Shown: one piece after another, positions 1 to 32,792 of the stretch
Numbering within the stretch: position 1 is the first letter of the stretch
Layout: the number at the start of each line of letters is the position of its first letter
From: a virus
DNA: 32,792 bases
Strand: one strand, 5' to 3'
IMG/VR virus record: IMGVR_UViG_3300021364_002105
Location: 1 to 32,792 of that record
Position numbers and translations under genes: made by a program
The notes under the pieces: generated by a model
Seen by the model: only the letters and a program-made list of their open reading frames with translations
Databases searched by the model: none
Told to the model about the DNA's origin: nothing

Positions 1-120
1 ATAGAAATAACCATTGCTACAGGTAATTCATTTACTTTAGAAACAGATACACCATCATGGCAAGGAGTAATCATAGGAAATGATGGTGATGCGATTGATA
101 TAAGAATTAAACAATTATAA
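1..120 (+). CDS. 3' end of an unidentified protein (partial)
   Basis: An open frame enters from the left edge and stops with TAA at 118-120, giving the last 39 residues of a protein. The visible tail alternates Thr/Ile with Gly, Asp and Asn and ends in IKQL, which suits a beta-rich secreted or structural protein. It is too short to assign. The curlin-like gene starts 8 nt downstream on the same strand, so the two may belong to one cluster. The start and most of the protein lie outside the window. Confidence 0.6.
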   Translation: MEITIATGNSFTLETDTPSWQGVIIGNDGDAIDIRIKQL

Positions 121-123
121 ATA
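116..123 (+). promoter_or_regulatory. T4-type late promoter box before the curlin-like gene
   Basis: TATAAATA, the T4 late promoter consensus, overlaps the stop codon of the preceding frame and ends 5 nt before the ATG at 129. No Shine-Dalgarno sequence lies between box and ATG. The same box at the same distance precedes gp25 (19765-19772). If used, transcription would start at or beside the ATG. In an AT-rich genome one such box can occur by chance. Confidence 0.4.
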
Positions 124-128
124 ATATT

Positions 129-809
129 ATGTGGAAAAAAATTAAACAACAATTCTTTAAATATTGGATAATGCCTTGGGCACCATTTATGTTGCTTATA
201 GCACCGATATTCGCAGATGATAATCATGTTCATGTGGAACAAGTAAGCTCAGGTGATGATATGAGCCTCAGCGTAACACAAATAGGTTATGATAATGAGA
301 TAAGATTCTCATTTGACCACGCCTCAAATACATTCTCTTTTGAACAAAATGGTTCAGGCAACTATATTGGTTGGGTTTCATATTGGGGTTCAGGTAAAAG
401 TTGGGGTGGAGATGTAGATGGTACAGGTAATACTGAAAGCGTACTTCAATATGATGGTGCAACTTATGGTAGACATATATGGGGAAATGATAATACAGTG
501 AATGTATACCAAAGCGGAACACATACATTTAATTTAGATTTACATGCAGATGATACGGAACTAGACTTATGGCAAGAAGGCACAGGTTCTCATTATGCAC
601 AACAATATTTTTATGGAACAGCTGATGGTTCAACCGTTGACTTAATGCAAAAAGGTAATGCAAATCATAATGCTCAAGTGACATTAGATGGTAGTGAACC
701 AACAACATTAAACTTATTACAACAAGGCGGAACTAATCAATCATATTCTATTACAAATACATGTTATACTGTCGGCGGTTGTACAGTTAATGTTACTCAA
801 GGTAATTAA
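129..809 (+). CDS. Secreted curlin-repeat (CsgA/CsgB-like) protein
   Basis: The 226-residue protein begins with a basic stretch and a hydrophobic core (about residues 11-29, ending PIFA before DD), which reads as a Sec signal peptide. The mature part is made of strand-turn repeats carrying the curlin signature Q-x-G followed by Asn or His: VTQIG near 51, FEQNG near 73, VYQSG near 128, LWQEG near 149, LMQKG near 174, LLQQG near 198 and VTQGN at the C-terminus. The region around 80-125 is Gly/Trp-rich and less regular, and two Cys lie near 212 and 218. Curlins form extracellular amyloid fibres, and pelagimyophages are reported to carry curli-like clusters of unknown function. Its stop overlaps the cyclase ATG by 1 nt (TAATG), so the two are probably co-translated. 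Curlin architecture is clear; an adhesive, receptor-blocking or lytic role is open. Confidence 0.72.
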   Translation: MWKKIKQQFFKYWIMPWAPFMLLIAPIFADDNHVHVEQVSSGDDMSLSVTQIGYDNEIRFSFDHASNTFSFEQNGSGNYIGWVSYWGSGKSWGGDVDGTGNTESVLQYDGATYGRHIWGNDNTVNVYQSGTHTFNLDLHADDTELDLWQEGTGSHYAQQYFYGTADGSTVDLMQKGNANHNAQVTLDGSEPTTLNLLQQGGTNQSYSITNTCYTVGGCTVNVTQGN

Positions 810-2641
810 TGAAATATATAACGTCCATCTGGACAACAATAGCTTTAGTTTTTCTCATGGTTTGTATGAGAATAGCAGACCCTTCTTTATTAGAGCAAAC
901 AAGATTAAATGTATTTGATACATTAATTAAAACACTTCCTGAAGAACAATCCAACGAAATAGTATTACTCAATATAGGAGAGGAATCCCTAGAAGAGTTA
1001 GGACAGTTTCCTTGGCCTAGACAATACTATGCTCAAATGATAGCTGATTTGAGAAACAAAAATGCAGGTATGATAGGGTTTACTATTATGTTTCCAGAAG
1101 CAGATAGGTTTGGTGGTGATGAAGTATTTGCATCTTGGATAAAAGATAATGGTATTATATTAACACAAACAGCAGATGAATATGGTAGAAGTGATTCTGC
1201 TCCTTATGTTGGATATGCTACATTTGGTACCTCAGATCCTCTCGATTTTATTTACAAATATAAAGGATTAGTTACTAATATACCTGATATAGAATCAGGT
1301 GCATGGGGCCATGGGTTATCTAATGGTGCTCCAGAAGTGGATAATATAACAAGAAGAATACCGCTTATTTCTAATGTTAATGGTCAATTATATCCATCAT
1401 TTGCTTTAGAAACAATTAGAGTTTTAAATGATAAACCATCTTATACTATTAAATCAAATGAAGCTGGAATTGAAAGTATTGTATTAAGACCCTATGAAAT
1501 ACCTACAGATGCTGATGGTTCTATATGGTTAAAATGGAATACAAAATTTGAAGAAATAGAGTATATTAATAATCTATCAGATGTTACGGATTTAAAAGGC
1601 AAAACAGTTTTGGTCGGTGTGACCGCTAGAGGTTTGAGTCTACAAGTACCTACTCCTGGCGGATTAAAGTATCCCCATCAATTACAAGCGACAACTCTAC
1701 AGACGATTCTTTCTGAGAATCCAATCTCTCGGCCTCAGTACGCAACTCCTGTAGAATTGATTGTATCAACTCTGCTTGCTCTGCTTCTGGTTCTTTTGGT
1801 ATATCGTGCACCAATCTGGGTTTCTTTTGCAACCTTTCTGGTTCTTGTCGCCGGGACAGGCGGACTCGTGTATTATATCTGGAATAAATTTTTTATACTC
1901 CTCGACCTTAGTTATTCACTAATATTATATATAATAACTTATCTCTCAAGCGCACTGAATAATTTCTATAAGCAATTTATGTTACGACAACAGATTAAGA
2001 AACAGTTTGAGACTTATTTAGATCCTAGACAAGTTATGTTATTACAGAAAGACCCATCATTATTAAAGCTTGGTGGGGAAAGAAAAGAGATGACATTCCT
2101 ATTTATGGATATAGTAGGGTTTACTCCAATATCAGAACATTATAAAAACAATAATGACCCAGAAGGGTTGGTAGAGATTATAAATAATTATTTAGATACT
2201 ATGACTAAAATCATTCTTAAGAATGGTGGTACCATAGATAAATATATGGGTGATTGTATTATGGCATTTTGGAATGCACCATTGCCGTGTGATAATCATG
2301 CAGACTTGGCTGTAAAAACAGCATATGAAATAGTAGAGGCAGCAGATGTACTTATTGCAGAATTGGAAGAAAAAGGTTTACCTAGGATTGATGTTGGCAT
2401 TGGTATCAACACCGGCGACTGCATCGTCGGAAACATGGGCTCAGAATCTCGATTTGACTATTCCGTCATTGGAGATGCCGTCAACCTGGCAGCTAGACTC
2501 GAAGGCCAAACAAGAAATTATGATGGGGTTCGAGTGTTGTTATCACAGTTCACTGCTGGAAAGTGTACGGAGAGAAGCTTCACTAAAGTCGATAGAATAC
2601 AAGTCAAAGGTAAATCTGAGCTCATTACAATTTTCAAATAG
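809..2641 (+). CDS. Membrane CHASE2-domain class III adenylate cyclase
   Basis: This 610-residue protein has an N-terminal membrane anchor (about 6-21), a CHASE2-type extracytoplasmic sensor (about 30-310), three closely packed membrane helices (about 313-380) and a C-terminal class III nucleotide cyclase domain (about 425-610). The catalytic residues are present: metal-binding Asp434 in FLFMDIVGFT and Asp482 in KYMGD, purine-contact Lys478, and transition-state Asn559 and Arg563 in VNLAAR. The second base-contact position (Ser552) is Asp in mammalian-type enzymes and usually Thr in bacterial IIIb enzymes, so ATP is the likely substrate but this is inference. It should make cAMP on the cytoplasmic side. 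It is coupled to the curlin gene by a 1-nt overlap. Codon use is uneven: about 1600-1870 and 2395-2510 are richer in GC and use CTG/CTT and C-ending codons, unlike the rest. Such an enzyme is unexpected in a lytic phage. Confidence 0.88.
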   Translation: MKYITSIWTTIALVFLMVCMRIADPSLLEQTRLNVFDTLIKTLPEEQSNEIVLLNIGEESLEELGQFPWPRQYYAQMIADLRNKNAGMIGFTIMFPEADRFGGDEVFASWIKDNGIILTQTADEYGRSDSAPYVGYATFGTSDPLDFIYKYKGLVTNIPDIESGAWGHGLSNGAPEVDNITRRIPLISNVNGQLYPSFALETIRVLNDKPSYTIKSNEAGIESIVLRPYEIPTDADGSIWLKWNTKFEEIEYINNLSDVTDLKGKTVLVGVTARGLSLQVPTPGGLKYPHQLQATTLQTILSENPISRPQYATPVELIVSTLLALLLVLLVYRAPIWVSFATFLVLVAGTGGLVYYIWNKFFILLDLSYSLILYIITYLSSALNNFYKQFMLRQQIKKQFETYLDPRQVMLLQKDPSLLKLGGERKEMTFLFMDIVGFTPISEHYKNNNDPEGLVEIINNYLDTMTKIILKNGGTIDKYMGDCIMAFWNAPLPCDNHADLAVKTAYEIVEAADVLIAELEEKGLPRIDVGIGINTGDCIVGNMGSESRFDYSVIGDAVNLAARLEGQTRNYDGVRVLLSQFTAGKCTERSFTKVDRIQVKGKSELITIFK

Positions 2642-2915
2642 ATATCCTCAAGAAGAACTCTACTATTTTTGGGCAATCAATGCTATCGATGTATGGACCA
2701 CAAATCGTGGTTTAAAAGATCCAAGAATTTATGAAGTAAATCCAATTGTTGGTAAAGATCCTCACCTAGATAGATTAATACTATTTAAACTAGTGTGGGG
2801 TAATTTAATAATCCATACATACGAAAGAGATAACTTAGTATTTCCTAATACATTAATTACTATGGCTGTTATTAATAACTTTATTGTATTAGAAGAAAAC
2901 GGCCTTATATTCTAA
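2346..2915 (+). CDS. Signal-peptide protein with DUF5658-like C-terminus, overlapping the cyclase gene
   Basis: The frame is open for 189 codons, and the first ~98 lie in the +1 frame inside the cyclase gene. The start ATG has an AGAGG sequence 6 nt upstream. Residues 8-26 form a textbook signal peptide: KKK, then VYLGLMLALV, then STPATA before SS. The C-terminal half (about 105-189) has a hydrophobic region and the pattern D-x-W-T-T...E-x-N-P (115-133) typical of small DUF5658-type membrane proteins. No in-frame ATG, GTG or TTG lies between 2641 and that motif, so a start inside the cyclase gene, or some other recoding event such as +1 slippage at the cyclase stop, is needed to make the C-terminal half. 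The C-terminal half is convincingly coding; the N-terminal overlap is the less certain part. Confidence 0.6.
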   Translation: MYLLQNWKKKVYLGLMLALVSTPATASSETWAQNLDLTIPSLEMPSTWQLDSKAKQEIMMGFECCYHSSLLESVRREASLKSIEYKSKVNLSSLQFSNRYPQEELYYFWAINAIDVWTTNRGLKDPRIYEVNPIVGKDPHLDRLILFKLVWGNLIIHTYERDNLVFPNTLITMAVINNFIVLEENGLIF

Positions 2916-2932
2916 AAAAGTCACACTTTTTT
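2914..2932 (+). terminator. Weak hairpin terminator candidate
   Basis: AAAAAAGT, a 3-nt CAC loop, then ACTTTTTT gives an 8-bp A/T-dominated stem ending in T residues, directly after the stop codon of the signal-peptide protein and before promoter P1. The stem is weak, so efficiency is doubtful. Confidence 0.35.
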
Positions 2933-2943
2933 CATTTTAGCTA

Positions 2944-2972
2944 TTTACATTTGCTCTTGACTATGGTATAAT
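2944..2972 (+). promoter_or_regulatory. Sigma70-type promoter P1 (tRNA-Glu)
   Basis: TTTACA (2944-2949), a 17-nt spacer and TATAAT (2967-2972), with TGG directly before the -10 making an extended -10. The block TTAGCTATTTACAT around the -35 recurs at P2 and P3. The tRNA starts 41 nt after the -10, so this is probably its promoter and an early promoter read by host polymerase. Confidence 0.78.
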
Positions 2973-3013
2973 AGACCATATATTGATGATAAAGATGATT
3001 AATAAATTAACCC

Positions 3014-3088
3014 GACCCCTTCGTCTAGTGGTTAGGACACTGGGTTTTCATCCCAGCAACAGGAGTTCGAATCTCCTAGGGGTCACCA
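3014..3088 (+). tRNA. tRNA-Glu (anticodon TTC)
   Basis: A full cloverleaf can be drawn. The acceptor stem is GACCCCT with AGGGGTC. The D arm contains TAGTGGTTAGG. The anticodon stem CTGGG/CCCAG encloses TTTTCAT with anticodon TTC. The T stem AGGAG/CTCCT encloses TTCGAAT. The CCA end (3086-3088) is encoded. It reads GAA and GAG, abundant codons in this AT-rich genome. It lies between promoter P1 and the 11-nt repeats. Confidence 0.95.
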
Positions 3089-3090
3089 AT

Positions 3091-3133
3091 TGTTACAATT
3101 CTGTTACAATTCTGTTACAATTGTGTAACAATT
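3091..3133 (+). repeat. Four tandem 11-nt repeats, the last allowing a hairpin
   Basis: Three copies of TGTTACAATT begin at 3091, 3102 and 3113, an exact 11-nt period. A fourth variant at 3124 reads TGTAACAATT. The variant is the reverse complement of the first seven bases, so TGTTACA (3113-3119) can pair with TGTAACA (3124-3130) across a 4-nt loop, or 3088-3097 can pair with 3124-3133. It follows the tRNA and ends 12 nt before the -35 of P2. It could be an operator array, a processing signal or a weak tRNA terminator. Confidence 0.7.
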
Positions 3134-3145
3134 TCACTTTAGCTA

Positions 3146-3174
3146 TTTACATAAGAGCAAAACTATGGTATAAT
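3146..3174 (+). promoter_or_regulatory. Sigma70-type promoter P2 (small-gene cluster)
   Basis: TTTACA (3146-3151), a 17-nt spacer and TATAAT (3169-3174) preceded by TGG. It shares TTTAGCTATTTACAT and CTATGGTATAAT with P1. The first gene starts 32 nt after the -10, with AAGGAG in its leader. It probably drives the chain of small genes to about 4861. Confidence 0.78.
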
Positions 3175-3206
3175 GGTTATATAATTTGATGATAAGGAGT
3201 AATAAT

Positions 3207-3527
3207 ATGAAAAATTATAATGTGATAGTAAAGGCCAAATCTTCTGAGAAAGGTACTTTTGATAAAAATAAAATTAAAGATTTCTTAAAAAATGAATTAG
3301 GATATTCTTTCTCACCTGTAAAAGGTTCTGATAATGCGTTTTGGATAAACGGTCAAACTGTTGATAATACATTTCATGAATTCATGAGTGGTTCTAAATA
3401 CTACAAACTAGTAGTTAATACTAGAGATTTTGGTATTGCAGCTAGTGGTGATTTCAATGCTTTCGCAATGGCATCTGAAATTAAAGATGGTATGTATAAA
3501 CATCATGTTGCACAGGAGGCTAAATAA
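3207..3527 (+). CDS. Unidentified 106-residue early protein
   Basis: The ATG at 3207 is chosen over one at 3186 because AAGGAG lies 8 nt before it and inside the longer frame. The product is small, mixed alpha/beta in appearance and basic near the N-terminus, with no signal peptide or membrane segment. I recognise no family. It is the first gene after promoter P2, and its TAA overlaps the next ATG by 1 nt, so the genes are probably translationally coupled. Genes in this position in T4-like phages are often host-takeover genes, but nothing here shows a specific role. Confidence 0.7.
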   Translation: MKNYNVIVKAKSSEKGTFDKNKIKDFLKNELGYSFSPVKGSDNAFWINGQTVDNTFHEFMSGSKYYKLVVNTRDFGIAASGDFNAFAMASEIKDGMYKHHVAQEAK

Positions 3528-3952
3528 TGGAAACAATTCAATTTATCCCAACTGAACACAGTGGCTTTGCTACTGGCACATCAAGACAAGGTTATATGGA
3601 AAGTGTAACCACAGATCAATTAATCGAAATGTTTGGCGATCCAATTTATTACGCACCTAATGAAATGGGTGGTAAAGTTACTATGGAATGGGTTGTAAAA
3701 ACACAAAGAACAAATAGTGATGGAGAAACTGAATACGGAGTATTCACTCTCTATGATTGGAAAGGTTCAAGACCATGGCAGAATGACCATGAATGGACAG
3801 TAAATATTGGTGGTGGTTCCATCGATGATTATTGGAATGCACTTGATGCATTCAGAATATTTGATAAAACAGATATCAGATACACACAAGACAAAGCATG
3901 TATGGCACATGCTGTTTTACATGATTTAAATTTTGATAAGGAGGCTGTATAA
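3527..3952 (+). CDS. Unidentified 141-residue early protein
   Basis: This acidic, Trp- and Tyr-rich soluble protein contains MFGDPIYYAP near 36, GVFTLYDWKGSRPW near 71 and WTVNIGGG near 90. No membrane segment or catalytic motif is recognised. An AGGAGG sits a few bases before its ATG inside the end of the previous gene, and the stop overlaps the next ATG by 1 nt. The strong ribosome sites and tight packing support a real gene. Function unknown. Confidence 0.72.
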   Translation: METIQFIPTEHSGFATGTSRQGYMESVTTDQLIEMFGDPIYYAPNEMGGKVTMEWVVKTQRTNSDGETEYGVFTLYDWKGSRPWQNDHEWTVNIGGGSIDDYWNALDAFRIFDKTDIRYTQDKACMAHAVLHDLNFDKEAV

Positions 3953-4128
3953 TGTATATGCATTTTGAACATATAGCAACAAGGATTCCATTGACTGTTA
4001 GATTAACATTCAAGGAAAGATTATTAATTTTTTTCGGCTATGAAGGTAGAGTTGTTGACTCAGTAATGAGTAAGAACAATATTTTTGATGCTGATTATTT
4101 TTATGATGGAGTAAGTAATGGGAAATAA
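3952..4128 (+). CDS. Unidentified 58-residue protein
   Basis: A short frame from ATG 3952 to TAA 4126-4128, preceded by AAGGAGG, one of the best ribosome sites in the cluster. It fills an otherwise empty gap between two well-supported genes, overlapping the first by 1 nt and the next by 11 nt. The product begins MYMHFEH, has a basic middle and a hydrophobic LLIFFG patch, and an acidic aromatic tail. No family is recognised. Confidence 0.6.
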   Translation: MYMHFEHIATRIPLTVRLTFKERLLIFFGYEGRVVDSVMSKNNIFDADYFYDGVSNGK

Positions 4129-4408
4129 TTTTAAAGAATGGAAAGAAGCACTATTGGCTGAAAAGAAAAAGTATGATGAAGAGCAGGAGTTTAAAGCGAC
4201 TGTAAAAAGAGTATATAGTAGGCCTAAGGTTAATTATAATAAACTATCAGCATCTATGAAAAAGAGTGCTCATCTAAATGCTAATGGATTGGATTTACAT
4301 AAAGATGAGAACAGACACTATTCAAAAGAAAACACTGAAAGGTGGATGGAAAGTACATCTTATATGGAATCATATAATGCTATGAAGGAGCAAGACTCAT
4401 GGGATTAG
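4118..4408 (+). CDS. Unidentified 96-residue charged protein
   Basis: A highly charged, Lys/Glu-rich, probably largely helical soluble protein. The N-terminal ~30 residues look like a charged helix; the C-terminal part is rich in Ser, Tyr and Met. Its start overlaps the end of the 58-residue gene, with GGAG 6 nt upstream. Its end overlaps the next small membrane gene by 10 nt. No domain recognised. Confidence 0.62.
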   Translation: MGNNFKEWKEALLAEKKKYDEEQEFKATVKRVYSRPKVNYNKLSASMKKSAHLNANGLDLHKDENRHYSKENTERWMESTSYMESYNAMKEQDSWD

Positions 4409-4488
4409 TTATTGAATGGTTATGGATATTAGGTGGTTGTGCATTTACAGCTGCCGTTTGTTACGGAGTATGGGTATGGGTAAGATAA
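4399..4488 (+). CDS. 29-residue single-helix membrane microprotein
   Basis: ATG 4399 is preceded by AAGGAG with 8-nt spacing, and the frame runs 29 codons. Nearly the whole product is one hydrophobic helix (WLWILGGCAFTAAV then YGVWVWV) with a single terminal Arg. It overlaps the genes on both sides, as its neighbours also do. The ribosome site and the clean membrane helix argue that it is expressed. Function unknown; small inner-membrane proteins are common in phage early regions. Confidence 0.5.
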   Translation: MGLVIEWLWILGGCAFTAAVCYGVWVWVR

Positions 4489-4601
4489 GACAAATATTTA
4501 GAAAAATGATTGACAGATTGATAGAGAAGTCATGGCAACGTCAAGCAGACAAACTGTTTATGAAACATCAAGTTCATACAAGAGATGGAGATAACACATG
4601 A
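4476..4601 (+). CDS. Unidentified 41-residue basic protein
   Basis: ATG 4476 is preferred because GGAG (4465-4468) lies 7 nt upstream; 4470 is also in frame but too close. The product is a strongly basic helix with repeated Arg, Lys and Gln, which could bind nucleic acid or a membrane surface. It overlaps the microprotein before it by 13 nt and the next gene through ATGA. No family is recognised. Confidence 0.45.
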   Translation: MGKIRQIFRKMIDRLIEKSWQRQADKLFMKHQVHTRDGDNT

Positions 4602-4861
4602 CAGAATTTAAGAATGCTGTAGAAAGACAAAAGAAATTACTTGAGGCAGAAGTATGGGCCGATGGTATAGCAGGGATTCATGCTTTTGATACTAGAAAAG
4701 TTACGATGGCATATGACAATCATTTAGACGATGGACATGTCGTAGATACTACCTTTAATGATGGTAGGATAGAGAGAAGAATAGATGGTAAGTTAATTCG
4801 TATTCTTGGTGAAAAGCTTGAAGGCGATGAACTTATAGATAAGTATTTAAGATTAACTTAA
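4598..4861 (+). CDS. Unidentified 87-residue protein
   Basis: Starts within an ATGA overlap and ends just before promoter P3. It has a helical, charged N-terminus and a beta-like middle (DGHVVDTTFNDGRIERRIDG). It is soluble and has no recognised family. It is the last gene of the P2-driven chain; no hairpin terminator follows, so transcription may continue into the next set. Confidence 0.65.
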   Translation: MTEFKNAVERQKKLLEAEVWADGIAGIHAFDTRKVTMAYDNHLDDGHVVDTTFNDGRIERRIDGKLIRILGEKLEGDELIDKYLRLT

Positions 4862-4869
4862 ATTAGCTA

Positions 4870-4898
4870 TTTACATTTATTAAAAAGTGTGGTATAAT
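4870..4898 (+). promoter_or_regulatory. Sigma70-type promoter P3
   Basis: TTTACA (4870-4875), 17-nt spacer and TATAAT (4893-4898) preceded by TGTGG. The block TTAGCTATTTACAT matches P1 and P2. Two more overlapping TATAAT hexamers follow at 4898 and 4903. The next ATG (4912) is only 13 nt after the first -10, leaving almost no leader. Confidence 0.75.
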
Positions 4899-4911
4899 AT
4901 AATATAATATT

Positions 4912-5268
4912 ATGGGAATGACTAGTTTTTATATGGGATCACTTAGATATGGTCCTACAGGAAAAAGAAGAAAGAATCATTTTGCTAATGCTTCTAAGAA
5001 AAAGCCAATTGAGTTTAAACCAATGGAAAAAAAATCAAATACATTGGATAAACTCAGAGCTGAACAAGCTAAGCAATATAAATCACTTATGGAAGAAGCT
5101 ATCAAAAATGGTACATTCATGGGTGATGATGGTGGTATGAGAAAAAAAGAATCACCAAAGTATACAGGTACATTGGTAAAAGGTATTGCCACTATGCACA
5201 AGAGTAATGCTGTACCTGTTATCAGTCAACAAGAGGCTGAAGATATATCAAAAATGAGGAGAGGTTAG
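4912..5268 (+). CDS. Unidentified 118-residue basic protein, possibly leaderless
   Basis: A Lys-rich soluble protein. The N-terminus has MGSLRYGPTGKRRK, the middle a charged helix (about 40-65), and the C-terminus a less ordered basic stretch. The basic charge suggests contact with nucleic acid, but no domain is recognised. It begins 13 nt after the -10 of P3 without a Shine-Dalgarno sequence, so the mRNA may have almost no 5' leader; a second ATG lies at 4918. Its stop overlaps the GTG of the next frame by 1 nt. Confidence 0.65.
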   Translation: MGMTSFYMGSLRYGPTGKRRKNHFANASKKKPIEFKPMEKKSNTLDKLRAEQAKQYKSLMEEAIKNGTFMGDDGGMRKKESPKYTGTLVKGIATMHKSNAVPVISQQEAEDISKMRRG

Positions 5269-5381
5269 TGGACGGATTTTTTAATTTTTTAGGAAAGATT
5301 GCAGAATCATTAGGTAAGATAGCAATATCAATAGTGATTTGTGGAACTATTTTAATTTTATTTGGGAAGGTAAATATATGA
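5268..5381 (+). CDS. 37-residue single-helix membrane microprotein (GTG start)
   Basis: GTG 5268 overlaps the preceding TAG by 1 nt and follows GAGGAG with 6-nt spacing. The product starts VDGFFNFLGK, has an amphipathic stretch and one membrane helix (about 19-34, IAISIVICGTILILFG). It ends in an ATGA overlap with the next gene. Packing and ribosome site support it; function unknown. Confidence 0.5.
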   Translation: MDGFFNFLGKIAESLGKIAISIVICGTILILFGKVNI

Positions 5382-5584
5382 AAGGAAATGGTATTGATTG
5401 GTTTAAAGCATCAACTTGGCTTATTATTTTAACATTTTGTTTTGGATTTTGGGGATTACTAACTTATTTAGGTTGGATTGAAGAATTCTTTGGATTTATA
5501 CTCTTATGTGCAACAGGTTATTTTGCTTACATGAGTGCTATATTAGTAGATGAACAAAAAAGAGCTGGGAGAAAAGATGACTAA
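5378..5584 (+). CDS. Small two-helix membrane protein
   Basis: The ATG at 5378 is chosen because GGGAAGG lies 7 nt upstream and it makes an ATGA overlap; an in-frame extension to 5339 would need a GTG with no ribosome site. The 68-residue product has two membrane helices (about 11-30 and 35-55) and a charged tail (DEQKRAGRKDD). No family is recognised. It sits directly after another membrane microprotein, so the two could act together at the inner membrane. Confidence 0.62.
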   Translation: MKGNGIDWFKASTWLIILTFCFGFWGLLTYLGWIEEFFGFILLCATGYFAYMSAILVDEQKRAGRKDD

Positions 5585-5792
5585 GTTTGAAAAAAAGTAT
5601 ACATATAACTACTTGAGTACTTATATGAGAGATAGCTTAAGAGCAGAAGTATTTAAAAGATCAGATGGAGTGTACGGAATCGAAATGTACAAAGATGGAA
5701 CTTTGTTAAAGAGAGAACCGTATGAGGATAAAAGCGAGGCATGGGCAGAGAGCGCAGCCGAGAATTATGTTGATGGTATAAAGATTATATAA
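5577..5792 (+). CDS. Unidentified 71-residue protein
   Basis: ATG 5577 follows GGGAGAAAAG and overlaps the previous gene by 8 nt; the longer frame from 5550 lies deeper in that gene. The product is a soluble alpha/beta-looking protein with a beta hairpin (VYGIEMYKDGTLLKREPY) followed by a helix rich in Ala, Glu and Ser. No family is recognised. It is the last gene before the hairpin at 5799-5841. Confidence 0.62.
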   Translation: MTKFEKKYTYNYLSTYMRDSLRAEVFKRSDGVYGIEMYKDGTLLKREPYEDKSEAWAESAAENYVDGIKII

Positions 5793-5798
5793 TATGCT

Positions 5799-5850
5799 GG
5801 GTCCGGTGATCATCAACTCCTTATCATCAACCACTGGACCCCATATTTTT
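5799..5850 (+). terminator. Hairpin: terminator and possible SD-masking pseudoknot
   Basis: GGGTCCGGTG (5799-5808) pairs with CACTGGACCC (5832-5841), 10 bp with one G-U, followed closely by TTTTT (5846-5850), as in an intrinsic terminator. The 23-nt loop is unusually long and contains ATCATCAAC twice. Its centre CTCCTTA (5817-5823) is perfectly complementary to TAAGGAG (5850-5856), the ribosome site of the next gene, so a pseudoknot covering that site is possible. Confidence 0.65.
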
Positions 5851-5860
5851 AAGGAGCATT

Positions 5861-6970
5861 ATGGCTAGAAGAGGCGTAACGTTAGAAGATAAATATTTAG
5901 GACCTGAACCACTTTATGATGAAAAGAGTGAGTTCACTTCTCTTGAATATCAAAGAGCGAATAATTGGTATAACTATTTTTATAAGAGTAAAGATTATTT
6001 ACCTACTGTATATCAATTTGCAGAAGATGTAATGGGATATAATAAAAAGAAAATATCTGTATTACGTAAAGTAAAAGATTGGAAATTTATGGGAGTAAAC
6101 AAAGGTATTAAGTTATACTATCGTGGATGGAAATTTGATGATGAAGCTATTCAAAGATTTAAAGATAAAATTGATGAATGTTATAAAGAAGGTTTATTAA
6201 TCAAAAAAGAAGTAGAAGAAAAGAAAAAGAATGTAGTTGTAATTACACCTGCTGAAAGAACAAGACGAAAAGTTGTTGATACTATATGGCATGATTGGGA
6301 TAGTATTATTGTTGAAGGATGGTTTGATGGTAATTACACACAAAAGTTTGGATGCTACAACAGATTTAAAATGCATGGTCTAAAAGGTAATGCAATTAAT
6401 ATATTTAAAGCTATGCTTGATGAAGAATACTTAAACATTAAAGAAGCATATGATAAAACTTGTGAGCAATGTGTAGAAGCATATTCACATATTACTAAAG
6501 GTAATAAAAAGAAAATAATGACTCAATTCGAAAAAGTATTTGAAGATTTAGAAAAATTGAGATTATCATTTAAATCTGCAAGAACTCCAAGAGCGAGAAA
6601 ACCAAAGTCATCAGACCAACAAGTTGCTAGGTTAAAATATTGTCAAGAAGATATTGATTCCAAACTTGTTTCTATTAATCCAGTACTTATACCAGGTAGC
6701 AAAAAACTATTTGTGTATAATACTAAACAGCGTAGGCTAACTGAATACCGTGTAGATTCTACTACTGGGCTACAAGTATCAGGAACAACGATTAAAGGAT
6801 TTGATGACTCAAGTCGAACAGCGACTTTGAGAAAACCAGAAGATGTGCTACCACTCATACTAAAGAAAACTGAAAAGCAGATAGAAAAAGTGTGGGATGG
6901 GATCACTACAAAAATAAATAAACCAACAGGCAGAATTAATGCTGACTGTATATTAGTGAGGGTATTTTAA
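5861..6970 (+). CDS. Unidentified 369-residue basic protein
   Basis: A Lys-rich soluble protein preceded by AAGGAG with 4-nt spacing. The N-terminal third (about 1-110) is helical with many aromatic residues. The middle (about 130-235) is charged helix. A basic, Pro-containing linker near 243-256 (ARTPRARKPK) leads to a C-terminal beta-rich domain (about 270-369) with YNTKQRRLTEY and a Lys-rich helix. It resembles conserved hypothetical proteins of marine T4-like phages as I remember them, but no function is assignable. Basic charge and its place before Prx, gp33, gp59 and gp32 would fit a DNA-associated role (inference). It overlaps the next ATG by 1 nt. Confidence 0.75.
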   Translation: MARRGVTLEDKYLGPEPLYDEKSEFTSLEYQRANNWYNYFYKSKDYLPTVYQFAEDVMGYNKKKISVLRKVKDWKFMGVNKGIKLYYRGWKFDDEAIQRFKDKIDECYKEGLLIKKEVEEKKKNVVVITPAERTRRKVVDTIWHDWDSIIVEGWFDGNYTQKFGCYNRFKMHGLKGNAINIFKAMLDEEYLNIKEAYDKTCEQCVEAYSHITKGNKKKIMTQFEKVFEDLEKLRLSFKSARTPRARKPKSSDQQVARLKYCQEDIDSKLVSINPVLIPGSKKLFVYNTKQRRLTEYRVDSTTGLQVSGTTIKGFDDSSRTATLRKPEDVLPLILKKTEKQIEKVWDGITTKINKPTGRINADCILVRVF

Positions 6971-7491
6971 TGTTATCAGTAGGAGATAAGTTCCCAGCAT
7001 TCTCACTGCAGGGAATCAATGAAAATAATGAATTTGTGAGAGTAGACGTAGAAGAAAATTACCAACCATTAAAGCATGATTGGTCAGTAATTTATTTCTA
7101 CCCAAAAGACTTTACCTTTATCTGTCCAACAGAAATTGCTGGAATGGATATGTTGGTAGATGAAGCAAATGTAATCGGTATCAGCGGTGATAACGAGTTC
7201 TGTAAGTTAGCTTGGAAAAAGGATAATGAACTGATTGGAAATATCAGACATACTTTAGCTGCTGACTGCGGACTTGGGTTATCACATGAACTTGGTATTG
7301 TGAATGAAGATGGTGGTGTTTGTTATAGAGCAACATTTATTTTCGATAAAGACAGAATAATACAACATGCATCTATTAATGCTTTGGATACAGGTAGAAA
7401 TGCACACGAAGTATTAAGAACATTACAAGCACTTAAGGCTGGTGGATTAACCGGTTGTGAATGGAATGAAGGAGATGAATTCGTTGGTTGA
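6970..7491 (+). CDS. 2-Cys peroxiredoxin (AhpC/Prx1 type)
   Basis: The 173-residue protein has the thioredoxin-fold peroxidase pattern. FYPKDFTFICPTE contains the peroxidatic Cys52 with Thr49 and Pro53. TGRNAHEVLR contains the catalytic Arg143. GLTGCEWNEGDEF supplies the resolving Cys163. It should reduce hydrogen peroxide and organic peroxides through a disulphide recycled by a host thioredoxin-type reductant. The length is slightly short for the family because the tail after the resolving Cys is brief. It is embedded in the replication cluster, overlapping the preceding gene by 1 nt. It is best read as an auxiliary metabolic gene that protects the infected cell or its nucleotide metabolism from oxidation; the benefit is inference, the fold and catalytic residues are plain. 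Confidence 0.92.
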   Translation: MLSVGDKFPAFSLQGINENNEFVRVDVEENYQPLKHDWSVIYFYPKDFTFICPTEIAGMDMLVDEANVIGISGDNEFCKLAWKKDNELIGNIRHTLAADCGLGLSHELGIVNEDGGVCYRATFIFDKDRIIQHASINALDTGRNAHEVLRTLQALKAGGLTGCEWNEGDEFVG

Positions 7492-7513
7492 TTCAGAAGT
7501 CAAAGAAAAAATA

Positions 7514-7729
7514 ATGACCAAGAAGCGATTCTCTACAGCTGTAGAGAACTTGGTAGCCACAGGGAATATGAGTTATATAGACGCAGCTTCCCATGTGGTA
7601 GAGCAAAGAGGTTTGGATTATAAAAATATGAAAAGATTATTGACTGATTCTCTAAAAGCTAAGATAGAAGCGGAAGCAACTAACTTAAATCTTTTGAGAG
7701 TAAAGAAAGGAAATAAACTTCCAATATGA
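7514..7729 (+). CDS. 33: Late transcription coactivator gp33
   Basis: The product contains MSYIDAASHVVEQRGLDYKN and KAKIEAEATNLNLLR, which line up with the T4 gp33 segments MSYLEAT... and IEKIQSEAIDENLLR. gp33 bridges the sliding clamp, host RNA polymerase and the late sigma gp55 so that TATAAATA promoters fire. The start is uncertain. ATG 7514 gives 71 residues and avoids overlapping the peroxiredoxin gene; in-frame GTG 7457, ATG 7466, ATG 7475 and TTG 7484 also exist, and the TTG is 9 nt after AAGGAG. Its TGA overlaps the gp59 ATG (ATGA), the gene pairing seen in related phages. Confidence 0.85.
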   Translation: MTKKRFSTAVENLVATGNMSYIDAASHVVEQRGLDYKNMKRLLTDSLKAKIEAEATNLNLLRVKKGNKLPI

Positions 7730-8313
7730 GTGATCCTTTTGAATCTTATAAATTATATAATGCATTAAAGCTACATTTTGAAACTGATAGTTATGATGCT
7801 GTAAAGTATAATTTTAAAACTTCAGTAAAACCTCAATCATTCTTTAAAAGAAAGGATAAATACTTTTTTGCAAAGATAGCCAATACATACGATAACTTAA
7901 TTGATTTCTATGTGGCTAACTTTAAAAATGATGTTAAATATGTCGGTGATATGCTTAATGAAGGTGGTGAACGTTATTATCGTGAGCACAAAAAAGTACA
8001 AGAAAGTTTATCATATACTTTTGAAAATGATATAAATAAATTATCAGAGGAAAATAATTTTGATTCTCTTTTAGAAGCGAATGATAATGAACATCCTTTG
8101 GTAATACAGTTATGGATGCAAGATGAAATACAATTGGAAACAGTCGTAATCATCGATTCCATAACTGGGTTTATGGATAGAGAATCCAAGAAGATATCAG
8201 AAACAATTATTTGGCCTGACATCTATCGAAAGATTACTAAATATAAACCATTCGTAAAGTTCAATAAAGACAAATGTATATCTGTCTTAAAAAAGGCCTT
8301 TACAAACACATGA
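7726..8313 (+). CDS. 59: Helicase loader gp59
   Basis: The 195-residue protein has the gp59 pattern: an N-terminal YKLYNALKLHF and YDAVKYNFK, then RKDKYFFAKIA, equivalent to RRDKYFFQKL in T4 gp59. A C-terminal helical half ends in a basic stretch. gp59 binds fork DNA and gp32 and loads the gp41 helicase. It starts in an ATGA overlap with gp33, and gp32, its binding partner, lies directly downstream. The -35 of promoter P4 lies inside its last codons. T4 gp59 is 217 residues, so this copy is slightly short, mainly at the C-terminus. Confidence 0.9.
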   Translation: MSDPFESYKLYNALKLHFETDSYDAVKYNFKTSVKPQSFFKRKDKYFFAKIANTYDNLIDFYVANFKNDVKYVGDMLNEGGERYYREHKKVQESLSYTFENDINKLSEENNFDSLLEANDNEHPLVIQLWMQDEIQLETVVIIDSITGFMDRESKKISETIIWPDIYRKITKYKPFVKFNKDKCISVLKKAFTNT

Positions 8314-8327
8314 AAGTGTGGTATAAT
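8299..8327 (+). promoter_or_regulatory. Sigma70-type promoter P4 (gp32)
   Basis: TTTACA (8299-8304), a 17-nt spacer and TATAAT (8322-8327) preceded by AAGTGTGG, matching P3 around the -10. The -35 is in the gp59 coding region. It gives gp32 its own strong promoter, with a leader of about 50 nt before the ATG at 8386. Confidence 0.75.
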
Positions 8328-8385
8328 ATAAATTGTTTTGTTATGTATAAAGTGGATAATTCAGTAAATATAGGAGAAAGATAAG

Positions 8386-9282
8386 ATGTCTTTAGAAAAT
8401 CTTAAGAGCATGCGAGGCTCATCAATCGATAAACTCGTAAAGGCGGCGGAAGCTGTGTCCACAACTAAAACAGAATCTAATTCTTACGAGGATAATAGAT
8501 TTTGGAAACCTACCAGAGATAAAGCAGGGAACGGATTCGCTGTGATTAGGTTCTTACCAGCAAAAGAAGGTGAAGATCTTCCATGGGTAAGATACTGGGA
8601 TCACGGGTTCAAGGGACCTACTGGTCTATGGTATATAGAAAACTCATTAACGTCTATTGGACAACAAGACCCTGTTTCAGAAATGAACTCAGTGTTATGG
8701 AACTCAGGTAGAGATGAGGATAAAGCAATCGCTAGGGAAAGAAAAAGAAGGTTACACTATGTGTCAAACGTTCTTGTAGTATCTGACCCAGCTAATCCGG
8801 AAAATGAAGGAAAAGTATTCCTTTATAAATTTGGTAAGAAAATCTTTGATAAGATTATGGATGTTATGCAACCACAATTTGCCGATGAAGTACCAGTAAA
8901 TCCATACGATTTCTGGGAAGGTGCTGATTTTAAAATCAAAATCAGAAAAGTTGAAGGTTGGGTAAACTATGATAAGTCAGAGTTTGCAAGTGTTTCACAA
9001 CTACATGGTGGTGACGAAACTAGACTGCAAGAAACATATGACCAATTACATTCTTTAACAGAGTTTACAAACCCTGAGAATTATAAGTCATATGATGAGT
9101 TAAAGCTCAAACTCAATAGAGTATTAGGAATTGAGGCTGATGGTCCAGTTGCAGAAGCTCCAGTAATGGATGCTGTTGAAGCAACACCACAACCTTTTGC
9201 TGATGCTCCTTCTCCAGCTCCTACACAGGAAAAGGAAGAAGAAGATACATTGAGTTATTTCGCTAAGTTAGCTCAAGAGTAG
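8386..9282 (+). CDS. 32: Single-stranded DNA-binding protein gp32, without zinc cysteines
   Basis: The 298-residue protein follows T4 gp32 closely. There is a basic N-terminal cooperativity region, an OB-fold core with FWKPTRDKAGNG (39-50), LHYVSNVLVVSDPANPENEGKV split over 123-144, and FGKKIFDKI (149-157). A Pro/Ala linker leads to an acidic tail (EKEEEDTLSYFAKL). In T4 gp32 one His and three Cys bind zinc. Here the matching stretch (73-100) keeps a His (H73) but has Ser, Asp and Ser where the three Cys would be, and the whole protein contains no Cys. It coats ssDNA in replication, recombination and repair and recruits gp59. AGGAGAAAG precedes the ATG; a 13-codon frame lies in the leader. 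Strong terminator downstream. Confidence 0.95.
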   Translation: MSLENLKSMRGSSIDKLVKAAEAVSTTKTESNSYEDNRFWKPTRDKAGNGFAVIRFLPAKEGEDLPWVRYWDHGFKGPTGLWYIENSLTSIGQQDPVSEMNSVLWNSGRDEDKAIARERKRRLHYVSNVLVVSDPANPENEGKVFLYKFGKKIFDKIMDVMQPQFADEVPVNPYDFWEGADFKIKIRKVEGWVNYDKSEFASVSQLHGGDETRLQETYDQLHSLTEFTNPENYKSYDELKLKLNRVLGIEADGPVAEAPVMDAVEATPQPFADAPSPAPTQEKEEEDTLSYFAKLAQE

Positions 9283-9329
9283 TCCGAAAGGGCCAGGCCG
9301 GTTTTGCTGCAGCATACGCGGTCGAAAGT
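9283..9329 (+). other. GC-rich structured 3' segment after gp32
   Basis: The 47 nt between the gp32 stop and the terminator are clearly more GC-rich than the genome around them. GGCCG (9296-9300) can pair with CGGTC (9319-9323) around a loop holding the palindrome GCTGCAGC. No frame or tRNA fits. It may be a stable RNA structure protecting the gp32 mRNA end, or a small RNA made by processing. Confidence 0.4.
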
Positions 9330-9354
9330 GGGGACCTTCGGGTCCCCTTTTTTT
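9330..9354 (+). terminator. Intrinsic terminator with UUCG tetraloop
   Basis: GGGGACC, TTCG loop, GGTCCCC, then seven T (9348-9354). This is a textbook rho-independent terminator ending the gp32 transcript. It overlaps the stop codon (9353-9355) of the convergent tape-measure gene, so it also separates the two converging units. Confidence 0.95.
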
Positions 9355-11581
9355 ATGTGTTAGTATTGACGTGGCCTATTGAATGATTGATTCTATCAGT
9401 ACCTGTAGCCACGATTACTGATTGATTATTATTGATTGTATTTTGTGGTGCAGATACGAAATTATTACCACCTGTTGCACCTTCAGGTAATTTTAACATT
9501 GCATTTTCTATTGATAAATTTGTTACTCTCATTGATGGTATTAAAAGATCTTTATCAAATCCAAGTGATACGTTAGCACCTACAGCATCCATAATTGCAG
9601 CTTCTTTGAATGCGCGCATTGATTCAGTTGCAGAGTCCATCTGCTCAACAAGCTCATTCAATGGAGTTTTATTACCTTTACCATCATCAAATCCAGTAAC
9701 AAAGGTATCTTCTAATGTAGCACCTAATTCAGCAACTGCCTCTGATGTTTCTCTTACTTTAAGTTTCATATCTTTTTGGCCTACACCATATAAAAATAAT
9801 CCTAAGCTATCAAACACCTTTGCTGCATTTTGTACAGAAGCTACATTTAATTTGTCTAAAGGACCTAAACTTTCTGTAAGTACTTTAAAGACTGATTTAT
9901 TTTTATCTTTTCCTTCAAAGAAACCACCAGTTATAAAGTTAAATACTTCAGCTGCTGTATCGGCTATACCACCTAAACCTTTAGCACCTAACATTGCTGT
10001 CATGCCTATTCCGATTGCACCTAATCCTAATCCTAAATCTTGTATTTCTTTACCTGTTAAAGGTATTCTTGTCAACTCATTTATACCATCAGCAAAGTTA
10101 CCAAGTAATGTTTTTGTACTACTACCATTTGCACCTAATATACCACCTATACCAGCTACAGTTTCAAATGCCATAAAGAATCCAGCAAGACCTAATCCCA
10201 TTGCAGTTAAACCAGCTGCAAGCCATACACCACCTTTTGGACCTGCAATACCACCAACTGCTAAAAGAGCACCTAATGCTGCTAATGACTTATCATCGAA
10301 AGCATTTATACCTTCAGCAAAATTTGTAATTAATCTTTTAGAAGAACTACCGTCAGCTCCAAGAACACTTGCTAAACCAGATAAAGTTTCAAATCCTAAA
10401 AAGAACCCAGCAATACCTGCACCCATAGCAGTCATTCCAGTTACCATTAATGCCTGTTTACCACCTTTTAAGAAAGCACCTAATCCAGCACTAACACCTA
10501 ATATAGCAACTAAAGCTCCAGCTGCATCTTTTTCTTGTAATACATTTACTGAGTCTGCAAAAGCTCCAACCATACCAGGTAAGGCTTCAAATCCACTTGT
10601 CATCATAGCACCTACTGATGAACCAGCACCAAGACCAGCAAAGAATCCTCCAATACCAGCACCCATTGCTCCCATACCTGTAGCTACTTTTAATACACCT
10701 TTGAAGTCATCAGATACATATCCTATTAATCCACCAGCACCAAGTAATCCTATTAATGCAGTCGCTGATGCAGGCTTTAATGCTGATATAGCGTTATCAA
10801 AACCGTTTATTAAATCAGTATAACTATTGAAGTTTACACCACCACCTAAAGCTGAAATACCATCTAAAATACCTTCACCAATTAATAAACCACCGAAGAA
10901 AGCAGTTATAGCTGCACCCATAGCACCCATGCCTATTGCTGTATCTAAGGGCTTCTTAGAAAAAGTTGCTGCGCCTAAAATTGCAGCTAATGTAACCATA
11001 GTGCCAGGTGACATTACTTCTATAACACCATTAAATTCTTTTAATAATTTTTTAGTAGTACCAAAATCGATATTACCCATATCTTTTACTGATCCTTCAA
11101 TCAATGATTCACCAGCTAAAATACCACCAAAGAACAACGGAATAGCAGCACCTAGTGCACCTATACCAGCAACTGTACCTAGCATATTACCTGCACCGCC
11201 CATGAATCCACTCATGAATCCACCGCCACCACCGTCAGAATCACCACCTTTTTTACCACCATCAGTATTATCTTTGATGTCTTTAAGATGGTCTCTCATC
11301 TCTTGGAATACAGTTTTACTTTCCTTTTCGTCTTCAAGACCTTGTAAAGATTGAGCGTCTAGCATCTCTTGGAAATTTTCGAATCCATAAACAGTTTTAG
11401 CTTGCATGTCTGCAAGAACCATTTGTGTTTTCTTCATATCAAAAAGATGTCTACGACTATTTCTACCATCCCTTTCGATTTCATGTGAAGACTTGTTATT
11501 AGCCTCCATCAATTCAATAAGATGAGTAATACTATCTTTACCTAGTGGATTATCTTGACCGTTGTTGTTTTCTTCGTCCAT
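9353..11581 (-). CDS. Tape-measure-like tail protein with tandem Gly/Ala-rich repeats
   Basis: The 742-residue protein has a charged helical N-terminus (1-110), a Gly-rich hinge (GGGGGF near 117-122), and a long Gly/Ala/Phe-rich hydrophobic core built of repeats. The block GxGAxGAxIxxFFxG recurs at about 139, 217, 302, 382 and 457, a spacing of 75-85 residues, with a weak sixth near 519. The C-terminus (560-742) is charged and then Asn/Thr-rich. Long hydrophobic repeats, its place after gp26/gp51 and its size fit the tail tape measure (role of T4 gp29), which sets tail length and leaves with the DNA. Homology to gp29 itself is not visible by eye. It starts 1 nt from the stop of the small membrane protein gene. 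Confidence 0.7.
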   Translation of the reverse strand: MDEENNNGQDNPLGKDSITHLIELMEANNKSSHEIERDGRNSRRHLFDMKKTQMVLADMQAKTVYGFENFQEMLDAQSLQGLEDEKESKTVFQEMRDHLKDIKDNTDGGKKGGDSDGGGGGFMSGFMGGAGNMLGTVAGIGALGAAIPLFFGGILAGESLIEGSVKDMGNIDFGTTKKLLKEFNGVIEVMSPGTMVTLAAILGAATFSKKPLDTAIGMGAMGAAITAFFGGLLIGEGILDGISALGGGVNFNSYTDLINGFDNAISALKPASATALIGLLGAGGLIGYVSDDFKGVLKVATGMGAMGAGIGGFFAGLGAGSSVGAMMTSGFEALPGMVGAFADSVNVLQEKDAAGALVAILGVSAGLGAFLKGGKQALMVTGMTAMGAGIAGFFLGFETLSGLASVLGADGSSSKRLITNFAEGINAFDDKSLAALGALLAVGGIAGPKGGVWLAAGLTAMGLGLAGFFMAFETVAGIGGILGANGSSTKTLLGNFADGINELTRIPLTGKEIQDLGLGLGAIGIGMTAMLGAKGLGGIADTAAEVFNFITGGFFEGKDKNKSVFKVLTESLGPLDKLNVASVQNAAKVFDSLGLFLYGVGQKDMKLKVRETSEAVAELGATLEDTFVTGFDDGKGNKTPLNELVEQMDSATESMRAFKEAAIMDAVGANVSLGFDKDLLIPSMRVTNLSIENAMLKLPEGATGGNNFVSAPQNTINNNQSVIVATGTDRINHSIGHVNTNT

Positions 11582-11956
11582 TTACTTTCCGCCGAATGCT
11601 TTTCCTGCCTCTGATATACCAAATGCACCAAGTGTTACTACAACAAATGATGTGTATATTGTGTCAGAAATTACTAAATCTTTACCCATAAATGCTGTTA
11701 CTAAATCACATACTCCGAATATTACCATTAGGAAAAATGATATAAATCCTATGATTGATTTTTCATTGAGTATATTATCATCTAAGAATAAGTCCATAAA
11801 CTTATGTTTAGGAGGAGCAAGTTGGTCTCTAGCTCTCTTGGCTTCCTCTTGCATCTCCTTGATTTTATCTTCTTGTTCATCAAGTTTCTCAATCATAGCC
11901 ATGTACTTATCTAAATCTATTTCTACTTCATTTCTACTATTATCTGTTTCAGCCAT
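11582..11956 (-). CDS. Small coiled-coil and two-helix membrane protein
   Basis: The 124-residue protein has an acidic coiled coil (about 12-48) and two membrane helices (about 67-90 and 98-116) ending in a short Gly/Lys tail. It sits between gp51 and the tape-measure gene, overlapping gp51 through TAATG. The shape is holin-like, but lysis genes are not otherwise present here. A role in the tail hub or in DNA passage through the membrane is as likely. No family is recognised with confidence. Confidence 0.65.
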   Translation of the reverse strand: MAETDNSRNEVEIDLDKYMAMIEKLDEQEDKIKEMQEEAKRARDQLAPPKHKFMDLFLDDNILNEKSIIGFISFFLMVIFGVCDLVTAFMGKDLVISDTIYTSFVVVTLGAFGISEAGKAFGGK

Positions 11957-12147
11957 TATCGTCTCCTTTGCTGTTTTTTAATTCTTTCATTTTCCTCTTG
12001 TATATGAGACTGCAGTAAAGATAAATATATCTCCCTCTCCCACGGCATCATATCTTCCAGTTCTGTGAGACTATAATTATGATGTTGCATTAATGCAAAA
12101 TTAGTTTGGTAATAGTTTTCCAAACTTTCATGCGAGAGGCCTACCCA
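11956..12147 (-). CDS. 51: gp51-like extension made by -1 frameshift from gp26
   Basis: This frame has no ATG near its beginning; the first in-frame ATG is 20 codons in. It joins the gp26 frame exactly by a -1 shift at T TTT TTT just before the gp26 stop. The 63 residues include WVGLSHESLENYY, FALMQHHNYSLTELEDM and MPWEREIYLSLLQ. This pattern is typical of the downstream half of phage tail-assembly chaperones and gp51-like proteins of marine T4-like phages. A basic Gln/Arg-rich end overlaps the next ATG. It is best read as the C-terminal part of a ~300-residue gp26-gp51 fusion, as in lambda gpG-gpGT, that helps tape-measure and hub assembly. The frame is clear; the T4 gp51 name is tentative because T4 gp51 is longer. 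Confidence 0.72.
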   Translation of the reverse strand, partial: WVGLSHESLENYYQTNFALMQHHNYSLTELEDMMPWEREIYLSLLQSHIQEENERIKKQQRRR

Positions 12148-12857
12148 AAAAAATTGGCTAAACCCTTTAATTCAATATCAATATCCTTATTGCACTTTAG
12201 GCAATTTGTTTTAGTCTCATAGTAAATTGCTGGAGCATTTTGAAAAAACCTTTGTATTCTATTAAACTGTTCAGTATTTAAACTGTCTATAAATGCTCTA
12301 ACTTCTTCAGAACTTACATCTTTAGTTGGATGTACACTGTCATTATCAAAGATAGTATCAATACATTCTACGATAATATCCATAATAACTTCTGTTTGTT
12401 TTGCATCATCACTAAGCTCTAAAGATTGTAATTTAGCAGCTGTAGGATAATTCAGTGTTACACCAACACCATTTTCTTCCTCTAACATAATAGTTTTTTC
12501 TGTATCATTGTTGATAATTTTTATATCATCAATGTCCATTACTAATTTTGTTAGTCCATCACAACTCTCATCTGTACATTTTGTCTGTAGTGTAATTTTT
12601 TCACCTACAGATTTTGCACGTAATTGCAAAAATAGGTATTCAATATCTACTGTAGTACATTCATCTAATGTATCTAAACTAGTACAATGTAAAATGATTT
12701 CTCTCACTGCAGTAGTAATCTGAACAGCATCTTGAGATTCAAGAGCTATCATCAATACCTTTTCCTCTTTGACCAAGAATGGTCTCATATTAATTTCTTC
12801 CCCACTACTTGGTAATTTTACCTTGTATTGTGGAATGTTCAATTTTGGCAATGCCAT
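12141..12857 (-). CDS. 26: gp26-like baseplate hub / tail assembly chaperone
   Basis: The 238-residue protein starts MALPKLNIPQYKVKLPSSG, a form I know from gp26 of T4-like phages, followed by a helical middle. Two Cys pairs, C94-x4-C99 and C219-x2-C222, could bind zinc together. The C-terminal FFQNAPAIYYET is characteristic of this family. In T4, gp26 is needed to build the baseplate hub. Most ribosomes should stop at TAG 12141, and a minority should shift -1 into the gp51-like frame. AAGGAG precedes the ATG. It lies between the tail-tube-fold gene and the small membrane/tape-measure genes. Confidence 0.82.
   Translation of the reverse strand: MALPKLNIPQYKVKLPSSGEEINMRPFLVKEEKVLMIALESQDAVQITTAVREIILHCTSLDTLDECTTVDIEYLFLQLRAKSVGEKITLQTKCTDESCDGLTKLVMDIDDIKIINNDTEKTIMLEEENGVGVTLNYPTAAKLQSLELSDDAKQTEVIMDIIVECIDTIFDNDSVHPTKDVSSEEVRAFIDSLNTEQFNRIQRFFQNAPAIYYETKTNCLKCNKDIDIELKGLANFFG
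12147..12153 (-). other. -1 ribosomal frameshift site in gp26
   Basis: On the minus strand the end of gp26 reads GCC AAT TTT TTT GGG TAG. The heptamer T TTT TTT is the ideal X XXY YYZ form, so both tRNAs re-pair perfectly after a -1 slip. The new frame stays open for 63 codons to 11956. The shift happens two codons before the zero-frame stop, as in tail-chaperone genes. Confidence 0.7.
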
Positions 12858-12871
12858 AATATTATTCTCCT

Positions 12872-13522
12872 TTAATTATTAAGTATATCAAGTACTGCCC
12901 CTGCTCCGGATAGTGATGATGATATTGAACCTTCAGGTACATATGAATCATAATCAATAGTGACACTAAGTTCACCCATTGCATTTTCATTACTTGAATC
13001 TAAATCAATAGAGGTAACTGTAGTTGGGAAAGCCTTTAAAAGCTTAACACCATATACTACTTTACCTTGTGGATTCAACTGTTGTATAACCATATCACAG
13101 CTATAATCCTTTTTATATCCAACCGTATGATTATTAATATCAACTTCTAAATGAATCCAATTATCAAATAATCTTTTTATATAATAATCATTAGTTAAAA
13201 TAAACTTTAAATTTACAGGCTCATGGATAAAAGTATTTGCAGCTTTTACTGATTGCTTTCCATGAGCATGCTCTAGTGTTTGTATTTGTGCACCTGGTAT
13301 GTTTGCACTTTGACATAATAGTGATAAATCTCTAGGATCATTTAATATATTTTTTGGATTAAATTCACCAGAACCTCCACCTATAAATGATCCTAATAGT
13401 TGGTCGGGGTCTATATTAAATAAAGTTGTTTGAGGTGGTGTAAATAATATTCTAAAATTATTAGTTCTAGCTATTCCGCCTTTTTTACCAATAACTGATT
13501 TTAATTCTTCTATCGTAGCCAT
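12872..13522 (-). CDS. Tail-tube-fold protein, probable gp54-like tube initiator
   Basis: The 216-residue protein carries the layout of phage tail-tube proteins: an N-terminal strand after RTNNFRILFTPP, then LSLLCQSANIPG, and a beta region with SCDMVIQQLNPQGKVVYG. Next come KAFPTTVTSIDLD and a closing strand ELSVTIDYDSYV. T4 gp19, gp48 and gp54 share this fold. gp48 is found separately at 14879, and the location beside gp26 points to the gp54 role (starting tube polymerisation on the baseplate), although the length is short of T4 gp54 (320). Main tube protein gp19 is an alternative. The start overlaps the preceding stop by 1 nt. Confidence 0.65.
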   Translation of the reverse strand: MATIEELKSVIGKKGGIARTNNFRILFTPPQTTLFNIDPDQLLGSFIGGGSGEFNPKNILNDPRDLSLLCQSANIPGAQIQTLEHAHGKQSVKAANTFIHEPVNLKFILTNDYYIKRLFDNWIHLEVDINNHTVGYKKDYSCDMVIQQLNPQGKVVYGVKLLKAFPTTVTSIDLDSSNENAMGELSVTIDYDSYVPEGSISSSLSGAGAVLDILNN

Positions 13523-14361
13523 TATGTTGTTTTCCTAATTCCTTTTTGATAACCAAAGTTAGCTGTAATTCTACTTTGATGAAATATTTTTTGTTTTGGT
13601 GCACCAACAAAATGTTCTACGGGTAAATGAGCAGCTAAAGGCCAATCTGACATATCAATTCTAACTATTTTTGACTTGATATTTTTTCTATGATATACCT
13701 TTAAGCATGGTGCATGTAATTCGTATTTTTCTTTACCTTTTAATCTATCATACTTAAGGTTTCTTATTCTTTCTTGCATGTGTGATTCCGCATGTAATTC
13801 ATCACCAACGTCCATTCTTATCTTAGAACGTTTTTTCCTTTGCATGTCTTTAGTAAAATCGTCGTCTATACCTTCATATAACGTCATTAAATTTTTTAGT
13901 AATTTAAACCTATCAACATAATTTAAGTAATGTATATTTAATCCCATAAAGTTAGAGCCTTTCTTTTTCATATATAATACTAATGGAAATTTATCATAGT
14001 AAGGTAATGTCATTTTACCTTTCGGTTCATAAACAAACATATACATCGCACCAATCAAAAATCTTGTAGTAGGTTGTACACCCTTATCTTGCAATAATTG
14101 TTGTCTACTTACTCTACCTAGTTCTGCAACTTTTTGTTCATAAAAAGACCTAGCACGATTACTAAAGTTAGAATCAGTAAATCTTCTACCTTCCCAATCT
14201 TTATTAAAAATGTCTTTAGAAACTGCATCTGTTACATATTCTCCATAGCCTGAAGCTTTGAATCTATCAACTTTACCTACTTCACCACCAGTATATGAAT
14301 CCTCTCGATATTTTGCTCCAATATCTCTGGTAACTTTATCGAATTTTTTTTGTCCTGACAT
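13522..14361 (-). CDS. Unidentified 279-residue protein, probably virion-associated
   Basis: A strongly basic protein. The middle has TRFLIGAMYMFVYEP, a Pro-Tyr-Asp segment and FPLVLYMKKKGSNFMGLNIHYLN (split here: FPLVLYM near 126, GLNIHYLNYVDRFKLL near 140). A charged Lys/Arg stretch (185-215) and a C-terminal SDWPLAAHLPVEHF follow. I have seen the FPLVL...GLNIHYL pattern in conserved proteins of unrelated large phages but cannot name its function. It has its own late box 22 nt upstream with AAGGAT as ribosome site, and lies between gp4 and a tube protein, so a virion role (head-completion or tail) is likely. gp2-like is a guess only. Confidence 0.65.
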   Translation of the reverse strand: MSGQKKFDKVTRDIGAKYREDSYTGGEVGKVDRFKASGYGEYVTDAVSKDIFNKDWEGRRFTDSNFSNRARSFYEQKVAELGRVSRQQLLQDKGVQPTTRFLIGAMYMFVYEPKGKMTLPYYDKFPLVLYMKKKGSNFMGLNIHYLNYVDRFKLLKNLMTLYEGIDDDFTKDMQRKKRSKIRMDVGDELHAESHMQERIRNLKYDRLKGKEKYELHAPCLKVYHRKNIKSKIVRIDMSDWPLAAHLPVEHFVGAPKQKIFHQSRITANFGYQKGIRKTT

Positions 14362-14383
14362 AAATTATCCTTAGTATATAGTA

Positions 14384-14391
14384 TATTTATA
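14384..14391 (-). promoter_or_regulatory. T4-type late promoter box, minus strand
   Basis: The minus strand reads TATAAATA, 22 nt before the ATG at 14361, with AAGGAT between box and ATG. Distance and consensus fit a T4 late promoter for the minus-arm tail genes. The box directly abuts the stop codon of gp4. Confidence 0.65.
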
Positions 14392-14838
14392 CTATTTGGA
14401 CAGCACTTTTATGCCAAGATTCTTTAAAGTTTCTTCTGTCCATACTTGAAAATGCCACCCATTATGTTCAGCAAATTCAGCTGCAGCTTTCCACTTGTCC
14501 TGATTCTTTACGAATGTAAGTGATTCCTGTATATATTTTTTAGACCTTCTGGACTTTTTCTTAGGAGGTAATGTTTCTTTTTTAGGTTTGATTTCAACAA
14601 GATAAACTTTCTTGTTATCCATTTCAATCAATAAATCGACATAGTACCTGTGTAGTCTTTGATCAACACTATACTTATATGGTATCACAACCTCTTCAGA
14701 ATTCCATAGCTTTACAGATGGATTATTCTCACACCATCTGAAAGCATTACGTTCCCAAAGCGACCTGTATACCACTTTTGTAGGATCACCAGCGTATTTT
14801 TCTGGCTTTTTTATTGTATATCTACCCTTGTAACTCAT
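14392..14838 (-). CDS. 4: Head completion protein gp4 (nuclease fold)
   Basis: The 148-residue protein matches gp4 of T4-like phages in length and pattern: YRSLWERNAFRWCENNP (24-40), NSEEVVIPYKY (46-56), RYYVDLLIE (64-72) and YLVEIKPKKE (79-88). The last two give D68 and E82-x-K84, the core of a PD-(D/E)xK nuclease site, with E29 as a likely fourth residue. gp4 closes the packaged head, together with gp50/gp65, so that the tail can attach; the nuclease-like site suggests it trims DNA ends. It is the first gene of the minus arm; its late box is at 14871-14878. Confidence 0.9.
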   Translation of the reverse strand: MSYKGRYTIKKPEKYAGDPTKVVYRSLWERNAFRWCENNPSVKLWNSEEVVIPYKYSVDQRLHRYYVDLLIEMDNKKVYLVEIKPKKETLPPKKKSRRSKKYIQESLTFVKNQDKWKAAAEFAEHNGWHFQVWTEETLKNLGIKVLSK

Positions 14839-14845
14839 ATAAATA
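14838..14845 (+). promoter_or_regulatory. T4-type late promoter box toward gp48
   Basis: TATAAATA lies 33 nt before the gp48 ATG at 14879. Its first base is also the first base (on the minus strand) of the gp4 start codon. Together with the opposing box at 14871-14878 it makes a compact two-way late promoter. Confidence 0.6.
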
Positions 14846-14870
14846 ATCTATATAATTAATAATCTATAGG

Positions 14871-14878
14871 TATTTATA
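14871..14878 (-). promoter_or_regulatory. T4-type late promoter box toward gp4
   Basis: The minus strand reads TATAAATA, 32 nt before the gp4 ATG at 14838. It ends exactly where the gp48 ATG (14879) begins, so each of the two divergent genes carries the other gene's late box at its start codon. Confidence 0.6.
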
Positions 14879-15817
14879 ATGTCAGAATTAACAACAATCG
14901 CAGAAGGATTAGAAAAAATTAAAAGGTTACACAATATAGCTACAGAAGTTATTGTGTATCCAGAAGATCTTAGAGACGAAACAAATCCAAAACCATATTT
15001 ACAAATGACTATACATGAAAGACATAATAGTGATAAGTCAGGGTTTACAACAAATCTCTATACATATATTCCAACAGGTATATTCAATAACGATGGTATA
15101 TCATACGGTACTCTTGAAAGAGGTATGACAGGGCAGATTATTGAAACACTCAAAGGGTCTAATGAAAAGGGATTAACTGCAGAAGATATGGAAGCTGCAT
15201 TCTCAAGAGTAGCTGGAGAGGTTGGTGGATTTGTGGGATTTGATATTACAGGGGGATATAACGCAGCAGTGGCAGAACGAGGAGTTGCTGTTAACCCATC
15301 TGCAGTTATTACACTCGACTCACCAGAAGTACGACAGTTTGATTTACAGCTCAAATTTATCGCAGAAAGCAAGAAAGAATCACAACAAGTATCTAAATTT
15401 TTACGAAGAATACAGGAATTTATGTACCCAGAACAGGTTGGTAAATTTGCATTACAATATCCTGCATTGTTTGAAATAAAATTTATGGTACCTGTCAATG
15501 GACAATATATTGAATCACCATTTATGCCATTATATCAGAAAGCATATTGTACAGGTATGCAGAATACCTATAACTCTGGTCATTCTTCCTTTCACGCAGA
15601 TGGTTCTCCAGTAGAAATTGATTGTCAGTTATCATTTAGAGAGCATAAATCACTGACAAGAGAAGATATCAAAGAGCGATTTGAAACTGTTGGTATGGAC
15701 GATTTAGGTTCATTATTTGATGAGTTAGGTGCAGATAGTGTAGAAGAGGCTCAAAATAGATATACAGATTTAGTAAGTCAATTACCGACAGGATTTTTAG
15801 GTGGTGACGATGAGTAA
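14879..15817 (+). CDS. 48: Baseplate tail-tube cap gp48
   Basis: The 312-residue protein has YPEDLRDETNPKPYLQMTIHE near the N-terminus (residues 27-47). A Gly-rich middle is followed by the tube-fold half: FDLQLKFIAESKKES, FMYPEQVG, YPALFEIKF, and CQLSFREHKSLTREDI near the end. The last element lines up with TFTLEITMREIITLNRASLY at the end of T4 gp48. gp48 caps the baseplate and, with gp54, primes the tail tube. It begins the plus-strand baseplate operon, and its end overlaps gp53 by 8 nt. Confidence 0.82.
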   Translation: MSELTTIAEGLEKIKRLHNIATEVIVYPEDLRDETNPKPYLQMTIHERHNSDKSGFTTNLYTYIPTGIFNNDGISYGTLERGMTGQIIETLKGSNEKGLTAEDMEAAFSRVAGEVGGFVGFDITGGYNAAVAERGVAVNPSAVITLDSPEVRQFDLQLKFIAESKKESQQVSKFLRRIQEFMYPEQVGKFALQYPALFEIKFMVPVNGQYIESPFMPLYQKAYCTGMQNTYNSGHSSFHADGSPVEIDCQLSFREHKSLTREDIKERFETVGMDDLGSLFDELGADSVEEAQNRYTDLVSQLPTGFLGGDDE

Positions 15818-16634
15818 TTTTTTTAAAAAGTTTCCAACAGTACAGTACGATTTCGATCGAAATGGCGTATTACAATCAATGACAGATATTTTTCGTCATG
15901 TTAAGCCCTTAGATAACGCAATTGATAATGCATTAGCATATCGATTCTATGAGATCGAAGATGGCGAAAGACCTGATATCGTATCAGAAAAAATTTATGG
16001 TACAGGAGCATATTATTGGACATTCTTTGTCGTTAACGAAAGATTACATGACGGATATCGCGAATGGCCAATGAGTCAAATCGATTTTTCTGAATACCTT
16101 GAAAAAAAATATGAAGGTATTGTAATTATACCTGGTCGACCTGATACAGATTCAAACTCTGATGGAGTAGTAATTGCTTCTGATAATACTCTTGCGGGAA
16201 GATTTACCCTAGGGGAAACAATTCAGGGTCAGGTTTCCAATGCAACCGGCACATTGAAACAAAAAAATGTAGATATGCATTCACTTGTTATACAGAATGT
16301 GTCAGGAAATTTTCTGGCAAATGGTTCAGTAGAACTAATAAAAGGTATAACATCTACTGACGAGGTTGCTACATTCAAAAGTTATAATTATATTGATGCT
16401 CCATATCAATATTATAATGAGTTAGACCCTGACAAAAAGGCTGTATCATATAGCAACGCGTTTGAAGACAGTCCACAGGGTAGAGCGGGTACTGTAGAAG
16501 ATGCGAATATTGCCTTTATTACGAATAGACAACATGAAATTGAACTGAATGAAGAAAGAAGTAGAATACGATATATAGATCCTGAGTATATACAAGACTT
16601 CGTACGAAATTATGAGAATCTAATCAATGAGTAA
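15810..16634 (+). CDS. 53: Baseplate wedge protein gp53
   Basis: ATG 15810 is used because AGGTGG lies 5 nt upstream; an in-frame GTG at 15801 would add 3 residues. Near the N-terminus MTDIFR and IYGTGAYYWTFFVVNERLHDGY match the T4 gp53 elements MTDIFR and AIYGNPQLYWVLLMCND. Between about 130 and 180 lies a beta insert (TLGETIQGQVSNATGTLKQK then LVIQNVSGNF) absent from T4 gp53, of a type also found in gp8 and the fibre. The C-terminus NRQHEIELNEERSRIRYIDP resumes the family pattern. gp53 joins wedges around the hub. The end overlaps gp27 by 8 nt. Confidence 0.92.
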   Translation: MSNFFKKFPTVQYDFDRNGVLQSMTDIFRHVKPLDNAIDNALAYRFYEIEDGERPDIVSEKIYGTGAYYWTFFVVNERLHDGYREWPMSQIDFSEYLEKKYEGIVIIPGRPDTDSNSDGVVIASDNTLAGRFTLGETIQGQVSNATGTLKQKNVDMHSLVIQNVSGNFLANGSVELIKGITSTDEVATFKSYNYIDAPYQYYNELDPDKKAVSYSNAFEDSPQGRAGTVEDANIAFITNRQHEIELNEERSRIRYIDPEYIQDFVRNYENLINE

Positions 16635-17943
16635 TCGAAAAATATCGCAAACAGAAAATAATTTATTTGCTGGCTCATACGAAATACTTGCTCTGAGTCT
16701 ATATCCTAATCAAAAAGATAGTAAACCAATCGATATAAGGGGTATTACAGAGAAAATTACTGTAAAGGAATCGTTATATAGTGCGAGTATAGGGGTAGAA
16801 ATACGAATAACAGATGGTATTAATCTACTCGATAATATAAAATTGATGGGGAATGAAAAAATTTTTTTAACCATCATTCAAAATAGTCCGGCTGAGACAC
16901 GAGAAAAAAAATTTATAGCTCAACTCTATGTATCGAGTGTAACAGGATTTGCACGCCCAAAACCGGGTCTGGATGCATACTCTCTTATCTGTGTGTCGAA
17001 ACATGTATACCTTAATCAGTTCACAATAATGGATACACAGTTTAGTAATTCTGTAAATGAGAACATAAAGAACATATGTAAGCAACAGCTAGAAATAGAC
17101 GATAAGAATATAGACTTCTCAGACACTGGATTCGGCACAGTGAACGGTGTATATCCATCTCTCAAACCAATAGAGGCTATCACATTTCAGCTCAGAGCAG
17201 CGGATAGATATGTATATTTCTATGAGACATGCCAAGGATTGAGACTTAAATCGCACTCAGAACTCGTGAGGCTCAGCCCTATACGACCCTATACAACCTC
17301 TCCATACTACCAACAAGAGAGTGGAACGAAAGAGAATGTCGAGGAACAAGCTCAGAAAGTTCTAAGTTTTTCTTCCCAGTTAGATGTTAGTAAACTCAAA
17401 GCGTCCTCTAAGGGCGTCTATTCCTCTCGTTTATTCTATATAGATATATCTAATAAGGTAGTAGACAAACACGAATACAGAGGCTTTGATAAGGATCTAG
17501 TGAACAAATTTGGAAGTCTCTCAGAAAACATAGAAGATTTCGAATTCGATAAAGAACCAATGTCGCGCGAATATCATGCATCTATTAATAGTTTAGCATA
17601 TAATAATAAACAGAACTACCATCAGAATTATGAGAACATAGCAGAGCGCGAATCATATAAGAATGATTTAGATTCTACTACTGTAGGGATAACTGTATAT
17701 GGTAACCTAGATCAAGAGGTAGGCCATAGAATTGGTTTACTCGTTCCGCCAACAGGACTCAATGAACCTGAGAAGGACCTAGACGATTACTTCACTGGCG
17801 CTTATCTCATTACAGATATAGTACATGTATTCGGACAAGATTATACTCAACAGTTAACAATTAAAAAAGATTCTTTCCTTCGAGACCCCGATGTGAATAG
17901 AGTTATAGTGAAAGGAGGCGATAATGAAGGGACAACCGTTTAG
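16627..17943 (+). CDS. 27: Baseplate hub protein gp27
   Basis: At 438 residues it is somewhat longer than T4 gp27 (391). It has the hub layout: GITEKITVKESLYSASIGVEIRI near 39-61, KFIAQLYVSS, a central LRAADRYVYFYETCQGLRL (residues 199-217), and the C-terminal GAYLITDIVHVFGQDY followed by QQLTIKKDSF. gp27 forms the trimeric ring joining the spike gp5 to the tube. It overlaps gp53 by 8 nt and gp5 by 20 nt, the order gp53-gp27-gp5 giving the central hub. Codons here use CTC, CGA and ATA more than the later fibre genes do. Confidence 0.88.
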   Translation: MSNRKISQTENNLFAGSYEILALSLYPNQKDSKPIDIRGITEKITVKESLYSASIGVEIRITDGINLLDNIKLMGNEKIFLTIIQNSPAETREKKFIAQLYVSSVTGFARPKPGLDAYSLICVSKHVYLNQFTIMDTQFSNSVNENIKNICKQQLEIDDKNIDFSDTGFGTVNGVYPSLKPIEAITFQLRAADRYVYFYETCQGLRLKSHSELVRLSPIRPYTTSPYYQQESGTKENVEEQAQKVLSFSSQLDVSKLKASSKGVYSSRLFYIDISNKVVDKHEYRGFDKDLVNKFGSLSENIEDFEFDKEPMSREYHASINSLAYNNKQNYHQNYENIAERESYKNDLDSTTVGITVYGNLDQEVGHRIGLLVPPTGLNEPEKDLDDYFTGAYLITDIVHVFGQDYTQQLTIKKDSFLRDPDVNRVIVKGGDNEGTTV

Positions 17944-18442
17944 TTGGTTTATTGGTAAGGTAGTAGATGTAAAGGATCCAGAGGGACTCAATAGGGTCAA
18001 GGTGCTACCCTATAGTTATTATAACGAAAATATACAGCCTGAGTTTCTACCATGGTCTACAGTGCTCATGCCTAATACTCTAGCGTCCTTAGAAGGCGTT
18101 GGGGGTAACCACCAGCTAATGGTTAATTCATGGGTCGTTGGCTTCTTCAGGGACGCCCCTGCTTGTCAGGATGCCATTATAATAGGATCTCTCGCCAGTA
18201 AAAAAACTGTAGGAGATAATGTAATAAAAGATCTACCAGAAGGTGCTGATGTTAATAATAAGGTATACACTACAGAGGGAGGCCATACACTACATATTAA
18301 TAACGAAGATGGTAAAGAGTCTATTAATATAAAACACTCCACAGGGTCTTATATCACGATGCATCCGGGCGGTGAGATTGAGATCAAATCTAAACCAGGG
18401 ACTCCTATATCTCTCAATGGTACTAAGGAGTACGGAGTTTAA
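17924..18442 (+). CDS. 5: gp5-like hub spike, OB fold plus short beta needle, no lysozyme
   Basis: The 172-residue protein has an N-terminal OB fold (FSWFIGKVVDVKDPEGLNRVKV at 6-27, then FLPWSTVLMPNTLAS and WVVGFFRD). The C-terminal part has spike features (GGHTLHINNEDGKESI, GSYITMHPGGEIEIKS). T4 gp5 (575 residues) has a lysozyme domain between these parts; here it is absent, as in VgrG/gpV-type spikes. It pierces the outer membrane during contraction. AAAGGAGG precedes the ATG inside gp27. The cell-wall enzyme, if any, must be encoded elsewhere. Confidence 0.85.
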   Translation: MKGQPFSWFIGKVVDVKDPEGLNRVKVLPYSYYNENIQPEFLPWSTVLMPNTLASLEGVGGNHQLMVNSWVVGFFRDAPACQDAIIIGSLASKKTVGDNVIKDLPEGADVNNKVYTTEGGHTLHINNEDGKESINIKHSTGSYITMHPGGEIEIKSKPGTPISLNGTKEYGV

Positions 18443-18481
18443 AATATGCGTTTAAATATTAGTTCAAGCTTCTGATATATA

Positions 18482-19747
18482 ATGGCCACGTTTAATATCC
18501 CTTGCTCATCTGTCATTCTTCCAACTCCGGCAGAATTAACGAACATCTTTATACAGATGTCTAACTCTCCAATAGACGAAATAAGAGATGCACTAGATGA
18601 TATCGATAAACTCCTTGGTAACTTTCCAATATCGATTCCGCATCCTGTATTTGATGAACTAGATATACCAGAGATTGAATGGGAGATGCGTGTTAATGCG
18701 ATGGTAAAAGAGTATCATCTATATGTTGGTACAAAAATTGCCGAGCTCATTGATAAAGTAATACCCTTACCCTCTGGTTGGTTTGTTATAACAGTAGCAG
18801 GTATACAAGTAGACGTTTTAAAAATGTGGAGCGATCCTTCCTATATGGTTTCTCTAAAAAAAATTACCTGCGAAAATTTAGACACCATATACGCTTTGGT
18901 ACCAGAACAATATAAATCCATGAATGGTAAATATGGATTCGATAATAAAGAATTACAATGTGATGTAGCCTTTTCGTATATAATGAGTCAATTACAAGGC
19001 GGTCTCTTGGGATTCATTAAGATGGGTATCTCTGGCGCTATCGAAGAGTTTAAAGATATATGGAATGAAATAGGCGGTAGCTCGTTTAGCGATACCTTTG
19101 TGGATCCAACTTCTCTTATACAGAATATAATAGATGATGAAACAAAGAGTATCAAAGAGAAGCTCGAACTATTAAAAGGTATATCCATAGGCGATTTCTC
19201 TCTATTAGATTTCCTTGGCGGTGAGTTTGATACAAGTATTGATATTGCAGAACGCGATATGCGAAGGTTATTGGATAAATTACAAGATGCTATACAGGAG
19301 TTTCCTACATATCTCTATAAACAATATATGGAAGGTATCGCAGATTTCCTCGATGCAATTGGCCTGGGACAGGTATTAGAATTTATTACATTCGACTTCT
19401 GCGACTTCCTGGAGCTCATCGGAATGCCAAAATCCATTACGCTGGAGTCTGTTTTAGAAATTGCGCCGCTAACTAATTCGTCCGTTGCGTCTTTACCAAC
19501 CATATCGAATATAACAGTAGACCGTAGCGGTTCGTTAAAATATATCGCAACACAGGGGCAAACAACATTCAGTGGTCCAGATATCCATGGCAATAGCGGT
19601 TTAAATAATAGTCCAAGCTTTGTATTCATAAATGGTACAAAAAAAATCCCTGGAGTAATTCCGAGTTCTGAAGTGCTTTATCAGGACAATAGTATTATTA
19701 TATCTGCGGGAACAAACGAAGGAGATACAATTTTTATATTAGATTAA
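18482..19747 (+). CDS. Unidentified 421-residue baseplate-region protein
   Basis: An acidic, mostly helical protein (about 1-330) with many Ile/Leu/Asp segments (DEIRDALDDIDKLLGNFP, YMEGIADFLDAIGLGQVLE). It has a short beta-rich C-terminal domain (about 345-421: SNITVDRSGSLKYIATQGQ and a TNEGDTIFILD end). Position between gp5 and gp25 makes a baseplate or tail-tip structural role likely; several marine T4-like phages have a long unidentified protein here. It has no clear Shine-Dalgarno sequence, and is separated from gp5 by 39 nt. Confidence 0.72.
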   Translation: MATFNIPCSSVILPTPAELTNIFIQMSNSPIDEIRDALDDIDKLLGNFPISIPHPVFDELDIPEIEWEMRVNAMVKEYHLYVGTKIAELIDKVIPLPSGWFVITVAGIQVDVLKMWSDPSYMVSLKKITCENLDTIYALVPEQYKSMNGKYGFDNKELQCDVAFSYIMSQLQGGLLGFIKMGISGAIEEFKDIWNEIGGSSFSDTFVDPTSLIQNIIDDETKSIKEKLELLKGISIGDFSLLDFLGGEFDTSIDIAERDMRRLLDKLQDAIQEFPTYLYKQYMEGIADFLDAIGLGQVLEFITFDFCDFLELIGMPKSITLESVLEIAPLTNSSVASLPTISNITVDRSGSLKYIATQGQTTFSGPDIHGNSGLNNSPSFVFINGTKKIPGVIPSSEVLYQDNSIIISAGTNEGDTIFILD

Positions 19748-19764
19748 AACTCGAGTATAAACAT

Positions 19765-19772
19765 TATAAATA
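19765..19772 (+). promoter_or_regulatory. T4-type late promoter box before gp25
   Basis: TATAAATA ends 5 nt before the gp25 ATG (19778), the same spacing as at 116-123, and no Shine-Dalgarno sequence lies between. If active it would produce an mRNA starting about at the ATG. Confidence 0.5.
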
Positions 19773-19777
19773 ACTAT

Positions 19778-20221
19778 ATGGCAAACCTATCAGATAAACA
19801 AGTAAACGATAATTATAGAAAGGCGAAAGTCGATTCGCGAAAAAGGCAGTGGACTGATTTAGATTTATCTTTAACTATCCATCCAATCCGTAAAGATATA
19901 ATACCACTACGTGATGATGTGGCAGTAAGGAATGCTATTAAAAATTTATTAGTCTCTAACTTTTATGAGCGACCATTTGCAGTAACGAAAGGTGCTAACC
20001 TTCGTTCGTTATTGTTTGAGCCCGCTGACCATATAACAAAAGGGATAATGAGAGACAATATACGAAGAGTCATTCAGGTATATGAACCAAGAGCTCAGGT
20101 ATTAGGAGTGTCTGTATTAGATATGCCAAACAAAAACTCGTATAAAATAATAGTTAAGTTTCGTATAAAGGAGAATGATATAGAACAGAATGTAGATATC
20201 GTACTCAGAAGATTAAGGTAA
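19778..20221 (+). CDS. 25: Baseplate wedge protein gp25
   Basis: The 147-residue protein has the gp25/GPW family layout: WTDLDLSLTIHPIRKDI (25-41), RNAIKNLLVSNFYERPF, NLRSLLFEPADHITKG, and the YEPRAQVLGVSV segment holding the conserved E-P-R. gp25 sits in the inner wedge and seeds sheath assembly. It has a late box just upstream and no clear ribosome site, and it ends 4 nt before gp6. Length is close to T4 gp25 (132). Confidence 0.95.
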   Translation: MANLSDKQVNDNYRKAKVDSRKRQWTDLDLSLTIHPIRKDIIPLRDDVAVRNAIKNLLVSNFYERPFAVTKGANLRSLLFEPADHITKGIMRDNIRRVIQVYEPRAQVLGVSVLDMPNKNSYKIIVKFRIKENDIEQNVDIVLRRLR

Positions 20222-20225
20222 AATT

Positions 20226-22082
20226 ATGGCAACCAATTTAAAAGTAACAGAATTAGATTTCGATGATATTAAAAATAATTTAAAGAACTTTCTCAAACGT
20301 CAAAACGAATTTAGTAGTTATGACTTTGAAGGTTCTGGTCTCAATATATTATTAGATGTCTTAGCATATAATACTCACTACAATGCGCTGAACGCTCATT
20401 ACAGTTTAAACGAATCTTTTTTAGATTCAGCTCAGATCAGAGGTAATGTTGTTACCCGTGCTAAACTACTAGGGTATATACCTCGTTCAGATTTATCGCC
20501 AAGGGCAACAGTTGATATTACAGTAGACTTAACGGATTCAGCATATGATAATGTTAACTTTTTAAATCCTTTATCATTAACTAGAGGTACTAAGTTAAGA
20601 ACAGTATTACCTGATGGTGAAGAATACAAATATCTCGTACTCAACAATAGTACAGTCAATAGTATAGGTCGTAAATATATTTTCAATAGTGTTACTTTAG
20701 TAGAAGGTGAGTTAAGAGAACTCAAATATAGAGTAGATAACGATATTGAAAACCAGAAGTTCCAACTATCTGACGTGAATGCAGATACTTCTACATTGAG
20801 AGTCAGAGTACAAAGTAATGAGAACTCAAATAGTTTTGACATCTATACTCAATTTGAATCATTAGATAACGTTGATTCTAATTCAAAAGTATATTACTTA
20901 CAGGAGAATCCATCAGGATTCTATGAGATATACTTTGGTGATGGTGTTACTGGACGTAAGCCAACTAATAACGAAATTGTAACTATTGATTATATTATAA
21001 CAAGTGCTGAAGAAAGTAATGGTGCATCCACATTCTCAATGGTTGATTCTGTAGCTGGTTATACTGCAGATACTCCAGTTACAGTATCGGCTTCATCTGG
21101 TGGAGTTGAAAAAGAAACAACAGAGAGTATTCGATTCAACGCTCCGCTAACGTTTATTACTCAGAACAGAGCTGTGACTGCAGAAGACTATGCATCTATT
21201 ATTAAAAAGAACTTTTCTAATGTGGATAGTATATCTACATGGGGCGGTGAAGATAATGATCCACCAGATTATGGTAAAGTATACATATCAGTTAAACCAT
21301 TACTTGCTACTAATTTAACAGAAGCTGAAAAGACTACAATCAAACAAAGTATATTAAAAGGTAAGAACATTGTTTCTATTACACCAGAGATTGTGGATCC
21401 TGAGTTTACAAATTTAGAGTTAGATGTATTCTTTAAATATAATCCTAACCTTACAGATAGGACTGCTGTTGATTTACAATCTGTTGTGAGAGATACTATT
21501 ACAGATTATAATTTTGATAACTTAAATAAATTTGATGGTGTATTTAGATACTCACAATTAACAAAAGCTATTGATAATGCTGACCCATCAATTATTAACT
21601 CAACATTACGTCCAAGAATGTTTCAATCATTTACACCAACAGCAAATACAAATAATTCAAAGACATTGAGTTTTGCTGCGCCGTTTTATTTATCAGGAGA
21701 GTCAACTAAAATGATTTTAACAACTTCCGCTGTATTAGTTGGAGGTGTTAACCATTTCTTTGGTGATAAACCTATATCAGGTCAAACCAAAAGACAAGTG
21801 TTCTTATATAAAATAGTTGATGGTGAGAATATTACAGTAGTATCAAACGCTGGTGAAATAGATACAGAGAAAGGAACAGTTACTTTAAATAACTTTACGC
21901 CTGATGATAATACAGCTATTACAGTTACTTTAGTTCCAAATAGTTTAGATATAGCACCTAAGCGTAATCAATTATTATCAATTGTAAATAATAAAGTAGT
22001 TATTACTCCACAGGTTGATACTATTGCAGTCGGTGGTGCATCAGGTTCTATTGATTATACAACAACATCGAGAATTAAATAA
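20226..22082 (+). CDS. 6: Baseplate wedge protein gp6
   Basis: The 618-residue protein has the gp6 (J-like) N-terminus: LDFDDIKNNLKNFLKRQ then SGLNILLDVLAYNTHYNALN. NESFLDSAQIRGNVVTRAKLLGYIPRS follows (residues 66-92). The middle holds FYEIYFGDGVTGRKP and ITQNRAVTAEDYASIIKKNFSNV, also typical. The C-terminal portion is beta-rich. gp6 dimers form the continuous inner ring of the baseplate. It is coupled to gp25 before it (4 nt) and to gp7 after it by a 1-nt overlap. T4 gp6 is 660 residues. Confidence 0.95.
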   Translation: MATNLKVTELDFDDIKNNLKNFLKRQNEFSSYDFEGSGLNILLDVLAYNTHYNALNAHYSLNESFLDSAQIRGNVVTRAKLLGYIPRSDLSPRATVDITVDLTDSAYDNVNFLNPLSLTRGTKLRTVLPDGEEYKYLVLNNSTVNSIGRKYIFNSVTLVEGELRELKYRVDNDIENQKFQLSDVNADTSTLRVRVQSNENSNSFDIYTQFESLDNVDSNSKVYYLQENPSGFYEIYFGDGVTGRKPTNNEIVTIDYIITSAEESNGASTFSMVDSVAGYTADTPVTVSASSGGVEKETTESIRFNAPLTFITQNRAVTAEDYASIIKKNFSNVDSISTWGGEDNDPPDYGKVYISVKPLLATNLTEAEKTTIKQSILKGKNIVSITPEIVDPEFTNLELDVFFKYNPNLTDRTAVDLQSVVRDTITDYNFDNLNKFDGVFRYSQLTKAIDNADPSIINSTLRPRMFQSFTPTANTNNSKTLSFAAPFYLSGESTKMILTTSAVLVGGVNHFFGDKPISGQTKRQVFLYKIVDGENITVVSNAGEIDTEKGTVTLNNFTPDDNTAITVTLVPNSLDIAPKRNQLLSIVNNKVVITPQVDTIAVGGASGSIDYTTTSRIK

Positions 22083-24232
22083 TGCCATATAAAAATACAT
22101 ATTCTCCAGGCGTTTTAGAAAATCAAACTTCTACGCTTGAAGGTACTAAAGAAGATATACGTCTTGACCAATTATTACCAGAGAATATAATAAATGATAA
22201 CGATAAGCTAAAGAAATTTTTAGAAGCTTATTATACATTTATGAATATGGACGAATTCATATTCACAGAAAACGAATCATTTTCAGATAGAGTTACAGAT
22301 GGTACATTACGTTTTAGAGTATCAGATCCTAAGAATGAAAATAATAAATTCTTTAATGATCCTACTGGTGCTGATAGTACACTTACTGTATTAAATAACA
22401 TTACTGGTAATATAGATACTATTCCATTATCTCAATTAAATGTAGAGATAACAAATGGTAATGAATTACCAGGTTCATTATCGGGTACAGCAAACGTTTG
22501 GGGACCAGATAATAATACAAACCAAGTAGGTAAAACATTCGCTGTTTTAAATAGACCAGTGAATGGTATATCGCTTTCCGATACAGGTGACCATGATAAC
22601 GATGCTGGGACAGCTGAAGTTTCAAAGTATGAAGGTCAGATTGCTACATTAGTAACCCCTATTACTAACTGGGTAGGGCCAGGCCCTTCTTATGTTATGA
22701 ATACTATTGAACAAGCAATGGATATTGATAACAATGGTTTAAATTATTTGGAGCTAATGCAAAAAGAAATAGCAGCTACAGTTCCAAGGTCTGTAACAGT
22801 TAATAAAAGAAATCTTTATAAACAAATAATTGATTTCTATAAACTCAGAGGCTCAAGAGATTCTATTGAAATCTTTTTTAGATTATTATTTAATGATAAA
22901 GCTGAAGTAGAATTTCCATACGATTATACATTAATACCATCATCAGGTAATTGGGATCCTAATACTGCTTTACCTAGAGGTGGTCAATATTTAGATAATA
23001 AAGGATTCTTATCTGATAATATTAAAATACATGATAGTAAAAGATATCAAAAGTTTAGTTATTTAATCAAGTCAGGTATTAATGTATCCGATTGGGAATA
23101 TGCATTTGATAGATTAGTACATCCATCTGGATTTGTATACTTTTCTGAAATTGTAATATTCTTAGAGTTAATACAATCGGCTATTACTAATTTACTTAGT
23201 AGGATGCCTGATAATCAACCAGGTATTATCGGACCAGAAGATGTACCATTAATTATAGAAGCTTTTGCTTCTCAGTACTTACCTAATGTAGAAGCTAAGA
23301 TACATCGTAATGCTCAGATATCATTAACGTTAAATAACTCAGGTACTGTGACAGCAGTAGATATATTAAACCCTGGCTTTGGTTATAGTTTAGCACCCGC
23401 TATTACATTTAACGGAACAGCTGTATCTGGACAAACAGGAGTGAATCCAATTATTAGTATAGGTATTGATAATAATGGTAGACTTGACCAAGATGATATT
23501 ACAATAACATCAGGTGGTCAACACTGGGCTTCGCTATTTGCTTCAGTCGCAGCAAATACAAATGCAGGTAAAGTAGCATCTCTTAATATGTTAGGTAGAG
23601 GTAATAAAACATATTCCTCTGCACCTACTATTGTACTAGATGCCCCTACATCTAAAGATTCAGATGGACAGTTATTAGGAACCAACGTTCAGGCTACAGC
23701 AACATTTACTTTAGATGCTGAAGGGGAAATATCTTCTGTTAATATAACTAATGTAGGTAATGGTTATATCCTAGATCCTGGATTGAGAATCAATAGCTCA
23801 TCAATGAATGAGAATAGGGTAAAAGAAACTCCTGAAACTATTTTATTACAATTAAACCATACAGACCAAAAACCATACTCAGGTAAACAAACTAATCCAA
23901 CAGGACCAGGTTCTGTAAAAGGTAGAAAATTATTTAATGGTGGTTTATTAACAATAGGAGAATTGAGTTCAGGGCAAAGTTGGACAATCACAGAATCAAC
24001 TGGGGGTACAAAACAACCTGAGGCTCATGAAGTTAAGTTAAGAAATCCAAATTTTAGAACCATTATAAATAATGGATATAAACAAAGAAAAGGTATTAAT
24101 AACTTTTTCACATCGTCTAGATTGTTTGATAGTAACCAAACAATTGAGTTTTTAGGGAGCAATACTCTTCAAACTATAGACTCAACTAATATAAATAAAT
24201 ATAACACGTCTACTTTTATAGACATTGAATAA
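22082..24232 (+). CDS. 7: Baseplate wedge protein gp7-like
   Basis: At 716 residues it is shorter than T4 gp7 (1032). The conserved part is LLPENIINDNDKLKKFLEAYY (31-51). Further on come LMQKEIAATVPRSVTVNKRNLYK and IIDFYKLRGSRDSIEIFFRLLF, then FLSDNIKIHDSKRYQKFSY and DRLVHPSGFVYFSEI. After residue 420 come beta repeats with the pattern V-x-x-V-x-I-x-N-x-G-x-G-Y-x-x-x-P (424-443, 498-515, 551-570), related to an insert in gp8. gp7 starts wedge assembly by binding gp10 and gp8. A 1-nt overlap with gp6 and the following gp8 support the assignment. Confidence 0.85.
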   Translation: MPYKNTYSPGVLENQTSTLEGTKEDIRLDQLLPENIINDNDKLKKFLEAYYTFMNMDEFIFTENESFSDRVTDGTLRFRVSDPKNENNKFFNDPTGADSTLTVLNNITGNIDTIPLSQLNVEITNGNELPGSLSGTANVWGPDNNTNQVGKTFAVLNRPVNGISLSDTGDHDNDAGTAEVSKYEGQIATLVTPITNWVGPGPSYVMNTIEQAMDIDNNGLNYLELMQKEIAATVPRSVTVNKRNLYKQIIDFYKLRGSRDSIEIFFRLLFNDKAEVEFPYDYTLIPSSGNWDPNTALPRGGQYLDNKGFLSDNIKIHDSKRYQKFSYLIKSGINVSDWEYAFDRLVHPSGFVYFSEIVIFLELIQSAITNLLSRMPDNQPGIIGPEDVPLIIEAFASQYLPNVEAKIHRNAQISLTLNNSGTVTAVDILNPGFGYSLAPAITFNGTAVSGQTGVNPIISIGIDNNGRLDQDDITITSGGQHWASLFASVAANTNAGKVASLNMLGRGNKTYSSAPTIVLDAPTSKDSDGQLLGTNVQATATFTLDAEGEISSVNITNVGNGYILDPGLRINSSSMNENRVKETPETILLQLNHTDQKPYSGKQTNPTGPGSVKGRKLFNGGLLTIGELSSGQSWTITESTGGTKQPEAHEVKLRNPNFRTIINNGYKQRKGINNFFTSSRLFDSNQTIEFLGSNTLQTIDSTNINKYNTSTFIDIE
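24190..24197 (+). promoter_or_regulatory. Possible late promoter box before gp8
   Basis: TATAAATA inside the end of gp7, 49 nt before the gp8 ATG. The spacing would give a leader containing the gp8 ribosome site AAGGGAAA. The coding sequence (Ile-Asn-Lys codons) could produce it by chance. Confidence 0.3.
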
Positions 24233-24246
24233 GAAGGGAAACAATT

Positions 24247-25695
24247 ATGGCAGCAATAGTAACATCAAATTTTAGAGTTTTAAATGCAGAAAACTTTAAA
24301 GCAGATGTAGGTACAGATAAAGTATACGTTGGTATTGGTAAAGCAGATGTATGGTCTGACTCTACTTCAGACATAACAGATACTACAGCACCTAATCCAA
24401 ACGATCATTTAGATGAAGAAGGATTAGCAAGAGCAAACCTACTTGCTTTAAAGAAAGTAGCAACAAGTGATATATCACACGTAGTAACCAGGTATAACTG
24501 GTCATCAGGAGAAACATATGTAGGTTGGGATTCAGCAGACCCTGATATCTTTGATAAAAAGTTTTATATAATTACATCAGAGTTTAAAGTATATAAATGT
24601 ATATACGCTCCAGGTAATGCATCAACAATTCAACCAGTACAAACACTTACAGAACCAACAGCAGAGTCTGATGGATACATTTGGAAGTATATGTATACAG
24701 TTTCTACGGCAGATGCAGAAAAGTTTCTCACTACATCTTATATGCCAGTTAAAACTATTGACCCAAGAGCAGGAGGTCAAGCATCAGATTATAACAGTGA
24801 TAGTACCGCAGAGAATGCTTTATCAGAAGCTGACTATGCTCAATACCTAAACCAAAAGGCCTCTGCACTACATGCAAAAGCTGGTGGTATAGAAAGAATA
24901 GTAATTACAAATGCTGGTGTTGGATACGATAGCAAACCAACAGTTGATATTACTGGAGACGGAAGTGGTGCAGATGTTCAAGCAGCTCAGATAACAATGG
25001 CTGGGTCAGGTGGAACTCAAACCGTATCTTCTATTACTCTAACAGATAAAGGTACAGATTATAGAGTAGCTAATATTACTTTCTCAGGTGGTACTCCAGA
25101 TACTGTTGCAGCAGCAAGAGCAATCATTGCTCCAAAAGAAGGACATGGTACAGACCCAGTCAGAGAATTAGGATCATTCTTTATAGCACTTAATGCTAAA
25201 CTAGATAATTCATCAGGAGATGATATTACTACAGGGAATGACTTTAGACAAATTTCATTACTCAAAGATCCACAAGTACATGACGCAAATGCTTATGGTG
25301 GTGCTGCAGCTACTGCAGATGTAATTAAACCAATGAGTGGTTTAAAGGTAGCTAGTGTAGCAAGTGGAGCTTTATCCAATTTACAAGTAGATGAAGTATT
25401 AAATGGTGGAACATCAAATGCAGTTGCATTTGTTACTGAAGTTGATACAACAAACTCCATTATATATTATCATCAAAACCAAAAGACAGGATTTGAAAAT
25501 TTTGTAAATAACGAAGTAGTCACAGGAGCAACATCTAACCAAGCTGCAACATTACATGCTAGTGCAGCTAATGTAGTACATTCAGGCGGTGGTGTTGATA
25601 GAAGATCGGGTGAAATGTTATTCTTAGAGAATAGAGCACCAATTAGTAGAAGTGATACTCAGATTGAAGATATTAAAGTTATTATAGAATTTTAA
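24247..25695 (+). CDS. 8: Baseplate wedge protein gp8
   Basis: The 482-residue protein begins with the gp8 pattern (VYVGIGKADVWSD, then YNWSSGETYVGWD and FYIITSEFKVYKCI). It ends with SGEMLFLENRAPISRSDTQ then EDIKVIIEF, hallmarks of the family. T4 gp8 is 334 residues; the extra length is two inserts, one with G-x-G-Y repeats (about 214-292) like those of gp7, and one (about 378-437) with VLNGGTSNAVAFV and VVTGATSNQAATL. It forms wedge dimers contacting gp7 and gp10. AAGGGAAA lies before the ATG. Confidence 0.93.
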   Translation: MAAIVTSNFRVLNAENFKADVGTDKVYVGIGKADVWSDSTSDITDTTAPNPNDHLDEEGLARANLLALKKVATSDISHVVTRYNWSSGETYVGWDSADPDIFDKKFYIITSEFKVYKCIYAPGNASTIQPVQTLTEPTAESDGYIWKYMYTVSTADAEKFLTTSYMPVKTIDPRAGGQASDYNSDSTAENALSEADYAQYLNQKASALHAKAGGIERIVITNAGVGYDSKPTVDITGDGSGADVQAAQITMAGSGGTQTVSSITLTDKGTDYRVANITFSGGTPDTVAAARAIIAPKEGHGTDPVRELGSFFIALNAKLDNSSGDDITTGNDFRQISLLKDPQVHDANAYGGAAATADVIKPMSGLKVASVASGALSNLQVDEVLNGGTSNAVAFVTEVDTTNSIIYYHQNQKTGFENFVNNEVVTGATSNQAATLHASAANVVHSGGGVDRRSGEMLFLENRAPISRSDTQIEDIKVIIEF

Positions 25696-25713
25696 TAATA
25701 ATAGGAAACATTT

Positions 25714-28700
25714 ATGGCAACGACAAATATATACTTTAATAATAATGAACCACATTTTGACGACTTTGTCGAATCAAAAAACTTTCATCGTATTTTATTT
25801 AGACCAGGACATGCAGTCCAAGCAAGAGAGCTTACACAAATGCAAACTCTCTTACAAGCTCAGTTAGATAGATTTGGTCAATATAATTTTAAAGATGGCT
25901 CAAGAGTTGTTGATGGTAAAGTAACTTTAAATAATGAATATGAATTTGTCAAGGTAGAATCTACTTTTACTCATAGTTCTCAAGGTACTCAAAATACAGA
26001 TAATGATTTAAATAACTATGTAGGTAAAATAATTCAAGGTGATACTAATGGTGTTCAAGCTAGAGTATTAGCAGTCGTAGCAGCAGCTGGTAGTGACCCA
26101 GCAACTCTTTATGTTAAATATATTAATTCTGGTGGTTCGGGTGGAACAGCTAATACAATAAAAACATTTGACGGTGAAGAAGAAATTAGAACAACATCAG
26201 GTGTAGTATTATATGGTAAAGTAAAACCAAGCTCAGATACTCCAACAGGTCAAGGTGTTGTAGTTAATATTGAAGAAGGTGTTTATTTTATTGCAGGAAA
26301 CTTTGTATATGTTCAAGCTGGTTCTTTAATACTAGACAAATACCAAACACATAACGATTACATTGTAGCACTTAAAGTTACTGAGTCAGTAATCGATTCA
26401 TCTGATGATACATCACTATTAGATAATGCATCTGGCACTCCTAATGAGGCTGCGCCTGGTGCTAAAAGATATAAGATAGGTACTCAATTAATTAAACAAG
26501 CTATTACAGATGCAGACCCTGCAGGTTTAATTACAAGAGCTGATTCTAATCTAGGTGAAAATTCATATGTAACTCTATTAACTGTAAAAAATGGTTTAGT
26601 CATAGTTGATGAAACAGATAAAACTCTTGATACAGAATTAACAAAGAGATTAGCACTAAGAACATTCGAAGAAAGTGGAGACTACAGTGTTGAGCCATAT
26701 CAAATTACCATTAAAGAATATTATAATGATACTACAAATAATGGTTATAAAACTAAAGAACAAATTATTGCAGATGGTGATGCATCAGATAATGCTGGTG
26801 CTATTGCATTTGGTCAAGATAGACTAGTTGTATTAGTAGAAGGTAATACAGCATATGTAAAAGGTAATAGAGTTAAAACAAATATTATTCGAGCTGTAAC
26901 AGTAGAGAAGCCAAGAAGTTTAACTAGTGATGTAGCTACAATTGCAAATGCAACTACAAGTTTACCAGTAGGTAACTATGTTAAGCTAACTGCATCAACA
27001 GTTAAAGGTATGCCAGATGTTAATACATTTAATACAATAAACTTACATAGTTCAACTGGCCAGGGCGGTAGTGTTATAGGTACAGCAAGAGCTAGAGCAT
27101 TAGAATATGTAAGTGGTGAATTAAGATTATACTTGTTTGATATTAATATGTCAGGTAGTAATGTATTTAGTTCTGTTCAATCAGTAGACCAATCAGGAAC
27201 AACACAAAACTTTGTTGGTGATTTAGCCAGTGTTGGTAATTTATTTGATGTAGGTAATAATGGACTAGTATTTAAACTTCCAGCCGAGTCAGTATATACA
27301 CTTAAAACATTTAATCAAAATGATGGTAGTGAAACAGGTACATACGATATATCATATATAATAAAACAAAAATTTGAAACAACTAATGGACAGATTTCAG
27401 TAGATGATAATACTAATGAAACTTTTGTAAACGTTTCTAGTATTACAGCTTCTCTAGGTACAGGTGCAATTGATGTTACTCCAACAATTACAGGTACAGA
27501 CGGTGCAACAAGTTTAACATTTACAGATGTAGGTGGCTCTGCTCCAGGATCTACTAGATTAAAAGTAATGGCTGACGTTCAAGTTAACCTACCTCCTAAT
27601 ACTAAAGAGAAAAGAACAATCACTGGACAAAGTGGTACTCTTTCAAGTGGAATATATAGTTTGGGTAAAGCAGATATTGCAGAACTAACAGAAGTTAAAG
27701 ATGCTCAGAATGTTATCATAACAGATAGATTTACATTAGACAATGGTCAAAGAGATAACTTCTATGATTTAGGTAGAATTATTCTTAAACCTGGATTTGC
27801 AGACCCAGGTACAATTACAGTAGCATTTAAATATTGGCACCATGGTGGAGGGGATTACTTTACAGTCAACTCATACAGAAATGATACTAATACTACATAT
27901 GACGAAATACCAACATTCAATTCTGCATACGGTCCAATTAAACTAAGAGACGCAATTGATTTCAGACCAAGAATTAATGATGCTGGTAATGACTTTGATT
28001 CAGGAGCAGCAGGTGGTGCTAACCCAAGAGCACCAAAACCTAATTCAGCTAAGACTTCTCAAATTAGTCATTTTATGCCAAGGATTGATAAACTATATGT
28101 AACTAGAGAAGGTGATTATAAAATTGAAAAAGGTATATCAGATTTAAATCCTAAAGCACCACAAACACCAAGTGATAGTATGGGTATATACGATTTAAAA
28201 CTTGGACCATATATATTTGATCTTAAAGAATTAAAACCAGAGATTATCGATAATAGAAGATACACAATGAAAGATATCGGTCATCTCGATAAAAGAATTA
28301 AAAACTTAGAATATTATACATCACTATCTTTATTAGAACAATCCGCTGCTGACGTACCATTATTTGATGGTGCTAATCTTAGAAGCAAAAATGGATTTAT
28401 AGTTGATGGATTTAGAGGTCATGGTGTTGCAGATGTATCTAATCCAGACTATGCTGCTTCTATTGATAAATCAAACGGTTTATTAAGACCGAAGTTTGAT
28501 GAAAGAAACGTTAACTTAATTAGAAAGGCTGGTGACTCTGGTAACTGTGTGAAGAACGGTTCAATAGTTACTATGGAAATGGAAAGTACTGATAAGGTAT
28601 TTGTCGACCAACCATACTCATCTTTTGCTTCTAACGTAAACCCTTATAATGTATTTACATGGGGTGGTATGATAGAGCTATCTCCAGATTCAGATGAATG

Positions 28701-31053
28701 GAAAGAAACAGATGTAAGACCACAAATCATTGTAGATGATTCAGATGCATATGACCAATTTAGAGAAATGGTTGAAGAACAAGGTATTCTTGGAACAGTA
28801 TGGAATGAGTGGCAAACAAACTGGACAGGTTCTGAAATAAACGAAAGAGGAATCAGAGATGTTGAAGATGAAGATATATGGTGGAGACGTTTTGGTAACT
28901 TTAATAGAAACGCAAGAACTATTACCGAAACACAACATCAGTCAAGAACAGGTCTTAACACAGAATTAACTTTTGATACAGTAGAAAGGTCAACAGGTCA
29001 AAGAGTTGTTGAAATTAACTTTGTACCATTTATTAGGTCAAGAGAAATTAACTTTAAGGCTCAATTAATGAAGCCTAACACTAGAGTATTTCCATTCTTT
29101 GATGGCGTTGATGTATCTGATTATGTAAGAGGCGAAACATTTAGTAATTCAAATCCATTTGAATTCTCTGACCAAACAGGTGTAGTAACTCATGAAGGCG
29201 TAACTGGCCATCCAAGTACAGCTGGTGTTTTAACAACTGATGCATCAGGTACACTATCAGGATCATTTGTTATACCAAGGAATGATGCATTAAAATTTGC
29301 AACAGGTACAAGAGAATTTAGATTATCAGATAGTTCAACAAATAATAAACAAACAGAAACAACATTTGCTGAATCACAATATTCAGCACTTGGATTAATT
29401 GAATCTGTAGAAGAAACAATCATATCAACTAAAGTACCAAGATTGGTACAGACAGAATTAATTGAAGACAGAACAGTAAATACAACTACATGGGTAGATC
29501 CACTTGCTGAAACATTCTTAGTTGATAAAGATGGTGGTATATTTGTTAAGTCAGTAGATTTATTCTTTAAAAAGAAAGATGCAAACATTCCTGTAAGGGT
29601 AAGTATCAGATCTGTCGAAAATGGTATACCTACTCAAAAGATTGTACCTGGTGCTGATAAGATTTTATATCCAGCTGATGTTAACCTACCATCTGATGCT
29701 AGTGCAAATGATGGTTTAGGTAATGCTGATGTTGCAACAAACTTCGCATTTGATTATCCTGTATATTTACCACAAGATACAGAATATGCGATTGTTATAA
29801 CTTCTCAATGTGATAACTATGAAGTATATGTTGCTGAAATGGGTGGACAAGATTTAACTAATGTAAACTTTACTATTGCAAAACAACCTTATGGTGGTGT
29901 ATTCTTTAGTTCTCAAAATGCTTCAACATGGACTCCAGAACAAAGTAAAGATTTAAAATTTAAAATACATAGAGCATCATTTAAGACAGGACAAACAAAT
30001 ACAATAACATTTACAAATGATGCAATACCTGTAAGACAATTACCAAGTAATCCATTTACAACAACAAATGGTAGTGCAGTAGTAACTGTTAATCATCCTA
30101 ATCATGGTATGTATGCTACAGGAGATGATGTAACATTAGCATTAAGTGGTAGTTCAGATGTAAATGGTATAGCACATGCTAACCTAGAAGGTAACTTTGC
30201 TATTAGTAATGTAACACATAATAGTTATCAAATTACTGCAAAGAATTCTGATACTGCATCAGTAACTGGTGCGGGTGGTGGTACTACAGTAACAGCAAGT
30301 GAGAATAGATTAGTAAATGTTATGTACCCAGTAATTCAAAATTTACAATTACCAGGAACACAGGTTACATTCTCTACTAGAATAGTAAACGGTACAAGTG
30401 TTGATGGTTCAGAGGCTGCTTATGGTGGAGCTACTGCATCTGATGCTTTCCCTATGTTACCTAATAGAAACTATTTCTTTAGAGCACCTAAGTTAATTGC
30501 TTCGCCACTAAATGAAGGTAATATTTCAGGTCTTACAGGGTCAGTAGAAATTACTGCAACAATGACTTCTACTAACGAAGCATTATCACCTGTTATTGAT
30601 ATGAACAGATTATCATTACATACTATACAAAATATTATTGGTCAGACACCTGACAGTAGTACACCTTTTGATAATGTTAATGAATTAACTGCAAGAGGTG
30701 GTACAGAGTTATGTAGATATATTACAAGAAAGGTAGAACTAGCAGAAGAGGCAGATTCATTTACAGTATTCTTTGATGCTAATAGGCCTGGTGCTTCTAA
30801 TATAAAATTGTTTTATAGAATATTAGAAGGTGGTGAAAGTGGAGATATAAATGATAAAGCATTTATTGAAGCAACTCCTGTCGATCCTATTCCAGTAAAT
30901 GAAAGTGGATTTAGCGAAGTTAGATACGATATTGTAGAATCTACATTAAATAATAAGAGTTTTAGTACTATTCAGTTCAAGATAGTTCTTATGTCTACTA
31001 ATTCGAGTTTAGTACCAAGGGTTAAGGACTTTAGAGCAATATGTGCTACATAG
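25714..31053 (+). CDS. Giant DUF4815-type structural protein (baseplate/fibre)
   Basis: At 1779 residues this is the largest product. The N-terminus (FHRILFRPGHAVQARELTQM at 25-44, then LQAQLDRFGQYNFKDGSRV) is the DUF4815 pattern found in large virion proteins of marine T4-like phages. Beta-rich domains follow to about 760. A conserved central segment comes next (LDKRIKNLEYYTSLSLLEQ near 863; YNVFTWGGMIELSPDSDEW near 978; EINFVPFIRSREINFKAQ near 1101). A later part has DPLAETFLVDKDGGIFVKSV and a carbohydrate-module-like region. Position right after gp8 suggests it does the job of the T4 gp9-gp10-gp11 group or anchors fibres; this is inference. AGGAAA precedes the ATG. Confidence 0.82.
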   Translation: MATTNIYFNNNEPHFDDFVESKNFHRILFRPGHAVQARELTQMQTLLQAQLDRFGQYNFKDGSRVVDGKVTLNNEYEFVKVESTFTHSSQGTQNTDNDLNNYVGKIIQGDTNGVQARVLAVVAAAGSDPATLYVKYINSGGSGGTANTIKTFDGEEEIRTTSGVVLYGKVKPSSDTPTGQGVVVNIEEGVYFIAGNFVYVQAGSLILDKYQTHNDYIVALKVTESVIDSSDDTSLLDNASGTPNEAAPGAKRYKIGTQLIKQAITDADPAGLITRADSNLGENSYVTLLTVKNGLVIVDETDKTLDTELTKRLALRTFEESGDYSVEPYQITIKEYYNDTTNNGYKTKEQIIADGDASDNAGAIAFGQDRLVVLVEGNTAYVKGNRVKTNIIRAVTVEKPRSLTSDVATIANATTSLPVGNYVKLTASTVKGMPDVNTFNTINLHSSTGQGGSVIGTARARALEYVSGELRLYLFDINMSGSNVFSSVQSVDQSGTTQNFVGDLASVGNLFDVGNNGLVFKLPAESVYTLKTFNQNDGSETGTYDISYIIKQKFETTNGQISVDDNTNETFVNVSSITASLGTGAIDVTPTITGTDGATSLTFTDVGGSAPGSTRLKVMADVQVNLPPNTKEKRTITGQSGTLSSGIYSLGKADIAELTEVKDAQNVIITDRFTLDNGQRDNFYDLGRIILKPGFADPGTITVAFKYWHHGGGDYFTVNSYRNDTNTTYDEIPTFNSAYGPIKLRDAIDFRPRINDAGNDFDSGAAGGANPRAPKPNSAKTSQISHFMPRIDKLYVTREGDYKIEKGISDLNPKAPQTPSDSMGIYDLKLGPYIFDLKELKPEIIDNRRYTMKDIGHLDKRIKNLEYYTSLSLLEQSAADVPLFDGANLRSKNGFIVDGFRGHGVADVSNPDYAASIDKSNGLLRPKFDERNVNLIRKAGDSGNCVKNGSIVTMEMESTDKVFVDQPYSSFASNVNPYNVFTWGGMIELSPDSDEWKETDVRPQIIVDDSDAYDQFREMVEEQGILGTVWNEWQTNWTGSEINERGIRDVEDEDIWWRRFGNFNRNARTITETQHQSRTGLNTELTFDTVERSTGQRVVEINFVPFIRSREINFKAQLMKPNTRVFPFFDGVDVSDYVRGETFSNSNPFEFSDQTGVVTHEGVTGHPSTAGVLTTDASGTLSGSFVIPRNDALKFATGTREFRLSDSSTNNKQTETTFAESQYSALGLIESVEETIISTKVPRLVQTELIEDRTVNTTTWVDPLAETFLVDKDGGIFVKSVDLFFKKKDANIPVRVSIRSVENGIPTQKIVPGADKILYPADVNLPSDASANDGLGNADVATNFAFDYPVYLPQDTEYAIVITSQCDNYEVYVAEMGGQDLTNVNFTIAKQPYGGVFFSSQNASTWTPEQSKDLKFKIHRASFKTGQTNTITFTNDAIPVRQLPSNPFTTTNGSAVVTVNHPNHGMYATGDDVTLALSGSSDVNGIAHANLEGNFAISNVTHNSYQITAKNSDTASVTGAGGGTTVTASENRLVNVMYPVIQNLQLPGTQVTFSTRIVNGTSVDGSEAAYGGATASDAFPMLPNRNYFFRAPKLIASPLNEGNISGLTGSVEITATMTSTNEALSPVIDMNRLSLHTIQNIIGQTPDSSTPFDNVNELTARGGTELCRYITRKVELAEEADSFTVFFDANRPGASNIKLFYRILEGGESGDINDKAFIEATPVDPIPVNESGFSEVRYDIVESTLNNKSFSTIQFKIVLMSTNSSLVPRVKDFRAICAT

Positions 31054-31061
31054 GATAAAAG

Positions 31062-31262
31062 ATGGCTAAGAAAAAAATAAAAGAATTAGACGGATTTGTA
31101 AAAGATACAAATACTAAAGCTATTATAAATACTAATAGTACAGTATTTGAAGCTAGAAGAGCTCAGAAACAATTGTTAAAAGATAAGGATGATCAAATTG
31201 CAAAGATGCAAAATGATATTGATGAATTAAAGAAACTAGTAAAAGGATTGAGTAAAAAATAA
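31062..31262 (+). CDS. 66-residue coiled-coil protein
   Basis: A basic N-terminus is followed by a charged helix (about 30-62: ARRAQKQLLKDKDDQIAKMQ and NDIDELKKLVKGL) with heptad-like hydrophobic spacing, predicting a short coiled coil. It lies between the giant structural protein and the fibre-like gene, 8 nt after the former and overlapping the latter by 1 nt, so it is probably a small fibre-junction or fibre-assembly protein. No family recognised. Confidence 0.68.
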   Translation: MAKKKIKELDGFVKDTNTKAIINTNSTVFEARRAQKQLLKDKDDQIAKMQNDIDELKKLVKGLSKK

Positions 31263-32792
31263 TGGCAGCTAATAAAGAAACAAGAATAGTAAAAAATAAT
31301 ACCCTAGAACAATTTAGGCAGAAGTCTAATGAGATATCTTTACACCTTGGTGATAACGAACAACTAGGTGGTCAGTTTGCTGATAAGGTATATAATCTTG
31401 ATAATGTATCAGCTGGTTCATTAAGGTTCTTTGGTAATGATGATAATTCTAAAACAATTAGATTTGAAATTAAACCAGAAGAACAATTAGATAACACATC
31501 TGGTTATTTAATACTAAACGATGTTTCTTCATTAACAGGGTTTGCTGCCGGTGACACAATATCACAGAGTGGTGGATTTTCTGCTACAGTTGTTTCAAGT
31601 ACAACTGAAAAGATTCTTTTAACAAATACAAGTGGTACATATGATAGTACTGAAGATATAACAGATAATAATTCAAATACTATTGCTGCTGCTAACCATG
31701 ATAGAGTACATTCAGAATCATTTAATGTTGGTGTATTAAGAGTATATAAAAACAATACAGAAATCAATCAAGGATTAGGTGCTAATGACTTCCATGTTGC
31801 GACATTAGCAGCAAGGTTAAATCTTACAGGAGCTCCAGATGTTTCAGAAATAACAGAAGGCACTGTATTAAATCAATCAGGTGGATTCACTGGTACTGTA
31901 TTACACGCATCAGCCACACAATTACTATTTAAATCAACTACAGGTTCTTTTGATAATACTTTAGTTGTAAGATTTAGTACAACAGGAAATCCTACTGCAC
32001 TTGCAGTTAATGAATACACAGGTTCACTTGTATCATACGACACAGCTTATGGAAATGCCATCGAACTTAATACTCCAGCTGCGGCGAATGATGACATTAA
32101 AATATTTAGTGCAAATTTAGTTGATGCACTAAATGAATTACAAGGTGATATAGGTTCAGTCGAAAGTTTAACCACAACAGCAACAACGCTACAAGGTGCG
32201 ATAAACGAACACGATGCTGAACTGGGTACTATTACCGCAGGAGCTATGGGTACTACTGCTTCAACAGTTAGTGGTGCCATAGCCGAACATGAAACATTGT
32301 TAGGTAATAATAGTATTTCAAGTATTGCTTCTACGGTCACAGGTTCATTAAACACATTACATGGAGAGATTGGTGATATAACTGCTCTAGAAAATTCATT
32401 AGGTAGTAATCTTGTAGCTGCATTAAATAATATTGAAGCAGTCTTTGATGCTTCACAAAATGAGATTAGTGCAGGCTCAAATGCATTTGCAATTAATTCA
32501 GGTGCATTTACAATTAACTCATCAGGTGATATTGTATTAGATGCTGATGGTGGTGATATTGTATTAAAGGATGCTAATTCAGAATATGGTAGATTTACAA
32601 ATAGTTCTGGTGATCTTATATTAAAAACTGGAGCTTCTTCAATTTCAGCAATTACACTAGATGCATCAGATGATGGTACAGCTATCTTTAATCATGATGT
32701 TAAATTACCAGATGATGGAAGAGTATTATTAGGTGCAGATAATGATTTAATATTAAAGCAGTCAGGTACTCAAGGAACTATTTTAAATACTG
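31262..32792 (+). CDS. Tail-fibre-like structural protein (N-terminal part)
   Basis: Frame starts at ATG 31262 inside the previous stop and is open to the window edge (510 codons). The N-terminus (MAANKETRIVKNNTLEQFRQKSN split here, LHLGDNEQLGGQFADKVYNL) is followed by two beta modules (about 92-141 and 198-240). Next are helical repeats with LVDALNELQGDIGSVE, TLQGAINEHDAELG and TVSGAIAEHETLLG, likely a trimeric coiled coil. Then come Gly/Asp strands (GDIVLDADGGDIVLKDANSE) of the kind seen in trimeric phage fibres. It probably forms a fibre attached to the baseplate. The receptor-binding end is outside the window. Confidence 0.8.
   Translation, partial: MAANKETRIVKNNTLEQFRQKSNEISLHLGDNEQLGGQFADKVYNLDNVSAGSLRFFGNDDNSKTIRFEIKPEEQLDNTSGYLILNDVSSLTGFAAGDTISQSGGFSATVVSSTTEKILLTNTSGTYDSTEDITDNNSNTIAAANHDRVHSESFNVGVLRVYKNNTEINQGLGANDFHVATLAARLNLTGAPDVSEITEGTVLNQSGGFTGTVLHASATQLLFKSTTGSFDNTLVVRFSTTGNPTALAVNEYTGSLVSYDTAYGNAIELNTPAAANDDIKIFSANLVDALNELQGDIGSVESLTTTATTLQGAINEHDAELGTITAGAMGTTASTVSGAIAEHETLLGNNSISSIASTVTGSLNTLHGEIGDITALENSLGSNLVAALNNIEAVFDASQNEISAGSNAFAINSGAFTINSSGDIVLDADGGDIVLKDANSEYGRFTNSSGDLILKTGASSISAITLDASDDGTAIFNHDVKLPDDGRVLLGADNDLILKQSGTQGTILNT

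Follow-up and report, generated by a model that had tools for sequence, protein, structure and literature searches.

Viruses that infect the most abundant marine bacteria commonly carry a curli module. At the locus analyzed here, a curlin-like protein, a membrane-bound cyclase and a third, predicted exported protein are encoded side by side. The window, i.e. the whole stretch of DNA that was analyzed, is the 32,792-nt fragment of the IMG/VR record IMGVR_UViG_3300021364_002105, the 5′ edge of which falls inside a FecR gene. The features of interest are listed below; the three open reading frames, their coordinates and their assignment to a single phage module are as given in the original prediction, and all three points were confirmed.

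1–120, plus strand: C-terminal end of a FecR-domain protein, cut by the window edge (frame stops at 118–120)
129–809, plus strand: curlin2 (ORF1), second curlin-repeat protein with a putative N-terminal export signal, 226 aa (NCBIfam CsgA, family-level Pfam, model)
809–2641, plus strand: CHASE2 membrane class III adenylate cyclase, 610 aa (Pfam, catalytic residues, phage relatives)
about 851–1795, plus strand: CHASE2 domain of the cyclase (Pfam)
about 2084–2629, plus strand: catalytic domain of the cyclase (Pfam)
2335–2339, plus strand: AGAGG, possible internal ribosome-binding site, 6 nt 5′ of the ORF3 ATG
2346–2915, plus strand: ORF3, predicted exported DUF5658-like membrane protein, 189 aa (open +1 frame, synonymous suppression, stop avoidance, family-level Pfam)
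2346–2426, plus strand: predicted signal peptide of ORF3, MYLLQNWKKKVYLGLMLALVSTPATA (conserved ATG; basic/hydrophobic/AXA pattern)
2640–2915, plus strand: non-overlapping DUF5658-like part of ORF3 with three predicted membrane helices (invariant residues, AlphaFold)

Genomic context

The last residues encoded by positions 1–120 are identical to the end of the FecR gene in a near relative (L004), which itself matches the Pfam FecR family with an E-value of 1.5e-9; since these bases encode a FecR C-terminus, the window opens inside a longer module. Downstream of the three-ORF region there are matches to gp32 (5.6e-43), to the gp59 N-terminal domain and to the gp5 OB domain, and the virus is, judged by its sequence, a T4-like phage. 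By its predicted gene content and order, the region corresponds to the 3′ end of the pelagimyophage CsgF-CsgG-curlin-FecR-curlin-adenylate cyclase (T8SS) module. CsgF and CsgG were described in these phages by Zaragoza-Solas et al. (PMC7029224) and Buchholz et al. (PMC9004378), and Wittmers et al. (2022, PMC9599517) reported FecR, a second curlin and an adenylate cyclase beside the phage curli genes. The same order is found in the annotated records of HTVC008M and Melnitz, where the cyclase closes the run CsgF, CsgG, curlin, FecR-type, curlin, cyclase; unlike the window, both loci are without ORF3. The link between curli genes and a nucleotide cyclase, which the original prediction took to be undescribed, is therefore not new.

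The co-occurrence of these genes in relatives, on the other hand, is borne out. Among viral loci with at least 4.4 kb of upstream DNA, CsgG and FecR lie 5′ of the cyclase in 64/64 and two curlins are present in 63/64, several of these loci sharing contigs and hence not representing independent genomes. The place of curlin2 between FecR and the cyclase is conserved in relatives. In many of them, genes for NifU_N/IscU-like (6e-39) and IscA-like (5e-12) proteins are found between curlin2 and the cyclase; this window contains no Isc genes.

The curlin-like protein and the cyclase

The designation of ORF1 as a curlin-like protein is sustained by a domain match, by repeat matches in its relatives and by the predicted strand pairs. 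Indeed, curlin2 matches the NCBIfam CsgA model with an E-value of 5.1e-9, yet far below the cut-off of that model, and the Pfam curlin repeat, below cut-off in the window copy (0.032), is matched in 10 of 18 relatives, at best with 5.2e-8. The AlphaFold model (pLDDT 78) is all-β with regular strand pairs; the fold search returned no match at E ≤ 0.001 and a faint likeness to the β-helical SufB/SufD.

The second gene is assigned to the class III adenylate cyclases with a CHASE2 domain (Pfam CHASE2, 9.5e-41; Guanylate_cyc, 8.1e-20), with its active-site residues intact. The protein shares 46% identity with its counterpart in Pelagibacter phage HTVC008M and 36% with the one in Methylophilales phage Melnitz, whose cyclase carries a C-terminal extension; this extension was considered as a fused DUF5658 domain and rejected, its sequence being unrelated. 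The original prediction had named the loss of Asp434, Asp482, Asn559 or Arg563 in close relatives as the sign of an inactive enzyme. In the 83 sequences compared, Asp434, Lys478, Asp482 and Arg563 are kept throughout and Asn559 in 82, the sole exception being Melnitz with a serine; close relatives thus do not show the loss that would have spoken against the prediction. Lys478 and Ser552, which we take to be the base-selecting positions of class III cyclases, suit ATP. Moreover, the cyclase frame is unbroken in all 114 loci examined. A construct of Sinorhizobium meliloti CyaD1 without CHASE2 produces cAMP constitutively (PMC5498481), which is consistent with CHASE2 gating the phage cyclase.

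ORF3 as an overlapping gene

Both gene junctions had been read as coupling overlaps. This holds for ORF1 and the cyclase, which share a single base (TAATG), but not for ORF3, the first 98 codons of which occupy the +1 frame of the catalytic domain over 296 nt (2346–2641), i.e. not a short coupling overlap and far beyond what chance would give. Nothing about the locus is as unusual as this conserved overprinting, which was absent from the original prediction.

Within the first 83 loci, 34 have an open +1 frame over the last ~95–138 codons of the cyclase, and this frame continues for 250–334 nt beyond the cyclase stop, one contig ending before the extension; the remaining 49 have a +1 overlap no longer than 128 nt. 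When 122 distinct cyclase 3′ ends are compared (sequences identical over the last 600 nt counted once, near-duplicates kept), 76 show a +1 overlap of 287–440 nt plus a downstream extension and 46 an overlap of 2–128 nt, with none between 128 and 287. Synonymous re-coding of the carriers with their own codon usage leads to a mean of 9.8 expected +1 stops in the overlap stretch, and 29 of 33 carriers have none; the cyclases of non-carriers contain a mean of 5.7 stops in the same +1 region. With codons 521–600 divided into four bins of 20 codons, pairwise synonymous differences, relative to a value of 1 for the gene, amount to 0.77, 0.51, 0.63 and 0.68 in carriers, and to 1.11, 0.96, 1.23 and 1.11 in non-carriers. 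Third-position differences per codon in carriers are 0.222 in the overlap vs. 0.301–0.318 elsewhere, and in non-carriers the overlap region (0.333) lies above the rest of the gene. The synonymous drop is thus limited to the overlap and to the carriers. A reverse-strand ORF at 1650–1832 was also considered as a further overlapping gene and was rejected because synonymous change is not lowered there.

The open +1 frame, the avoidance of stops and the lowered synonymous change together indicate that ORF3 is kept by selection as coding sequence. Its frame is open in a conserved manner and the cyclase frame changes less at synonymous sites, as expected of an overlapping gene; on these patterns ORF3 is almost certainly a real gene.

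The ORF3 ATG at 2346 is at the same position in nearly all carriers, and the open +1 stretch starts 3–36 codons before it. These observations bear on the possibility that ORF3 is a C-terminal extension of the cyclase, produced by +1 frameshifting as a cyclase-DUF5658 fusion, which would fit its +1 frame and its continuation past the cyclase stop. A shift near the stop, however, needs no ~100 open upstream +1 codons, and these are always open; they begin near the conserved ATG, which in four loci (L060 and L065–L067) is directly preceded by a stop codon. We consider frameshifting highly improbable. The AGAGG sequence 5′ of the ATG is patchily conserved and also present in loci without ORF3, and is therefore weak evidence for internal initiation. 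An ATG at this position is frequent in non-carrier cyclases as well, so that the start codon itself may predate ORF3.

The first 27 residues of ORF3 resemble a signal peptide, in line with the original prediction of an exported protein, and lie out of frame over the GIGINTGDCIVGNMG motif of the cyclase (GIGINTG...GNMG). Their hydrophobicity is 2.47, compared with a mean of 1.93 for re-coded cyclases, and part of it is a by-product of the GIGINTG-type motif. Together with the ATG common in cyclases without ORF3, this might suggest a passive overlap, in which the motif keeps the +1 frame open by accident and the actual DUF5658 gene begins close to the end of the cyclase; the probability of this is close to negligible, since a stop occurs within the first 34 +1 codons in 99% of re-coded sequences and in 0% of those observed, and since non-carriers have their stops in the region and synonymous suppression is confined to carriers.

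The ORF3 protein

Past the cyclase stop, ORF3 contains invariant D, T, E, N, K and N residues. In the AlphaFold model, a signal helix and a long helix are followed by three membrane helices (residues 102–122, 141–158 and 165–184, pLDDT 85–95), and the N-terminal part, which is probably periplasmic, has two invariant adjacent cysteines. The assignment to DUF5658 (PF18902) is weak for the window copy taken alone (E-value 0.071, 14.3 bits, below the cut-off of 25.2), whereas 27 of 30 relatives match the family at E ≤ 1, at best with 1.7e-6. Of six relatives found by a genome search, one exceeds the Pfam cut-off. The fold search with ORF3 gave no match in the PDB and a single one in BFVD (A0A218MM37, 3.5e-4, uncharacterized).

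Standalone DUF5658-like genes with their own signal peptides occur in phage loci without the overlap, between curlin2 and the cyclase in L043 and 3 kb upstream of CsgF in L049 and L050. A tblastn search of phage records for standalone relatives found none, and a pattern scan with a single protein returned that protein only. The domain thus goes with the module also in phages without the overlap, which favors an accessory role in the envelope.

DUF5658 is not mentioned in the main text of Wittmers et al. (PMC9599517), and a literature search of partial coverage revealed no paper mentioning DUF5658 and none on overlapping genes in pelagiphages. An overprinted exported gene inside a phage cyclase appears to be undescribed so far. 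Gene callers that reject long overlaps would drop ORF3, which would leave inventories of the curli module incomplete.

Distribution and recombination

In the tree of cyclase codons 1–500, the ORF3 carriers are scattered and require 8 changes, a one-change topology being found in 0% of 200 bootstrap trees. In the tree of codons 514–605 they require one change, with a grouping that is without branch support. The ORF3 frame itself may draw the residues of carriers together in this second tree. Between L040 and L045, cyclase identity is 89% over codons 1–360 but 36% over codons 561–585; in this latter stretch L040 shares 74% identity with the main ORF3 carriers. Recombination inside the conserved catalytic domain would be the simplest account of this mosaic. 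Since carriers scatter on the 5′ tree and group by their 3′ end, the cyclase tail and ORF3 have probably spread by recombination.

In the genome collection, the nearest bacterial cyclase (41% identical) belongs to a Caulobacteraceae MAG, L161, whose locus reads CsgF-CsgG-curlin-curlin-FecR-cyclase and is flanked by bacterial genes. The same arrangement is present in a second Caulobacteraceae genome, L266, with a cyclase 93% identical to that of L161; these two are the only cases among the 15 CsgF-bearing genomes of 199 Caulobacteraceae. Both loci share with the phage module the one-strand set of CsgF, CsgG, two curlins, FecR and cyclase, and differ from it in that both curlins precede FecR and the cyclase has a longer C-terminus. 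ORF3 is absent from these and from all other bacterial loci examined. In several Thalassospira, FecR lies directly 5′ of a CHASE2 cyclase with no curli genes nearby. These bacterial loci with curli genes, FecR and a CHASE2 cyclase suggest a cellular origin of the whole package and provide tractable relatives for studying a role of cAMP in curli.

Possible function of the module

We propose that the locus is part of a module for curli display, equipped with a cAMP switch that senses the periplasm and with an overprinted DUF5658-type envelope protein. The phage CsgG-CsgF pore would export curlin subunits in the infected cell, the periplasmic FecR and the CHASE2 domain would report the state of the envelope to the cyclase, and the cAMP made would act on host receptors, as no cNMP-binding protein that could serve as a phage cAMP receptor was found in eight phage records. 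ORF3 would be initiated at the internal ATG and exported via Sec to reside in the inner membrane. There it would belong to the same envelope machinery as a small accessory protein, the likeliest task of which is to modulate either the CHASE2 cyclase or the secretion of curlin. Taken as a whole, this explanation is on balance probable; an action of ORF3 on either the cyclase or the secretion of curlin is a more tentative proposal, to which we give somewhat less than an even chance. The module can work without ORF3, as 46 of the 122 distinct cyclases as well as HTVC008M and Melnitz lack it.

Lysis offers another reading, in which ORF3 would be a spanin or holin-like protein overlapping its neighbor in the Rz/Rz1 style. 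Overlapping phage envelope genes as such are already known: in phage lambda, Rz1 is encoded in the +1 frame of Rz, and spanin genes often overlap (PMC6139136). As in that pair, ORF3 is a predicted exported envelope protein in the +1 frame of another gene; it also has several predicted membrane helices, and Buchholz et al. proposed a role in lysis for the Melnitz curli pore (PMC9004378). However, the end of the ORF3 signal peptide has no lipobox cysteine nearby, so that ORF3 is not a lipoprotein of the o-spanin kind, and its host frame is the catalytic domain of an enzyme instead of an i-spanin. Furthermore, the part beyond the overlap is of a known domain type that is also present in cellular genomes, archaea included, and the holin-annotated matches in the ORF3 fold search all have E > 1. 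We regard a lysis protein as unlikely.

An iron-responsive envelope system, with FecR and the CHASE2 cyclase sensing iron and cAMP or ORF3 serving iron or Fe-S supply, is quite unlikely as well. It would account for the FecR gene found upstream of the cyclase in every one of the 64 loci and for the NifU_N/IscU-like and IscA-like genes of many relatives, and siderophore import was suggested by Wittmers et al. (PMC9599517); against this, the window itself is free of Isc genes, and FecR domains are also part of LysM proteins encoded beside CHASE2 kinases in a biofilm operon for which no role in iron has been demonstrated (PMC5192318). These Burkholderia BiofilmReg operons resemble the window in that a periplasmic FecR adjoins a CHASE2 sensor, and they are linked to biofilm; they differ from it in their output, a histidine kinase rather than a cyclase, and in having no curli genes (PMC5192318).

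Besides the blocking of superinfection and the rewiring of host cAMP signalling, both of which are conjectural roles, the original prediction had brought in Pycsar defense, on the ground that its cyclases belong to the same class. The cyclase would then signal superinfection and ORF3 kill or arrest the cell, or else the cyclase would jam a host Pycsar system. The class III fold, with PADLOC PycC matches down to 2.2e-25, the adjoining small membrane protein and a PycTM gene 440 nt downstream in the bacterial relative L161 all agree with such a pair, but the PycC match covers the generic catalytic domain only, and PycTM is absent beside the sister cyclase of L266. ORF3 is not a PycTM, having neither a PADLOC match nor the cyclic-nucleotide-binding domain of an effector, and the locus tracks curli genes, not defense genes. 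Membership in Pycsar comes down to the shared class III fold and is very unlikely.

Returning to the curli-display module with its cAMP switch, the N-terminal half of ORF3 is written in the enzyme, and hence both are inherited and exchanged as one cassette. ORF3 might even be the dedicated partner of its own host enzyme, exported to bind the CHASE2 sensor and to set the output of the cyclase, the two forming an indivisible recombining cassette; we put this forward as a rather doubtful extension. If true, the overlapping gene pair would consist of an enzyme and its own envelope regulator. The overlap is at any rate a natural test case of how the second reading frame of a catalytic motif can be shaped into a signal peptide.

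Genes between curlin2 and the cyclase

Genes for Fe-S assembly sit within the interval between curlin2, the second curlin-repeat gene, and the CHASE2 adenylate cyclase gene in many phage curli modules. Features found in this interval among the relatives' loci (L-numbers) are:

L099:3728-4473, IscU/NifU_N-like and IscA-like genes (matches at 6e-39 and 5e-12, respectively)
L099:3456-3728, L093:4183-4473 and many other loci, small acidic protein
L016:7256-7675 and L108:4011-4430, standalone DUF5658-like gene

The IscU/NifU_N-like and IscA-like pair occupies the equivalent position in L009, L013, L014, L020, L023, L024, L027, L116, L135, L137, L139, L145 and L149. The small acidic protein, which recurs in the interval, is approximately 86–96 residues in length, contains a conserved membrane segment (LSPWELAYIALPMSVLAFYGLSIYAIFKW) and gave no match in a Pfam search. 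In L016 and L108 the standalone DUF5658-like gene is a second copy besides the one overprinted on the cyclase.

Variation in the cyclase and curlin2

In the cyclase of phage Melnitz (L002:12001-14052) the catalytic Asn is replaced by Ser and an Asp is found at the base-selecting position, so that its activity may differ. A PycTM-type gene (PF18967, 8.8e-25; L161:11491-12084) lies 440 nt downstream of a bacterial, curli-linked CHASE2 cyclase; it is absent beside the 93%-identical cyclase of the sister locus L266. One sequence within the curlin2 alignment, most likely that of HTVC008M (L001:10638-11963), matches the PA14 domain at 2.7e-6. The HTVC008M curlin2 has a long extension at its N-terminal side.

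Other genes in the window

3014-3088, tRNA-Glu (UUC), directly downstream of the curli module
6970-7491, phage-encoded AhpC/TSA peroxiredoxin (9.8e-23), adjoining the gp59 and gp32 genes

Follow-up and report, generated by a model that had tools for sequence, protein, structure and literature searches.

Among the closest described counterparts of the locus reported here are the tail assembly chaperones gpG and gpGT of phage lambda, a short form and a minor -1-frameshifted long form, whose roles are summarised in PMC5009743. Tail assembly chaperone genes of T4-like phages were identified by Vladimirov, Gautam and Davidson in 2022 (Virology 566:9-15). The PRFect paper (PMC10885494), citing Vladimirov, describes T4-like phages with a short gene and a longer fusion gene that replaces the frameshift, and PMC12846349 (2025) cites Vladimirov et al. 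2022 for poly-T -1 signals in T4-like phages. The first-pass annotation of this DNA had held that the scheme was not firmly described for T4-like phages; this is contradicted by Vladimirov et al. 2022, as cited in these two papers. By the same sources the chaperone frameshift is already recognised for T4-like phages, and the present sequence adds a member. No other direct report of gp26/gp51 frameshifting was found in the literature searched.

The window is the whole stretch of DNA that was analysed, 32,792 nt in length and from a marine T4-like virus (IMG/VR record IMGVR_UViG_3300021364_002105). Judged from its sequence, it is highly probable that one locus in the window encodes two forms of a tail assembly chaperone of the lambda G/GT type by way of a programmed -1 frameshift.

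Slip site, reading frames and neighbouring genes in the window

The features of the locus, all on the minus strand, are as follows.

12872..13522, minus: tail tube (gp19-like) gene (PF06841, E 5e-7; phrog_45 tail tube, E 2e-35)
12141..12857, minus: gp26-like short chaperone form (TAC-N), 238 aa (PF12322, phrog_150, AlphaFold model)
12147..12153, minus: slippery heptamer T_TTT_TTT in the gp26 frame (read directly; homologous junctions)
12141..12143, minus: 0-frame stop TAG that terminates the short form (read directly)
11956..12147, minus: gp51-like -1 frame extension, 63 codons and TAA (phrog_634; phrog_150 positions 236-280)
12103..12126, minus: weak possible stem AGTTTGG..CCAAACT (fold of the 45 nt after the heptamer)
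11582..11956, minus: 124-aa gene that separates the extension from the putative tape measure gene, with its own Shine-Dalgarno sequence AAAGGAG at 11969..11963
9353..11581, minus: putative tape measure protein, 742 aa (by position only, as in HTVC008M)

The gp26-like ORF consists of 238 codons and its terminal codons are GCC AAT TTT TTT GGG TAG, with a single sense codon (GGG) between the heptamer and the stop. The same gap of one sense codon is found in 132 of 157 homologues. The extension begins with the -1 frame codons TGG GTA GGC CTC TCG CAT, and its translation is WVGLSHESLENYYQTNFALMQHHNYSLTELEDMMPWEREIYLSLLQSHIQEENERIKKQQRRR, followed by the TAA at 11958..11956. Its earliest ATG is codon 20, the only start-like codon ahead of this being a TTG at codon 9. 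No Shine-Dalgarno core was found ahead of the extension in the window; the gp26-like gene has the Shine-Dalgarno sequence AAAGGAG at 12873..12867 (minus). The letters and coordinates that the first-pass annotation gave for the end of the gp26 frame are thus confirmed, as is its claim that a -1 slip on T TTT TTT opens a 63-codon frame with no initial ATG.

The main ORFs of the window contain four in-frame T_TTT_TTN sites in a total of 9,098 codons. There are 59 in-frame sites of the general form XXXYYYZ in these ORFs, and the gp26 heptamer alone lies 8 codons or fewer from the end of its ORF. A chance origin of the heptamer is untenable because of the survey of homologues described below, where it is found in all 157 junctions.

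The proteins are members of the T4 gp26/gp51 family (PF12322/phrog_150 and phrog_634). The gp26-like protein matches Pfam T4_baseplate PF12322 with an E value of 2e-56 and 191.6 bits (cut-off 24.5) and phrog_150 with an E value of 8e-61. The extension matches phrog_634, 'baseplate hub assembly catalyst' (gp51), with an E value of 3e-29, and it also matches phrog_150 at positions 236-280.

The tail tube gene is directly upstream of the chaperone gene. The product of the 124-aa gene has an acidic coil and then hydrophobic segments, and showed no family match above cut-off in Pfam or PHROG. Genes at the same position in Melnitz and HTVC008M open with an EF-hand-like DTNGDGKVS motif. The 742-aa ORF likewise showed no family match in Pfam or PHROG and no significant BLASTP similarity; the HTVC008M gene at the same place is annotated 'putative tail tape measure'. 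The order tail tube, chaperone, 124-aa gene and, by position, putative tape measure fits that of lambda by analogy, the tape measure identity being putative and drawn from synteny with HTVC008M. A 463-aa ORF with a TTG start at 9432-10823 (plus) is antisense to the 742-aa gene and is most likely a shadow of this Gly/Ala-rich gene. Farther along, a 279-aa ORF at 13522-14361 (minus) has a match to phrog_429, the family of DNA end protectors, and a 148-aa ORF at 14392-14838 (minus) matches a TnsA-like head closure protein (gp4-like).

In the proposed mechanism, where we infer that slippage occurs and how often, what the proteins bind and which protein is the tape measure, most ribosomes would read the gp26 frame to the TAG and produce an abundant short form of 238 aa. 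In a minority, with the stop one codon ahead, both tRNAs on T_TTT_TTT would slip back one base, and the slipped ribosomes would read 63 further codons to give a long form of 300 aa (TAC-NC). The gp51-like part would never be produced separately from gp26. If lambda gpG/gpGT are taken as the model, the region common to both forms may coat the tape measure protein, the additional region of the less abundant long form may recruit tail-tube subunits, and both forms may depart before the tail is completed.

Conservation of the junction in related phages

Homologous contigs were drawn from IMG/VR by protein profile, and the heptamer was not a selection criterion. The resulting set combines viral contigs with named phages and has 157 distinct junctions; it leans to marine phages because the loci are the closest relatives returned. 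The 156 junctions with enough flank give 114 representatives with less than 80% identity. The first-pass annotation had proposed looking for a slippery heptamer at the gp26-gp51 junction of relatives, and the outcome supports the frameshift: every one of the 157 junctions places the gp51 part in the -1 frame and has T_TTT_TTN, in frame, at the same position. An in-frame slippery heptamer ahead of the 0-frame stop is therefore present in the window and in its homologues. The last codon of the heptamer is TTC in 105 junctions, TTT in 38, TTA in 12 and TTG in 2, and the codon that precedes the Phe codons of the heptamer ends in T in every one. The remaining FF pairs of these genes provide a control: only 7 of 143 have the form T_TTT_TTN, and TTC represents 423 of the 1,626 Phe codons outside the junction.

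Among named phages, S-ShM2, P-SSM5, Mosig, Melnitz, HTVC008M, Cr30, R11Z, phiM9, RHph_Y68 and S-SSM6a have nnT TTT TT[T/C/G] close to the gp26 terminus, and their gp51 lies in the -1 frame. Four further named phages, S-PM2, Vibrio nt-1, Aeromonas Asswx_1 and Stenotrophomonas YB07, agree in both the heptamer and the -1 gp51. The named phages with the heptamer represent Kyanoviridae, Pootjesviridae, part of Straboviridae (Schizotequatrovirus, Mylasvirus and Emmerichvirinae), Menderavirus and the unassigned Cr30. In a subgroup of loci (L006 at 3501-3716, L042, L050, L058, L083, L114, L124 and L173) the gp26 frame extends 8-9 codons beyond the heptamer, and the short form therefore has a different tail. 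The altered tail overlaps the region that codes for the conserved LSH.

A stimulatory RNA structure downstream of the slip site is helpful, and not obligatory, for programmed -1 frameshifting. The 45 nt after the heptamer were folded and compared with synonymous recodings of the same peptide. The native sequences are the more stable ones, and most relatives have a stem downstream of the heptamer. For the 114 representatives the mean z is -1.21 (Wilcoxon p 1.4e-12), and seven control stretches in gp51 and gp26 have z values of -0.36 to 0.23. The stem effect is strongest in T_TTT_TTA junctions (mean z -2.4), which have 8-bp hairpins approximately 5 nt past the heptamer, e.g., GGGCTCTC-ACAT-GAGAGCCT. 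There are compensatory stem variants in this group, i.e., GACTTTC/GAAAGTC and GACTATC/GATAGTC. When one fixed helix was scored over the 12 T_TTT_TTA junctions, the observed both-side changes were reached in 2 of 500 shuffles and the covariation score in 63 of 500; significance is only partial because the stem shifts register between lineages. Other lineages have a different stem, e.g., AGTATGGCTCA/TGAGTCATACT, with a nearby ATG enclosed in it. In the window, with its weak possible stem, the fold of these 45 nt has a value of -7.6 kcal/mol and a z of -0.96 against synonymous shuffles, which is not significant, and slippage there would rely on the run of seven T residues and the adjacent stop. 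No description of a conserved downstream stem or of a strict link between the heptamer and the one-gene arrangement was found in the open-access literature, which is weak evidence.

T4-type gene pairs, predicted fold and alternative explanations

The gp51 proteins of T4, Aes508 and the RB49-like phage kvi have approximately 250 aa and match the marine fusion over its whole length (hhalign probability 99.2%). T4 gp26 aligns with the short part of the fusion and ends at the slip point (probability 99.3%), and T4 gp26 and gp51 are themselves paralogues (probability 97.6%). PF12322 is present once in frameshift-type records and twice in T4, Aes508, kvi and a Campylobacter phage. No heptamer was found near the homologous point in any of 41 gp26/gp51 hits from 38 T4-type loci, and no leftover heptamer was found in the T4-type genes, T4 gp26 retaining the FF as TTC TTT. 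T4-type phages are without the heptamer, but their gp51 is a full-length fused paralogue, and they therefore support the idea of a frameshift fusion. Short and long forms with a common N-terminal part are thus specified by one gene and a predicted frameshift in the window and by two paralogues in T4-type phages. In the T4 record (L016 4803-5090), gene 26 is annotated with an additional product, 26', which is internal, in frame and encoded at the 3' end.

In a phylogenetic tree the T4-type short and long forms are sister clades (support 96/87) and lie outside the frameshift-using Straboviridae. The Campylobacter pair is found elsewhere on long branches, and its placement is unsure. The two PF12322 genes of Campylobacter phage IBB_35 are divergent and far apart (L012 2491-3231; L213), and the Campylobacter pair may be a second, independent duplication. 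Taken together, the scales tip slightly toward a history in which the single frameshifted gene is older in the T4 superfamily and was later replaced, perhaps twice, by a duplicated pair, with erasure of the heptamer; the replacements would perhaps be those in the T4/RB49/Aes508 type and in Campylobacter phages. If this is true, the ratio of short to long form passed from ribosome slippage to separate gene control, and the position and sequence of the stem-loop drift while its spacing from T_TTT_TTN stays short.

The fold of the window gp26-like short form was modelled with AlphaFold (pLDDT 85.7). In a Foldseek comparison with the PDB, the highest-probability match of the model is the HK97 tail assembly chaperone 2ob9_B, with a probability of 0.87 and an E value of only 0.45, and YqbN is likewise among the matches. 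VIA-align places HK97 gp13 and YqbN as the top two, at Z 7.2 (next row 4.9) and with 3.9 A over 77 residues and 3.8 A over 84, respectively, although a Z under 8 can reflect a common arrangement. The match is limited to residues 1-86 of the model. This is suggestive of a chaperone-like N-terminal fold in the predicted structure, a modest match and not proof. A model of T4-type gp51 (pLDDT 89.4) had no chaperone match in VIA-align, where its best Z of 4.9 was to an unrelated protein.

Independent initiation of gp51 was considered over the same 157 junctions. Within the first 12 codons of the extension, 102 junctions have no ATG and 74 have no ATG, GTG or TTG. Early residues of the extension are conserved (L4 89%, H6 95%, L9 99%), differences in this region fall preferentially on third codon positions as read in the -1 frame, and in relatives the conserved L/H/L residues precede any start codon. 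By these sequence comparisons, the -1 frame is conserved coding sequence past the stop without independent initiation. This makes it very unlikely that gp51 is a separate small protein made by coupling or reinitiation near the gp26 stop, with the T run incidental. Such initiation is suggested by an ATG that overlaps or just follows the stop (TGATG or TAATG) in Cr30, R11Z, phiM9 and Y68, where it is so annotated, and some public records annotate nearby ATGs as gp51 starts. However, a Shine-Dalgarno core is present in 0 of the 48 junctions with an ATG within the first seven extension codons, compared with 101 of 154 for the starts of gp26 and 65 of 139 for the genes that come next, and no frameshift-type relative was found to have its own gp51 start and ribosome site and to lack the heptamer, the combination that the first-pass annotation had named as refuting. 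The presence of the heptamer in every junction and the fusion of the same segment to a gp26-like domain in T4-type phages also argue against reinitiation. A long form could also be produced by slippage of RNA polymerase on the T run, since the T7 of the window and the T8 of eight relatives are within reach of some transcriptional slippage. This is extremely improbable: in 119 of the 157 junctions the run is no longer than T6, the next base being usually C, and the run keeps the codon register and has a stem-loop at short spacing, as ribosomal slippage predicts.

A further explanation concerns function, i.e., the products would be structural parts of the baseplate hub and the long form an assembly factor unrelated to tape-measure chaperones. 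Annotations of T4 and its relatives, with gp26 as hub subunit and gp51 as hub assembly catalyst, agree with this, as does genetic work cited in a 2010 review (PMC3004832) that puts gp26 in the hub. The same review, however, terms both T4 proteins 'hub assembly chaperone' and states that gp51 is absent from the particle. No chain in the PDB sequence set matched the gp26 or the gp51 profile, the predicted fold resembles that of tail assembly chaperones, and T4-like chaperone genes were identified by Vladimirov et al. in the work cited above. A structural role in the hub, with a long form unrelated to tape-measure chaperones, is very unlikely. A lambda G/GT-like pair is supported because the heptamer and frame are found in 157 of 157 junctions, the extension has no ribosome site of its own, T4-type phages have a fused homologue, and the predicted fold agrees. 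The suggestion of the first-pass annotation that gp26/gp51 have the same role as lambda gpG-gpGT gains support, at the level of sequence and model, from the conserved junctions, the T4-type fusion and the predicted fold.

Comparison with known systems

For the genes annotated 'baseplate hub subunit' and 'baseplate hub assembly catalyst', the best reading is that they form a single chaperone gene with a frameshift. Their separate annotation spans hundreds of cyanophage and pelagiphage genomes, and with one frameshifted gene the gp51 start sites in those records are therefore probably wrong. The family also represents a natural experiment, in which a recoding signal would have been exchanged for gene duplication with both protein forms kept, and existing T4 amber mutants allow tests of the gp26/gp51 roles.

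Like lambda gpG/gpGT, the window locus would produce a short form and a minor -1-frameshifted long form. It is likewise located between the tail tube and the (in the window, putative) tape measure genes, with the slip just before the short-form stop. Lambda slips on G_GGA_AAG (GGGAAAG), whereas the window has T_TTT_TTN. Unlike those of lambda, the window proteins belong to the PF12322 family, have a longer N-terminal part and come from a contractile-tailed phage. HK97 gp13 (2OB9) and B. subtilis YqbN (3KLU) are the best PDB fold matches for residues 1-86 of the gp26 model, with 5-10% sequence identity in the structural alignments and approximately 150 more residues in the window protein.

The locus of Vandenendeviridae and Andersonviridae, as described for phage Adele (PMC12846349), is similar in having a -1 frameshift at a T-rich site that ends a short chaperone gene, and likewise in an extension over 200 bp long. 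Its motif is GTTTTT in place of TTTTTTN, the comparison with the window being one of signal and layout. T4 gp26/gp51 are of the same family, the marine fusion corresponding to T4 gp51 end to end and its short part to T4 gp26. T4, RB49-like and Aes508-type phages have paralogous genes on opposite strands and no heptamer, whereas the window has one gene and a predicted frameshift.
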